Part shown: positions 1 to 52,059 of the stretch, piece by piece
How the letters are laid out: each line of letters starts with the position of its first letter
How positions within the stretch are numbered: the first letter of the stretch is position 1
Source: Bacillota bacterium
GTDB taxonomy: Bacteria; Bacillota; Sulfobacillia; Sulfobacillales; JAIMBI01
Length of the DNA stretch: 52,059 bases
Assembly (NCBI GenBank): GCA_021797815.1
Contig: JAJZYZ010000012.1
Span: 1 to 52,059 of the forward strand
Direction: 5' to 3'
Translations under genes and position numbers: made by a program
Notes under the pieces: model-generated
Told to the model about the DNA's origin: nothing
The model's input: only the letters and a program-made list of their open reading frames with translations
Databases searched by the model: none

Positions 1-114
1 GGCCCCGGTTTCCACCCCGACCGCGTGCCCCTGCGCGCTCATCAGGCGGATGTGCTCGGGCACCAGCGCCACCCGCGTCTCGGGCGGCTCCTCACGCAGC
101 ACGGCAAAGAACAC
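1..114 (-). CDS. Alanine dehydrogenase / transhydrogenase-alpha-like protein, N-terminal fragment
   Basis: Only the first 38 codons lie in the window; the gene continues past the left edge. The reading frame opens with GTG at 114 behind an excellent ribosome-binding site (AAGGAGGA read at 128-121, 6 nt spacing). The peptide carries the pattern REEPPETRVALVPEHI then GHAVGVETGA, which is the N-terminal signature shared by alanine dehydrogenase (L-alanine + NAD+ to pyruvate + ammonia) and the alpha subunit of proton-translocating NAD(P) transhydrogenase. Both families begin with a short strand, an E/K-rich turn, RVAL(T/V)P and a V/L-E-x-GAG element. I cannot tell the two apart from 38 residues; the upstream remainder of the gene would decide. 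No stop or frameshift is seen in the fragment. Confidence 0.65.
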   Translation of the reverse strand, partial: MFFAVLREEPPETRVALVPEHIRLMSAQGHAVGVETGA

Positions 115-812
115 CAGCGTTCCTCCTTCGGCGGCCAGCCCACCAAGTGTCAGCCGTTTGCGTCAAGCTACTAATGGGGCTTCTCTTCGCCTACGATCGT
201 TCGACCCTAAGGCCGCGGGACCATCGTTCCCTGCCCGCTCGCCCGTTTTGGCGCACGGCGGCCGTTCGCGCCGCAGCGCGCGTCCTGTTGTTGAAGAGAA
301 ACCGGCGAAGCCAGGAAGAGGCATCCGCATCCCCGACTGGCCGCCATCGTCGCGGCCTAACGAGACTCGTCGACGTCCGTGGAGTGATAAGGGGCGGGAG
401 AAAGGCTTGGGGCGCACGCGGACGCTCCACCGCGCCTTTCTTGCCGGCCGAGGACGCCGTCTTAATCCCGCGACTCGAGCAGGCGCCTCTCCCTAGAACG
501 GGCGGAGGCGCGTTCCGGGTCCCGTTCTAGCCCTCATCGGCGCCGGATGCTTGTCGGGTTTCCCTCACTGCTCCGGCATCCGGGGGTTGGGGCGCCCGGC
601 ACGGGACACGCTCGATAACGCGCCCGCCGAGCGCCCTTCGGCGTCGCCCGATGTGGCCGATAGTCCCGGCCGATCGGCGTCCAACGCCCCTGGCACCGGC
701 CACACGCCCCCCAGAGGATGAGGGTGATGAAGACGGCGAGTGGCGGCTACACGGTTTCGTCTGTCCGAAGCGAGCTGGAAATCGCGGCCAATCGTAATTA
801 AGGAAGGCGTCA
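115..812. other. Intergenic region with one inverted repeat, no gene seen
   Basis: About 700 bases between two divergently oriented genes. The open frames here are GC-rich, arginine/proline-heavy and lack ribosome-binding sites or recognisable motifs, so I see no gene. The region should hold promoters for both the leftward alanine-dehydrogenase-like gene and the rightward protease, but I find no convincing -35/-10 pair. The one clear structure is the inverted repeat at 493-530, annotated separately. Confidence 0.5.
493..530. repeat. Perfect 10-bp inverted repeat
   Basis: CTAGAACGGG at 493-502 is matched exactly by CCCGTTCTAG at 521-530 with an 18-nt GC-rich spacer. No T tract follows on either strand, so it is not a canonical terminator. 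It lies about 280 bases upstream of the Lon-family protease start and could be a regulatory protein site or an RNA hairpin; function unknown. Confidence 0.5.
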
Positions 813-3197
813 ATGCCCAGCTCACCCCATCCTGACCAGATTCGCACCAGCCACCGGATACCGGCGGCCCGTGCGCGCCGCGTTTTTCAGCCGCAGGACT
901 TCCCGTCAGACGGACTCGCACCCCCTCACCTCGGTCTTATCGGACAGGATCGGGCGGCGGCGGCCCTCCAATTTGCGCTGAAGATGCACGCGCATGCGGT
1001 GCTGGTAGGCGTCGTGGGCACCGGCAAGACGACCCACGCTCTCCGGGCGGCCCGCGAACGCGCGGGCCACGAACCGACTCCGCCGGACCGTGTCGTGGTG
1101 CCCGACCTTGAGCGCCCGCGGCTTAGGCACCTGGTGGAGGTTCCCGCTGCCCGCGGCCGCGAGTTTCAGACGGCGGTCGAGCGCCTGGTGGCCGAGGGGC
1201 GTCGCCAAGTACGATCGGCCTTGGAAAGCGACTCCTACCAGCACCGCCGCCAACTTCTGCTGCACCCATTTCAAGACGAACAGCAGCGCGCCTGGGCTCA
1301 GGCACAGGCCGAGGCCGCCGAACGAGGCTTCGCCGTGGAGATGCCCCCGGCCGGTCCGGTCATCACCATTCCGCTGAATCCCGAGGGCCAGCCGTATTCC
1401 CCGCAGGCCTTCATGGCGCTGCCGGTTTCCGCGCGGGGCGGGTTTGAGACACGGCAGGCCGCCCTGGACGAGGTGCTCCGACCGATTATCCGCACGGTTC
1501 GCGCCGTCCAGCGACAGGCCATGGATGCACTCGCCGAAGATGCGCGCGCGTTTTCTGAAGAGACCCTCGGACCTCTTTTGGAGAGCGTGTCGGGACACTT
1601 TGCCGAATCGCCCGCAGCCGTCGCGTATTTTTCGGGAGTCGTGCGGGACATGGCCGGGCACCTGGAGGAGCTGGTCTCGGATGCGCCGGCCGGCGGCCCG
1701 GCCCGGACGCCCGGTGACAATCGCTACCACGTGGAACTTCTGGTGGAACACGAGGCGGGTGCCGGCGCCCCGGTCATCCTGGAGGCCAATCCGACCTTCC
1801 GCAATCTGTTCGGGCGCGTCGAGGTGCAGGCGACCGACGGCGCTCCGATGGCCACACTGCACGCGGGCTCGGTTGCGCGGGCATCGGGCGGGTATCTCGT
1901 GGTGCCTCTGGCGGAACTCTTGCAGGACGCGGCCGCGTATGCGGCCCTGAAGCGGGCGCTGAAGCTCGGTCAATACCGCATCGAGGCGCCCGACATCCCC
2001 TTCTTCGGTCCGACGGCACCCGTGGCCCCTGACCCCATCCCGGTTTCCTTGATGGTGATGGCGGTGGCGACGCCCGAGCTCTACCATCTCCTCCTCACGT
2101 ATGACGAGGATTTTCGCCGCCTGTTCCCCATCAAGGTGGAGTTTGAGGCCGACATGGCCACCAGCCCGGCGGTCCTGAAGGCTTTCCAGCAGTTTGTGAT
2201 GGACGCCGCCGGCCGGGAGACAGGATGCCCGCTTGGCGAGGGAGGGGTTGAGGCCCTGGCCGGCTTCAGCGCCGAGCTGGCCGAGGATCAAGACCGGCTC
2301 TCGGCCAGGCTCGGCGAGGTCAACGCCCTCCTTCGCGAGGCGGCCGTTTTTGCCCATGCCGACGAGAGTCCGGAGCTTCTTGGCCGACATCTGACGCTGG
2401 CGCTTTTGGCACGGCGAGAGCGCGTGCGCGGCGCCGAGGAGACACTCACCCGGCTCCTAAACGACGGTACCCTCCTTATCGACACCGATGGCGCCGTGGT
2501 GGGCCAGGTTAACGGTCTGGCCGTGATGAGCACCGGTGACCAGGCGTTCGGTCGTCCGTCCCGGATCACGGCGGTGGTACACGTGGGACGAGGCGGCGTG
2601 GTGAATATCGAACGCGAAACCCAGCAGTCAGGCGCCACCCACACCAAGGGCATTCTGACCCTCGCCGCCTACCTGGCCGGCCGCTTCGCCCAGCAGCACC
2701 CTCTGTCGCTCGGCGCCAGCCTGGCCTTCGAGCAGCTCTACGGCGGCATTGACGGCGACAGTGCGTCGGCGGCCGAACTGTACGCCCTGCTGTCGGCCCT
2801 AGCCGATCTCCCGGTGCACCAGGGCATCGCGGTCACCGGATCCATCAATCAGCGCGGCGAGATCCAGCCCATCGGGGGCGTCAATGAGAAGGTCACGGGC
2901 TTCTTTCGCCTGTGCGCGGCCAAACGCCTGACTGGCGAACAGGGCGTCATCATCCCGAGCCGGAACGTGAGAAACCTGATGTTGGACGATGACGTGGTCC
3001 AGGCGCTCCGCGAGGACCAGTTTCACCTGTGGGCCATCGACCACGTTGACGAGGGCATTGCCCTCCTTACCGGTGTGGCGGCCGGAACGCCTCTGGACGG
3101 ACCCGACACGGTGATGGGCCGGGTGGCCGCCCGTCTCCACTCCTATTACGAAGCGGTGCGCGAGGCAAACGGCCGAGAGGCGTCCGCACTTTCCTGA
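813..3197 (+). CDS. Lon-family ATP-dependent protease with N-terminal AAA domain
   Basis: A 794-residue cytoplasmic ATP-dependent serine protease of the LonB/AAA_32-Lon_C type, which degrades misfolded or regulatory proteins. The start ATG follows AAGGAAG. The N-terminal third has a Walker A loop, GVVGTGKTT, with Lys72. A long helical insertion follows (about residues 100-290), then the GGYLVV...ALKRAL stretch typical of this family, where the expected acidic Walker B residues look degenerate (VPLAELL). The C-terminal proteolytic domain has GDSAS with catalytic Ser650 and GGVNEKVTGF with Lys693. The Ser-Lys spacing is 43 residues, as in characterised Lon dyads. Classical LonA has an N-terminal substrate domain that is absent here. 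It stands alone, flanked by the nagB operon in convergent orientation. Family assignment is secure; substrates cannot be read from sequence. Confidence 0.92.
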   Translation: MPSSPHPDQIRTSHRIPAARARRVFQPQDFPSDGLAPPHLGLIGQDRAAAALQFALKMHAHAVLVGVVGTGKTTHALRAARERAGHEPTPPDRVVVPDLERPRLRHLVEVPAARGREFQTAVERLVAEGRRQVRSALESDSYQHRRQLLLHPFQDEQQRAWAQAQAEAAERGFAVEMPPAGPVITIPLNPEGQPYSPQAFMALPVSARGGFETRQAALDEVLRPIIRTVRAVQRQAMDALAEDARAFSEETLGPLLESVSGHFAESPAAVAYFSGVVRDMAGHLEELVSDAPAGGPARTPGDNRYHVELLVEHEAGAGAPVILEANPTFRNLFGRVEVQATDGAPMATLHAGSVARASGGYLVVPLAELLQDAAAYAALKRALKLGQYRIEAPDIPFFGPTAPVAPDPIPVSLMVMAVATPELYHLLLTYDEDFRRLFPIKVEFEADMATSPAVLKAFQQFVMDAAGRETGCPLGEGGVEALAGFSAELAEDQDRLSARLGEVNALLREAAVFAHADESPELLGRHLTLALLARRERVRGAEETLTRLLNDGTLLIDTDGAVVGQVNGLAVMSTGDQAFGRPSRITAVVHVGRGGVVNIERETQQSGATHTKGILTLAAYLAGRFAQQHPLSLGASLAFEQLYGGIDGDSASAAELYALLSALADLPVHQGIAVTGSINQRGEIQPIGGVNEKVTGFFRLCAAKRLTGEQGVIIPSRNVRNLMLDDDVVQALREDQFHLWAIDHVDEGIALLTGVAAGTPLDGPDTVMGRVAARLHSYYEAVREANGREASALS

Positions 3198-3236
3198 CGA
3201 CGGACGAACACTGCCCGACCTCAAGCTGGACGCCCT

Positions 3237-4037
3237 TTACGGAGGCGAGGGCGTACAATGCGCTTCGAGCGGCGGCAGGTTGCTCGCGGCCGACCGATCC
3301 ACACACCAGAGGACATGGCCATGGCGTCGTAGAATCGTCGCCGGGTATCGGCTTGAGGGCTCGCCGGTCAACACGTGCGCCAGAATCGCCGCCTTGGCTC
3401 GACCGGTTACCACCACGACGATGCGCCGCGCCTCCATGATGGTGCCAAGGCCCATGGTGATGGCCCGGTGCGGCACGGGCGTGTCTCCCGTCCGGAAGAA
3501 GCGCGCGTTGGCCCGGCGCGTCTCTTGCGTGAGGTCCACCACATGGGTGAGCGCCTCTGCGGCCGTTCCCGGCTCGTTGAAACCGATGTGACCGTTGGGG
3601 CCGAGTCCGAGGAGCTGAAGCTCGATGCCCCCCGCCTGCCGTATGTCCGCGTCGTAGGCTTCACACGCCGCCGGTAGGTCCTCCGCCATGCCGTCTGGGA
3701 TGTGGGTCCTCGAGGCCGAAAATCCTCCCGGTTCAAACAGATGCTGCCGCATATACGCATGGTAGGACTGCGGGTGATGGCCGGGGAGCCCCACGTATTC
3801 ATCGAGATTGAAGGTGGTGACGAAGGACGTGTCGAGCCGCTTGCTTCGGATGAGTCCAACGAGCCGACGGTACACCGGGACCATGCTGCCGCCGGTCGCG
3901 AGGCCGAGGCACACGGCCGGCTGCACCCGGATGGCGTCGGCCAGCAGGCGGGCCACGTACTTTGCCACATCCTCCCCGGTCGGAAGGATGACCAGATGGC
4001 GCGAAGCCGATCCGGGTGATTCGCCGACGTCAGTCAT
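3237..4037 (-). CDS. nagB: Glucosamine-6-phosphate deaminase NagB
   Basis: A 266-residue cytoplasmic enzyme converting glucosamine-6-phosphate to fructose-6-phosphate and ammonia, the entry of amino sugars into glycolysis. Diagnostic motifs are LGLATGGSMVPVY near the N-terminus, TFNLDEYVGL, and LGLGPNGHIGFNEPG holding the active-site His and Glu. Length matches the family (240-270). I chose ATG 4037 because it overlaps the stop of the upstream permease as ATGACTGA, an 8-nt overlap that implies translational coupling; a longer frame continues upstream but has no ribosome-binding site. It is the last gene of the eight-gene operon starting at 11651, which places glucosamine-6-phosphate at the end of that pathway. 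The deacetylase NagA is not in this operon but lies at 41890-43053. Confidence 0.93.
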   Translation of the reverse strand: MTDVGESPGSASRHLVILPTGEDVAKYVARLLADAIRVQPAVCLGLATGGSMVPVYRRLVGLIRSKRLDTSFVTTFNLDEYVGLPGHHPQSYHAYMRQHLFEPGGFSASRTHIPDGMAEDLPAACEAYDADIRQAGGIELQLLGLGPNGHIGFNEPGTAAEALTHVVDLTQETRRANARFFRTGDTPVPHRAITMGLGTIMEARRIVVVVTGRAKAAILAHVLTGEPSSRYPATILRRHGHVLWCVDRSAASNLPPLEAHCTPSPP

Positions 4038-4959
4038 AACGGATGCGCGGGTCGAGGAACGCGTACAGCACATCAACCACGAGATTGAACAGAACGATGA
4101 GGGAGCTTGCCACCAGCACGACCCCCATGATGGTGGGGATGTCGAGGTTCTGGACGGCGGTCCACGTCATCAATCCGATCCCGGGCCATCCGAACACCGT
4201 CTCGATGATGACTACGCCGGACAGGAGGCCCGCCAGATCCATGCCTGCCAGCGTTATCACGGGGATGAGGGCGTTGCGGGTCACGTGGCGGATCGCCACC
4301 CGGCGCTCCGAGACTCCTTTGGCCCGGGCCGTGCGGACGTAGTTCGCATGGACGATTTCCAGGATCTCGGTCCGCAAGAGCCGCATATACCAGGCCGCCC
4401 CGGTGATGCCGATCGTGAGTGCCGGCAGCACCAGGTTGGCCCAGCCTTGCCCGTAGAGCGGGAAGATGGGAAACCGATAGGCAAAGAGATAGATGAACAT
4501 GGTCCCGAGCCAGTAGTTGGGGACCGACATCCCCCCGATGGCCGCAATGGACAAGAACCGATCCAGGAACCCAGGCGAGTGGAAGGCCGCGATATACCCC
4601 ACCGTCACGCCGATGAGGAGCTCGGCCACCAGGGCCGCCACCCCGAGCCTCATGGTATTGGGCAGCGCCTGTCCGATCATCTGCATCACCGGGCGGTGGG
4701 CAAAATACGAATACCCCAGGTTGAGATGGAGCAGATGCCACAAGAAAATGCCGTACTGCACCCAGATAGGCTGCGTGAGCCCGAGGGCGCGTTCAATGTT
4801 CAGCACGGTCTGGTGGGGCGCATGAATTCCGGCGATGACCTGCGCGGGGTTGACCGGCACCAGATAGATCACCGCGAAGTTGATGATGGTAATGCCAAAC
4901 ACCGTGAGCAGGGCCCAGAGAACCCGGCGCCCGATGTAATCCCAGATGTTGCGGTTCAT
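4030..4959 (-). CDS. ABC transporter permease, DppB/OppB family
   Basis: A 309-residue inner-membrane permease with about six hydrophobic segments, starting with a typical WDYIGRRVLWALLTVFGITIINFAVIY helix. The cytoplasmic coupling loop is visible in the C-terminal half (LLRTEILEIVHANYVRTARAKG), as in dipeptide/oligopeptide and family-5 sugar importers. It partners with the DppC-type permease and binding lipoprotein encoded just upstream. GAGGTGAG precedes the ATG. The operon context (GH4 enzyme, sugar kinase, NagB) argues that it imports a glycoside or amino-sugar oligosaccharide, as some family-5 importers do, and not a peptide; this is inference. No cognate ATPase genes accompany it. Confidence 0.9.
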   Translation of the reverse strand: MNRNIWDYIGRRVLWALLTVFGITIINFAVIYLVPVNPAQVIAGIHAPHQTVLNIERALGLTQPIWVQYGIFLWHLLHLNLGYSYFAHRPVMQMIGQALPNTMRLGVAALVAELLIGVTVGYIAAFHSPGFLDRFLSIAAIGGMSVPNYWLGTMFIYLFAYRFPIFPLYGQGWANLVLPALTIGITGAAWYMRLLRTEILEIVHANYVRTARAKGVSERRVAIRHVTRNALIPVITLAGMDLAGLLSGVVIIETVFGWPGIGLMTWTAVQNLDIPTIMGVVLVASSLIVLFNLVVDVLYAFLDPRIRYD

Positions 4960-4985
4960 GGACTCACCTCACCCCGCTCGTCCTG

Positions 4986-5930
4986 TCAGGTCCGGAGCGC
5001 ATCATTCAGTCCATCGGCGAGAAGATTGAACCCGAGCATCGCCAGCGCCAGCGCCAAACCCGGAAAGATGAGGATCCAGGGCGCACTCTGGTAGACCTGG
5101 AGCCCCTCGCTTATCATCGAACCCCAGCTTGGCGTGGGCGGGGGAACCCCGAGTCCCAGAAAGGACAGCCCCGACTCGGCCATGATATTGGTGGAGATGG
5201 TGAGGCTCGAAAAAACCAGAATCGTGGGCAGGACGTTCGGCAGGAGATGCTTCAGCATGATGCGGGCCCGGGACGCTCCGCTCGCCACCGCCGCCTCCAC
5301 GTACTGTTCCTCCCGCACCAGCACGGCCTTGCCCCTCACCATCCGGACCATCGCCGGCCACCCCAGCACCCCGAGCACCAGAATCACGACCCAGGTCGAG
5401 GCATGCCCAACCACCGAGACCAGCAGCATGACGAAGAGATAGAACGGAAAGGCCAGCATCACGTCCACGAAGCGCATGAGAATGTTGCTCCAGCGCGCGG
5501 AGGTGGTGGCAGACAGCAATCCTAGAAAAACCCCGATGCTGACGGCGATGGCCGTCGCAATCAGGCCCACTTCCATGGACACCCGTGCACCCCAGATGAT
5601 GCGCGACAGGAGGTCCCGGCCGAGGCTGTCGGTACCGAGAAAGAAGCCCGGCATATGCCACTGGGGGGCTACCGGCACTCCCAGCGCGTTAATCCCGCGG
5701 GCAAACTGCTTATCCGGGGAATACGGGGCGATGAGCGGTGCCAGGACCGCCAGGATCAGCATCAAGAAGACGAGCCCGCTCCCCACCAACGCGATCGGGT
5801 CGTGGAGAAACCGTCGCAGGGCACGGCGGCGTGGAGATGGACCTGACGGATCCGAGCGGTCCGCGTCTATGCGGCCGACGGCCGCGGGGGCTGTCGTCAC
5901 GTTGCTGTTTTGGGGCCACTTTTCCGCCAT
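4986..5930 (-). CDS. ABC transporter permease, DppC/OppC family
   Basis: A 314-residue inner-membrane permease, second half of the family-5 importer. It begins with a polar N-terminal tail (about 35 residues, RRRALRRFLHD) followed by a first membrane segment, the DppC-type periplasmic loop (FLGTDSLGRDLLSRIIWGARVS), further membrane segments, and the coupling loop VREEQYVEAAVASGASRARIMLKHLLPN. The C-terminal segment FSSLTISTNIMAESGLSFLGLGVPPPTPSWGSM is a strong family signature. AGGAG precedes the ATG by a good distance. It lies 26 nt from dppB-like and 63 nt from the lipoprotein gene, all on one strand, so one transcript is likely. Confidence 0.92.
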   Translation of the reverse strand: MAEKWPQNSNVTTAPAAVGRIDADRSDPSGPSPRRRALRRFLHDPIALVGSGLVFLMLILAVLAPLIAPYSPDKQFARGINALGVPVAPQWHMPGFFLGTDSLGRDLLSRIIWGARVSMEVGLIATAIAVSIGVFLGLLSATTSARWSNILMRFVDVMLAFPFYLFVMLLVSVVGHASTWVVILVLGVLGWPAMVRMVRGKAVLVREEQYVEAAVASGASRARIMLKHLLPNVLPTILVFSSLTISTNIMAESGLSFLGLGVPPPTPSWGSMISEGLQVYQSAPWILIFPGLALALAMLGFNLLADGLNDALRT

Positions 5931-5993
5931 GACATCTCCTTGACGGCCAAGCCTCGGTGGGGGCGGTGCCAGCGACCGCCCCCACCGACGCGG

Positions 5994-7625
5994 CTACTTC
6001 CAGATCAGGTTGGCCTCGATGCCCAGCTGACCCAGATACATGTACCGATTGGCGCCAGTGGGCGCCGGATGCAGGCTGGACGAGACCAGCATGGTGTTTG
6101 CGGGGAAGATGAGCGGAATCCACGGCTGCTGGTTTAAGGCGATGGCCTGTGCCTCATCGTACAGCTTCAGGCGCGTGGCTTCCTGCTGGGGGGACATCGC
6201 GTTGGCCTCGTTGACCAGGTGGTTTACCTGGGCATTGTTGAACCAGGCGAAGTTGCCGGTGCCGTCCGCCGCGCCCACCAGGAGCGAGCTGAAGATGTCG
6301 GACGGATCCGGGTAGTCGAGACCCCACTGGATGATCCCGAAGTGCACCTGGTTGCCCGACAGGGCCGTGATGTACGCCGACAGCGACATGGTGTGGAGCT
6401 GGACCGTGACGCCGATTGCCTGCAGGTTGGCCATGACCGACTCGGCCTGCTGCACGACGGCCGGGTCGTTGTTGACCGTAAGCGTCAGCTTCAGCTGGCC
6501 CGGCTTGTAGCCGGCCTGGCTCAAGAGCGCCCGGGCCTTGCTCGGGTTGTACGGAATCGGCGGCAGGTTCGACTGCGATCCCGGATATCCGGGCGGCAGA
6601 TACTGATTGGCCGGTACCGCCTGACCCGCGTCGAGGGCTACGAGGCGCTTACGGTTGATGGCATCGTTCAGGGCCCGCCGCACGAGCACGTTCTTGAACG
6701 GCCCGTAGCGGACGTCCATGAAGTAGAAGTCGATGGAACCCGTGTCGGCCAGCACCACGAGGTCTTTCTTCAGGGCCGGCGTGCTGTTGATGGTCGGCAT
6801 GTCCGCGGGCGGGACCGGGCCCATGGCGTCAATTTCTCCCCGCTTGAACATGAGGAACTGCGTGGCCGGATCGGGACCGAGGATGAACTTGAGCTCCGAG
6901 AAGTAGGGCTTCTTGCCCCAGTAGTTCGGATTGCGGGTCTCCGTGAGGACCTGGTTGTGCTTCCACTCGGTGAGTTTGTAGGGGCCGGTTCCGACCGCGT
7001 GATCCTCGTAGGCCTTGCCATATTCCCGAACGATGCGGGGATCGGCAATGTCAGACGTGGGCATGGCCAGGATATTGAGGAAGTAGCCTTCAGGCTGCAC
7101 GAGCGTTACCTGCAGCGTATGGCTGTTAAGCGCCTTGAGCCCGCTGACGCTTGACGCCTGCCCCTTGGCATAAGCCTGTGCGCCCTGTATGTCGAGGTAA
7201 TAGGACTGCGCATAGCTGGCGCTCTTGGGGTTTATCTGCCGCGTCAGGTTGTAGACCACATCCTGAGCCGTGAACGGATCGCCATTGGAGAACTTGACAC
7301 CGGTCCGGAGATGGAACGTATAGACCGTGCCGCCCGCCGTCACGGACCAGGACTGGGCGAGCGACGGTGCGATGGTCGTGGAGGTGGGGGCGTAGGTGAC
7401 GAGGGTGTTGTAGAGACCGTACATCGCCTGCGCCGATTCGAACCCCGGGCTGCCCGCGGGGTCCAGGGTGGGGATGTCACTCTGGTAGGCCAGGGTAAAC
7501 GTGCCGCCGTAGCGACCGCTCTGGCTCGTCGAAGAAGGTGTGCTGCCACAGCCGGCGAGGGCCAGCACCATGACGGCTCCCGCGACGCCCATAACGGCTT
7601 TGGGACTGAACTGCTGCGTCTTCAT
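5994..7625 (-). CDS. ABC transporter substrate-binding lipoprotein, solute-binding family 5
   Basis: A 543-residue exported lipoprotein. Residues 1-25 form a signal peptide with a lipobox (LAGC; Cys26), so it should be anchored on the outer face of the membrane. Family-5 hallmarks include FTLAYQSDIPTLDP near the mature N-terminus, FHLRTGVKFSNGDPFTAQDVVYN, and the late RALNDAINRKRLV region. These proteins bind peptides, nickel or oligosaccharides (for example cellobiose and chitooligosaccharides). In this operon, between a GH4 glycosidase and two permeases and ending with NagB, an amino-sugar-containing di- or oligosaccharide is the most likely ligand. That is an inference from context and could not be read from residues alone. 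Confidence 0.9.
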   Translation of the reverse strand: MKTQQFSPKAVMGVAGAVMVLALAGCGSTPSSTSQSGRYGGTFTLAYQSDIPTLDPAGSPGFESAQAMYGLYNTLVTYAPTSTTIAPSLAQSWSVTAGGTVYTFHLRTGVKFSNGDPFTAQDVVYNLTRQINPKSASYAQSYYLDIQGAQAYAKGQASSVSGLKALNSHTLQVTLVQPEGYFLNILAMPTSDIADPRIVREYGKAYEDHAVGTGPYKLTEWKHNQVLTETRNPNYWGKKPYFSELKFILGPDPATQFLMFKRGEIDAMGPVPPADMPTINSTPALKKDLVVLADTGSIDFYFMDVRYGPFKNVLVRRALNDAINRKRLVALDAGQAVPANQYLPPGYPGSQSNLPPIPYNPSKARALLSQAGYKPGQLKLTLTVNNDPAVVQQAESVMANLQAIGVTVQLHTMSLSAYITALSGNQVHFGIIQWGLDYPDPSDIFSSLLVGAADGTGNFAWFNNAQVNHLVNEANAMSPQQEATRLKLYDEAQAIALNQQPWIPLIFPANTMLVSSSLHPAPTGANRYMYLGQLGIEANLIWK

Positions 7626-7704
7626 CAGATGTCCCGACCCTTTCTTTCTTGCGCGACTTTCGCTGTGCTCATCGAACGGACGAATCTGGAACCGGGGATC
7701 AAGA

Positions 7705-9096
7705 TCAGGAGGCGTGATCCTTCAGCGGGTGGTCGGCCGTCGGCCGGAACCGGCGCTCGACCAGGGACCGGGCCACGGCCAGCGTCGGGACAATCGGATT
7801 CAGTGAGAGCGCCGCGGCGGCCGCTTCGCGATCAAGAGGCCGCGCTGCCGCCTTTACCGTGGCCCACTCGTAGCGCTTGACCCGCTCTATCCAGACCCGG
7901 ACGGCTGGCGGTATCGGGTGCTTCAGGGGAAGCGGGTGGATCCCGCTTCGATCCACCCGGCAGGCGAGCTCCATGACCGCGTTGTCGGGCAGGAGGGATC
8001 CGGCCGCTCCTCGGTGCGGGACGTTGAGGATGACCGAGGAGGCGGTGTCCATCCCAGCGAGTCCCAGCATGGTATCGATGGCGACCCGCTCGTAGCTTTC
8101 CGTGGCCAGGATGGAGTCGGCGTGGAGCCCACGGGGCAGGGCTGCCTCAGTTTCGGTCTGGAAGTACGAGTTGGAGCGGCCGGCCAGGGTCTCGGTGTAC
8201 AGCGCGAGAAGATCGGCGTCTCGGCCCGTGCCGACCAGGAGCGCCGCCTGATCGTAGAACGTCCGTGAACGGGCGCGCACCGCTTCTCCGCGCGGGACCG
8301 CGCCCCGAACCCTTCCGGCCACGGCGGCGGCATGCTGATACAGGTACACGTACTCGGTCGGCAGGGCCCGGATCGACCGCGCTTCGTCGGCGGCGAAGAA
8401 GGACAGAGGGCGCACGCTCTTTTCTACGCGCTCCCATTCCGCGAGCAGATCCGGCAGCACATCGCGGCCGTCTCGCTCCACCGCCAGAAACCACCCCAGG
8501 TGGTTCAGACCCACGGTCTCAATGTCAAGGGATCCGGGATCGGCTCCGAGGTAGTGAGCGAGCTCCAGCTTAAGGTGGTGGGGGGTGTCGCACACGCCCA
8601 CGAAGCGATCTTCACCCTCCTGACACACGGCCTCCGACACGATTCCGACCGGATTCGCGAAGTTCACGATCCAGGCCGCCTCGTTGTGGGCGCGAATCTC
8701 GCGGATCACATGTCCCATGGCGGCAATCGTGCGCAGGGCCAGGAAGAAGCCCCCCGGCCCGACCGTCTCCTGCCCCAACACCCCGGCTTCCAGCGCGACC
8801 CGCTCGTCTTCGACCCGGCCGTCCTCCCCTCCCGGCCGGATCGTGACGCACACGAAGGGCGCATCGGCCACCGCCTCCGCCACGCTCCCGACGGCCCGGA
8901 TGCCAAGGGCGCTTCCGGCCGTTCGGGCCAGGTACCGCCCCAGCACCGCCATGATTTCCGCCCGCGTCGGGTCCGTGTCGTACAGAGTCACCCCGGCCAG
9001 GCCGAGCCGTTCTGCATGGCGAATGAGGCCATGGAGCAGGCGCGGCGTCCGAAACCCGCCGCCTCCAATCACGGCCACGGTGGCTCCCTTACGCAT
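7705..9096 (-). CDS. Glycoside hydrolase family 4, 6-phospho-beta-glycosidase type
   Basis: A 463-residue cytoplasmic NAD+- and Mn2+-dependent glycosidase. The N-terminal Rossmann loop reads VAVIGGGGFRTPRLLHG. The metal and catalytic residues of GH4 are visible: the asparagine of IVNFANPVGI, the Cys of VGVCDTPHH, and the His of VGLNHLGW. GH4 enzymes oxidise C3, eliminate the aglycone and re-hydrate, and most act on 6-phosphorylated disaccharides such as cellobiose-6'-P or diacetylchitobiose-6'-P. ATG 9096 overlaps the upstream kinase stop as ATGCGTAA (8 nt), so translation is coupled to the kinase. That coupling suggests the kinase makes the phosphorylated substrate, since the importer is an ABC type and not a PTS. 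A frame extends further 5' but lacks a start signal. Confidence 0.9.
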   Translation of the reverse strand: MRKGATVAVIGGGGFRTPRLLHGLIRHAERLGLAGVTLYDTDPTRAEIMAVLGRYLARTAGSALGIRAVGSVAEAVADAPFVCVTIRPGGEDGRVEDERVALEAGVLGQETVGPGGFFLALRTIAAMGHVIREIRAHNEAAWIVNFANPVGIVSEAVCQEGEDRFVGVCDTPHHLKLELAHYLGADPGSLDIETVGLNHLGWFLAVERDGRDVLPDLLAEWERVEKSVRPLSFFAADEARSIRALPTEYVYLYQHAAAVAGRVRGAVPRGEAVRARSRTFYDQAALLVGTGRDADLLALYTETLAGRSNSYFQTETEAALPRGLHADSILATESYERVAIDTMLGLAGMDTASSVILNVPHRGAAGSLLPDNAVMELACRVDRSGIHPLPLKHPIPPAVRVWIERVKRYEWATVKAAARPLDREAAAAALSLNPIVPTLAVARSLVERRFRPTADHPLKDHAS

Positions 9097-10048
9097 CGTG
9101 ATGGTCCCGGAGATTCCCCGTTGCGGCCGGATCCGCCCCCACCTGAGCCAGAAGAGCCTCCTTGGTCGGGCTGCCGGATCCGCCTCCGATGCGGCCGATC
9201 GCGTGACCGGCGGCCCAGTTAGCGGCTCGCAGACGCTCGGCGAATGACCAGCCCCAGCTGCGGGCGGCAACGTAGGTGGACGAGAAGACGTCGCCGGCCC
9301 CGGTTGAGTCCACCAGCACCACCGGGCACGCGGGGGCCGATTCACGCACCCCGTCGTGAAACACGTCGGCGCCGTCGGCCCCGCGGGTGATCACCACTTC
9401 CGGGACACTCTGTCCCAGACGCTCGCCCGCAGCCTCCACCCGTGTCTCCTGCGTGACCAGCAAGGCCTCCGGCACGTTGCAGAACAGCATGTCGGCACCC
9501 GCCAGCAGATCGCGGAGTTTCCACGACCGGAGAAAGTCAGGACTCCAGGACAGGGACAGGGCCACGCTGTGTCCGAGGCGGCGGGCGGTGTCCATCAGGC
9601 GATCGGCATAGGGATGCCGCGCTGCCAGATACAGGACGCTTCCGGCCGGTACGCCTTCGAGGGCGTCCTGATACCACGCCCACGGGGCCAGCGGAGCGCG
9701 CCCATATGACACGATGCCGCGGTCCCCATTCCAGTTGAGGGTCACCGCGACGTTCGTGCTGCCGCCGGGCGCTACGTAAATGCGCCCGGCCGGCAAATTC
9801 TCCCGTGCAAACAGATCCAAAAGCGCCCGCCCGTAGAGATCATCGCCAACCTCTCCGCACAGGACGGTGTTCATTTCCAAGTGGTGAAACGCAAGGGCGC
9901 TGATGCCGTACCCACCGGCGGCCCATCCGGTCTGTTCCGCGTACACCTCTTCGCCCGCCTGGGGCAGACGCGCCAGTCCGGAAAATATCGTGTCCGCGTA
10001 AATCGCGCCCACCACCAGCACATGGGGTTTCGACTCGTTGGTCTCCAG
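9089..10048 (-). CDS. PfkB-family carbohydrate kinase
   Basis: A 319-residue cytoplasmic ribokinase-superfamily enzyme. The N-terminal substrate part reads HVLVVGAIYADTIF and EVYAEQTGWAAGGYGISALAFHHL (glycine-rich sugar-binding signature). The C-terminal signature VVLVDSTGAGDVFSSTYVAA contains the catalytic Asp of the GAGD anion hole. No ATG or GTG is properly placed; CTG at 10048 sits 7 nt behind a perfect AGGAGG, so a CTG start is my choice, with low certainty as to the exact codon. It follows the amidohydrolase by 11 nt and overlaps the GH4 gene by 8 nt. I infer that it phosphorylates the imported sugar or disaccharide ahead of GH4 cleavage. Fructose- or nucleoside-kinase activity is the alternative. 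Confidence 0.85.
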   Translation of the reverse strand: METNESKPHVLVVGAIYADTIFSGLARLPQAGEEVYAEQTGWAAGGYGISALAFHHLEMNTVLCGEVGDDLYGRALLDLFARENLPAGRIYVAPGGSTNVAVTLNWNGDRGIVSYGRAPLAPWAWYQDALEGVPAGSVLYLAARHPYADRLMDTARRLGHSVALSLSWSPDFLRSWKLRDLLAGADMLFCNVPEALLVTQETRVEAAGERLGQSVPEVVITRGADGADVFHDGVRESAPACPVVLVDSTGAGDVFSSTYVAARSWGWSFAERLRAANWAAGHAIGRIGGGSGSPTKEALLAQVGADPAATGNLRDHHDA

Positions 10049-10059
10049 GGCCGGGCCTC

Positions 10060-11004
10060 CTATTTCGTGTTGGGGTGCAAAAGCCGCCAGGCGTTGTCGT
10101 GGACCATGGCCCGAAGGGCGCTGTCCGGTATCCCGGCGTAAGCGCACTCGCGGACAAAGTCCTGAAGGTAGCGCAACGCAAACCCTCTTGGGAAGTACTG
10201 GGAATCGGTCGCGAAGATAATGCGCTCGGGACCAAACGTCTCGTACGCCTTGCGCACGAGGTCGCCGAGGGTCAGCGGATAGGGCATCCAGCGAATCCAC
10301 TGGTTCGATCCGGAGGTATCCACCAGAACGTTTTCGTGCGCCCATCCGAGCTGCAGCAGATCCCCCCAGTAACCGGCCCCGAAGTGCGGCACCACGATAG
10401 GCATCTCAGGGAAGGCGCGCGCTACGGGATCGATGGTGAGCGGGCTCATGCGGGGATGAAACACGATTCCGCCCCCGCCCCCCAGCACGCCGTAGTGGAT
10501 GAGCACCGGCCGGTTCCGCTCCGCCAAAAGCTCCCACAGCGGCCAGTAGCGCCGGTCGTCGAGGGGCAGCTCAAAACGCGGGCCAAAGCACTTGTAGCCT
10601 TTCAGCCCCAATTCATCGAGGTCCCGCTTCAGGATTTCCGGTGCCTGGGGGTCGTCCGGCGATACGTGGGAAAAGGCATAAATCTTGTCGGGGTGGGCGC
10701 GCTGCGCCTCGGCCATGAACTCGGCGCCCGGGCCGGTCACAAACACGACCCCGTCGAGCTTGTAGCGGTCAATCTCCTGAAGCCAGCGCCTCAGGACCTC
10801 GGGTGGCTCGGGAGTCGGCTCGGGGTCGGGAAAGCCCCAGGCATCAAGCATCCAATGATATTGCCGTTGTCCGTACGTCTTCGGCTTGTCCGGGTCCTCC
10901 TGGATCCGTCCCCGGGCACCCGGCATGGGAGTGACGAAGTGAACATGAAAATCGAGAACGCGGTCAGGCAAATGGTCCACGAAGCTCTCCTCCATCTGTC
11001 GCAT
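10060..11004 (-). CDS. Amidohydrolase family 2 (PF04909-type) metal-dependent hydrolase
   Basis: A 314-residue TIM-barrel hydrolase. The metal-binding HxH is at His20/His22 (VLDFHVHF); later barrel residues are seen in RPVLIHYG, IVVPHFGAGYW and IIFATDSQYFP (final Asp). Family members are decarboxylases, lactonases or amidohydrolases, so the reaction is not fixed by sequence. The gene starts 2 nt after the gntR stop and ends 11 nt before the kinase, so it belongs to the same operon. A role in opening or deacylating an unusual part of the imported glycoside is possible, but I cannot specify it. Length is normal for the family and no catalytic residue is obviously missing. Confidence 0.85.
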   Translation of the reverse strand: MRQMEESFVDHLPDRVLDFHVHFVTPMPGARGRIQEDPDKPKTYGQRQYHWMLDAWGFPDPEPTPEPPEVLRRWLQEIDRYKLDGVVFVTGPGAEFMAEAQRAHPDKIYAFSHVSPDDPQAPEILKRDLDELGLKGYKCFGPRFELPLDDRRYWPLWELLAERNRPVLIHYGVLGGGGGIVFHPRMSPLTIDPVARAFPEMPIVVPHFGAGYWGDLLQLGWAHENVLVDTSGSNQWIRWMPYPLTLGDLVRKAYETFGPERIIFATDSQYFPRGFALRYLQDFVRECAYAGIPDSALRAMVHDNAWRLLHPNTK

Positions 11005-11006
11005 CT

Positions 11007-11651
11007 TCAGGCCAGAAGGTTCTTGTCGCGGAGCGTCTGCCGGAAACTCGCCATGAGCGACTCCCGGATGCGCGTGAGATGTATCGTCATAAGGGAGCGG
11101 GCCAGTGTGACGTCACGCGCCCGAACCGCCTCGACAAGAGCCTCATGGTCGTGAATAACCTCAGTCAGCACCAGGTCCCGCAGGTGGTAATAGTGCATGG
11201 CCCGGGCTGATTCTTGGAGAAGCTCGGCCAGACTCCGCTGCATGCGGGGACCGCCGCCCAGGCGGGCCAGATTCTGGTGAAAAGACGATTCCTTCTCCCA
11301 CGGAGCCAGGGCATCTTCGCCCTCGTCGGCGCCCGGTCCGGTTCCTCGACTGGCGGCCACCCCTACCAGCTCGGCTTCGAGCAGGATACGAAATTCAAAC
11401 ACCTCGGCCAGATCGTCAAGGGCAATGTCAGACACGCGGTAGCCGACTCTGGGCTCGGGCTTCAGAAGATTTTGCACGGACAGCGTCTGCAGCGCCTCGC
11501 GTACAGGCGTTTTGGACACCTGCAATTCATCCGCCAGGGGCTGCTCTTGCAGAACGGTGTTGGGCGGCCACTGCCCACGAATCAAACGGCGTCTTATTTC
11601 GGCCAGGGTCTGCTGCCGCATGAGTCCGTCTCGCGTGCGTGAAGCCGACAC
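11007..11651 (-). CDS. GntR-family transcriptional regulator, FadR/FCD subgroup
   Basis: A 214-residue DNA-binding regulator and first gene of the eight-gene minus-strand operon. The winged helix-turn-helix lies at about residues 16-75 (ADELQVSKTPVREALQTL is the recognition region). The C-terminal FCD effector domain has FHQNLARL and DHEALVEAVRARDVTLARSLMTIHL, the usual metal/carboxylate-binding His positions. I chose GTG 11651 because GGAGGTGAG lies 3-11 nt upstream; a longer frame to 11855 is not supported. A promoter with a palindrome over its -10 box lies 38-66 bases upstream, so autoregulation is likely. The natural effector is probably a sugar acid or sugar phosphate of the pathway below it (inference). 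Confidence 0.9.
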   Translation of the reverse strand: MSASRTRDGLMRQQTLAEIRRRLIRGQWPPNTVLQEQPLADELQVSKTPVREALQTLSVQNLLKPEPRVGYRVSDIALDDLAEVFEFRILLEAELVGVAASRGTGPGADEGEDALAPWEKESSFHQNLARLGGGPRMQRSLAELLQESARAMHYYHLRDLVLTEVIHDHEALVEAVRARDVTLARSLMTIHLTRIRESLMASFRQTLRDKNLLA

Positions 11652-11676
11652 AGCCTCACCTCCGTGGCGATGGTGA

Positions 11677-11717
11677 CATCTCACTAATATATTACTAAGA
11701 TGTCTGCACGCGATCAA
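11677..11717 (-). promoter_or_regulatory. Promoter and palindromic operator of the gntR operon
   Basis: Read on the minus strand: -35 TTGATC at 11717-11712, 17-nt spacer, -10 TAATAT at 11694-11689. Overlapping the -10 is a 26-bp imperfect palindrome at 11677-11702 (22 of 26 positions symmetric) with the perfect core TAATATATTA. It stands out as an AT island in a GC-rich background, and its position next to a GntR gene suggests it is that regulator's own operator. Confidence 0.75.
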
Positions 11718-11985
11718 TCTCCCAAGAACATCCGTCTCGCCTCGCCGGGCTCCCACAGGACGCACAAACGCGCTCGGCGGCAGGGATCCCCGGGTCGCAT
11801 CGGCCGAGCCCGGCTCGAGTCCACACTCGCCCGACCGCCGGTCGCCGTCCTCCATCCTCTTTGTATGCGATTGTGAGAGGTGACGCGTCTCGACCGGGTC
11901 CGCTCCCGGTCAATGGCGACGAAAACCTCGGGGAATGAGCGGATACCTGACTTGTTGGACCCTGATGGATTTGGAGGCAGGCCGC
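11718..11985. other. Intergenic segment between the gntR operon and the MFS gene
   Basis: Divergent intergenic DNA. It contains a perfect hairpin-type repeat: GACCGGG at 11892-11898 and CCCGGTC at 11905-11911 with a 6-nt loop, in the leader of the MFS gene. Frames overlapping here are shadows without start signals. No clear -35/-10 pair for the MFS gene was found. Confidence 0.45.
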
Positions 11986-13173
11986 ATGCGTGTCATCACG
12001 TGGCCGCTGGGCGTACTGCTGGGCGCCCAGTTCGTGGCGAGCCTCGGTTTTGGCTCGGTCCTTCCCACCTTGCCTCTGTTCGTGCACCATCACGGGCTCC
12101 CCCTGGCTTCCCTGGGCCTCATGGTGGCCACGTACAGCATCGCCACGCTTCTGGCCCAGGTGGTGGCGGGACGACTTTCGGACAAATTCGGCCGGCGCCT
12201 TCTGATGACGGCAGGCCTTTTGCTGGCCGCCGGCGGGATGGCGGCCTTCCTGCTCCCCGGTCCGCCCCTTCTCTACCTCCTTTGGCGGGGGGTCTGGGGC
12301 CTCGGAGCGGGAACGCTGCAGCCGGTGGCCATGGCCGCGGCCGCCGACCTCCTGCCTCTAGAGGCGCGGGGACGCGGCTACGGCTTTATGAGCTCGGCGA
12401 TGATGGGCGGGATCGCGGCGGGCCCCATGTTCGGTGCCGCGGTCGTCGCAATGGCCGGCCTCTCGGCTCCGTTCTTCTTCGGGGCACCACTGACCCTCCT
12501 TACCGCGGCTGCGGTGTGGACATGGATGCCGCGCCATCAGATGACGCACTCCGAACCCGGTACGGTGCGGCCGGCGGGTCTCGTCGGCGGGCGGGTCCGT
12601 CGTGGATGGTTCTGGCTCAACGCGGCCTGGATGGGAGCCATCGGCGTCTACGACACCGCGTGGTCCATCTACCTCTCGCGGCTCGGCGCCCCCTCCTGGC
12701 TTATCGGCGCGTCGTGGACGGTGTTTGCCCTCCCGCTCATGGGCACCAACTTCATCGGCGGGCGGCTCGCCGACCATGCCCCCTGGCGAAAGCGGCTGGT
12801 GCTCGCGGCCACTTTCGCCGAGGCCGGCATCGTTCTCGCCTATGCCTTCTTGAGGAATCCCGTCTGGGCCATTGCGGTCTCATCCCTGGAGTCGGTCACC
12901 GTGGCCATGTCCAGTCCGAGCCTCAACGCCGCAGTAATGGAAGAGGCGCGTCCGGAAGAGCGCGGTGCCATCCAGGGGCAGCTGCAGGCTTACGGAAGCG
13001 CCGGAAGCCTGGCGCTGGCGGTGGCGGCCGGCTACCTCCTCGCATGGCACCTCACCGCCCCCTTCGTGCTCGGGGGGACGTGCCTGGCCGTCATGGCGGC
13101 CGCCGTGAGCCTCTCCTGGGCGCTGCCCCGACTTCGGGTGCCCGGAAGCACCCCGACCGGACCTGCCCTCTGA
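11986..13173 (+). CDS. MFS transporter (drug/metabolite efflux type)
   Basis: A 395-residue polytopic membrane protein with about 12 hydrophobic segments in two halves. The MFS motif A is clear between segments 2 and 3 (GRLSDKFGRRLL), and a motif-C-like glycine-rich stretch occurs around GLGAGTLQP and GIAAGPMFGAA. ATG 11986 was chosen because GGAGG lies 8 nt upstream; the frame is open for 17 more codons, but those lack a ribosome-binding site and do not look like membrane protein. It is divergent from the gntR operon and may share its control region. Substrate unknown; motif A with this size suggests an antiporter for small organic compounds. Confidence 0.88.
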   Translation: MRVITWPLGVLLGAQFVASLGFGSVLPTLPLFVHHHGLPLASLGLMVATYSIATLLAQVVAGRLSDKFGRRLLMTAGLLLAAGGMAAFLLPGPPLLYLLWRGVWGLGAGTLQPVAMAAAADLLPLEARGRGYGFMSSAMMGGIAAGPMFGAAVVAMAGLSAPFFFGAPLTLLTAAAVWTWMPRHQMTHSEPGTVRPAGLVGGRVRRGWFWLNAAWMGAIGVYDTAWSIYLSRLGAPSWLIGASWTVFALPLMGTNFIGGRLADHAPWRKRLVLAATFAEAGIVLAYAFLRNPVWAIAVSSLESVTVAMSSPSLNAAVMEEARPEERGAIQGQLQAYGSAGSLALAVAAGYLLAWHLTAPFVLGGTCLAVMAAAVSLSWALPRLRVPGSTPTGPAL

Positions 13174-13324
13174 ACCCGGTCAGCGCTTCAAAGCGGCCTC
13201 TTCACATATGCGCGAGGCGGCGGCATGGGACGTCAGCATGAGCCCGCGGGCGGTCTCCTCGCAATGGTCGGCATCTCGCGCCGGCGCGCCGGACCCTCTC
13301 GCCGTGCGCTTAAGGGACCGCCGG

Positions 13325-13669
13325 TTAGGAGAGAACGGAGCGGCTGTCCTCGGGCGCGTCGGCACGCCGCTCCATCGTGTAGTCCCGCAGGACCTCGGCT
13401 ACGCGGATGCGGTAGTCGCGAAACACGAAGCTCCGCCCCTTCGTCTGGGCATCGCGATGCGCTGCCTGATTGCGCCAGGTCCTCACGGCCCCCTCATCCC
13501 GCCAGTACGAGAGCGACAGGATCTTGCCCGGCGCCGACAGACTCTGGAACCGCTCCACCGAGACAAAGCCGTCCACATCCTGCAGCGTCGGGTAGAGCGC
13601 CGCCGCAAGGTCGAGATATGTGCCGGTCTGACCGTCGGCGGGCACCACTTCGAAGATGACGGCAATCAC
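13325..13669 (-). CDS. Antibiotic biosynthesis monooxygenase (ABM) domain protein
   Basis: A 114-residue single-domain protein of the dimeric alpha+beta barrel ABM type. The pattern VIFEVVPADGQ...YLDLAAALYPTLQDVDGFVSVERFQSL followed by GKILSLSYWRDEGAVRTWRNQAAHRDAQ is characteristic (SxWxDExAVxxWRxxxxHR). Such proteins are small oxygenases or haem-interacting proteins, often with unknown substrates. GTG 13669 is preceded by a purine-rich AAGGGAAAGGGGA stretch. It is convergent with the MFS gene and lies 138 nt downstream of the methyltransferase gene on the same strand, so co-transcription is possible. Confidence 0.82.
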   Translation of the reverse strand: MIAVIFEVVPADGQTGTYLDLAAALYPTLQDVDGFVSVERFQSLSAPGKILSLSYWRDEGAVRTWRNQAAHRDAQTKGRSFVFRDYRIRVAEVLRDYTMERRADAPEDSRSVLS

Positions 13670-13807
13670 GGCTTTCCCCTTTCCCTTGCTAAGGTCGTCT
13701 CCCGGGGGGTTCCTCGCGCCAGGGCGTCCACGTCTCCCCGCCTGACGGAGGCATGAGCGACAGATCCCGCGGGAGAAGACCGCGCCTCCCGGCCGCATGC
13801 GGCGGCG

Positions 13808-14410
13808 CTAGGGAGAGGGACTGGAAGTCTTGTAGAACGCGCCCTGCACGATGGGCAGAAGAAGCCCCCGACGCACCGGGTCGACGTGGTCGATGACCAG
13901 TTCGGTCGCGTCCACATAGTCGGCCGGGTGGCGGGTAAGCCGGCAGCCACCGGCAAGCGGCCGCCACACCGGCTCGAGACCATTTTGCAAATACCGTCCG
14001 ATATGACCCTGTTCGTGTCCGACATGTTCGGTAAATAAAAACCGCCCGCCGGGCCTCAAGACCCGCTCCACCTCCCGCAGGACATCGCGCGGCCGCGACA
14101 CGGAACACAGGACCAGGGTGGCCACCACCGTGTCATAGCGGCCGTCCGGAACCGGGATGTTCTCGGCCACGGACTCCCAGACCCGAAGATCGGGGTATCG
14201 GCGCCGGAGGCCGGCGGCCAGCGTGGGGTCCGGTTCCAGAAGGTCGGGCGCGATGCCCTGTTCGAACAGGGTAGCGACATCGAGCCCGGTCCCTGCCCCG
14301 ATGACTAGGGTTTGCCCGAACGCGGCCGCGCTCTGCCGTTTGCGAAGCGGCCCCATGACCACTTCAAATGATGGGGCGAGGAGGCTGTAGACCGTGGCGA
14401 AATAGCCCAT
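13808..14410 (-). CDS. Class I SAM-dependent methyltransferase (UbiE-like)
   Basis: A 200-residue cytoplasmic methyltransferase. SAM-binding motif I is VIGAGTGLDV (about residues 36-45), the acidic end of strand 2 is DLLEPDP, and the post-I region VPDGRYDTVVATLVLCSV and LREVERVLRPGGRFLFTEHV are typical of the UbiE/PmtA/arsenite-methyltransferase-like group. ATG 14410 has AAGGGGG 5 nt upstream. The substrate cannot be deduced; the neighbourhood (sulfur locus on one side, ABM protein on the other) gives no firm clue. Confidence 0.85.
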   Translation of the reverse strand: MGYFATVYSLLAPSFEVVMGPLRKRQSAAAFGQTLVIGAGTGLDVATLFEQGIAPDLLEPDPTLAAGLRRRYPDLRVWESVAENIPVPDGRYDTVVATLVLCSVSRPRDVLREVERVLRPGGRFLFTEHVGHEQGHIGRYLQNGLEPVWRPLAGGCRLTRHPADYVDATELVIDHVDPVRRGLLLPIVQGAFYKTSSPSP

Positions 14411-14589
14411 CGCGTCCCCCTTCGCTCATCTTCACCGTTCAGACGGCAAAGAGACCCACTCATGCCGTCTGCCGAACCGACAAGCTCAAATCATGTCTGG
14501 GACCAGCATACGCGCGCGCGGCGCGTCTTCGTTGGCCGCCCGGCCGCCATCCGGAAACGCGACGCCGACAGAGGAAGCGCACACCGGGC

Positions 14590-14622
14590 TTCCATACCCA
14601 CCCAGGTACCTGTTATTATAAA
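14590..14622 (+). promoter_or_regulatory. Promoter with CsoR/CstR-like operator upstream of the DUF302 gene
   Basis: A -35 like TTCCAT (14590-14595) and a -10 TATTAT (14614-14619) are separated by 18 nt. Within the spacer lies ATACCCACCCAGGTAC (14594-14609), whose left half is identical to the perfect operator at 15424-15441; its right half is degenerate. Placement in the -35/-10 spacer is typical for CsoR-family repressors. The regulator gene is not in this window. Confidence 0.55.
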
Positions 14623-14640
14623 CTCAGGGGGGGTGGCTCG

Positions 14641-15045
14641 GTGACCACGAACGTTTACCTGGCAAGGCCGACCCAAAAAACGGTGGAAGACGCCATCAAA
14701 GCCGTGGAAGCGGCATTGCAGACGCGCAAGTTCAGTGTGCTATGGCACCTTGATATTAACGAGAAGCTCCGCGAAAAAGGCATCGAACCCGCGGCGCCCT
14801 TTCACGTGCTGGAAGTGTGCAGCGCCCCGCGGGCGCGCCAGGCCCTCACCACCAATCAGCAGGTGGGTTACTTCCTGCCGTGCAAGATCGTGGTGTATGA
14901 AGACAGTGAGACGGGCGAACGGGTGATTGGCCTGCAGCGCCCGCGGCTCATGGTGGAGCTGATGGGTGATCCGGCCCTGGAGCCACTGGCCAACGAGGTG
15001 GAAGAAATCCTGACGGCGGCCGTCACAGAGGCCGCGCAGGCTTAA
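14641..15045 (+). CDS. DUF302 domain protein
   Basis: A 134-residue cytoplasmic protein with the DUF302 fold: KTVEDAIKAVEAALQTRKFSVLWHLDINEKLREKGI, then PFHVLEVCSAPRARQAL and VGYFLPCKIVVYED, ending with VMVELMGDPALEPLANEVEEIL-type helices. The function of DUF302 is not established, but the family recurs next to sulfur- and redox-related genes. GTG 14641 follows a G-rich ribosome-binding stretch. The glutaredoxin-like gene begins 13 nt after its stop, so the two probably form a small operon driven by the promoter at 14590-14622. The two Cys residues (CSAP and PCK) are common positions in the family. Confidence 0.82.
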   Translation: MTTNVYLARPTQKTVEDAIKAVEAALQTRKFSVLWHLDINEKLREKGIEPAAPFHVLEVCSAPRARQALTTNQQVGYFLPCKIVVYEDSETGERVIGLQRPRLMVELMGDPALEPLANEVEEILTAAVTEAAQA

Positions 15046-15058
15046 AGGGGAGGCCGTC

Positions 15059-15298
15059 ATGGTCATCGTTTACACGACACCGACCTGACCGCACTGCCGG
15101 ACGCTCAAGCGCTATCTGAAGGATCGGAAGGTCCCGTTCAAGGAAGTGGACGTCGCCCACTCCGAGTCGGGCCTCGCGAGCCTGAAGCGCAAGTCCGGAG
15201 GGACCGGGGTCCCGGTCACGGATGTAAATGGTCAGATTGTCGTAGGATTCAATCGCCCGAAGCTTGACCGCGTCCTGGGCATTCCGGGGTCCGGCTGA
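15059..15298 (+). CDS. Glutaredoxin-like (YruB-type) protein with in-frame TGA: probable selenoprotein
   Basis: An 80-codon frame (79 residues if read through) begins with ATG 15059 behind AGGGGAGG. Residues 1-9 are MVIVYTTPT, then TGA (15086-15088, codon 10), then PHCRTLKRYL and onward in the same frame without further interruption to the TGA stop at 15296. Family members read YTTPTCPxC here, so the TGA replaces precisely the first, nucleophilic Cys of CxxC, giving UPHC. The rest is intact: EVDV, the cis-Pro region GGTGVPVTDVNGQIVVGFN, and a C-terminal helix. A random stop or error hitting exactly this codon is unlikely, so selenocysteine is the best reading. A weak hairpin at 15112-15126 (loop TGAAG) is the only SECIS candidate I see by eye. 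A nonsense mutation remains the alternative. Confidence 0.75.
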
Positions 15299-15406
15299 GC
15301 CAGTCGCGGCGCTCTATGCCGCGGCACCTGATGCACGTCCCGGCCGTCGTGCCGGAGTTCGCTTTATCTATGCCACCGGCAGATGTGAACCGGCGCCCAA
15401 CAACTC

Positions 15407-15443
15407 TTCACATTGGCTGATCCTATACCCACTTGGGTATATG
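15407..15443 (+). promoter_or_regulatory. Promoter with perfect CsoR/CstR-like operator upstream of the persulfide dioxygenase
   Basis: TATACCCACTTGGGTATA at 15424-15441 is a perfect palindrome with 8-bp arms and a 2-bp centre. It matches the ATACCC-N-GGGTAT style of CsoR-family operators, including the persulfide sensor CstR. It lies between a -35-like TTGGCT (15413-15418) and a -10-like TATATG (15438-15443), 19 nt apart. The downstream genes are of the kind CstR controls in other bacteria. Confidence 0.7.
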
Positions 15444-15460
15444 AGAGAGGAGTGATTGTC

Positions 15461-16297
15461 TTGATCTGGCAGCCTTTCCGAGACCCTGTCCTCGGATGCA
15501 GCTCGTTTCTTCTCGGAGACGAAGTGACGGGAGTCGGGCTCGTGGTCGACGCACTCGGGTCGGTGGGGCCGGACGCGTACATCTTGGCCGCCCAGGAAGC
15601 CGGTCTGGCCATCGGTTTTGTGGTCGAGACCCACGTCCATGCGGATCACGCGTCCGCCGCGGCCGGACTGGCCGATGCGCTCGGCCTCCCGGTCACGTTG
15701 TCCCACAAGGCCGAGGCCTCGTTTCCCATGAACCCGGTTCAGGATGGGGCCGAGATCGCCCTCGGTTCTCTGGTGGTGACGGTGTGGGAAACGCCGGGAC
15801 ACACGCCCGACAGTGTCTCGCTCATCGTGCGGGACAAAACGCGAAGCGACGATCCCTGGCTGGTCATGACCGGTGACAGTCTGTTTGTGGGCGACGTGGG
15901 CCGACCGGATCTGGTGGACGCGGAACCGGAACTGATCCGGCGGGCCGCGCAGGACCAGTATGAAAGCGTGCACCGCTTGATGACATTACCGGACTTCACG
16001 GAGCTTCATCCTGCACATTACGGATCGTCGCCGTGCGGCGGCCTCTTCATGAGCAAGAAGCCCGAGTCGACTATCGGCTATGAGCGCCGGACCAACCGCA
16101 TGCTCGCCATCGACGACCCCGATGAGTTTGCGGCTCTTCAGCTGAACCTTCTGAAGCCGCCGCCGCCCGATGCGGCGCGGCTGCGGAAGCTGAACCTCGG
16201 GGATCCGGCAGACGATGCGCCGGTCACCGCCAAGCGCACGGCCGCTGTGACCGACACCCTATCCTGGAATTCGCGAGGAGTGCTTGAAGATGACTGA
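15461..16297 (+). CDS. MBL-fold persulfide dioxygenase (ETHE1-like)
   Basis: A 278-residue cytoplasmic metallo-beta-lactamase-fold protein of the glyoxalase II/ETHE1 type, probably oxidising glutathione- or low-molecular-weight persulfide to sulfite. The metal motif is ETHVHADHASAAAG (His58-x-His60-x-Asp62-His63), followed by ETPGHTPDSVSL, TGDSLFVGDVGRPDL, and HPAHYGSSPCGG. The GDVGRPDL element is typical of persulfide dioxygenases, as opposed to glyoxalase II. TTG 15461 is preceded by GGAG with 8 nt spacing; a GTG nine bases earlier sits too close to the ribosome-binding site. It overlaps the rhodanese gene by 8 nt (ATGACTGA), an arrangement known for persulfide oxidation modules. Confidence 0.85.
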   Translation: MIWQPFRDPVLGCSSFLLGDEVTGVGLVVDALGSVGPDAYILAAQEAGLAIGFVVETHVHADHASAAAGLADALGLPVTLSHKAEASFPMNPVQDGAEIALGSLVVTVWETPGHTPDSVSLIVRDKTRSDDPWLVMTGDSLFVGDVGRPDLVDAEPELIRRAAQDQYESVHRLMTLPDFTELHPAHYGSSPCGGLFMSKKPESTIGYERRTNRMLAIDDPDEFAALQLNLLKPPPPDAARLRKLNLGDPADDAPVTAKRTAAVTDTLSWNSRGVLEDD

Positions 16298-16916
16298 CTC
16301 CGCCCAAGAGCTTCTGGAACAGAGCCGGCAAGGCACGCTGGCTCTGATTGACGTGCGCACGACCCAGGCGCACACCAACGGGCATGTGCCCGGGTCGGTG
16401 TCGGCGCCCTTCAGCCGGGACGGGTGGGGCCCGGCGGTGGCAGACTGGCTCCGGTCCCGGTCCGTAACCCGGGTGGGTATCCTGGCCGACAACCCCGTGG
16501 TGGGCCGGGCGGCCGGCGAGGCCCTGCAGGCCGAACAGGTCACGGTCCATGCCGTCTTCGACCGGGGCCCGTCTTCGTGGCAGGAGGCGGGACTGCCCAT
16601 CGTGTCCGTGCCCAGCCTGACGGCCGACGAGCTTGCCCGCCAGCTCGACACCCGAACGGTCATCGACGTCCGGGAACCTTATGAGCTCCGATCCGGCATC
16701 GTGCCGGGCGCGCTCACCATTCCCATGGGCCAGCTGGTGCGGCGAACCAGCGAGCTCGACCGGACGGCACGCTATGCCGTGATCTGCGCCACGGGCAACC
16801 GCTCGCAGTCGGCCGCCTCCTACCTGGCCGATCAAGGTTTTCAGGTGGAGAACGTGCGGGGCGGCATGGCGCTGTGGCTCGCCGGACGCCACCCCGTGGA
16901 TTACCCGAAGAGCTGA
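16290..16916 (+). CDS. Tandem rhodanese-domain protein
   Basis: A 208-residue protein with two rhodanese folds. The N-terminal one (about residues 1-95: LALIDVRTTQAHTNGHVPGSVSAPF) lacks the active-site Cys, having LADNPVVGR where CxxxxR would be. The C-terminal one (about 100-208: TVIDVREPYELRSGIVPGALTIPMGQL) keeps the catalytic loop CATGNRSQ with Cys166. It should transfer sulfane sulfur, for example from persulfide or thiosulfate, in concert with the MBL dioxygenase whose stop it overlaps. ATG 16290 is 9 nt from GAGGAG; a TTG six bases upstream is too close. The inactive first domain is common in tandem rhodaneses and may serve structure or binding. Confidence 0.88.
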   Translation: MTDSAQELLEQSRQGTLALIDVRTTQAHTNGHVPGSVSAPFSRDGWGPAVADWLRSRSVTRVGILADNPVVGRAAGEALQAEQVTVHAVFDRGPSSWQEAGLPIVSVPSLTADELARQLDTRTVIDVREPYELRSGIVPGALTIPMGQLVRRTSELDRTARYAVICATGNRSQSAASYLADQGFQVENVRGGMALWLAGRHPVDYPKS

Positions 16917-16939
16917 GATCGCCGCGGACCTGCCCTCGA

Positions 16940-16953
16940 CTCCCCTTGGGGAG
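16940..16953. terminator. Short GC hairpin after the sulfur operon
   Basis: CTCCCC-TT-GGGGAG is a perfect hairpin 24 nt after the rhodanese stop. It is followed by GGGCC and not by a T tract, so it is a weak terminator candidate at best; the convergent PepSY-like gene ends 57 nt beyond it. Confidence 0.3.
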
Positions 16954-17010
16954 GGGCCATGACGGCCGATGAGGTGCAAGAAGAAGCGGTTGCGGTCCCT
17001 CGGTCTTCCG

Positions 17011-17490
17011 TCACCGGCTCGGGAATCCCAACAGCACCTTGCCGGACACGGCACTGACGATAGCATTCATGTGGCGGTAAGGGGCTGTCGGTTTGTTTGG
17101 CTTTCGGGGACCACCCCCCGGAGGCGAGATCTGGTCCCAGGTAAAGAGCCAAGCCGGCTGGGGCCGCGAATACATCGGGGACCCCTCCTGGGAAAACATG
17201 ACCAGTTCGGCGCCCACCGGACCCGAAGGCGGCGGCTCCCCGAGCGCATGCTCGGCGATTTGGCGTGCCCTTGTCTCCGGCACGGGCTCGGTGTGATGGA
17301 GCGGTTTGGTGACGATGCCGAGCTGGCCCAATTCTTCGGCACTAGGCGGGGACGCAGGCGATGCCGCCGAACCCGCCGTCACGGCGGCCAGCATCGTGAC
17401 CAGCATGGCCGCCGCAACGACGTCGCTGACGAGACGCCGCCGGAGCGGGCCGGCCGGCGGACGTTCTGCTCCCGGAAACATCATGACCAT
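17011..17490 (-). CDS. Secreted protein with PepSY-like C-terminal domain
   Basis: A predicted 159-residue exported protein. The N-terminus has a basic stretch (RRRLVSDVV) and a hydrophobic segment AAAMLVTMLAAVTAG around residues 22-36, then an alanine/proline-rich linker. The C-terminal part, with ETRARQIAEHALG, AWLFTWDQI, and AIVSAVSGKVLLGF, resembles the PepSY layout (helix with processing-like A-x-x-A, strand, then D/S-A-x-SG-K-V). PepSY domains are thought to inhibit proteases or assist secreted enzymes; the actual function is unknown. The start is uncertain among ATG codons at 17490, 17484 and 17481. Convergent with the rhodanese gene and not in an obvious operon. Confidence 0.6.
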   Translation of the reverse strand: MVMMFPGAERPPAGPLRRRLVSDVVAAAMLVTMLAAVTAGSAASPASPPSAEELGQLGIVTKPLHHTEPVPETRARQIAEHALGEPPPSGPVGAELVMFSQEGSPMYSRPQPAWLFTWDQISPPGGGPRKPNKPTAPYRHMNAIVSAVSGKVLLGFPSR

Positions 17491-17818
17491 CCCTGCCCGT
17501 AAATTGAGCCGCCCACGCGAGGTTCCGGAGGTATGCGGGTGCACGCCTCGCTTCGCGGTCCGGTCATCGCGGCGCCTGCGTCCTCTTCCCGTAACGAACG
17601 CCGACCCGCGGTTGTTACCGGCCGAGACGAACGAAGAGCATTGGCAGCCAAGGGCGGACAGGCACGGCGCCCCTGGCTCACACGCGAGGCCGGTGGTCCC
17701 CTCCGGCAAGAAGACCGCGCTGTGCGGGAAACAGAGGATGAGGGCAACGCTGGTTCCGGGAGCCGGAGCGGCGGGCGTCGTCTGTGGAGCCGGAAACGGA
17801 CTCTTCCCTATCCCGACG
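17491..17818. other. Intergenic region, nothing recognised
   Basis: About 330 bases between two minus-strand genes. One frame on the plus strand begins with GGAGGT-ATG at 17533 but runs into the adenosyltransferase gene antisense and has the Arg/Pro/Ala bias of a shadow frame. I see no repeat, riboswitch or clear promoter. Confidence 0.4.
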
Positions 17819-18409
17819 TCAAAACCCGTCCGCCGGGTCGGTCAGCTGAGGCTCTTCACAGCCTGAAACCCCGTTCACGTAGCGTCCGGCCACAAAGAGC
17901 AGATCGGAGAGCCGATTGACCCACGACAGCACCGACTCAGGCACCGGTGATGACCGCCGGAGCGCGACGATCTCGCGCTCTGCCCGCCTGCAGACGGTGG
18001 TCGCCACAAAAAGGTGGCTCGCGGGCACCGCTCCGCCGGGCAGCGTAAAAGGTTTCCAGGGCGGGGTTTTTGCGGCCAGAACGTCGAGGAGGGCCTCAAG
18101 ACGCGTCACGTGCTCGGCCAGCGTGCTTGGCTCCTCTCCCCCGTCAACCCCTCGGCTCCTGGACAGATCGCGCCCCACGTGGAAGAGCCGGTGCTGAATC
18201 TGTTCGAGGCCGGCCTCCAAAAGGGCCCACTCGGGCCCGACATCCTTGGGCGGCGCCGCCCGCAGGGCCGCCAGCGCGAGTCCCACATGGGCATTCAGTT
18301 CATACAGGGTTCCGTAGGAGGCTACCCGGGGGTCGTCCTTCGAGACCCGCGCCCGTCCGCGGGTGGCGGTGGCACCCGTATCGCCCCGGCGCGTGTAGAT
18401 CCGGTGCAT
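17819..18409 (-). CDS. pduO: PduO-type cob(I)alamin adenosyltransferase
   Basis: A 196-residue cytoplasmic enzyme that transfers the 5'-deoxyadenosyl group of ATP to cob(I)alamin or cob(I)yrinate, giving the coenzyme form. PduO-family motifs are IYTRRGDTGATA (ATP site), RVSKDDPRVASYGTLYELN and the C-terminal CRRAEREIVAL...WVNRLSDLLFVAGRY helix. In the family the third motif normally reads GTxDELN; here the Asp is Tyr (TAT for GAT), a position known to form an inter-subunit salt bridge in PduO enzymes. ATG 18409 opens the conserved domain directly. It lies beside cobalamin genes but transcribes alone to the left. Activity is probable but the substitution deserves testing. Confidence 0.87.
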   Translation of the reverse strand: MHRIYTRRGDTGATATRGRARVSKDDPRVASYGTLYELNAHVGLALAALRAAPPKDVGPEWALLEAGLEQIQHRLFHVGRDLSRSRGVDGGEEPSTLAEHVTRLEALLDVLAAKTPPWKPFTLPGGAVPASHLFVATTVCRRAEREIVALRRSSPVPESVLSWVNRLSDLLFVAGRYVNGVSGCEEPQLTDPADGF

Positions 18410-18638
18410 ATGCCGGTGCGGGCTCTCATCCACCCGAAACCACCCCTTCCGGCCATCTCCTCGGAGGATGCTCTGCCATGGTACCAAAGGCGGACGATCC
18501 CACCCACCAGTCAGCGGAGGCGTCCTGGCCGCCCAAACGCCGGGACCCTGGCGCATGCGCCATAATGATGTCACGCGACGGCCTGCACGACCGCCTGACG
18601 GCTCCACATTCCAGCAGGCAGCAGAGGAGGTGGGCGCT

Positions 18639-20129
18639 GTGCACAAACCGGCCGCGCCCGTCTCACCGCCCGGCAACCGACCGTGGCAGGTGGAGACCAA
18701 TGGGATAAACCGGATACCGGACACGGCCCGGAACGGCAGGCCCCGTGACCTCTTCTGGATCTGGTTTGCCGCCAACATCGGCATCCTGGCGGTCGTATAC
18801 GGCGGCGTCATCGCCTCCTTCGGGCAGAATTTCCTCCAGGGCGTATTGGTGGTGCTCCTGGGGTCGTCCTCGTTTGTCTTGGTGGGCATCTTCGGCGTGG
18901 CCGGCCGGGACGGAGGAGCACCCATGATGACCCTGTCCCGGGCCGTGTTCGGGATCTGGGGCAACATCGCCCCCAACATCGTGAGCTGGGCCTCGCTCCT
19001 GGGCTGGGAAACCATCACCGTCACGCTCGGTACCTTCGCCCTGATGGCCCTCCTGGGGCCCGTTCTGCCACTGGGCACCATCGCACTCGCCCTCTGGTCC
19101 ATGGTGATCATGGTCGCTCTCACGGTCATGGCGGGCCTCCTGGGCCAGGCCACCTTGGTTTTGATCCAGACCTGGGCGAGCGCCATCTTCGGGGCGCTCA
19201 CCCTCCTTGTCATCGTTCTCTTGATTGCGGGCACCCACTGGCAAAGTCTTCTGACCGAGCGGCCCGGCCCCTGGCTCGACGGCTTCGTGCCCGCGCTCAG
19301 CATCGTTGTGGCGGGGACGGGACTCAGCTGGGCCAACGCGGCTTCAGACTACAGCCGGTATCTGCCCCGACGGGTGAGGGGCTCCCGCATCGTGTGGTCG
19401 TCGGCTCTGGGAGGCGGCATCCCGCTCACGGTCCTGATGCTGACGGGCCTCTTGCTGGCGGGCCGCGATCCGTCTCTTGCCGCATCGGCCAACCCGATTG
19501 CCGCCCTCCGATCAGTGCTGCCGGCCTGGGCCAGCATCCCCTACCTCATCGCCGCCGCCGGGGGCCTTGTCGCCGAAGCGGACCTGAGCCTCTATTCCTC
19601 AGGGTTGAATCTCCTGAACATGTTCGTCCCCTGGCCGCGCTACAAGACCGTGCTTATCGACGCGGCCATCATGATTGCCGGCACCGTGTACATCGTCTTG
19701 GTGGCTCGAAACTTCTTCGGACCCTTCGAATCGTTCGTGACCCTGCTCGGTGTCGGGCTCGCGGCGTGGGCGGGCGTCTTTCTCGTCCATCAGCAAGGGC
19801 GGCGGCGGGAAGGATCTGATCGCTATCCCGACCATCTTGTCTATGCACCGAGAGGAGCCCGCCGCGGGGCCGCGGCGGTGAACGCCCGCGCTCTCGCTTC
19901 ATGGGCGGCCGGCGTGCTGGCGGGTCTTCTATTCACCTCCTCCCCGTTCGTGCGCGGACCGTATGCGCGCGGCATCTTCGCGACCTCGAGCCTCGCCCTG
20001 GCCTTCGCCTTTGGCGTGTCCGGCCTGCTCTTTTCCCTCCTGTCGCTCCGTTCCCGCCGTCCGCCCGTTCAGGTTGACACCCGCATCCCCACATGCGATG
20101 ACGGGCCGTCGCGGAAGGAGAAGGCATGA
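18639..20129 (+). CDS. NCS1-family nucleobase/vitamin-precursor permease
   Basis: A 496-residue membrane protein with about 12 hydrophobic segments. NCS1 features are the N-terminal RDLFWIWFAANIGILAVVYGG, the WASLLGWETITVT segment, and the C-terminal half with AADSYSRYL-like NAASDYSRYLPRR. The family takes up cytosine, purines, allantoin or hydroxymethylpyrimidine with a cation. GTG 18639 lies 5 nt after GGAGGTGG. Its stop overlaps the start of a PfkB-family kinase (ATGA at 20126-20129), which suggests that the imported base, nucleoside or pyrimidine alcohol is phosphorylated by that kinase. The location inside the cobalamin region may be incidental. Confidence 0.85.
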   Translation: MHKPAAPVSPPGNRPWQVETNGINRIPDTARNGRPRDLFWIWFAANIGILAVVYGGVIASFGQNFLQGVLVVLLGSSSFVLVGIFGVAGRDGGAPMMTLSRAVFGIWGNIAPNIVSWASLLGWETITVTLGTFALMALLGPVLPLGTIALALWSMVIMVALTVMAGLLGQATLVLIQTWASAIFGALTLLVIVLLIAGTHWQSLLTERPGPWLDGFVPALSIVVAGTGLSWANAASDYSRYLPRRVRGSRIVWSSALGGGIPLTVLMLTGLLLAGRDPSLAASANPIAALRSVLPAWASIPYLIAAAGGLVAEADLSLYSSGLNLLNMFVPWPRYKTVLIDAAIMIAGTVYIVLVARNFFGPFESFVTLLGVGLAAWAGVFLVHQQGRRREGSDRYPDHLVYAPRGARRGAAAVNARALASWAAGVLAGLLFTSSPFVRGPYARGIFATSSLALAFAFGVSGLLFSLLSLRSRRPPVQVDTRIPTCDDGPSRKEKA

Positions 20130-21070
20130 TTGCCCGCCCCCGCCGTCTTGTGGTCATGGGAAGCATCCTGATGGACGTGACGGTCTTTGTAGACCGATGG
20201 CCCGCGCGCGGCGGCGATATCCTCGCGCGGGCCGGAGCGGCCGTCCCCGGCGGCACGTTCAACATCATCGCCGCTGCGCGCCGGCTGGGTCTCGACACCG
20301 CCTACGGCGGGCTTATCGGTCGGGGAGCGTTTGGCGACCGCATCCGTCAGGCCCTGGCCGAGCTGGGCGTGGATCTTCTGGCGTCAGCCTCCGGTCGGGA
20401 CGCCGAAGACACCGGATTTGACGTCGCGGTGGTGGAAGGTGATGGGGAGCGGACGTTTATCACCGTCCCCGGCCGGGAGGCGCACCTGCAGCCTCGAGAC
20501 CTGGCCAATGTCCGCATTGGGGCGGGCGACGCCGTTTACGTGACCGGCTATGACCTCCTCTACCCTGAATCGGGCGCAACCCTGGAAGCCTTCTTCGGCA
20601 ATCTCCCGGCAGGGGCGAAGGCGGTCCTGGACCCGGGCCCGCTGGTGGCCGACGTACCCGCCGCCCGCCTGCACGCCGTGTTGCGCCGGCTCTCCGTCCT
20701 GACCTTAAACGAGCGCGAAGGAGAACGTCTCACCGGAGAACAGGACCCTGACCGGATCTTCGCGGCCCTCGAAAGCATCGTGCCGGCCGCGGCCCTCGTC
20801 GTCCTCCGTCTCGGCCAAGAGGGCGCCCTCGTCGGGGGAGCGGGACACCGGCCCGTCCGGGTCCCGGCTCGCTCCACGACCGCCCGGGATACCACCGGTG
20901 CCGGCGATGTCCACACGGCGGCCCTACTGGCGGCCCTCGCCCGTGGCGTCACTCTGGGAGACGCGGTGCGGGAAGCCAATGCGGCCGCCTCCTGGGCCGT
21001 GGAGCGCGAGGGACCCTCCGAAAGTCCCTCGCGGTCAGAGCTTGACCGCCTGCTGGCCGAGTGGACCTAG
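20126..21070 (+). CDS. PfkB-family kinase coupled to the NCS1 permease
   Basis: A 314-residue cytoplasmic ribokinase-like enzyme. It has LVVMGSILMDVTVFVDRWPARGGDI at the N-terminus, AVPGGTFNIIAAARRLGLDTAYGG as the substrate-site glycine motif, VLTLNEREGERLTGE in the middle, and the ATP/catalytic signature TARDTTGAGDVHTAALLAAL. Translation is coupled to the permease by a 4-nt overlap. The pairing points to a nucleoside, pseudouridine or hydroxymethylpyrimidine kinase; I cannot choose from residues. It ends convergently 15 nt before the cbiA stop, over a GC hairpin. Confidence 0.87.
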   Translation: MIARPRRLVVMGSILMDVTVFVDRWPARGGDILARAGAAVPGGTFNIIAAARRLGLDTAYGGLIGRGAFGDRIRQALAELGVDLLASASGRDAEDTGFDVAVVEGDGERTFITVPGREAHLQPRDLANVRIGAGDAVYVTGYDLLYPESGATLEAFFGNLPAGAKAVLDPGPLVADVPAARLHAVLRRLSVLTLNEREGERLTGEQDPDRIFAALESIVPAAALVVLRLGQEGALVGGAGHRPVRVPARSTTARDTTGAGDVHTAALLAALARGVTLGDAVREANAAASWAVEREGPSESPSRSELDRLLAEWT

Positions 21071-21084
21071 CCGCGGTCCGCGGC
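21070..21084. terminator. Hairpin between convergent kinase and cbiA genes
   Basis: GCCGCGG-T-CCGCGGC is a perfect inverted repeat exactly in the 15-nt gap between the stop codons of two convergent genes. It has no T tract. It may act as a shared weak terminator stem; the position is suggestive but not proof. Confidence 0.35.
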
Positions 21085-21085
21085 A

Positions 21086-22459
21086 TCATCGTCCGGCGGC
21101 CCGCTCCAGCAAACTTCGTATAGCGTCAGGGTTGGACGGAAAGTACAGATGAGTGAACCCCGCCACCACCGTGCTGGTGAGATATCCGTCTGTCCCTTCC
21201 CCACCACGGCCCCGCGTGCTCCAGGCAGCCGCGTATGCCTCTGCCTTGACCACCCGGGAATTGTGAAATTCGTGCCCTCGAAAGGTCGTGTGAACCGGCC
21301 AGGGGCCGCCCGACCGCGCCGACACCGTCCTATACCCGATCGCCTGGAGGCGCGGTTCGAGCCGCATCGTGGCCGGCACCACTCCCACCATCGGGACGGG
21401 TGGGTCGGATCCCACGCCCAGGCTTTGCGCAAGCCACAGGTAGCCCCCGCACTCGGCCAGCGTCATGAGACCCTGGGCAAGCCGCGCGCGATAGCCGGCA
21501 TGAGCGCTTCGAAGCTCCTGGAATCGGGGAAGAAACTCCTCTGGAAATCCTCCCCCCGCGTAGAGGAGGCGCGCTTCTTCAGGGATGGACTCGCCACGAA
21601 GAGGGCTGAAGGGCAGGAGCTCGGCTCCGAGCGACTCCAAGAGCTCCAGATTGGCGGCATAGTAAAAGTGAAAGGCCTCGTCCTGCGCCAGGGCCACGGG
21701 GATCGGAGGACCGGTGCGGGCTTCGACCGCCATCGCTGCCTCCTCGCGGGCAAGGGGCGGTGCCGCCTCCGCGATCCGCAGGATCCGGTCCCAGTCCAGC
21801 GTCTCCGACGCCATGTCGGCCGCCGCGGTCACGCGCCGGGCCAGCTCTTGCCGCTCCACCGCCGGAACCAGGCCCAGGTGCCGCTCCGGGATCGCGAGAT
21901 CGGCCTGTTTCGGTACATATCCCAAAACGGGAACGCCGGTCTGGAGTCTGATCGCGCGCTCCAGGAGCTGATAGTGGCCGGGCCCCGCCACCTGGTTCAG
22001 GATAACCCCCTGAATGCCGGGAGACGTGGGAGCGTGCATAAAGCCATAGACGAGCGCCGCGGCGCTTTCGGCCATCCGCGACCCGTCTACCACGAGGATG
22101 ACGGGAGCCCGGATCGTACGCGCCAGCTGGGCAGTACTGACGTCTACACCGTCCGGCGCCCCGCTGTCGAAAAAGCCCATGACCCCTTCCACCACGCTGA
22201 CGTCGGCGCCGCGTTCGCCTGCGATGAGCTGACGGAGGGCATCGTCAGCCCCGCCCCCCATCCAGAGATCGAGATTGCGGGCGGGCCGGCCGGTGAGGAC
22301 GGTGTGATAGCCGCCGTCGATGTAATCGGGACCCACTTTGAAACTCTGCACCCGAAGTCCGCGCGCCTTTAAGCCCGCGAGCAGGAGAAGTGTGAGGGTG
22401 GTCTTGCCGCTCCCGCTCCAGGGCGCCGCCACCACGATCCGGCCCCGGTATGCCGCCAT
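21086..22459 (-). CDS. cbiA: Cobyrinate a,c-diamide synthase
   Basis: A 457-residue cytoplasmic enzyme that uses ATP and glutamine to amidate the a and c side chains of cobyrinic acid. The N-terminal dethiobiotin-synthetase-like ATPase domain carries VVAAPWSGSGKTT (Lys19), VGPDYIDGGYH and VVEGVMGFFD. The C-terminal glutamine amidotransferase domain has LYAGGGFPEEF and the nucleophile in LAECGGYLWLAQSL (Cys337). Length is typical (450-470). The gene is divergent from cobU and separated from it by about 210 bases containing a strong inverted repeat. It is the only corrin-ring amidation gene here besides the cobyric acid synthase, so earlier corrin genes must lie elsewhere or be absent (salvage). 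Confidence 0.94.
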   Translation of the reverse strand: MAAYRGRIVVAAPWSGSGKTTLTLLLLAGLKARGLRVQSFKVGPDYIDGGYHTVLTGRPARNLDLWMGGGADDALRQLIAGERGADVSVVEGVMGFFDSGAPDGVDVSTAQLARTIRAPVILVVDGSRMAESAAALVYGFMHAPTSPGIQGVILNQVAGPGHYQLLERAIRLQTGVPVLGYVPKQADLAIPERHLGLVPAVERQELARRVTAAADMASETLDWDRILRIAEAAPPLAREEAAMAVEARTGPPIPVALAQDEAFHFYYAANLELLESLGAELLPFSPLRGESIPEEARLLYAGGGFPEEFLPRFQELRSAHAGYRARLAQGLMTLAECGGYLWLAQSLGVGSDPPVPMVGVVPATMRLEPRLQAIGYRTVSARSGGPWPVHTTFRGHEFHNSRVVKAEAYAAAWSTRGRGGEGTDGYLTSTVVAGFTHLYFPSNPDAIRSLLERAAGR

Positions 22460-22526
22460 GACGCCCCCCTGCCAACCGCATAGACCTGATGATAGATCCG
22501 GCCAAAAGCATGGTACAACGATCCTA

Positions 22527-22559
22527 GTGTGCCAGGTGCTCCGCTATCTCCTGGCACAC
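22527..22559. repeat. Perfect 10-bp inverted repeat between cbiA and cobU
   Basis: GTGTGCCAGG (22527-22536) is repeated inverted as CCTGGCACAC (22550-22559) with a 13-nt spacer. It lies in the divergent cbiA/cobU control region. Read on the minus strand it contains GCCAGGAGAT, a partial match to the B12 box, but no other riboswitch element is nearby. A protein operator or a leader hairpin for cbiA are the likely roles. Confidence 0.5.
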
Positions 22560-22633
22560 GTTGTTCACGTTTTCATCGGCCGATCCGCCGACCGGGAGGG
22601 ACACAGGCTTTCATGGGGTACTGGAGCGCACGG

Positions 22634-22639
22634 TATAAA
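22634..22639 (+). promoter_or_regulatory. Possible -10 element for the cobU-cobQ operon
   Basis: TATAAA at 22634-22639 stands out in GC-rich DNA, 33 nt upstream of the cobU ATG. A weak TTTCAT lies 19 nt further upstream. The assignment is tentative. Confidence 0.3.
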
Positions 22640-22671
22640 TCCCATCGACTCCGGAAGCCGATAGGGCAGCG

Positions 22672-23355
22672 ATGCCCGGCCGGCATCCGCCCCGGGTCGG
22701 ATCACCGGGTCCGGGAACGGCCGTTCCGCGGATCCCGGCGGTGGTCGAGGTGACGCCGCCCTCCCAATTTCCCGTGCTCATCGTGGGCGGCGTCCGCAGT
22801 GGGAAGAGCCGGCTCGCCGAATCACTGGCCGAGGAAGCTTCCGGCGCCATGGGCCTGCCTGTCTGCTACCTGGCCACGGCCGAGCCCTTGGACGATGAGA
22901 TGGCGGTCCGCATCAAAGCCCACCAGGCACGCCGGCCAGCCGCGTGGTCCACCGTGGAAGAGCCGACGGGAGCGGCCGCCGTGATCCGCCGAGAATCTGC
23001 CCGCCACGTCATCCTGGTCGAATGCCTGACGCTTCTTCTCAGCAACTGGATGCGCGATCCCATGGACGCACAGACCTTTACGACCCGCAGCACGGACCTG
23101 GTAGATGCTGTCCGGACCGCATCCAATCCGGTGATCGTGGTGAGCAACGAGGTGGGCCTGGGAGTCGTGCCGGTAAATGCCATGGCACGGCAGTATGCCG
23201 ACTGGCTCGGCCTTCTGAACCAGCAGATCGCGGCCGTGTGCGGCCGCGCTTTTCTCACCGTGGCGGGTGTGCCGATCCCCCTGCCGCTTCCGTCGCCGGG
23301 CAGATCCGCTCCCACTCACAAGAACGCATCCGGGCTGTCCCCGGGTGATGAATAA
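22672..23355 (+). CDS. cobU: Adenosylcobinamide kinase / adenosylcobinamide-phosphate guanylyltransferase
   Basis: A 227-residue bifunctional enzyme of nucleotide-loop assembly: it phosphorylates adenosylcobinamide and converts the phosphate to AdoCbi-GDP. Motifs are the P-loop VGGVRSGKSRLAE (Lys45), YLATAEPLDDEMAVRIKAHQARRP (His that carries GMP in the family), VECLTLLLSNWM, and VVSNEVGLGVVPVNAMARQYADWLGLLNQQIA. The usual length is about 180; the extra 30 N-terminal residues depend on ATG 22672, and GTG 22741 or 22750 would give the standard length. The C-terminal tail of about 20 residues is also extra. It heads a five- or six-gene plus-strand operon with overlapping genes. Confidence 0.92.
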   Translation: MPGRHPPRVGSPGPGTAVPRIPAVVEVTPPSQFPVLIVGGVRSGKSRLAESLAEEASGAMGLPVCYLATAEPLDDEMAVRIKAHQARRPAAWSTVEEPTGAAAVIRRESARHVILVECLTLLLSNWMRDPMDAQTFTTRSTDLVDAVRTASNPVIVVSNEVGLGVVPVNAMARQYADWLGLLNQQIAAVCGRAFLTVAGVPIPLPLPSPGRSAPTHKNASGLSPGDE

Positions 23356-24298
23356 CCTTCTCCTGGCCGCAGCTGCCCTGGCGCTCGATCGGGTGATCGG
23401 CGATCCCACGTTCGTGCCCCATCCCGTCATTCTCATGGGCCGCTACATCACCTGGTTTGAGGGTCGCTTCAATCGCCCGACGGCTCGGCCGCGGTGGAAC
23501 CGCACGGCCGGCGGCGCCCTTGTGCTTTCCGGCCTTCTCGTCTTCGCGGGCATACCGTTTGCTGGACTCTACGCGCTGTCCCGCGTGTCCACGCCGGCGG
23601 CCGTCATCCTCGCCATCTGGCTCACCGCCTCCACCATCGCCTGGAAAGGCCTCGAGCGCGCGGGCGAGAAGGTCCGCCGCGCCCTAACCGGACAGGGGCT
23701 CAGTGAGGCGCGGGCGGCCGTCGCCGAGATTGTGGGACGGGACACGGACCATCTGGACGAAACCGGTGTCGTGAGGGCGGCCGTGGAAACGCTGGCCGAA
23801 AATGTGGTGGACGCCATCGTGGCCCCGGTGTTCTTTGCCTGCCTCGGTGGGGCACCGTGGGCGCTGGCCTACCGGTGGGTGAATACCCTGGACGCGATGG
23901 TGGGACACCGGAGCCCCCGCTATGAGACGTTTGGCTGGGCATCGGCCCGTGCGGATGACCTCCTGAACTTTATCCCCGCCCGCCTCACGGTCGGCCTCAT
24001 GGCCCTTTCCCTGTCCCTCTCCCGGCTGGACGCGCGGACCGCCCTCAGAACCGTCCGCCGGGACGGCCGCCGGCACGCGAGTCCCAATAGCGGCCTGCCG
24101 GAATCCATGATGGCCGGCGGTCTTCACGTCCAGCTGGGCGGCCTTAACCACTATCGGGGTGAGGAGAGCTGGCACCCTCTCTTGGGCGATCCCGGAGACC
24201 CTCTCACCGCTCACCACATCTCGGAGGCACTGCGGGTGGTCGGATGGACATCACTCTCCCTTCTCGGCCTTCTGGTGGCAGGAGGCATTGTCGCATGA
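23348..24298 (+). CDS. cbiB: Adenosylcobinamide-phosphate synthase
   Basis: A 316-residue integral membrane enzyme that attaches aminopropanol (phosphate) to adenosylcobyric acid. Signature blocks are ALALDRVIGDPTFVPHPVILMGRYI, LAENVVDAIVAPVFF, YRWVNTLDAMVGH and SPNSGLPESMMAGGLHVQLGGLNHY. Several hydrophobic helices are visible. ATG 23348 overlaps the cobU stop as ATGAATAA, and its own stop overlaps the cobS start (ATGA). Length is normal for CbiB/CobD. Works with the CobD-like aminotransferase at 25014, which makes the aminopropanol phosphate. Confidence 0.94.
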   Translation: MNNLLLAAAALALDRVIGDPTFVPHPVILMGRYITWFEGRFNRPTARPRWNRTAGGALVLSGLLVFAGIPFAGLYALSRVSTPAAVILAIWLTASTIAWKGLERAGEKVRRALTGQGLSEARAAVAEIVGRDTDHLDETGVVRAAVETLAENVVDAIVAPVFFACLGGAPWALAYRWVNTLDAMVGHRSPRYETFGWASARADDLLNFIPARLTVGLMALSLSLSRLDARTALRTVRRDGRRHASPNSGLPESMMAGGLHVQLGGLNHYRGEESWHPLLGDPGDPLTAHHISEALRVVGWTSLSLLGLLVAGGIVA

Positions 24299-25038
24299 AG
24301 GCATGGACCCGGATGAAGCTGGCCGTTCAGTTTCTGACCGTAATACCAGTGCGTCTGGCGCCAGGAGAGGCCGCGGCCGGTGATCTGGCCGCCAGCACAC
24401 GGTACTATCCTCTCGTAGGGCTGGCGCTTGGCGGTCTCCTGTGGGTCATGTCGCGTTTCATGAGCGGCTGGACGCCGGTCCTGCGGGCGGCCCTCATGGT
24501 GAGTGTCTACACCGTACTGACCGGGGCGCTCCATCTCGACGGGCTGATGGACACGATGGACGCGGTGGGGAGCCGGAAGCCCGCGCCCGAGGCGCTCCGC
24601 ATCATGAAAGACAGTCGTGTGGGAGCCATCGGTGCGCTGTCTGGGATGCTGGCGCTTTTGATTAAGGTGGGGGCCCTGTCGGCGGCGACCCTGTCGTGGC
24701 CCCTCTTGGTGGCCGTACCGGCGGTGTCGCGCTTGGCGATGCTGGGAGCGCTTGCGACGACGCGGCCGGCGTCGCGTCATGGCGAGACGCTGGCCGACCG
24801 CTACGCGGGAAGCGTGTCGTGGCCGGTGGTGGTGGTCTGGGCGGTCGTCCTGGGCGTGGGACTGTGGATTGTCGGCGCCGGCTGGGAGGGCCTGGTGCTG
24901 TTGGCGGCGGGCCTGCTTGTCTCCGCGGCCGCCTCGACGTTTTTCATCCGCCGGTTTGGAGGGATGACCGGGGACACGTACGGAGCGGTGAACGAACTGG
25001 CGGAGGTGATCGGATGGGTGCTGGCAAGCGTGCTGTGA
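24295..25038 (+). CDS. cobS: Adenosylcobinamide-GDP ribazoletransferase (cobalamin synthase)
   Basis: A 247-residue membrane enzyme joining AdoCbi-GDP with alpha-ribazole (phosphate) to make adenosylcobalamin (phosphate). The CobS pattern is seen: AVQFLTVIPV, RYYPLVGLALGGLLW, LHLDGLMDTMDAVGS and KDSRVGAIGALSGMLALLIK, with an Asp-rich metal motif (DGLMDTMD). ATG 24295 overlaps the cbiB stop by 4 nt. The gene ends within the start region of the next gene (25-nt overlap). Confidence 0.94.
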   Translation: MKAWTRMKLAVQFLTVIPVRLAPGEAAAGDLAASTRYYPLVGLALGGLLWVMSRFMSGWTPVLRAALMVSVYTVLTGALHLDGLMDTMDAVGSRKPAPEALRIMKDSRVGAIGALSGMLALLIKVGALSAATLSWPLLVAVPAVSRLAMLGALATTRPASRHGETLADRYAGSVSWPVVVVWAVVLGVGLWIVGAGWEGLVLLAAGLLVSAAASTFFIRRFGGMTGDTYGAVNELAEVIGWVLASVL

Positions 25039-26147
25039 GGGTCGGACCGCAATATCCCGATCCCCTGGCCGCCGGTCACGACCATGGAGGGCAGGTGCAT
25101 GAAGCGGCGCGTCTCCGCCAGGTGGAGCCGCACGCCATCCTGGATGCGAGCGCCAGCATCAATCCCCTGGGTCCACCTTCCTCGGCCCTCCAGGCGCTTT
25201 CGGACCTGGCGGGCCTCGTCCGCCATTACCCGGACAGCACCCACGAGCCGGTGCGCCGGGCTTTGTCCGCTGCCCTCGCCGTGCCGACCGATCACATCTG
25301 GTGCGGCAACGGCGCCACCGAAGTCCTTGACCAGCTTCTCTACACGCTCCGGCCGCGCCGTGTCTGCATCGTGGAGCCGGCCTTTTCGGAGTACGGGCGG
25401 GTGGCCGCCCGGCATGGGCTGCCGATTGAGCGGATCGCCATGAAGCCTCCGTTTTCTTATCCGGCCGACCGCCTGGACGCCCTTCTGGCCGAAGGCGACG
25501 TGTTGGTGTTCAACAATCCACATAATCCAAGCGGCCGTGCGTACCCTCGCTCCGAGTGGGAGTCCCTGTTCTGGCGGTGGGCCGCGCGGGGCGTGCACAT
25601 CCTGGTTGACGAGGCGTTCATGGACTTCCTGCCCGATGCCTCGCGCTTCAGCGCCCTGCCGCTCGCGACATCGGTGGACGGCGTCACGGTGGTGCGCTCC
25701 GCGACCAAGATTTTCGCGCTGCCCGGTCTCCGCTTGGGAGCCGGGATCGGGTCCCCGTCTCTCGTTCACAAGATCACGAGCCTCCGTGATCCGTGGAGCG
25801 TCAATCAGCTGGCGCAGGCGGCCGCCGTTGCGGCTTACAAAGACGCAGCGTTCCTGCAGGAGACCTGGCAATGGCTCGAGGGCGCCCGGGCCTGGGCGGA
25901 GGGCACCTGGGGCTCGCACCCCCGCATCCATACCTTCCCCACCACCGCCAACTTCATGCTGGCGCGATGGCCCGAGGCCGCCGTGGCGTCTCATGTGGCC
26001 GCCGCCCTTTGGAATAACGGGGTGCTTGTCCGCCGGCTTCACGGATCTCTTGGCCTGGGAGCCGAGTGGATGCGCATCGCCCTGCGGACGCCGGAGGAGA
26101 ACGTTCGCATCTGGCGGGTTGTCCAAGCGGCGCTCGACGACTCGTGA
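25014..26147 (+). CDS. cobD: Threonine-phosphate decarboxylase / histidinol-phosphate aminotransferase-like (CobD/CobC type)
   Basis: A 377-residue PLP enzyme of aminotransferase class I. Key blocks are LDASASINPLGPP near the N-terminus, YPDSTHEPVRRALS, WCGNGATEVLDQLL, VFNNPHNPSGRAYP, ILVDEAFMDFLPD, and the PLP lysine in RSATKIFALPGLRLG. In a cobalamin operon this is the L-threonine-O-3-phosphate decarboxylase that makes aminopropanol phosphate. A true HisC is hard to exclude by eye, but the DASASINPLGPP opening and operon position favour CobD. ATG 25014 has GGAGG 7 nt upstream, inside the end of cobS. Confidence 0.88.
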   Translation: MGAGKRAVRVGPQYPDPLAAGHDHGGQVHEAARLRQVEPHAILDASASINPLGPPSSALQALSDLAGLVRHYPDSTHEPVRRALSAALAVPTDHIWCGNGATEVLDQLLYTLRPRRVCIVEPAFSEYGRVAARHGLPIERIAMKPPFSYPADRLDALLAEGDVLVFNNPHNPSGRAYPRSEWESLFWRWAARGVHILVDEAFMDFLPDASRFSALPLATSVDGVTVVRSATKIFALPGLRLGAGIGSPSLVHKITSLRDPWSVNQLAQAAAVAAYKDAAFLQETWQWLEGARAWAEGTWGSHPRIHTFPTTANFMLARWPEAAVASHVAAALWNNGVLVRRLHGSLGLGAEWMRIALRTPEENVRIWRVVQAALDDS

Positions 26148-26191
26148 CCTCTCGCGTTTCAGTCGGGACAGTCGAGAGGACGGGAGGGACG

Positions 26192-27712
26192 ATGGCGGTC
26201 AGCATCATGGTTCAGGGGACCGCATCCCATGTCGGCAAGAGCCTCATTACGGCCGGCCTCTGCCGGTGGCTTGCGAACCGCGGCTATCGCGTGGCGCCCT
26301 TCAAGGCCCAGAATATGTCCCTGAACTCCACCGCCACGCCTGACGGGCGGGAAATTGCGTGGTCCCAGGCGCTCCAGGCCGAGGCCGCCCGCGTCGCTCC
26401 CACCGCCGACATGAACCCCATCCTTCTGAAACCGTCCGGTCCCAGCCGGTCACAGATCGTGCTGCAGGGACGGGTCTTGGAGGATACCGATGCGAGATCC
26501 TACTTCATGGACCGGAAGGAGCGTCTGTGGGCCTCGGTGGAGGACAGTTACCGGCGGCTTGCCGCGGCCCACGACGTGATTGTCATCGAGGGCGCCGGAA
26601 GTCCGGTGGAGATGAACCTGAAGGCTCATGACATCGTCAACATGCGTGTGGCGGACATGGCCGACGCGGCCGTCCTGCTGGTGGCCGACATCGAGCGGGG
26701 CGGGGTCTTTGCGTCGCTGGTCGGCACCTGGACCCTGCTGGAGCCGCACGAACAGGAGCGGGTGGCTGGCCTCGTCATCAACAAGTTTCGGGGAGAGCGC
26801 ACCCTGTTTCAGGAGGGCGTGCAGTGGCTTGAAGCGCGAATCGGCGTGCCGGTATGGGGGGTCGTGCCTTACCTCGACGATCTCGACCTCGAGGAAGAAG
26901 ACTCCCTGGGCCTTTTGTCGCCCCGATACCGCGTACGGCCTGAGCCTCAGGGCAGCGTGCCGCGGATCGTGGGCGTGAGGCTCCCGTACCTTGCGAACTT
27001 CATGGACCTAGACCCCCTGTTCCGCGATCCCCGGGTCGCGGTGCGCTGGGCCACCCGAGTCGAAGAGGTCCGGGACGCCGACGCCATCATCCTCCCCGGC
27101 ACCAAAAACACCATGGCGGACCTGGACTGGCTTGAGCGCACGGGGTTTGCGGCCGCCATACGTGCGGCTCGGGCCGGCGGGGCCTTCGTGCTTGGCATCT
27201 GCGGGGGATATCAGATGCTGGGCTCGCGGGTCGAAGACCCCCATCACGTCGAGGGGCCCCAAGATGTCATCCCCGGCATCGCTCTCCTGAGCGGTACGAC
27301 GGTGCTCACCCCGTCTAAGCTCACGCAACCGTTCGAAGGCTCGCTCATGCCTCCGTTTCCGCGGGGCACCATCCGCGGCTATGAGATTCATATGGGCGTG
27401 ACGACACTGGAAGGAGTCCACGCCCCGCTCCTTCGCCGGGAGGAGCGGTCTGAGGGACTGATAGCAGATGGGGGGCGCATCATCGGGACATACGTGCACG
27501 GCATCCTGGACAATGAAACGTTCACGGAGGCCTGGCTCACCCTGGTGGCGCGGGGCCGCAAGAAGACCTGGGCGGCAAAGCCTGCGTCCGGCGACATCGG
27601 CGAGCATAACGCGCCCGGCAGGCGGGACCGGGCCTATGAGCGGCTCGCGCTCGAACTGGACGGCGCACTTCGTCTCTCCCGTCTCGAGGATCTGCTGAAA
27701 AGCCGGCGCTGA
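26192..27712 (+). CDS. cobQ: Cobyric acid synthase
   Basis: A 506-residue glutamine-dependent amidotransferase amidating the b, d, e and g side chains to form (adenosyl)cobyric acid. The N-terminal ATPase domain has MVQGTASHVGKSLITAGLC (Lys16), FKAQNMSLNS, and IEGAGSPVEMNLKAHDIVNM. The C-terminal triad-type glutaminase domain has LGICGGYQMLG (Cys337), and late histidines in GYEIHMGVT and TYVHGILDN. GGGAGGG lies just before the ATG. It follows the cobD-like gene by 44 nt and belongs to the same plus-strand operon. Length is typical (480-510). Confidence 0.95.
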   Translation: MAVSIMVQGTASHVGKSLITAGLCRWLANRGYRVAPFKAQNMSLNSTATPDGREIAWSQALQAEAARVAPTADMNPILLKPSGPSRSQIVLQGRVLEDTDARSYFMDRKERLWASVEDSYRRLAAAHDVIVIEGAGSPVEMNLKAHDIVNMRVADMADAAVLLVADIERGGVFASLVGTWTLLEPHEQERVAGLVINKFRGERTLFQEGVQWLEARIGVPVWGVVPYLDDLDLEEEDSLGLLSPRYRVRPEPQGSVPRIVGVRLPYLANFMDLDPLFRDPRVAVRWATRVEEVRDADAIILPGTKNTMADLDWLERTGFAAAIRAARAGGAFVLGICGGYQMLGSRVEDPHHVEGPQDVIPGIALLSGTTVLTPSKLTQPFEGSLMPPFPRGTIRGYEIHMGVTTLEGVHAPLLRREERSEGLIADGGRIIGTYVHGILDNETFTEAWLTLVARGRKKTWAAKPASGDIGEHNAPGRRDRAYERLALELDGALRLSRLEDLLKSRR

Positions 27713-27753
27713 CCCTCCTATCACCGGTCTGACAAGAGAAAGGCGGGCTCTGT

Positions 27754-28569
27754 TTGCAAGACCATGACGACAGCCAAGACCCGAGGAGTGGCGCCACGTA
27801 CCCCACGCGGATTGTCTGCCTCGGCGCCGAACTGCCGGACATCTTTCACCGGCTGGACGCGCTTGACCGCGTGGTCGGCATCTCGGCCTATACGGACTGG
27901 CCGCCGGAAGCGCTCACCATCCCCAAAGTGAGCGGTTTTCGTCACGGGCGGGCCCGGCGGATTCTCGAGGCGGATCCGGACCTGGTGATCCTGACCTCCG
28001 GCGTACAAAGGCCGCTGGCTGAGGAGTTGGCGGACCACGGCGTGTCCCTTCTCCACCTCTATCCCCATCGGCTGGAAGACATGTTCAAGACCGTCCGGCT
28101 TCTTGGGAGCCTGGTGGATGCGGCCGCGCGCGCGCAGGCGCTTGTGGAGGAATGGCGGGAAGTGGTGGCGTCGTATGCGGAACGGGGCCGTACGCGGGTC
28201 GGACGGCCGCGGGTGTATTTCGAAGAGTGGATGGACCCTCTGATTGCGGGCATCGGATGGGTGTCGGATCTGATCGAGCTAGCCGGGGGCGACGACGTCT
28301 TTCGCGCCCGCGCCATAGAAGGGCGGAATGCGGCCGGGCGCACGCTTAATCTCGAGGAGGTGGCGGCTGCGCGGCCGGACATCATCCTGGCATCCTGGTG
28401 TGGAAAACCGTTCATCCGCGAAGCGCTTGTCGGCCGTCCCGGTTTCGGCGCGATTCCGGCGGTGGCACGAGAGGCGATCGTGGAGATTCCGCCCTCGATC
28501 CTTCAATGCGGGCCGCGGCTCATGGAGCTGCTGCCAGTTCTGGAGGAGACAATCGCCTCACACGCGTGA
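27754..28569 (+). CDS. BtuF-like cobalamin-binding protein without signal peptide
   Basis: A 271-residue protein with the helical-backbone metal-receptor (periplasmic binding protein III) fold: TRIVCLGAELPDIFHRLDALDRVVGISAYTDWP, GFRHGRARRILEADPDLVILTSGV, VGRPRVYFEEWMDPLIAGIGWVSDLIELAGGDDVF and RPDIILASWCGKPFI. These match the cobalamin-binding group found in cob clusters. The N-terminus (about 20 polar residues) has no hydrophobic signal, so the mature protein is expected in the cytoplasm unless the start is misassigned. The start TTG 27754 has only a moderate ribosome-binding site. It is the last gene of the cobU-cobQ operon, 41 nt after cobQ. A cytosolic corrinoid chaperone or carrier role is inference. 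Confidence 0.8.
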   Translation: MQDHDDSQDPRSGATYPTRIVCLGAELPDIFHRLDALDRVVGISAYTDWPPEALTIPKVSGFRHGRARRILEADPDLVILTSGVQRPLAEELADHGVSLLHLYPHRLEDMFKTVRLLGSLVDAAARAQALVEEWREVVASYAERGRTRVGRPRVYFEEWMDPLIAGIGWVSDLIELAGGDDVFRARAIEGRNAAGRTLNLEEVAAARPDIILASWCGKPFIREALVGRPGFGAIPAVAREAIVEIPPSILQCGPRLMELLPVLEETIASHA

Positions 28570-28630
28570 CGGGAGGAACCGCGACCGGCGCGGCATCCTT
28601 CCGCCGAAAAGGCGTGTCAAGCAGAGGCGG

Positions 28631-29581
28631 TTACTTCAAGAGTCCGGGATGCAGGATCTTGATGAGCTCCCGCAGGCCCGCGACCAGCCCTAGGGAGGGC
28701 TCGTTGATGTAGGAGGAATTGGCCACGGCGACAATGTGCCCGCTTCGCCCGGCACGGGTTTCGAGAAACCCCGGAATCTGTCGCTCCTTCGCCACCGTGG
28801 TGGCATCCGGGTCGACCATGATGATGGACGGATTGGCGTGCACCACCTGCTCGTCGGTCACCTGGGGCCACTGGGCCGTCGACAGCTCCGCGCCGACATT
28901 CCGCCCACCGGCCATCTGAATGAGACTGTCCAAAAACGTGTGCTGACCCGTTGTGTAAAGTCCCCCCAGGTCATAGAACACGAGCGGGCGTTTCGACGTC
29001 CGCGCCACCTGGCGCGTAAGTGCCGCCACCTCGCCCTTCATGCGCCGCACCAGGGCCTCCGCGCGAGACTCAGTCCCGGTCGCCTCCCCCACAAGCGTAA
29101 TGTCCCGATAGACCCCGTTGATAGACTGGGGATTCAGGACCAGCACGGGGATATGGAGGGTCGAGAGACCTTTTAAGCCGGCGATGCCGGTCATGGCCAG
29201 CACCAGATCCGGTCGTCGGGCGACGATGCGTTCCACCGAGATCCCCGGAAATGACGGACCGACACTGGGAAGGCCCCGGGCCGCCTTCGCCCACGGGGCG
29301 GGCGTGTATCCCGGGACGGATGTGTCCACGCCGACGATGTCATGCCGGAGTCCCAGGGCGTCCACGATCTCAAAGTTGGACGGTTCCAGCACCACCAGAC
29401 GGCGGGCCGGGTGTTTCAGCACCACGAGGTGGTGCATATCGTCGTAGAGCCGTATGGGGTGTGCTGTCGACGACGAGGTGGGGGCAGCCGATCCGCAGGC
29501 GGCAAGCCCGATGAGGAGACCGGCGGCGGCCAGCAGGGAGCCGATTCGGAATCGGAACCGAGGGCGATAAGTTGCGGGCAT
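28631..29581 (-). CDS. Cobalamin/iron-complex ABC substrate-binding lipoprotein (BtuF-like)
   Basis: A 316-residue exported lipoprotein. The signal peptide ends in a lipobox with Cys29 (GLAACGS). The binding-protein fold is evident in RRLVVLEPSNFEIVDALGLRHDIVGVD, VERIVARRPDLVLAM and HANPSIIMVDPD. Control by the B12 riboswitch immediately upstream (29669-29815) makes a corrinoid the most likely ligand. RBS AGGGAGAGGA precedes ATG 29581. No btuC or btuD lies next to it in this window, so the permease and ATPase must be elsewhere. It is convergent with the signal-less BtuF homologue, giving two unlike paralogues end to end. Confidence 0.88.
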   Translation of the reverse strand: MPATYRPRFRFRIGSLLAAAGLLIGLAACGSAAPTSSSTAHPIRLYDDMHHLVVLKHPARRLVVLEPSNFEIVDALGLRHDIVGVDTSVPGYTPAPWAKAARGLPSVGPSFPGISVERIVARRPDLVLAMTGIAGLKGLSTLHIPVLVLNPQSINGVYRDITLVGEATGTESRAEALVRRMKGEVAALTRQVARTSKRPLVFYDLGGLYTTGQHTFLDSLIQMAGGRNVGAELSTAQWPQVTDEQVVHANPSIIMVDPDATTVAKERQIPGFLETRAGRSGHIVAVANSSYINEPSLGLVAGLRELIKILHPGLLK

Positions 29582-29668
29582 TCTAGTCCTCTCCCTTGAT
29601 CAGATCGCGGGCAGAGGCGTCCTGTGGACACAGGTCAGGCCAGCCCCAGCCACCCGCAGGGCTTGCCG

Positions 29669-29815
29669 AATCATGGGGTAGGTCTCCTGGCTCCGGTTCA
29701 TCGCCTGCGTGGCGCATCCTTCCCATGGACTGGTGGACGCACCGGCTCCCCGGTTACAGTGGCGGGCGCCGCTCAGGACTTTCACCTGATTCCCTGTTAT
29801 ACACCCGATGATTGG
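29669..29815 (-). promoter_or_regulatory. Adenosylcobalamin riboswitch
   Basis: Transcribed leftward. In RNA order I see the P1 5' arm (AATCAT about 29813-29808), the GGGAA...AGGTGAAAGTCCTGAGCGG core, the invariant GCCCGCCACTGT element (about 29765-29754), several variable stems, and the B12 box AGCCAGGAGACCTACC (29692-29677). The 3' P1 arm ATGATT (about 29674-29669) closes it. A GC-rich segment between the aptamer and the gene (AGCCC...GGGCT pairing at about 29660-29640) may be the expression platform acting on the ribosome-binding site. It controls the lipoprotein gene that begins at 29581. Confidence 0.93.
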
Positions 29816-29944
29816 ACGGGCTAACGATAACGGTCCTGGTCCGGAGGGTCAAGACAGCGCCCGTCTCCGCAACACTCACTTGGCCGCCCGCGCGAGCGTG
29901 CGGCAGGAAACGGGCCACGGCGCCCGAGAACATCTGGTACGGGG

Positions 29945-30763
29945 GTGGACATGACGGCCGTAGAGCCCTGCGATTCCAGGGAGTACGGAAAGGCTCGCCC
30001 GAGTCACGTCCGCCTGCTTCTCATAAGGCATGGTGCCACCACCGGGAGCGCGCGGCACGTGCTCGCCGGCCGGACAGACGTCGACCTCTCCCCCGTCGGA
30101 CGCCGGCAGGCTCGCGAGCTTGCGGCCTATCTCACGGCCTGCCCGGTGGCCGCCGTGTACTCCAGTCCTCAAAAGCGCGCACACCAGACGGCTCGGGCCC
30201 TGGCGGCCCGATTCCCGCTGGCCCGTCTCATCCTCTGCCCGGACCTCCGCGAAGTGGACCTCGGGATGCTGGAGGGGTACACGGCCGGGGACGCATGGCG
30301 GCGGTGGCCTGACCTCTTTCGGACGGCCCTCGATCCCGCGACCGGGGACTTTGCCTTTCCCGACGGCGAATCCTGGAGCGCCGCCGAGGGACGCGCACGG
30401 CGCGCGCTTTCGGCGATAGTCCAGGCCCACCGGGTCGGCGACACCGTCGCGGTCGTCACCCACGGTGCCATCCTCGGGCTTCTCTTTGCTCACTTCTCCG
30501 GAGAGCCCCGCGGGAGCTGGCGTCGCTACCAGCCCCGACACGGTTCGGTGTCGTCGGCCGCGGCCCGGATGCGGGAGTCGGGTCTCTGGCTCCTGCCGGT
30601 CTCGCTTGATGTCTCCGCCTTCTTCACGCGTCGACTCCAGACAGCCGTCATCCTCCGAAAAGCGATGCCTCCCGGTCAAGCGGCCGACCGGGAGCCCCGG
30701 GCATGGCGCGTGCGTCCGACCGGCCGCGGTCTCGGTCTCATGGCTCGCGATGACCATGCGTAA
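29945..30763 (+). CDS. cobC: Histidine phosphatase family protein, alpha-ribazole phosphatase-like
   Basis: A 272-residue phosphatase of the phosphoglycerate-mutase fold. The catalytic phosphohistidine motif is LLLIRHGATTG; the downstream acid and second His are in REVDLGMLEG and VAVVTHGAILGLL. TDVDLSPVGRRQARELAAYL and YSSPQKRAHQTA complete the family pattern. By proximity to the cobalamin genes it is probably CobC, removing the phosphate of alpha-ribazole-5'-phosphate or adenosylcobalamin phosphate. The usual CobC length is about 200; the 60-residue C-terminal tail here is basic and unassigned. The start (GTG 29945 or ATG 29951) is uncertain. Confidence 0.75.
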   Translation: MDMTAVEPCDSREYGKARPSHVRLLLIRHGATTGSARHVLAGRTDVDLSPVGRRQARELAAYLTACPVAAVYSSPQKRAHQTARALAARFPLARLILCPDLREVDLGMLEGYTAGDAWRRWPDLFRTALDPATGDFAFPDGESWSAAEGRARRALSAIVQAHRVGDTVAVVTHGAILGLLFAHFSGEPRGSWRRYQPRHGSVSSAAARMRESGLWLLPVSLDVSAFFTRRLQTAVILRKAMPPGQAADREPRAWRVRPTGRGLGLMARDDHA

Positions 30764-31228
30764 CCCAAAGACATCCCCCGTGCCGCCCCGCCTTCATGCG
30801 CGGCACGCTAGAGCGCTGCCCGGCCGGACCGTGCGGCGCGGGCGCGCAAGTCCGATTGGGCCGTTACCGGCCACAGCGGCCGCGAGGGACAGCACCTAGA
30901 CGGTATCGCGGACGCCTTCTCTTCGCTCACGCGCCCCCGGTCACGTGGAGAGGATGCGCGGGCGTATTGACTTGCGATCGGTCCAGGGAGTGCGGCCTCG
31001 GCCGCTGTGCCGGGCACCGAGGTCGGCCGGCATGACGGCGGGGAGGCCACAGGTCCCGAATACCTTCGCTCGGAGCCGTCCGCAGCCGTCAGCGCGACCC
31101 GGGATTGGCACACGCTAACGGTCGCGGGTGTCTGTTCAAATTGGTCCCGGGGACAATGTCCCGGCACCCGGCCTGGTGTACAGTGGCGCTGACTCCGGGC
31201 CTAGAGTCTGATGGGAAGTGGTGTTGCA
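30764..31228. other. Intergenic region with competing GTCCC/GGGAC hairpins
   Basis: About 465 bases with no gene that I can support. At 31144-31162 the order GTCCC-G-GGGAC-AAT-GTCCC allows two mutually exclusive short hairpins, about 65 bases upstream of the ABC exporter gene. This may be an attenuator-like leader or a chance GC structure. TACAGT at 31179-31184 could serve as a -10 box, but no good -35 was found. Confidence 0.35.
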
Positions 31229-32161
31229 ATGATCCGTGTGCAAGACCTGACCAAAAGCTTCCAGACCCGCACCGGCCGCATCGCCGCCGTGCGCGGCATC
31301 TCGTTCGAGGTACAGGCGGGCGAGGTGCTGGCTTTTCTCGGCCCCAATGGAGCCGGGAAGACCACCACTATCAAGATGACCGCCGGTCTCATCCGTCCCG
31401 ACCAGGGTGACGTGCTGGTGGACGGGCGCTCGCTTGCGTCCCAGCATGATTGGGTCACGGCGCGCATGGGCGCGGTGCTGGAGGGAAGTCGAAATCTATA
31501 CTGGCGCCTCACTGTCCTGGAGAATCTTCTCTACTGGGGAGCGATGCGGCGTGTCCCCGGTCGCCTGGCTCGCGAGCGGGCGTCAAATCTTCTCCGGCGG
31601 GTAGACCTGCTGACACGGGCTCACAACACCGTTCAGACTCTCTCCCGTGGCATGCAGCAGAAGGTCGCCCTCTGCCAGGCTCTCATGCACGAGCCCCCCG
31701 TACTGCTGCTGGACGAGCCGACCCTGGGGCTTGACTACGAGTCGAGCGAGAGCATCAAGGGGATGGTCCGGGACCTTGCCCAGAACGGGACCGCCGTCCT
31801 CCTCACGACCCATCAGCTCGACATTGCCCAGGAACTGGCAGACCGGGTGGCCATCGTCCGTGACGGGCAGGTCGTCCTCGAGGGTCAGACCGCGGCAGTT
31901 TTGGACCGGTTCTCGAGACCTCTGGTGCAGATCGTGGCCGCCGAACCCTGGCCGGCCGATCTGGAGCGGAGGATTTACGGCTTCCCGGTCACCGTCACGG
32001 GACCCGATACCCTGGAACTGCTGCCTGGCGATCGGGGAGAGCAGGCCCTTTACGCCCTCCTCGCCCGACTCGAGCCTCACCCGCTGGCGCGGGTGGAGCG
32101 GCACCAGGCTGATCTGGCCGAGGTATTTCTGGAAGTGGTAGGAACGAGGTCCGGCACATGA
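31229..32161 (+). CDS. ABC transporter ATP-binding protein (ABC-2 exporter type)
   Basis: A 310-residue ATPase of the CcmA/DrrA/NatA group. Walker A is GPNGAGKTTT (Lys44), the signature is TLSRGMQQKVAL, Walker B is VLLLDEPTLGLD, followed by the H-loop LLTTHQLD. About 90 C-terminal residues form the accessory domain typical of drug and polysaccharide exporters. I prefer ATG 31229, which opens directly on the domain; ATG 31211 adds six residues. The stop overlaps the permease start (ATGA at 32158-32161), so both are made together. The exported substrate is unknown. Confidence 0.92.
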   Translation: MIRVQDLTKSFQTRTGRIAAVRGISFEVQAGEVLAFLGPNGAGKTTTIKMTAGLIRPDQGDVLVDGRSLASQHDWVTARMGAVLEGSRNLYWRLTVLENLLYWGAMRRVPGRLARERASNLLRRVDLLTRAHNTVQTLSRGMQQKVALCQALMHEPPVLLLDEPTLGLDYESSESIKGMVRDLAQNGTAVLLTTHQLDIAQELADRVAIVRDGQVVLEGQTAAVLDRFSRPLVQIVAAEPWPADLERRIYGFPVTVTGPDTLELLPGDRGEQALYALLARLEPHPLARVERHQADLAEVFLEVVGTRSGT

Positions 32162-32931
32162 ACCGCCTTCTCATCGCCGAGTGGCGCCGGATGGTGGTGG
32201 GTCTTGTCCGCTATCCCATCGACACCATCGCCTCCACGCTTACCCTGTTTCTCGTGTTTGCCGGTCTTTTTTACGGTGCCAGCTACATCACCAGCTCCCC
32301 CATTGGCGGCGGAAGACTCTCGACCGTCGTCCTCGGGTATACGGTCTGGATCGTGATGATGGCCGCCACCGGCGACATGGCCTGGTCGGTGCAGAACGAA
32401 GCTCAGAACGGCACCCTGGAACAGGTCATGATGGTGCCGTGGAATTCGGTATGGGTGTTCTTAGTGCGCGCCGTGATGGCCATCGTCGGTATGCTGGTGC
32501 CGGTGGGCGCCGTGCTCCTGGCGCTCTTGGCCATGACTCACGTACACCTCTTTTGGCGCCCGGCCGCTCTGGTCCCGATATTGATGGTCATCGCCACGGC
32601 CTGGGGCCTCGGCCTCTTGGTGGCCGGCATCGCCCTCCTATTGAAGCGGGTAGGGCAGGTGCTGCAGATCGTGCAGTTCCTGCTCCTCTTCGTGATCGTG
32701 TCGCCGGTGGCCGTTCTGCCCGGACTCGGATGGCACCTTGCCTCCATCGCGATTCCCTTCGCCGCCCAGGTTTCGCTCCTGCACGGTCTCCTCGCGGCGG
32801 GCGCGACCCCCACCGCCTGGCTGTGGCTGGAGTCCGTGATGAATCTCCTGTTCGTGCTGATGGGAGGCATCGCCCTCTTCATAGGCGCGGATCGTCTGGC
32901 CCGCCGCCAAGGCATCCTCGGTCACTACTGA
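32158..32931 (+). CDS. ABC-2 family transporter permease
   Basis: A 257-residue membrane protein with six predicted hydrophobic segments (for example TIASTLTLFLVFAGLFYGASY, VFLVRAVMAIVGMLVPVGAVLLALLAM, and VLQIVQFLLLFVIVSPVAVLPGL). The middle amphipathic region QNEAQNGTLEQVMMVPWNSVWVF is the typical coupling segment of ABC-2 permeases. It is coupled to the ATPase by a 4-nt overlap. Together they form a minimal two-gene exporter, as for drugs, lipids or bacteriocins. Confidence 0.9.
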   Translation: MNRLLIAEWRRMVVGLVRYPIDTIASTLTLFLVFAGLFYGASYITSSPIGGGRLSTVVLGYTVWIVMMAATGDMAWSVQNEAQNGTLEQVMMVPWNSVWVFLVRAVMAIVGMLVPVGAVLLALLAMTHVHLFWRPAALVPILMVIATAWGLGLLVAGIALLLKRVGQVLQIVQFLLLFVIVSPVAVLPGLGWHLASIAIPFAAQVSLLHGLLAAGATPTAWLWLESVMNLLFVLMGGIALFIGADRLARRQGILGHY

Positions 32932-33023
32932 TGCCGAGACTCCCGCCACGATCCACCGAACGCGGGGAGGCCGGCGGTCGGTCGGCCGCTGCCGGACAAT
33001 CCATTGCCGGAGGCGGGCTTTCC

Positions 33024-33611
33024 ATGCGCCGCGTGACTTACTCGACGGCGGCCTCGCCGGATGGCCAGATTGCGGGCACGGATGGCGATTTTGGCTGGTC
33101 CGCGCCTGACGAGGAGGCCTTCCGGTTCCTTATTGACGAGGTGCCGGAGGTCGGGGTCCACCTCTTGGGACGACTCGTTTATGAAACGATGCCATGTTGG
33201 GAGGCCGCCCACCACAATCCCCCGCTGGACGAAACGGAGCGTGAGTGGGCGGCGGCCTGACATCCCCTTCCCCAGGTGGTGTTCGCCACCGGGTGGGGCA
33301 CGAGAACCGGTCGTACCCGGCGGCCTCCAGAAGCCTGGCGGACGAGATAGGACGGCTCCGGACCGGACCGGGCGAGGGCTCCATCGCGGTCGACGGCGCC
33401 ACGCAGGCGGCCGGGGCCGCCAGACCGAGCCTCATCGACAAGTACCGGGTCACGGTTTCGCAGCGGCTGTGGGCGGTGGCAGGCACTTCTCTCCCCGGCC
33501 CGGGCGCCGGGAGAGCCTCGACCTGGTGCGGATCCGGACGTTTGGCTCGTCGGGGAGCTGTTTCTCCGCTATCGCGTGGCGCGTTGGCCGGCTGCCCCGA
33601 CTGACCCCTGA
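33024..33611 (+). pseudogene. Dihydrofolate-reductase-like (RibD C-terminal domain) gene, frameshifted
   Basis: ATG 33024, 9 nt after GGAGG, begins MRRVTYSTAASPDGQIAG and reads through FGWSAPDEEAFRFL and GVHLLGRLVYETMPCWEAA, the first third of a DHFR/RibD_C family protein. A TGA at 33258 ends that frame. Homology resumes as QVVFATG in the same frame. It then shifts to another frame (SLADEIGRLRTGPGEGSIAVDG and LIDKYRVTV, about 33328-33500), to a third (LDLVRIRTFGSSG), and back to the first (GELFLRYRVAR) to a stop at 33609. The total span fits an intact gene of about 195 codons. At least one nonsense codon and several frameshifts make it a decayed gene, unless the assembly is locally poor. Confidence 0.8.
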
Positions 33612-33881
33612 GGGCGAGCGCCACGGCGGTTCCAAATCTGAGGGCGAACTATCCCCTTCCGTTCGCCGTGCGGGCACGACACGCGTCTTTCTGTTCCCCG
33701 GGAGTTTCTGCACGGCCCGAGACCCTTAACGTTACAGGCGCTGGCAACTCTGCCACGTCGCTCGGGGACTCTAACGCCGAGGCAATAAGTACACCAAGGT
33801 CGATCGACGGCCCCGGGGGGTAAGCGCCCGCCGTACGGAGCCCGGACCGAAGTTTGTGTGACTCGGGACATGACTGCCCGT

Positions 33882-34160
33882 TCAGCGCACCGCGTGGTCG
33901 GAACCGGCCCACCCGCTCCGCGCCTTCGTGCCGCCGAAGGAACCCTGGATGAACGGGAGCGGACTTACGGGCAGCATGTCCCGGTAGCGGGCCGTGAGCA
34001 CCTCGCGGGCGGCGGGCGGAAGACCAAGACGCATGAGCTCCCGGTCGAAGGCGCTCAGCCCCTGTCGGCGGAGCCAGAAGAACTCGGGCAGCACGAGGGC
34101 GAGTCGTCCGACCAGTCCCGCTGCCTGCCCCAGAATCCGCGCAACATCGCCGGCTCCCAC
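33882..34160 (-). CDS. Small helical protein of unknown function (second gene of a pair)
   Basis: A 92-residue predicted protein beginning GTG 34160, one base after the stop of the 94-residue gene. It has an amphipathic region (ARILGQAAGLVGRLALVLPEFFWLRRQ) and a FDRELMRLGLPPAAREVLTARYRDML helix, then a polar tail. I do not recognise a family. Codon use looks coding, and the tight spacing with its neighbour suggests co-translation. It could be membrane-associated through the LVGRLALVLPEFFWL stretch. The function is unknown. Confidence 0.5.
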   Translation of the reverse strand: MGAGDVARILGQAAGLVGRLALVLPEFFWLRRQGLSAFDRELMRLGLPPAAREVLTARYRDMLPVSPLPFIQGSFGGTKARSGWAGSDHAVR

Positions 34161-34161
34161 C

Positions 34162-34446
34162 TCACTCAGCGCCTCGCGACGGTCCCCGACGATTGCCGAA
34201 GTCCATCTGACCCATGAGGTCCTTGAAGGAGATCATGTAGTCGGTTGCCATCTTAAGCGCCATGTCGGTTGGTATGCCGGAGGCGACCAATTCCTTGTAA
34301 AGGGTTCCGACCGCGCGGCCCACGTTCCGGCCGGCCTCCTCCGAGTACACCGTCTTCAGGATATTGGTGATCATCTGCGGGAGCTTGGTGGTCACGGCGT
34401 CCAGAATCTCGCCAACCTCTTGCGCGTCCTCACTCATGTATGGCAT
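34162..34446 (-). CDS. Small helical protein of unknown function (first gene of a pair)
   Basis: A 94-residue predicted cytoplasmic protein. ATG 34446 is 7 nt from AAGGAG. It is nearly all helix: EDAQEVGEILDAVTTKLPQMITNILKTVYSEEAGRN, then VGTLYKELVASGIPTDMALKMATDYMISFKDLM. The pattern (SPEAGRNxGxAVxxxYKELVxxGIPxxxALxMxxxYM) looks like a conserved, uncharacterised Gram-positive family, but I cannot name it. It lies 28 nt downstream of the anti-sigma gene on the same strand and may be part of the sigma operon, perhaps as an effector. Confidence 0.6.
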   Translation of the reverse strand: MPYMSEDAQEVGEILDAVTTKLPQMITNILKTVYSEEAGRNVGRAVGTLYKELVASGIPTDMALKMATDYMISFKDLMGQMDFGNRRGPSRGAE

Positions 34447-34474
34447 CCGAGCACTCCTTTTCTTTCGGATCGAT

Positions 34475-34819
34475 CTAACCAGATGGAAAAGCGGCCGTGC
34501 GACGGCCAAGCCAGGCCACCACGTTTCTCATCACATCAAGAGGGAGTCCCACGGGCTCAAACGGCAGATGATGGATGGGTCTCATGGGCGCGATCCCGAC
34601 TTGAACCCGCTCCCAGACCGCGTCGAGGCGCGCGTCCTCTGACGGCAGCCTCGCCTCTTTCATCCCTCCATGAAAGACGGCCCACACCCTCAGCTCCTCC
34701 CGGCAGGAAGGGCAGCGGCTCAGGTGCTCCCACGTCGGTCGGCGATCGCCGGGGCCAAGCGACCCGCTTACGAGCCACGGAAGGTTGTCCCGCACCGTCG
34801 AGCACTTGTCAGTCGGCAT
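34475..34819 (-). CDS. ZAS-type anti-sigma factor
   Basis: A 114-residue protein with a zinc-binding anti-sigma domain: the motif HLSRCPSCREEL gives the HxxxCxxC of the ZAS family, preceded by a helix NLPWLVSGSLGPGDRRPTWE. I see no clear transmembrane segment after it, so it may be cytoplasmic and sense a redox or metal signal through the Zn-Cys site. Its ATG overlaps the sigma factor stop by 11 nt, the usual arrangement that keeps both products balanced. Confidence 0.82.
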   Translation of the reverse strand: MPTDKCSTVRDNLPWLVSGSLGPGDRRPTWEHLSRCPSCREELRVWAVFHGGMKEARLPSEDARLDAVWERVQVGIAPMRPIHHLPFEPVGLPLDVMRNVVAWLGRRTAAFPSG

Positions 34820-35429
34820 GCGTTCCCTCCCATTCCCGGACCATCTTTCGAAGTCGAAAAACCCGGCTCTTTACCGTCCCCACCGGTACATCGAGGAGGC
34901 GGGCCACGTCCCGATACCCGAGGTCGGCCCCAAACACCAGCTGCACCAGCTCGCGATCCGCCGGCGAGAGAGCCGCCAGGACCTCCGCGACCCGGGCCGC
35001 CTCGTACCCCGTCTGCGCCACGTCCGCCGTCTCCGGCCGCGGATCCTTCACCGGAATCTCCCGGTTTGTCCGCCAGTAGTCGCCGAGCTTGTGGCGTGCG
35101 ATCCCGAGAATCCAGGCAAGGGGAGCGGCCGGGCCCACATAACGCCCCGCGTCGCGCCAGACGGCTAGATAGGTGTCCTGCAGCAGGTCGGATAAAAGAG
35201 GGTGCGTCGCGCCGAGACTGGCCAGGTACCTCCCCACACTCGGCGCCGTTTCCCGATAGAGCGCCTCGAAGGCTTCATGACTCCCCGCCGCCACCTCTCG
35301 CAACCGCCGTGCCGTGGAGTCGCGGCTCCTGTCTGCGCCCGCACCCGGATCCGCCGACGGCACCCGATCACCCCGCTCTTCTCTATTGTCGAGAAAACAG
35401 CCGGCCCGGTTCACGTCCGGAGAAAACAT
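34809..35429 (-). CDS. ECF-type RNA polymerase sigma factor
   Basis: A 206-residue sigma-70 family member with regions 2 and 4 only. Region 2 spans FEALYRETAPSVGRYLASL to DLLQDTYLAVWRDAGRYVG and LAWILGIARHKLGDYWR. Region 4 is LSPADRELVQLVFGADLGYRDVARLLDVPVGTVKSRVFRLRKMV. ATG 35429 has AAGGA 4 nt upstream; the first 35 residues are polar and a later GTG could be the real start. It is divergent from the L,D-transpeptidase gene and co-translated with the anti-sigma factor, so cell-envelope stress control is an inviting inference. Confidence 0.9.
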   Translation of the reverse strand: MFSPDVNRAGCFLDNREERGDRVPSADPGAGADRSRDSTARRLREVAAGSHEAFEALYRETAPSVGRYLASLGATHPLLSDLLQDTYLAVWRDAGRYVGPAAPLAWILGIARHKLGDYWRTNREIPVKDPRPETADVAQTGYEAARVAEVLAALSPADRELVQLVFGADLGYRDVARLLDVPVGTVKSRVFRLRKMVREWEGTHAD

Positions 35430-35753
35430 CCGGTCCTTCTGTTCCAGGCCGAAGGCTCCATGGCTTCCAGGCGGCCGTTCTCTTCCGCGTGCATTAAGCC
35501 TTTTGTCGGCGGCTCAGGAACCAGGGCAGGCACTTCCCCACCGTGGCGGGGAGACGGCATCACCGGGGAATCTGCGCCTCTTTAACTGCCCCGGCCTGTC
35601 CCTTTTCCCCAGCGCGTCGGATCCTCGTGGATCTGTAAGAAGGTGCTCACCCTCTGGTTCTTTCCGACGAATATTGTCACTGAGTGCAATCTCCGGCGAC
35701 GCGCGTGCGTTAGATTGCATAGAGCATGGAATGCGTTGGGAATGGAGATGAGC
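35430..35753. other. Divergent control region between ECF sigma and L,D-transpeptidase genes
   Basis: About 320 bases without a gene. It contains the perfect inverted repeat at 35685-35719 (listed separately). A TTGTCA at 35675-35680 could be a -35, but no matching -10 lies at the right distance. ECF-dependent promoters could be hidden here; I do not see an obvious AAC...CGT pair. Confidence 0.4.
35685..35719. repeat. Perfect 8-bp inverted repeat upstream of the L,D-transpeptidase
   Basis: TGCAATCT (35685-35692) and AGATTGCA (35712-35719) are exact inverse copies with a 19-nt GC-rich spacer, 35-69 bases upstream of the start codon. The arms are AT-richer than the surroundings. It could bind a dimeric regulator or form a leader hairpin. 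Confidence 0.5.
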
Positions 35754-37367
35754 ATGACCCGGTATCAGCGTCTTCATCGTCCGAAGGTTGAGTCCGGCTA
35801 CCGTCGGCCCCTTGGACTTATCGGCCTGGCTGCCGTGGTCGTGGCAGCCGGCCTTTGGTTTGCCTGGCCGCGAATCTCCGTGCAGGCAAGCCGCACCGCG
35901 ATGCTGCGCGTCTCCTTGAGCGGCATTGCCGTCCATCTGCTTTCGGCAGGGGCGCTTACGCCTGACGGGGGAGCCGTGCCGCTGTCCCTGTCTAACGGCC
36001 GTCTGTGGCCGGCCCACCGGCTGGCCGCCGGCCGGTCCTATCGCATCCTGCTGACGGCTGAGGGACCCTTCGGCTGGCTCATCACCGACACGACCACGCT
36101 GAAAACCCCGGCCGTCCCTCACATTGCGTCGCATCGCGTGGCGGTCCCGATCGGTGAGGCAGTCACCCTTCACTGGTCAGCGCCGGTGGACATGGTGGCC
36201 ATTCAACAGCCCCGTCTGGCCGTAAAGCTCCCGAGGCCCGGCACGACCGTGTCCATCGGACGCCCGCTCACGTCCCCGGGTCTCAGCGGCTCCTGGAGCG
36301 TCACCGCCGACGCCCGCGGCTGGGAAATCCCACAGGCCGTGGGCACGGTGACGTGGCACACGGTTTCCTGGCTCACCGCCCGCACCACCGTGCCCGCCGC
36401 GCCCACTCTGGCCACCTCCGTTTTGACGGTGCACTGGTCCTCGCCGCTGTCCCGGCCCAATCTTGCTCACTGGCGGATGAGTCCATCCGTTCCCGGCCGT
36501 TGGACGCAGGTTTCATCCAGCTCCTTTACCTTTCACCCCAGCGGCAGCGGGGTGGCACCCGGCACGGCGGTGACGCTCAGCATCCCCGGAGGGTCCACGG
36601 GTCCCGTCTCCGTCGCCCACGCGTACCTGCGCCACACGCTTCATGTCTCCTGGACCACACCCCAGGCGACCACGCTGCGCTTGCAGCAGTGGCTCGCGGA
36701 GCTTGGCTATCTGCCGGTGTCCTGGACACCGGCACCGGGCAGTTCCCAGAGTCTCTCCTGGTCCTCCGCCTACTCGCCCCCGGCTGGCAGCTTCAGCTGG
36801 CGTTACCCGTCTGTCCCGGCGGCGCTGGCCGCTCTCTGGCAGCCCGGCCAGTGGAACGTCATGGTGCAGGGCGCCATGATGCACTTCGAGCATCATGCCG
36901 GCATTGCCCAGACCTCCGCTCCGACGGCCGCCGTCTGGCGTGCTCTCCGTCTCGCCGTCCTGGGCCACCAGGTCGTTACGACCGGGTACAGTTACACCTA
37001 CGTGTCGGAGACGCTGCCCGAACAACTCTGGCTCTGGCATGATGGCCGGATTGTGGTGCACACGCTGGTGAACACGGGCATCCCCGCCACCCCCACCTAT
37101 CTCGGCACCTATCCCGTGTATCAGAAGCTCCTGAACCAGACGATGCGGGGGGTGAACCCAAACGGCGTCCCTTACGCCGACGCGGTGCACTGGGTCAACT
37201 ACTTTTGGGGCAGCAATGCGGTCCACGGGTTCGTGCGGGCATCCTACGGATTTCCCCAGAGCCTCGGCTGCGTCGAGGTGCCTCTCACCGTGGCGGCGCA
37301 TATCTATGCTGAGCTGCCGTATGGGGCGCTCGTAACCGTGAAGCCACCGGGGTCAGGGCCGCTGTAA
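35754..37367 (+). CDS. Membrane-anchored L,D-transpeptidase (YkuD domain)
   Basis: A 537-residue cell-wall enzyme. An N-terminal membrane anchor lies at about residues 20-42 (GLIGLAAVVVAAGLWFAW). About 300 residues of beta-rich, Ser/Thr/Pro/Trp-rich Ig-like repeats follow (several VTLHWSAPVD-like and LTVHWSSPL-like segments). Then comes a peptidoglycan-binding-like helix pair (TTLRLQQWLAELGYLPVSW), and the YkuD catalytic domain with HGFVRASYGFPQSLGCVEVP (catalytic Cys506). It should form 3-3 peptidoglycan cross-links or attach proteins outside the membrane. ATG 35754 was chosen because GGAG is 6 nt upstream; ATG 35742 lacks a ribosome-binding site. Confidence 0.88.
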   Translation: MTRYQRLHRPKVESGYRRPLGLIGLAAVVVAAGLWFAWPRISVQASRTAMLRVSLSGIAVHLLSAGALTPDGGAVPLSLSNGRLWPAHRLAAGRSYRILLTAEGPFGWLITDTTTLKTPAVPHIASHRVAVPIGEAVTLHWSAPVDMVAIQQPRLAVKLPRPGTTVSIGRPLTSPGLSGSWSVTADARGWEIPQAVGTVTWHTVSWLTARTTVPAAPTLATSVLTVHWSSPLSRPNLAHWRMSPSVPGRWTQVSSSSFTFHPSGSGVAPGTAVTLSIPGGSTGPVSVAHAYLRHTLHVSWTTPQATTLRLQQWLAELGYLPVSWTPAPGSSQSLSWSSAYSPPAGSFSWRYPSVPAALAALWQPGQWNVMVQGAMMHFEHHAGIAQTSAPTAAVWRALRLAVLGHQVVTTGYSYTYVSETLPEQLWLWHDGRIVVHTLVNTGIPATPTYLGTYPVYQKLLNQTMRGVNPNGVPYADAVHWVNYFWGSNAVHGFVRASYGFPQSLGCVEVPLTVAAHIYAELPYGALVTVKPPGSGPL

Positions 37368-38066
37368 GCCAGTTGAGGCGGCGCGCGCGTCGTCCGACCC
37401 GTCCGTGGCATCGCGATCCCGCCTGGATCTTGCGTGACCATCATCCGGTGCCGTGAGGGCGCGGGAATCTGTGCTGACCGGCCTATAGTTCCACGCGGCC
37501 CCCAAAACCTGTGGTCCGCCGCGCACCACGGGAACGATCCGGTCAACATCTGGCGGATTCTCCGGAATGTCCCGGCTCGAGCGGTGAGAACTTAAGGCCG
37601 GGCACCCGGCTGGCGAACGACTTCCGGTGGCTGGCCCCCATGCCGTCGCGCCGTTTCGCCGAGCGGTCAAACGCGGGCGGGTGCGAGCGCCACGCTGACG
37701 CAGAACGGAGTGGGCCGCGCCTCCCGCGATAGTCCCCGTTTAGCCAGAACGATCCTCAACGGACGCCAGGAGCCGGGCTATGGCCAGATGGCGCCTGCCA
37801 CCTCCCCGCGCGTGAGGCTAACGACGAATGTCCGCGGCGCCGGGAAGGCTTCGGGCCGCGCCGACCCGTCAGGTGAGCGCCCGGCTGACCAAGAGTGGAG
37901 CGTCTCCTTCTGGGTCACCGCATGAGTACGGCGAGATCCACGCGGGGGTCGAGCAGACGCGAGGCCAAAAGCTGCCCCTCGGTCCATGGTCTTTGAGGGG
38001 TTCCCCGTCTGCCGACGGAACTACCTTCGGGACCCGTCGTCACTTGCTTCGCGCGAGCGGATGATC
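37368..38066. other. Long intergenic region, nothing recognised
   Basis: About 700 bases. Frames here are arginine-rich, short and without start signals. I find no riboswitch, tRNA, repeat longer than 8 bp or transposon remnant by eye. It might contain a lost gene, since such gaps are rare in this window. Confidence 0.4.
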
Positions 38067-38093
38067 TACATACTAGATTGACCTGTAATCTAG
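38044..38093 (+). promoter_or_regulatory. Promoter and palindromic operator of the arsR-MFS operon
   Basis: A -35 TTGCTT (38044-38049) and -10 TACATA (38067-38072) are 17 nt apart. Directly behind the -10, covering the expected start of transcription, is CTAGATT-GACCTGT-AATCTAG (38073-38093), a perfect 7-bp inverted repeat. It is well placed to be the autoregulatory operator of the ArsR-type regulator that starts at 38110. Confidence 0.7.
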
Positions 38094-38109
38094 ATTGGAA
38101 GTGTGCACG

Positions 38110-38610
38110 ATGGCACCGTCCCGCGCACGTCCGGTGGAGGAGGCCCAGGCTAAACTCCTCGCCAACCCGCTCCGGATCCGGATTCTGCACGCCCTGGTCG
38201 GCCGCGAACAGACGGCCGCTCAGGTTGCCGACGCTCTTCGCGAATCACGCGGCAACGTTCACTATCACATCCAGAAGCTTCATCAGGCCGGGCTCCTGAC
38301 GCTTTCGCGCACCGAGGCCAGCGGGGGGATACTCGAACGCTATTACCGGGCCGAGACGGCGCACTTCCGACTGTCCAATTCGGACGGATCCGGAGCCGGC
38401 TTCCGGACCGCTCGCGTAAGAACCTGGATCTCACGAACGCCCGGGGAGATCGCGTCTCTGATGGAGGCATTGACGGCGCTCCTGGGCACGTGGGAGGCAG
38501 CCCCTTCCACCGACCCGGAGCGGGCCCGGACCTGGGTCGTGGACCTCGCCATGACGCCCCAGCCTGACGATCAGGAATCGGAGAGCGAGAACCGCGATGG
38601 CGGGGTCTGA
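38110..38610 (+). CDS. ArsR-type winged-helix transcriptional regulator
   Basis: A 166-residue DNA-binding protein. The N-terminal helix-turn-helix reads LLANPLRIRILHALVGREQTAAQVADALRESRGNVHYHIQKLHQAGLL, the ArsR/PadR-like pattern with the NVHYHIxKL recognition helix. A beta wing follows (RTEASGGILERYYRAET). The C-terminal 70 residues are helical and could bind an effector; no metal-binding Cys pair is visible, so it is not a classical arsenic or zinc sensor. ATG 38110 lies 8 nt after GGAAG. The gene overlaps the MFS gene by 14 nt, so it probably controls that exporter. Confidence 0.88.
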   Translation: MAPSRARPVEEAQAKLLANPLRIRILHALVGREQTAAQVADALRESRGNVHYHIQKLHQAGLLTLSRTEASGGILERYYRAETAHFRLSNSDGSGAGFRTARVRTWISRTPGEIASLMEALTALLGTWEAAPSTDPERARTWVVDLAMTPQPDDQESESENRDGGV

Positions 38611-39820
38611 GCGCCGCGAGCTCGCCATCGTGCTGGCGGCGCTCGCCGCCGGGGCTCTCGGCCAGACTATGCTCCTCGTCGGGGTGAATGTTTTGGTGCT
38701 TCAGCGGACGCACTCGGCACCGGCCGTGGCCGCCTTATGGATAGTGCCGCAGGTGGCCCTTCTGGCCACGGGTTCGCTCGCGGGCCGGTACACCGATCGC
38801 TGGGATAAGCGCCGCACGCTGGCTTTCACGAACATCATCGCCGGGGCGGCGGTGCTGCTTTTGGTGGCCGCGGGGGGACGGGTCATCATTTACGGTGTCT
38901 TCGCTTTCGTGGCTGTACTGGGCGGCATGTTCCTAGCGGCGTTCAACCCCTACTTTCGCGAACTGGTCCCGCCGTCTCGGCGAGCACGGGCCAACGCCGT
39001 GAAAGGTGGATTTCAATATGGTTCGCTCGTACTGGGGCCGGCGCTGGCCGGTGTCCTTCTCATTCACGGTCGGCCCGACACCGTCATCGCGTGCGTGGCC
39101 GTTGCTCTCCTCTTATCGGGCGCACTTCTCCACTTCGCACCATCGTTGAGCGTGGCCGAAGCTGCGGGCGGCGCCGCGGAATCCCCATCCCCGACTTATC
39201 TCGGCGATCTGAAGATGGTGGCCGCGTTTCTGAAGGCTCGCCCCGTCACGGCCGGTGTGATGGCCAGCTCGGGCCTGCTCCTGGTCTTCGGCGCGGCGGC
39301 CGATGCCCAGGAAGTGGTGTTCGTCCACCGGGCGCTTCATCTGGGCGCCAGCGACTACGGGCTTCTCGTCAGCACGGCGGGTGTGGGTTACCTTGCCGGG
39401 GCCGGAGTGAGTTTTCTCGCCGCTTCAAGAACTCCCCTGCGCTGGCTTCTGGGCGTCGGCGAAGTGCTGGCCGCCCTTGGGTATCTGTTCTACGCCCTCT
39501 CCCATGGCTTCTTCCTGGCGGCTGCGGGCCTAACGGAGCTGGGCATGGCGCAGGCCGTCGCCAGCACGGGATACGGGACCTTTATACAGGGGGCCCTGCC
39601 GGTCTCCCAGATGGGCCGCATCACCGCCACCATGCGGTCAGTGTTCGCCGGCCTCACCATCCTGGTCACCCTCAGCGGCGGTTACATCGTGCAGGCGGTT
39701 GGTGTACGCCCGTGGATGGTGGGCGCCACCGCCGCCATGGTGCTGGCCGGGCTCGGGATGGCCGCGGTCTGTATGCTCCCGGCCGGGGTCGCCGAATTCC
39801 GGCGGGCGGCGGCCACCTAA
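38597..39820 (+). CDS. MFS exporter (macrolide/siderophore-efflux type)
   Basis: A 407-residue membrane protein with about 12 hydrophobic segments. Motif A is GRYTDRWDKRRTL after segment 2; the layout resembles the MFS_3 group (enterobactin/macrolide exporters). The ATG lies within the end of the regulator gene (14-nt overlap), giving coupled translation. Repression by the ArsR-type protein and release by the exported compound is the likely scheme. The substrate is unknown. Confidence 0.9.
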   Translation: MAGSERRELAIVLAALAAGALGQTMLLVGVNVLVLQRTHSAPAVAALWIVPQVALLATGSLAGRYTDRWDKRRTLAFTNIIAGAAVLLLVAAGGRVIIYGVFAFVAVLGGMFLAAFNPYFRELVPPSRRARANAVKGGFQYGSLVLGPALAGVLLIHGRPDTVIACVAVALLLSGALLHFAPSLSVAEAAGGAAESPSPTYLGDLKMVAAFLKARPVTAGVMASSGLLLVFGAAADAQEVVFVHRALHLGASDYGLLVSTAGVGYLAGAGVSFLAASRTPLRWLLGVGEVLAALGYLFYALSHGFFLAAAGLTELGMAQAVASTGYGTFIQGALPVSQMGRITATMRSVFAGLTILVTLSGGYIVQAVGVRPWMVGATAAMVLAGLGMAAVCMLPAGVAEFRRAAAT

Positions 39821-39870
39821 ACCGCGCCGCCCGCCTTGCACGGCCCGCGCTTTGCGCGGGTCGGTTTCCC

Positions 39871-40788
39871 TCACCGGGCCGGAACGGTGATCTCCTCGGA
39901 GACGGCCGCGTCTTTCAAGGCTTCGAGGATGCGCGCCACGTCCTCGTCCGACACCGCCGCCGCAGGACTGCGGGCGACGCCCGCCGGCCGGCCCTGCAGG
40001 GCGATGGCCGCCTTGGCCCGGGCGGGCATGTTCGGTCCGTCCACGGCCCGCCACATGCGGAGCAGCACGGGATGAAGGGCGCGGGCCGTGTCGTGCCGGC
40101 CGTCGCGGACCGCCTCCCACAGCTTCACAGACGTGCGGGGCAAGATGGTCAGGATGGCGGCGATGGCCCCGTGGGCACCGAGCGTGAATGAGGGATAGAG
40201 AAGGTCGTCCACCGCCGAGAAGATGCGCTTTTCAGGGGGCGCCGTAAGCAGCAGGTCGGCAAGCTTGTGAAGGTCGCCGCCACTTTGCTTGACACCCACC
40301 ACTCCCGGCACCTCGCGCATTACCCGCACCAGCACGGGCGCTTCCAGAAAGGCCCAGGGAATGACGTTGTAGATCATGATGGGCAGACCGCGGCCGGCCA
40401 CCGCCCGGTAATAGTTGACGGTCCCGTCCGCATCCGGCTTGAACAGATAATGAACCGGCGTCACCTGAAGCCCGTCCACGCCAACGTCCCGGACCGCGTC
40501 GGCGTACTCCAGCACCATCCGGGTGGAGTTTTGGATGATGCCCGAAATCACCGGCACCCGTCCTTGCACCTCGTGCACGACCACCTCCGCCACCCGGCGG
40601 GCTTCAGAGGCGGTAATGGCGGCTCCTTCACCGGTTGAGCCCGTCACGCAGAGTCCCTGCACGCCCGCGCCCAGGAGCGTGTCGACTTCCGCCCTTAAGG
40701 CGTCTTCGTCCAGTTCTTCACTATCTGGGTGAAACGGTGTCACCATGGGTGGGATGATGCCGGTCCATCCGGTGGGATCGTGGGACAT
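39871..40788 (-). CDS. Dihydrodipicolinate synthase / N-acetylneuraminate lyase family aldolase
   Basis: A 305-residue class I aldolase. Hallmarks are GIIPPMVTPFHPDSEELD, CVTGSTGEGAAIT, the catalytic Tyr140 in IMIYNVIP, and the Schiff-base Lys167 in VVGVKQSGGD. Pyruvate is the usual substrate or product. DapA, sialic acid lyase and 2-keto-3-deoxy-sugar-acid aldolase share this frame. Its neighbours NagA, NagK-like and SIS proteins favour a sugar-acid or sialic-acid role, but it is 460 bases downstream of that operon and may have its own promoter. ATG 40788 has AAGGGGG upstream. A longer frame to 40881 lacks support. Confidence 0.85.
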   Translation of the reverse strand: MSHDPTGWTGIIPPMVTPFHPDSEELDEDALRAEVDTLLGAGVQGLCVTGSTGEGAAITASEARRVAEVVVHEVQGRVPVISGIIQNSTRMVLEYADAVRDVGVDGLQVTPVHYLFKPDADGTVNYYRAVAGRGLPIMIYNVIPWAFLEAPVLVRVMREVPGVVGVKQSGGDLHKLADLLLTAPPEKRIFSAVDDLLYPSFTLGAHGAIAAILTILPRTSVKLWEAVRDGRHDTARALHPVLLRMWRAVDGPNMPARAKAAIALQGRPAGVARSPAAAVSDEDVARILEALKDAAVSEEITVPAR

Positions 40789-41248
40789 GCTATGACCCCC
40801 TTCGTCAACGAGCGCCGGCCGCAAAGGAACGGCGCGACCCAAAACTCGGGAGAAACTGCGAGAACGACGCCATTGTGCCACAGCCAGGAGCGCTTCCCCG
40901 GCCCGGTTGCCCGACTGCGGTCTAATTTTGCTCGACTGGCGCGCCGAAAGAGTCTGAACTGGGAACGACCGCGCCGCGCATCGTCGCCGCTCGCGGGCGC
41001 CTGCGGCATAACCCCAGGGCGTGGGCAGCCGGCGGCGGGCAGCGAGGTTGGGCCAGTCTAGACGTCGAGACCTCTTGCTCTACGACGAGCCCGCTACGTG
41101 CACCGGTCCCTGCACCCGGCCGTGTCCCCTGTCCTGCGTCGTCACGGCATCTTCACTCCATCTTCACGCTGCCCTTCGGAGAACGAAGATGGGGCCGCCT
41201 CAGGAACCTGACGCTCCGGGCCTCGGGTCCCGGGTACGGCCGCGACTT
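40789..41248. other. Intergenic region, nothing recognised
   Basis: About 460 bases between two minus-strand genes. No gene, repeat of note, or riboswitch is visible; the frames present are shadow-like. Promoter elements for the aldolase gene are probably here but not identified. Confidence 0.4.
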
Positions 41249-41893
41249 CTACGGCGTGGGTGTCGCCGTCTCTCTGATGCGGGCAAATGCCGACGCAAGT
41301 CCGGTGTTGACGAGGGCCAGGATCCTGCGCGCTGCCTCTTCCGGGGTTCCGACCGATTCGTCCAGGACCAGGTCATAGATGCCCGGGTCGTGGACGCCCG
41401 CCTCCCAGCGCCGGACCCTGGCGGTAAGGCCAGGATCCTGCTCCACGGTCTGGCCCCAGGTAGAGGCCCGCCGCAAAAGGGCGGACGCCTCCCCGACACG
41501 CACTCCCACGAGCCACGCAGGCAGTCCGTCCAGCATCATGGCGGCGAGCTGTAAGGTTTTCAGAGGCCGGGTATAGCCTTCGTGGTGCGCGACATCCAGC
41601 ACCACGTTCAAGCCGGAACGGCTGACGGCCGCGGAGGCCGCATAAAGCGCACGATAGAGCGGGGTGATGTGCGTCTCCAGATCCGGTCGCCCGGCCCCGG
41701 GCCGAAGACCGATGCCGGGTGCGAGATGGGGCGGTGTGGCCGCGGCCCACAGGTCGACGCCGAGATTCATCCAGATTTCGGGCGACTGCTCCTGGATCGC
41801 CCGCGCGAGGCTGGTCTTGCCGGACCGGGGCGCACCATTCAGCACCACCACTGCGCCGGGCGTCGCCCTCACACCCATCTCCGGGCCGCTCAC
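41249..41893 (-). CDS. Chloramphenicol phosphotransferase-like small-molecule kinase
   Basis: A 214-residue P-loop kinase of the CPT family. Walker A is VVVLNGAPRSGKTSLARAI (Lys26), with MNLGVD after it, and GLNVVLDVAHHEG in the middle, where family members place the catalytic Asp (D in LDVA). WLVGVRVG and LRRRxx-like ALLRRAS follow. GTG 41893 overlaps the nagA stop as GTGA. In Streptomyces the CPT enzyme phosphorylates chloramphenicol, but most relatives are of unknown substrate. Coupling with amino-sugar catabolism suggests it may phosphorylate a sugar or sugar alcohol; that is inference. Confidence 0.8.
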   Translation of the reverse strand: MSGPEMGVRATPGAVVVLNGAPRSGKTSLARAIQEQSPEIWMNLGVDLWAAATPPHLAPGIGLRPGAGRPDLETHITPLYRALYAASAAVSRSGLNVVLDVAHHEGYTRPLKTLQLAAMMLDGLPAWLVGVRVGEASALLRRASTWGQTVEQDPGLTARVRRWEAGVHDPGIYDLVLDESVGTPEEAARRILALVNTGLASAFARIRETATPTP

Positions 41894-43053
41894 ACCGTCT
41901 CGCCTCGAAACCACGTCGCCAAGACCTCACCCGTGGGCGTAACCGCCGTCACGTCAGCCCACTTCCCCACCGCGAGACTCCCCCTCTCGGCGTCCTCCCC
42001 AAGTACCCGGGCCGGGTTGAGGCTCGCCATCAAGAACGCGCGCTCGATAGGCAGCGACGCCCATTCCGCCACGTGGAAGACCGCATCCATGAGACGAAGC
42101 GTGCTGCCGGCGAGGCTCCCGCTGGCCGTACGTGCCACGCCGTGAGCGACCGTGACGGTGTGCCCGCCAAGGTCGTAGGCTCCGTCTCCGAGGCCGGCCG
42201 CACGAATGCTGTCCGTGACCAGGAGGATGCGATCGGTCCCCGCCGCCGAGACCGTAAAGTCCACCATCGAGGGGTCGATGTGGACCCCGTCGACGATAAG
42301 CTCAAGAGACACTCGCCCATCCTGCAACAGTGCCGGGACGGGTCCGGGTCCGCGGGAACGGATGGGCGGCATGCCATTATAGAGGTGCGTCGCGACGCGC
42401 GCGCCGGCGCTGATGGCCTCGTGGACCTCGGCTGGGTCGGCCCTCGTATGTCCGATGGCGGGGAGGATCCCGTGGTCATGAAGCCACTTCACCAGGGATA
42501 GACCCCCCGGCCGCTCCGGGGCCAGCGTGACCATCCGGATGGCAGAGCCGCTCCGGGCCACAAGCGCCCGCATCTCCGCCAGTTCCTCGGACCCTGCCGG
42601 CGATGGATCCCGGAGCCATTCGGGGGGCTGGGCACCCGCATGGGCCGGATTCAGGTACGGTCCCTCAAGATGGAGGCCAAGACACATCGGCACCGACGGC
42701 ATGTCCGACGCTGCCAGTTCGACTGCCCGGGCCAGATCCTCCGGCGCGGCCGTAATCGTTGACGCGAGAAACCCCGTGACCCCGCCCCGACTCCGGGCCG
42801 CCGCCATCGCCGAAAGGCCGCCGCGCCTCGCGTCCATCGTGTCGACACCCGAAATGCCGTGGGTGTGCAGGTCGATAAGGCCGGGCGCCAGATACGCGTC
42901 GTGTTCCTCGAAGATGACAGTTCCGGCGCCGGAGCGATAAGGTCCGACGGCCCGGATGCGCGGCCCATCTATGACGACCATTCCGTCGTCCCACACCCGG
43001 TCCGGTTCGATGACCCGCCCGCGCAGGACCAGGGGCGACGCTGATGCCGTCAC
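41890..43053 (-). CDS. nagA: N-acetylglucosamine-6-phosphate deacetylase
   Basis: A 387-residue metal-dependent amidohydrolase that removes acetate from GlcNAc-6-P to give GlcN-6-P, the substrate of NagB. Motifs: LAPGLIDLHTHGISGVDTMD, LGLHLEGPYLNPAHAGAQ (metal Glu), ILPAIGHTRA, ATHLYNGMPP, and VTDSIRAAGL (catalytic Asp). GTG 43053 overlaps the kinase stop as GTGA, and nagA in turn overlaps the CPT-like gene. Length and motif order are standard. Confidence 0.95.
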   Translation of the reverse strand: MTASASPLVLRGRVIEPDRVWDDGMVVIDGPRIRAVGPYRSGAGTVIFEEHDAYLAPGLIDLHTHGISGVDTMDARRGGLSAMAAARSRGGVTGFLASTITAAPEDLARAVELAASDMPSVPMCLGLHLEGPYLNPAHAGAQPPEWLRDPSPAGSEELAEMRALVARSGSAIRMVTLAPERPGGLSLVKWLHDHGILPAIGHTRADPAEVHEAISAGARVATHLYNGMPPIRSRGPGPVPALLQDGRVSLELIVDGVHIDPSMVDFTVSAAGTDRILLVTDSIRAAGLGDGAYDLGGHTVTVAHGVARTASGSLAGSTLRLMDAVFHVAEWASLPIERAFLMASLNPARVLGEDAERGSLAVGKWADVTAVTPTGEVLATWFRGETV

Positions 43054-44060
43054 AAAGAGCCCCCTTCTGTCGTTCCGTCCCGATCTTCCGCCTCGGTCGC
43101 CGTCACGGCCAGGAGTCTCCGCCGCGCATCCGGCCCCGAGCGGCCTTCGGCCGCCAGAGCCATCGCGGCCGCTCCCCAAGCGGCCGTGGCGGTGGGCACG
43201 AAGAGTCGCGCCGCGGGCCATCTCGCGGTCACCCGGGTGGAGAGCTCCCGGTAAACCATCCCGCGCGATCGCAGCACTCCGCCCGAGGCGGCGATGGGGA
43301 ATGCATCCCCGGAATCTAGATGAAGAGCGCGGCCCAGCGCCTCGAGGTGCAGCATGAGGGCCTCTGCGGCACGCTCCACGATGGCGGCCGCCACGGCATC
43401 CGAAGCCGCCGCGGCGTGGTCCACCGCGACTCCGAGGGCCGCAATGCGGGCACGATCGGGCGGGGCGTCGGATCTGTAGACAACCGACGGAAGTCGCCCG
43501 GGATCGTCTACCCCCGCCCAGGCCAGCACCGCTCTGGTGAGGGCGGTCGCGGGCCCCCTGCCGTCTGCCGCATGCGCCACCGCCGCAAGCGCCTGCCGAC
43601 CGAGATCATAGGCGCTTCCCTCATCGCCGATAAGTGTGCCCCAGCCACCCACACTGATGCCGGTCCCCGACTGCGGTCCTCGACCAAGGCCAATAGAGCC
43701 GGTGCCGGCAATGAGAGCCATGCGGGGCCCCTCATCGTCGTCATCCAGACCTGCCGCAGCCAGCACCAGCGCCCCCTCCGGCACCAGATCGACGACGGCC
43801 CCGGGCAGCCTTTCGGACAGCACCGCGCGGGCGAGCGCCGGCCGCATCGGCCCTGCCATCACGACGCGCACTACGGCACGGGTGCCGGTGCCAAGGGCCC
43901 CGTCCACGCTCTCGATAAGGGAGCGTCGGGCCGTGTTCTCATCCACGAAGTTGGTGTTGAGGGGGCCGCCCCATCCGTGCCCGCCTAGGCGACCGTCTTC
44001 CGAGACGGCCACGCACTCGGTCTTGGTGCCCCCGCCGTCGATGCCCAGCACGGTCGTCAT
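43050..44060 (-). CDS. BadF/BadG/NagK-type N-acetylhexosamine kinase
   Basis: A 336-residue ASKHA-fold kinase. The phosphate-1 motif is VLGIDGGGTKTECVA at residues 4-18; the second phosphate loop and adenosine region are seen in ALIAGTGSIGLG and GWGTLIGDEGSAYDLGRQAL; the C-terminal PIAASGGVLRS completes the pattern. Eukaryotic-type NagK and many bacterial GlcNAc/MurNAc/GlcN kinases belong here. ATG 44060 overlaps the SIS gene stop (ATGA). With NagA directly downstream, a GlcNAc (or anhydro-sugar) kinase is the best call. Confidence 0.9.
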   Translation of the reverse strand: MTTVLGIDGGGTKTECVAVSEDGRLGGHGWGGPLNTNFVDENTARRSLIESVDGALGTGTRAVVRVVMAGPMRPALARAVLSERLPGAVVDLVPEGALVLAAAGLDDDDEGPRMALIAGTGSIGLGRGPQSGTGISVGGWGTLIGDEGSAYDLGRQALAAVAHAADGRGPATALTRAVLAWAGVDDPGRLPSVVYRSDAPPDRARIAALGVAVDHAAAASDAVAAAIVERAAEALMLHLEALGRALHLDSGDAFPIAASGGVLRSRGMVYRELSTRVTARWPAARLFVPTATAAWGAAAMALAAEGRSGPDARRRLLAVTATEAEDRDGTTEGGSL

Positions 44061-44800
44061 CGGCTGGGGTAGTGAATCTGCGTGTGGTAGCGGCGGAACA
44101 TAGCCTCGTTGTACTCCCGTCCCCCGTCCAGATTGCCGCTCCGGAAGACAGGCACCGGCACGCCCCGTGCGGCCAGACACTCGGCCGCGAGGGCGCACAG
44201 CGCGTGCAGCAGGAAGGTTCCGGTAATCGACGAAAGGGGTCCCATGGGCGCCTCCACACCGGGAACGCTGAGCGCGGCGTCGCCGATGGGCGTGCCGGTG
44301 TCCAGCACATAGTCCGCCACCTCGTGGAGCCGACGCCCGGAGGGAGCCTGGCTTGCGACTGACGACGCATAGTCGAGCGATGTCATCGCCACCACCACGG
44401 CGCCTCTCGCCTTGGCCTCTTCCGCCATCTCCACCGGTACGGCGTTCCGGCCCGAGGTCGAGATGATGAGGAGCAGATCGCCCGCCTTGAGGGGTGTATG
44501 CGCCAGGATGCGGGCCGACAGGCCCGGAAGCCGTTCCATGTCGGACGTCATGAGCGGCGGGTCTTTTGTCAAATCCATGCCGGGTCCCGCGATCAGATTA
44601 ACCAGCATGAGGCCGCCCGCCCGATAGTAGATGTCCTGGGCCAGAAGACCCGAGTGGCTGCAGCCGAAGACGAAGAGACTCCCGCGAGCTTCCGCCGTGG
44701 CCGCCATCACATCCGCCACCTGCTGCAGCGGTCCCGCCTGCCGCCGGGTCAGGTCCTCTATCTTTCCGATCACGATCTCGGAGAACGTTTCCAACAGCAA
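44057..44800 (-). CDS. SIS-domain sugar-phosphate binding/isomerase protein (second of tandem pair)
   Basis: A 247-residue cytoplasmic protein with one SIS fold (UPF0309-like). The phosphosugar-binding elements are GSLFVFGCSHSGLLAQDIYYRAGG, LLLIISTSGRNAVPVEMAEEAKARGAVVVAMTS, and SGRRLHEVADYVLDTGTPIGDAALSVPGVEAPMGPLSS. TTG 44800 is 7 nt behind GGGGAGGA. It may isomerise or lyse a sugar phosphate, as MurNAc-6-P etherase and GmhA-like relatives do, but MurQ-specific motifs are not seen. It is a paralogue of the upstream gene and coupled to the kinase downstream. Confidence 0.85.
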   Translation of the reverse strand: MLLETFSEIVIGKIEDLTRRQAGPLQQVADVMAATAEARGSLFVFGCSHSGLLAQDIYYRAGGLMLVNLIAGPGMDLTKDPPLMTSDMERLPGLSARILAHTPLKAGDLLLIISTSGRNAVPVEMAEEAKARGAVVVAMTSLDYASSVASQAPSGRRLHEVADYVLDTGTPIGDAALSVPGVEAPMGPLSSITGTFLLHALCALAAECLAARGVPVPVFRSGNLDGGREYNEAMFRRYHTQIHYPSR

Positions 44801-44804
44801 CGTG

Positions 44805-45668
44805 CTATCCTCCCCGCTTCTCCCGCTCCCGGCGAAAGAGCTCCGCACGGGCCCGATTCCGTTCCGGGGCCCCGGGCAGGTTCATGCTCTCGACAACAGC
44901 CGGGGGATTTCCCCGGGCCGTCAGAAGCCGAGTAACCCGCTCCACAAGCGACCATGCCAGGACCGCGGCCGTGATGCCCGATGTCGGCGCGACGGCATGG
45001 GGGACGCCCGGCACCGACACCGCGGCATCGCCGACCACCCCATCATTGCGGATGACGACGTCGGCCACGTCCAGGACGCGGCGCCCGCTCGGATGCCGCG
45101 CCGGGACGGCGTTTGCAAACGTCGGCGATGTGAGGCCGATCACCGGCACCGCGCGCGCCTGCGCCTGCAGGGCAAGCTCCACCGGCACGGGCCGCGAGCC
45201 GGTGACCGACGCCAGGAGCAGCACGTCCCCGGACGTCATCCCGGAGGCTTCGAGGGCGTAGCCCACAAAGGCGCCCAGCACTTCATCCGAAGGGTCGGGC
45301 GGCGTCTGCGGCGCTTCGTGGATGAGCGCCGTGTTCAAGTCCAGTCGGAATGAAAACGGCGCCCAAGCGACGAGTCCGCCCGCGCGGTGGATGAGCTCCC
45401 GCTCCAGCATGTGCCCTGTGTCGTAGACGAACACCTGACCACCTGTGGCCATCCGGTCGGCAATCAGGGCGGCGGCTTTCGAAAGCGCGCCCCGTTCTTG
45501 AAGAAGGAGATTGTCCAGAAGCGCCCGGATGATGGGCCAGAATTCTTCTTCCAGGTTCTCTGGCGTTCCCGCGTCTTCGTCCGCGTACAATCGGATCCCC
45601 CCGCCTCGTCGTGGGTCTCGTCCATCGAGCATAACGCGAGAGCGTCCGCAAGACAGCTCGGGCGCCAC
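44805..45668 (-). CDS. SIS-domain sugar-phosphate binding/isomerase protein (first of tandem pair)
   Basis: A 287-residue paralogue of the next gene: GGQVFVYDTGHMLERELIHRAGG, LLLASVTGSRPVPVELALQAQARAVPVIGLTS and SGRRVLDVADVVIRNDGVVGDAAVSVPGV align with it block for block. The usual SIS Ser-rich phosphate loops are altered (YDTGH for FGCSH; SVTGS for ISTSG), so its activity may differ or be lost. GTG 45668 has GGAGGTG just upstream and is preferred; TTG 45590 would give a more family-like 261 residues. It is the first gene of the nag operon, and its stop is 4 nt before the next start. Confidence 0.8.
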   Translation of the reverse strand: MAPELSCGRSRVMLDGRDPRRGGGIRLYADEDAGTPENLEEEFWPIIRALLDNLLLQERGALSKAAALIADRMATGGQVFVYDTGHMLERELIHRAGGLVAWAPFSFRLDLNTALIHEAPQTPPDPSDEVLGAFVGYALEASGMTSGDVLLLASVTGSRPVPVELALQAQARAVPVIGLTSPTFANAVPARHPSGRRVLDVADVVIRNDGVVGDAAVSVPGVPHAVAPTSGITAAVLAWSLVERVTRLLTARGNPPAVVESMNLPGAPERNRARAELFRREREKRGG

Positions 45669-46205
45669 CCGGCACCTCCGAATTACGCGGTGTCCCCACT
45701 TTGAATGCGTTCACACCGCAGGCGCGGTGATGCCGCGGGCTGTTCGCCCTCGACCGATGGAGTCCGCACGGGGAAGGAACCTCGTCGAGACATCGCGCAG
45801 TCGGGCCGTTCCGAGAAGCCGTCGGTCCCGTACCCGGTCCTCTCGCCAAAACATCGGCTTCGGCCTCAGCGGGGCCGTCCCGGACGTTTCAGTGCTGGTG
45901 GCTCACAACAACCGGCAGGGCGTTTTCCTCGCACAAGGACTTGGTCAGCCAATCGTCGGGGTCTGGCCGCGCTGCCGAGACGAGGACCCCGCGGAGTGTG
46001 AATTCCGACAGGAAGTGAGAATCGCTCGGGCACCGGCCATGGGTATGGGATTCTAGGGAGAGGGAGCGGATGGACCGTCAAGACGGCTCAATCGCCCAGA
46101 GTTATCGCCGGGTTTCACTTGATGCGGCCGCGGGTCGCACCACTTGAAGTCGGACGCCGTGTTCTCCCACTTCGTCCAGGGAGGCTGTGCCAGCGGGACA
46201 GCACG
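45669..46205. other. Intergenic region upstream of the SIS-nag operon
   Basis: About 540 bases without a supported gene. Near its left end lies an inverted repeat (45687-45719) directly upstream of the operon's first ribosome-binding site. The remainder looks like non-coding DNA with shadow frames. Confidence 0.4.
45687..45719. repeat. Inverted repeat at the nag operon promoter region
   Basis: GCGGTGT (45687-45693) and ACACCGC (45713-45719) are exact inverse 7-mers with a 19-nt spacer. They sit 19-51 bases upstream of the first start codon of the leftward SIS-nag operon, a natural place for an operator. No regulator gene is adjacent. Confidence 0.45.
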
Positions 46206-46505
46206 CTAAGGCGACGACCGCTCATCCCAACTCACGAATGTCACCCGCTCCGCATTGACCCCTGGCAGCGGAGTGCCCGCCGGGTCGCTCCGGGCCTCGT
46301 TCCCCGGATCGGCGGCATATTTTTCGTATACCCACGTGAGGTGCCCCGCTTGAAAGGCTGCGCCGACGGGCACACGGACTTCTCGTCCCTCCGGGTCCAC
46401 CGTATCGAATATGGCTATCCGCACGTGACGGCTGTCTGCTTCGAGGCAGATGATGTCCACCATCCCTAGCCGGACCGGTCGTTGGGTCGCCACCTCTTGT
46501 CTCAC
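46206..46505 (-). CDS. Hypothetical small protein
   Basis: A possible 99-residue protein from GTG 46505. It reads VRQEVATQRPVRLGMVDIICLEADSRHVRIAIFDTVD and ends ERVTFVSWDERSSP; the composition (V/I/D/E balanced, few Arg) is more like a real protein than the shadow frames around it. No family, ribosome-binding site or partner is recognised. Start at ATG 46451 would shorten it to about 81 residues. Treat as tentative. Confidence 0.35.
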   Translation of the reverse strand: MRQEVATQRPVRLGMVDIICLEADSRHVRIAIFDTVDPEGREVRVPVGAAFQAGHLTWVYEKYAADPGNEARSDPAGTPLPGVNAERVTFVSWDERSSP

Positions 46506-46844
46506 GGGCCCTGGCCCCCCCATAGACGTGCCTATGGCGCGTCGGCTGATGCATGAACAGATGAAAAGACGCATGGCAGCCTGCTTGACTGAGGCTGGTC
46601 ACGGAGAGTATTCCCTGGTTGCCCCCTTCGTCCTCTCCATGTGCGGGTGCACGGGCCTCTTAATTTTTCTGGTGTCCGGTGTGCCCGGTTTTGAGGCTTC
46701 GGGGCACGGTCGGGTGGGATGGCACCGGCCCGCTTGCCATCCGCGCTGGCGATTGGCAGGCCTGCCTCACTCGCTCCGGCAGGAGCTCGTCCACGCATGG
46801 GGAACGAGGAAAAAAGACGCCGCGACGCGAGGAGGAGACATGTG
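46506..46844. other. Intergenic region upstream of the M20 amidohydrolase
   Basis: About 340 bases. It contains an AT-richer stretch TTAATTTTTC near 46660-46669 that could belong to a promoter. A short rightward frame with a hydrophobic stretch crosses it but has no start signal. The strong GGAGGAG at 46831-46837 belongs to the amidohydrolase gene. Confidence 0.4.
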
Positions 46845-47996
46845 ATGGTCGTCGACGATCTGGTCTGGCAAAGCATTGAGCCCTGGATGATTGAAATTCG
46901 CCGCGGCATTCACCGGCATCCCGAACTTGGTCTTGAGACCCCACGGACGGCGCGTCTGGTGGAGACCACCCTGGACGAGCTCGGCATCGCGCACAGCCGC
47001 CCCATCGCACACGGGGTGCGGGGCGTCCTGGCAGCCGAACGCCGGGGACCGGCCCTTCTCCTCCGGGCCGACATGGACGCGTTACCGATTGAAGAGCTCA
47101 ACGACCTGCCGTTCCGGTCCGAAATCCAAGACCGCATGCACGCGTGCGGCCACGATTGCCACACCGCCATGCTGCTGGGGGCGGCCCGGTACCTGAAAGC
47201 TCGCGAGGCCGAGCTCCGCCGACCGGTGGTGCTCATGTTCCAGCCGGGCGAGGAGGGCCCGGGCGGCGCCGTGCCGATGATCGAAGCCGGCATTCTGGAT
47301 GGGGTCGAGGCCGGCATGATGGTCCATGTGGACAGCGATCTCGAGGCCGGGGTCATCGGACTGCGCGAGGGGCCGGCGATGGGGAGCTGCGACGATTTCC
47401 GCCTGACCATCCACGGCCGGGGTGGGCACGGTTCGACACCGCATCAGGGCATCGACGCCATCTTTGTGGCCACGGCCATCGTACAGGCCTGGCAGGCCGT
47501 CGTCAGCCGCGAGCAAGACGCCTTTGACCCGCTGGTCGTGACCGTGGGCACCATTCACGGCGGCTACCGCGAGAATGTGATTGCCGACCGTGTCGAGATG
47601 ACCGGAACGATCCGGGCGATGTCGCCCGCCGCCCGAAAACGTGCCGTGAGCCGGGTGGCCGAGGTGGCCGACGGGGTGGCCCGCACGCATGGGGCGCGGG
47701 TCGAGTTTGTGTTGGAGGCAGGCTATCCGGTGTTCATGGCCGATGTTCCCTGGACGCAGAGCGCGCGCCGCATTCTCACGGAAGAACTCGGTCCGGAGGC
47801 GGTACGGGAGATTCCTCCGACGCTTGGCGTAGAGGACTTCGCGTACGTGGCCGAGCGCATCCCCGCCTTTTGCATCGCGGTCGGAATCGCCGGCCCCGCG
47901 CTCACGACCGGCCTCCACTCCGCCGGTCTGATCGTGGATGAGCGAGGATTGAAGGCCGGGGCGGCGGCTCTGGCGGCGATGGCGTTGAGGAGCTGA
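46845..47996 (+). CDS. M20-family amidohydrolase (hippurate/N-acyl-amino-acid hydrolase type)
   Basis: A 383-residue cytoplasmic di-metal hydrolase. M20D motifs: IRRGIHRHPELGLETPRTA, LLLRADMDALPI, HACGHDCHTAMLLGAARYL (metal Cys/His/Asp), MFQPGEEGPGGA and the dimerisation lid GRGGHGSTPHQGIDAI. These enzymes cleave acetyl, benzoyl or indole-acetyl groups from amino acids. ATG 46845 lies 9 nt after GGAGG; GTG 46842 is a close alternative. It precedes an S9 peptidase gene on the same strand by 61 nt, and the two may cooperate in peptide or acyl-amino-acid scavenging. Confidence 0.93.
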   Translation: MVVDDLVWQSIEPWMIEIRRGIHRHPELGLETPRTARLVETTLDELGIAHSRPIAHGVRGVLAAERRGPALLLRADMDALPIEELNDLPFRSEIQDRMHACGHDCHTAMLLGAARYLKAREAELRRPVVLMFQPGEEGPGGAVPMIEAGILDGVEAGMMVHVDSDLEAGVIGLREGPAMGSCDDFRLTIHGRGGHGSTPHQGIDAIFVATAIVQAWQAVVSREQDAFDPLVVTVGTIHGGYRENVIADRVEMTGTIRAMSPAARKRAVSRVAEVADGVARTHGARVEFVLEAGYPVFMADVPWTQSARRILTEELGPEAVREIPPTLGVEDFAYVAERIPAFCIAVGIAGPALTTGLHSAGLIVDERGLKAGAAALAAMALRS

Positions 47997-48057
47997 GCAT
48001 CAACTCCCGCTCTTAGGCGACTCTCCGGTGGCAGATGACCAAGGGATGGAGGCACCA

Positions 48058-49998
48058 ATGCCCGATGACCGGCTTCATATCAAGGACGTCCTTGATATCC
48101 GCCATCCGGAACTTCCCCGCTGGGCACCGGATGGGGATCGCGTCTGGTTCTTGTATCGCGTCGACGGACGACCCGAGCTCTGGGAGGCGGCCCTTGACCG
48201 TGAGCCCCGCCGGACATCGCGGGTCAATGACCGGGTCTCCTTCTTCGCCCCTCTCGGCGCGGGTGTGTGCTACGCGGCCGGGGGAGCGCTCCTCCTCGTG
48301 GAACCGGAGGGCCTTCCCCATGTCCTCGTGGACCTGCCGAACGACATCGGGGGACTTTCCGTTGACCCGGAAGGCCGCATCGCATTCACGGCCGGCGACC
48401 GTCTGTGGATCGTGTCCACGGTGGGCGCCGGAATGCCGTTCCTGCAGTCGCTGGACCCTCCCCACCCTCTTTTAGGAGCCGTCGAGTGGAGTCCGTCGGG
48501 ACGCCGGGTCTTGTTAAGCGTCTTGCGCCACGGAGCGGTCCACGCCTTGTCGGTGTTCGACCTGACCGGACGGGCGGTCATCTTCGAATCCGCAGAGGGT
48601 ACGATCCCGGTTCAGGGGCGTTTTCTCGACGAGGAGACCCTGCTCGTGGTCCGAAGCACCCCTGACGCCATGCGGCGGGACGTTGTCCTGCTCAGGGTCG
48701 ATACCGGTGCTGAGAGGGTCCTGTTTACGGAGTCGGACCCGCGCGGAATCGTGACGCTTGGTGAAGCGTCGGTCTCACCGCGCGGAGACGCGGCCGCCTT
48801 CATCGGAACGGTGGCCGGATATCCGCATCTCCTCTTGTGGGAGCGGGACCGGGACTCGCTTACCACCATCGTCCCGGGCGCGCACGAAGACCATGGCGAG
48901 GAGCATGAAGCTCCGAGCTTCTCCGCCGACGGCATGCTGGTCGCCTTTTCCTCGAGCCATGGCGGCTCACCGCAAGACCGTCTGGTGCATCTGTATTCGC
49001 GTCGCGACCGAACCCTCCGGGTGCTGACAGGTCCCGCTGGCACGCATGTCGATCCGGCGTTGAGTCCGGACGGCACTCGCGTCGCGTATCTGTCGTCTTC
49101 GGCGCAGATGAGTCTCGAACTTCACACGGCGGCCGTGACCGGCACGCCGGTGCGGATGACGTATTCCATGCCCGCTGTCTGGGCGCGGACCCGGCTGGTG
49201 CCGCCGGAGCCGGTCGAACTCCGAAGCCTCGACGGCTTCCGGTTCCATGCGGATCTTTACCGCAGCCCGGACGCGGTCCGAACGCCCGCGCCTGCCCTCA
49301 TCTACGTGCACGGCGGCCCTATGCGTCAGATGCGGGCGGGATTTCACCCCATGCACGCCTATGCGGTCTTTCATGCGTGGAATCAGTACCTCCTTCAGCA
49401 GGGCTACACCATCCTGTCGGTGGATTACCGGGGCGGTACCGGCTACGGCGTAGATTACGAGCGCGGCAACTATGAAGGACCCGGGCAGGGTGATCTGGCC
49501 GACGTTATCGCGGGAGCCCGCTACTTGAAGAGCCTGCCGGGCGTCGACCCCGGCCGCGTCGGCATCTGGGGTCTCAGCTATGGAGGCTACCTGACGCTCC
49601 TCGCACTGACCAAATTCCCGGACGAATTCCGCCTCGGCGTCAACCTTGCGGGCATGTGGACCTATCCCGAAACCTCAGGCAGCGGCCGGGTGCGGTTCTG
49701 GGAACGGCGGCTCGGTGGACCTCCCGGCCCCGCCACTACCCGCCATTACGACGAGGCCTCGCCCGCCCATTACGCGGAACGTCTGGCGGCACCGCTGCTA
49801 AACCTTCACGGCACGGCCGATGAGTCGGTGGAGTTTCAGCATCTGGACGCGATCGTGCGCGACCTGACACGGCTTAACAAACGGTTCGAGGTCATGTACT
49901 ACCCGGGAGAATCCCACTTCTTTCACCGTCGGGAGACATGGGAAGACGCGTTCAGGCGTATGGAAGAAGCGTTCGCCCGGGAGCTCGCGGGCGCTTAG
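48058..49998 (+). CDS. S9-family serine peptidase (acylaminoacyl-peptidase/prolyl oligopeptidase type)
   Basis: A 646-residue cytoplasmic peptidase. The first 380 residues form a WD40-like beta-propeller (repeats such as SPRGDAAAFIGTVAGYPHL, SADGMLVAFSSSHGG, SPDGTRVAYLSSSA). The C-terminal alpha/beta hydrolase domain has YVHGGPMRQM (oxyanion region), GGTGYGVDYERGNYEGPGQGDLAD, the nucleophile in GLSYGGYLT (Ser507), Asp588 in GTADESV and His620 in PGESHFFHR, a complete triad. ATG 48058 is 5 nt from GGAGG. It releases acyl-amino acids or dipeptides from short peptides; it follows the M20 gene closely. Confidence 0.93.
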   Translation: MPDDRLHIKDVLDIRHPELPRWAPDGDRVWFLYRVDGRPELWEAALDREPRRTSRVNDRVSFFAPLGAGVCYAAGGALLLVEPEGLPHVLVDLPNDIGGLSVDPEGRIAFTAGDRLWIVSTVGAGMPFLQSLDPPHPLLGAVEWSPSGRRVLLSVLRHGAVHALSVFDLTGRAVIFESAEGTIPVQGRFLDEETLLVVRSTPDAMRRDVVLLRVDTGAERVLFTESDPRGIVTLGEASVSPRGDAAAFIGTVAGYPHLLLWERDRDSLTTIVPGAHEDHGEEHEAPSFSADGMLVAFSSSHGGSPQDRLVHLYSRRDRTLRVLTGPAGTHVDPALSPDGTRVAYLSSSAQMSLELHTAAVTGTPVRMTYSMPAVWARTRLVPPEPVELRSLDGFRFHADLYRSPDAVRTPAPALIYVHGGPMRQMRAGFHPMHAYAVFHAWNQYLLQQGYTILSVDYRGGTGYGVDYERGNYEGPGQGDLADVIAGARYLKSLPGVDPGRVGIWGLSYGGYLTLLALTKFPDEFRLGVNLAGMWTYPETSGSGRVRFWERRLGGPPGPATTRHYDEASPAHYAERLAAPLLNLHGTADESVEFQHLDAIVRDLTRLNKRFEVMYYPGESHFFHRRETWEDAFRRMEEAFARELAGA

Positions 49999-50292
49999 GC
50001 CCGGAAGCAGGTGTCCGGGATTGTCTCGCGAACACCGTCCTCGTAAACCGGAAGGACCTGAACCCTCCGGCCGATAACGATGCGTGCCGCGGGTGTCCGT
50101 CGTCGCGGGCCGGCGCAGGGAGAGGGTCCGGAGCCAATCATCCACCCGGTGCGAGATCCGAGTGGAGCGGCAGCTTTCCGGCGGGGGGCAGCACGCGGCC
50201 TGGGGAAGTGCCGCACGCTCCCCGGCCTGGCTTTGAGCCGCCGGCGTGGCTCCGAGACATGATAAGTGAGAAGTGAGAAGGGAAGCGCGAGC

Positions 50293-50778
50293 ATGCGGGT
50301 CAGAAGCCTCGTCATCGCTCTCATCCTCTCCGTTCTGATAAATGGAGTTCTGGCCGTGGCGTACCTGCACGAGCTTCTAGTCGCCGCTCGACCAGGAACT
50401 GTCGCGGTGGAACTTGGTGGTGTGGGGGATGCTCAAATCTACTTGACGCAGTACCGTCGCGACCACAACCGCGAGCAGCTCGGCGAGGCGGTCATGTGGT
50501 TAATGTGGGTGTCGGGCATTCTGAACGAGTACTCAGCGCGGACCAACGACGGACCGTCGAGCGAGCTCAGCATTACGGTCGGGAACCTGGCGGGAGCCCT
50601 CACTAAAGGGGAGCACGTACAGACCGCGATACGCCTCGTAAGAGTGCTGGACACGTCTATCCCTGTCTCTGGGGCGCGCTTCAAACTTGAACAGGACTCT
50701 CCCGCGGCGTTTGACGAGACGCTTCAGATGCTCCTCAAGAAGATGGATGTGCGCGGTTGGAACCCGCTGCCCTATTGA
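50293..50778 (+). CDS. Small membrane-anchored protein of unknown function
   Basis: A 161-residue protein with one N-terminal hydrophobic segment (SLVIALILSVLINGVLAVAYL, residues 5-25), no lipobox and no obvious cleavage site, so likely anchored with its C-terminal part outside. The remainder is helical, soluble-looking, with EAVMWLMWVSGILNEYSA and HVQTAIRLVRVLDTSI. I do not recognise a family. The base composition is slightly less GC-rich than its neighbours, which could mean later acquisition. The GAAGGGAAG purine tract upstream serves as ribosome-binding site. It stands between the peptidase and the nucleoside hydrolase without tight spacing to either. Confidence 0.6.
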   Translation: MRVRSLVIALILSVLINGVLAVAYLHELLVAARPGTVAVELGGVGDAQIYLTQYRRDHNREQLGEAVMWLMWVSGILNEYSARTNDGPSSELSITVGNLAGALTKGEHVQTAIRLVRVLDTSIPVSGARFKLEQDSPAAFDETLQMLLKKMDVRGWNPLPY

Positions 50779-51088
50779 TAACTGGCCGGGGGCGCAGAAC
50801 ACCAGCGACCGGGCGGACGGGACCATGAGATCGCCCTGTCGTTCGCAGGCGCGGCGGGCGGCGCCGTTCCGCTTTATGCCGGCCGCCGGGTGACAGTTCT
50901 CCGGTCAATCGGAGTCGGCGCCGCAGATACGCCTTCCGCTTGCCCATGTGCGAACGGGCGTCCCCCGGCGCGGCCGGGATCTGTCCATGAAAGGACCAGG
51001 CGGCTTGCCGGAGAAGAACGGACAGAATCTGGTTGCAGGCAGTGGCACTAAATGGGGCGATGCCGGGCATCGCCGACGGAGGACAACC
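50779..51088. other. Intergenic region ending in a strong hairpin
   Basis: About 310 bases with no supported gene. The notable element is the perfect hairpin at 51056-51074 just before the ribosome-binding site of the nucleoside hydrolase gene (listed separately). Confidence 0.4.
51056..51074 (+). promoter_or_regulatory. Leader hairpin abutting the ribosome-binding site of the nucleoside hydrolase
   Basis: GGCGATGC-CGG-GCATCGCC forms a perfect 8-bp stem with a 3-nt loop. The ribosome-binding site GGAGG starts 4 nt after it (51078) and the GTG start is at 51089. A stem so near the ribosome-binding site can affect translation or mRNA stability; a terminator role is unlikely because there is no T tract and a gene follows directly. 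Confidence 0.6.
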
Positions 51089-52027
51089 GTGACGGAATCG
51101 GCCGCCTGGCTCGATATGGATCCCGGCATCGACGACGCCTGGGCGCTGGTGGTGGCCGCCACCGGTCTTCCGATTGTCGGCGTGTCGGCGGTGGCGGGTA
51201 ATGTGGGAGTTCGGCGGACAGCCCAGAATGCGCGAGAAGTGTTAAACCTCCTCGACCGGGGCAGCGTCCGCGTGTACCCGGGCGCGGACCGGCCGCTTAT
51301 CTATGCGCCCTTGACGGCCGAGAGCTTTCACGGCGACTCCGGCCTCGGCCCCTGGACTCCCGAGGCCCCGGAGGTTCCGGGAGACGCCGTGCCGGTCTGG
51401 TCGCATTGGGCAGGACTCCCGCCCACCGGGCCGGGTTCGGCCGAGACGCCCATGGATCTGATAGCGACCGGGCCGCTTACGAACCTGGCACTCGGGTATC
51501 TGACGCTGGCGGACTTCGGCCGCCACTGGTCTTCCGTCACCGTCATGTGCGGCGCCCTGCCAGGCGTCCGTGCCGAGAAACATGACGAGTTCAACGTGTA
51601 CGTCGACCCCCACGCCGCCGACGTGGTGTTTCAGCGGGGACACAATGTGCGCGTGGTGGGCATCAATGTGGCGCACAAGGCGCTCTTGCCGCTGTCGGAT
51701 GTCGATCGGCTGTCCGATGACTACGGAAGAATCGGCCGCTTTCTTGCGGCCGCGCTCCGGTTCTACGGTGAGAGGTCACGGGGCGAGGGCGGCGACCCGA
51801 ACGCTTTCCCGGTGGACGACGTGGTGGCCGTGGCGGCGGTCATGGCACCGTCGCTCTTTGAGTGGGCGGAGATGCCGCTTACCGTTGTGCGCGAAGGCCC
51901 GATGCGGGGGGCGCTCCTCATCACCCCCAAGGATGAAGACCGCCCCCTGGTGAACATCGCCACCGAAATCGATGCCGACGGCTTCCGAGATTTCATCTGG
52001 GAGCGGATGAAGACCTATCACGGCTAG
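51089..52027 (+). CDS. Inosine-uridine preferring nucleoside hydrolase family protein
   Basis: A 312-residue hydrolase that cleaves the N-glycosidic bond of nucleosides to base and ribose. The calcium-binding cluster at the N-terminus is LDMDPGIDDAWAL (family: DTDPGxDDAxAL, here Asp9, Asp11, Asp15, Asp16). Further signatures: GVSAVAGNVGVRRTAQNA, VYPGADRPL, LIATGPLTNLALG, and EFNVYVDPHAADVVF. GTG 51089 is 6 nt after GGAGG; a longer frame from 50948 is not supported. It may feed bases to the NCS1 permease/kinase type salvage seen at 18639-21070, but they are 30 kb apart and no link is proven. Confidence 0.92.
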   Translation: MTESAAWLDMDPGIDDAWALVVAATGLPIVGVSAVAGNVGVRRTAQNAREVLNLLDRGSVRVYPGADRPLIYAPLTAESFHGDSGLGPWTPEAPEVPGDAVPVWSHWAGLPPTGPGSAETPMDLIATGPLTNLALGYLTLADFGRHWSSVTVMCGALPGVRAEKHDEFNVYVDPHAADVVFQRGHNVRVVGINVAHKALLPLSDVDRLSDDYGRIGRFLAAALRFYGERSRGEGGDPNAFPVDDVVAVAAVMAPSLFEWAEMPLTVVREGPMRGALLITPKDEDRPLVNIATEIDADGFRDFIWERMKTYHG

Positions 52028-52059
52028 CATCCCCGCTCCGCCTCACGCCCCGCCTTACT

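Follow-up and report, generated by a model that had tools for sequence, protein, structure and literature searches.

A reading frame in the 52,059-nucleotide stretch of DNA that we analysed (hereafter, the window) appears to encode a small YruB-type glutaredoxin, of the dithiol class, with selenocysteine in place of the catalytic cysteine (UPHC) and the UGA at codon 10 decoded by the selenocysteine (Sec) machinery. Judging from sequence comparisons, we put the probability of this reading at about 95%. We are almost certain that the gene is genuine and that it encodes a selenium enzyme which is difficult to annotate and belongs to a known kind, the selenocysteine glutaredoxins. The TGA is kept in 29 genomes and replaced by a cysteine codon in seven, and genes of the Sec machinery are present, which strongly supports the selenoprotein reading of the original prediction.

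Reading frame and codon 10 across the order

The features of the gene in the window are as follows.

15059–15298, + strand: probable selenocysteine-containing glutaredoxin (YruB-like) with a UPHC active site, 79 aa with the TGA at codon 10 read as Sec (based on translation, PF00462, orthologues, dN/dS and an AlphaFold2 model)
15086–15088, + strand: in-frame TGA, proposed selenocysteine codon, at the catalytic N-terminal residue of the CxxC motif (TGA in 29 genomes, TGC/TGT in 7)
15047–15053, + strand: ribosome-binding-site-like GGGGAGG, with the ATG 5 bases further

The frame comprises 79 codons, from an ATG start to a terminal TGA at 15296–15298, and translates as MVIVYTTPTUPHCRTLKRYLKDRKVPFKEVDVAHSESGLASLKRKSGGTGVPVTDVNGQIVVGFNRPKLDRVLGIPGSG. 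Translation and a Pfam search confirmed that its sole break is the TGA at codon 10, the first cysteine of CxxC: with this TGA read as Cys, the Pfam Glutaredoxin family (PF00462) spanned the full length of the protein with 57.8 bits (E 1.3e-15; curated cut-off 22.9). A sequence resembling the ribosome-binding site predicted upstream of the ATG was also located, at a spacing of five bases. The UxxC context by itself is weak evidence, because about 20 UxxC or CxxU TGA contexts occur in read-through frames across the window. The case for Sec at codon 10 is instead carried by conservation.

We searched 42 genomes of the same order for orthologues; these relatives had been deposited as Bacillota MAGs, one of them as Actinomycetes. 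Orthologues with the frame kept were found in 36 of the 42 genomes, at 58–92% identity. Codon 10 was TGA in 29 of these, spanning three families, and TGC or TGT in seven, with no other codon seen. The alignment agreed with the original prediction that the TGA stands in place of the nucleophilic Cys, with conserved sequence on both sides in the same frame; the seven Cys homologues have an uninterrupted frame. Our codon and folding counts use 38 rows (31 TGA and 7 Cys); TGA rows outnumber TGA genomes because two of the 38 rows duplicate sequences of genomes G018 and G035.

Beyond the TGA, the window gene differed from that of the nearest relative by 22 synonymous changes and 4 non-synonymous ones (dS 0.57, dN 0.027), and dN was likewise well under dS in other orthologue pairs. 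With dN/dS of about 0.05, strong purifying selection acts on the coding sequence that follows the TGA. Under the standard code, the TGA interrupts the glutaredoxin frame, as it would in a pseudogene with a real nonsense mutation or in a sequence with a base-call error. Conservation refutes this explanation, to which we assign a negligible probability: the identical TGA is common to 29 separately assembled genomes, the frames on both sides are intact and selected, and we saw no loss of the TGA accompanied by frame decay among the relatives. Translation from a true start downstream of the TGA, such as the GTG at 15146, would need no read-through, and a mechanical 50-aa open reading frame is indeed present from a downstream start. 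However, both the stretch before the TGA (MVIVYTTPT) and that from the TGA to the GTG (PHCRTLKRYLKDRKVPFKE) are conserved at the protein level, the seven uninterrupted Cys frames run counter to a downstream start, and by our structural model the active site would be missing from such a product, as would beta strand 1. We regard a downstream start as extremely improbable.

On a small protein tree of the orthologues (77 columns, few strong branches), two Sec/Cys changes were enough, and the deeper branches carried Sec. G010 and G011, a pair of genomes from a single genus, had no selA and had Cys at codon 10; their neighbouring protein disulfide oxidoreductase also carried Cys (TPTCPYC; L104, L105 and L172), compared with TPTUPYC in the others examined. 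Sec use has likely been lost in these two genomes. The Cys form needs no loss of machinery, since the five further Cys-form genomes retain selA. One exception was G009, in which the TGA form was present (G009:C120:6754-6978, L118) and selA was undetected; this assembly is in 400 contigs, and the absence of selA is probably an assembly gap. Close relatives with Sec and Cys forms provide natural pairs for testing the contribution of selenium to glutaredoxin, and in two Cys-form genomes the state of the neighbouring enzyme matches that of the glutaredoxin.

Selenocysteine machinery and the RNA after the UGA

Whether the genome carries the sel genes was answered in part. Each of the seven family genomes, the window's among them, has selB (TIGR00475) and selD (TIGR00476), both above cut-off, so the sel genes are not all absent from the window's genome; selA and tRNA-Sec were not found in its own assembly, and both are present in the six family relatives. 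The window's selD (G000:C15:19166-20098, L041) has an in-frame TGA at SGUGCK, where SelD usually carries Sec. Because of this TGA, the SelD of this genome would itself be a selenoprotein.

Overall, six of the seven genomes of the family had a detected selA, as did 36 of the 42 genomes searched in the order. The sister species carries it at 3467–4753 of contig C89. Base 1 of the window genome's contig C126 corresponds to position 5597 of that sister contig, and the two are colinear from there onward at 82% identity, which places the beginning of the syntenic contig about 840 bases from the expected selA position. Sequence from the selA side of the sister contig was not found in the window's assembly, short tRNA-like matches excepted. 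The missing selA fits an assembly gap, since contig C126 starts short of the selA site.

ARAGORN and Rfam both identified tRNA-Sec in 6 of 6 family relatives (67.8–74.3 bits), where the true tRNA-Sec is one of the common UCA-anticodon pattern matches (TTCAAATCCG...). In the window's own assembly, it was not found by Rfam (150 of 582 candidates scored), by the UCA-anticodon pattern or by a DNA search with the sister's tRNA. Two leads were discarded. A UCA-anticodon match common to all genomes (TTCAGGGCGCC...) had seemed to be tRNA-Sec near selB and was assigned by ARAGORN to tRNA-Leu(CAG). Contig C8, considered as a place where an assembly gap could account for the missing tRNA-Sec, showed partial similarity but was not colinear up to that point.

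The missing selA and tRNA-Sec would also be expected if the genome had no Sec machinery and an opal-suppressor tRNA read UGA as cysteine or another amino acid. We consider this very unlikely. The assembly does contain selB and selD, and selD itself needs UGA read-through; the relatives carry the full sel set, and the window genome's selA site lies at an assembly break. Moreover, the single UCA-anticodon pattern match that was confirmed to be a tRNA bearing this anticodon is tRNA-Sec, common to the six relatives.

Decoding of codon 10 as selenocysteine would proceed by the usual components: SelA would make Sec-tRNA-Sec using selenophosphate from SelD, and from the observed gene content we infer that SelB and Sec-tRNA-Sec decode the UGA in this mRNA. 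At least three more genes in the window's genome have a TGA where a redox or catalytic Cys would stand. A second glutaredoxin (G000:C27:575-808; L017, L183) has TGA in place of the first CxxC cysteine (YHAPGUSGC) and scored 63.1 against an NCBIfam UXX-star model, slightly below the cut-off of 66. A protein disulfide oxidoreductase (TIGR02187-like), on the minus strand of a separate contig (G000:C5, L182:5862-6518), has a TGA at VTPTUPYC.

The RNA that follows the UGA contains one region of interest.

15089–15127, + strand: stretch of constrained codons (Cys13 TGC, Arg14 CGG, Lys17 AAG), best SECIS candidate region (MFE -10.5 kcal/mol; codon conservation)

The weak hairpin at 15112–15126 that had been suggested as a possible SECIS did not hold up, as no structure was predicted for it when folded alone (0.0 kcal/mol). 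The 42 bases after the TGA gave a predicted fold of -10.5 kcal/mol with the apical loop UCAA. Folding energies just after the UGA were not clearly distinct from those of synonymous shuffles. Mean z for downstream folding energy did not separate TGA forms (-0.77) from Cys forms (-0.71), hairpins scanned for a G at either of the first two loop positions had a mean z of -0.74 (TGA) versus -0.46 (Cys), and RNAalifold on 29 TGA sequences returned no consensus structure and no covariation.

Codon use did give a signal. Among the 31 TGA rows, codon 13 was TGC in all 31, codon 14 was CGG in 29 and codon 17 was AAG in 29; elsewhere in the glutaredoxin genes, CGG accounted for 50 out of 162 Arg codons and AAG for 78 out of 150 Lys codons. 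Fisher P values were 3e-11 for CGG at codon 14 and 6e-6 for AAG at codon 17, both overstated because the rows are related. In the seven Cys forms, codons 13, 14 and 17 vary. These patterns suggest that the RNA directly after the UGA is under selection, as expected of a SECIS, and mark it as a candidate region only.

Separately, a further TGA glutaredoxin paralogue of the order (L016, L018, L144, L146, L147, L149 and L153) has a strong GUG-loop hairpin 24 bases after its TGA. This hairpin shows compensatory base changes and is a good SECIS candidate.

Gene neighbourhood and possible role

The glutaredoxin gene is surrounded by the following genes.

14641–15045, + strand: DUF302 protein (PF03625, 58.1 bits), 13 bases upstream of the glutaredoxin gene
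15461–16297, + strand: metallo-beta-lactamase-fold protein (PF00753), probable persulfide dioxygenase (ETHE1/Blh type)
16290–16916, + strand: two-domain rhodanese (sulfurtransferase; PF00581 in two stretches)

The order in the window is DUF302, glutaredoxin, metallo-beta-lactamase-fold gene and two-domain rhodanese. The metallo-beta-lactamase-fold protein has partial similarity to the sulfur transferase/dioxygenase Blh (NF040641), far under the cut-off. In the sister genome, the same three partners lie beside the orthologue, and some or all of them do so, rearranged, at five other loci (L022, L023, L166, L170 and L171). Some orthologue loci also have DsrE, a single-domain rhodanese, a metal-sensitive repressor (PF02583) or TauE nearby. 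Many loci have, no more than about 2 kb from the glutaredoxin, a TIGR02187-like protein disulfide oxidoreductase with its own TGA at UPYC; the counterpart of this oxidoreductase in the window's genome is the one on contig C5. This recurring cluster of DUF302, putative persulfide dioxygenase and rhodanese genes, often with a second selenoprotein, is the less usual part of the finding.

We also observed that the DUF302 gene stays with the glutaredoxin across several genera. Elsewhere in the window, a cobalamin riboswitch (Rfam RF00174, 77.3 bits) is located at 29660–29823 on the minus strand.

The gene neighbourhood suggests a redox role for the Sec glutaredoxin in sulfane-sulfur handling. By analogy with the family and given the persulfide-type gene cluster, the selenolate, positioned at the N-terminal end of helix 1, would attack a disulfide or a per/polysulfide. 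Residue 10 and Cys13, the latter acting as the resolving residue, would then form an Se–S bond, which either a low-molecular-weight thiol or a partner of the thioredoxin type would reduce. A candidate for this partner is the seleno protein disulfide oxidoreductase encoded next to the glutaredoxin in related loci. The order might even possess a dedicated selenium-based persulfide/polysulfide reductase module, in which the Sec glutaredoxin and Sec protein disulfide oxidoreductase, together with DUF302, persulfide dioxygenase and rhodanese, act on sulfane sulfur, a possibility that we hold to be rather doubtful. If the cluster does handle persulfides, Sec glutaredoxins would gain a substrate beyond protein disulfides. 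Many annotations would miss the Sec glutaredoxin, because standard gene calling loses it and it recurs across the order.

Comparison with known glutaredoxins and selenoproteins

An AlphaFold2 model based on the window protein and 21 relatives had glutaredoxin topology with a mean pLDDT of 93, and residue 10 was placed immediately before helix 1 (11–22). The best solved structure neighbours of the model were BC3987 and the dithiol cGrx1 7c10; cGrx1 was 40% identical, with a TM of 0.87–0.94. In its native form, cGrx1 is presumably the selenoprotein reported by Kim et al. (2011), a study cited in PMC13188914.

A literature search of open-licence papers found none on this particular glutaredoxin. 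Sec glutaredoxins (PF00462, UxxC) appear in published lists of the established selenoprotein families of prokaryotes (PMC13188914, PMC9312934), have been counted for Geobacter, Alkaliphilus and Moorella (PMC1794560) and had already been observed in PMC1088965. The window gene therefore adds a further Sec glutaredoxin and not a new kind, as UxxC glutaredoxins are an established, biochemically studied family. Our guess is that the window's order is linked to Sulfobacillus, for which a Sec formate dehydrogenase (PMC4378227) and a Sec peroxiredoxin (PMC7409299) have been reported.

The window protein shares its Pfam family and UxxC position with the known Sec glutaredoxins (Clostridium/Alkaliphilus oremlandii Grx1, Geobacter and Moorella) and differs from them in its UPHC motif, its order-wide conservation in these Bacillota and its gene neighbourhood. 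The known substrate of oremlandii Grx1 is the selenoprotein MsrA, which is not implied for the window protein. By score, the best NCBIfam model was the YruB family (TIGR02196), from which the window protein differs in having Sec in place of Cys; it scored 80.7, slightly below the cut-off of 88.55, and a Sec orthologue (L023) scored 89.9, above it. UXX-star proteins (NF041212, NF041114, NF041211 and NF047338) have Sec at the matching position of a glutaredoxin-like fold. The window protein fell below all UXX-star cut-offs (53.5 versus 66 for NF041212) and, unlike those proteins, keeps the resolving Cys. The second TGA protein of the cluster in related genomes, the seleno protein disulfide oxidoreductase (TIGR02187, homolog of the AhpF N-terminal domain; 177.8 for the L023 protein versus a cut-off of 185), carries TPTUPYC and is distinguished from the window protein by its two thioredoxin-type domains and length of about 210 aa.
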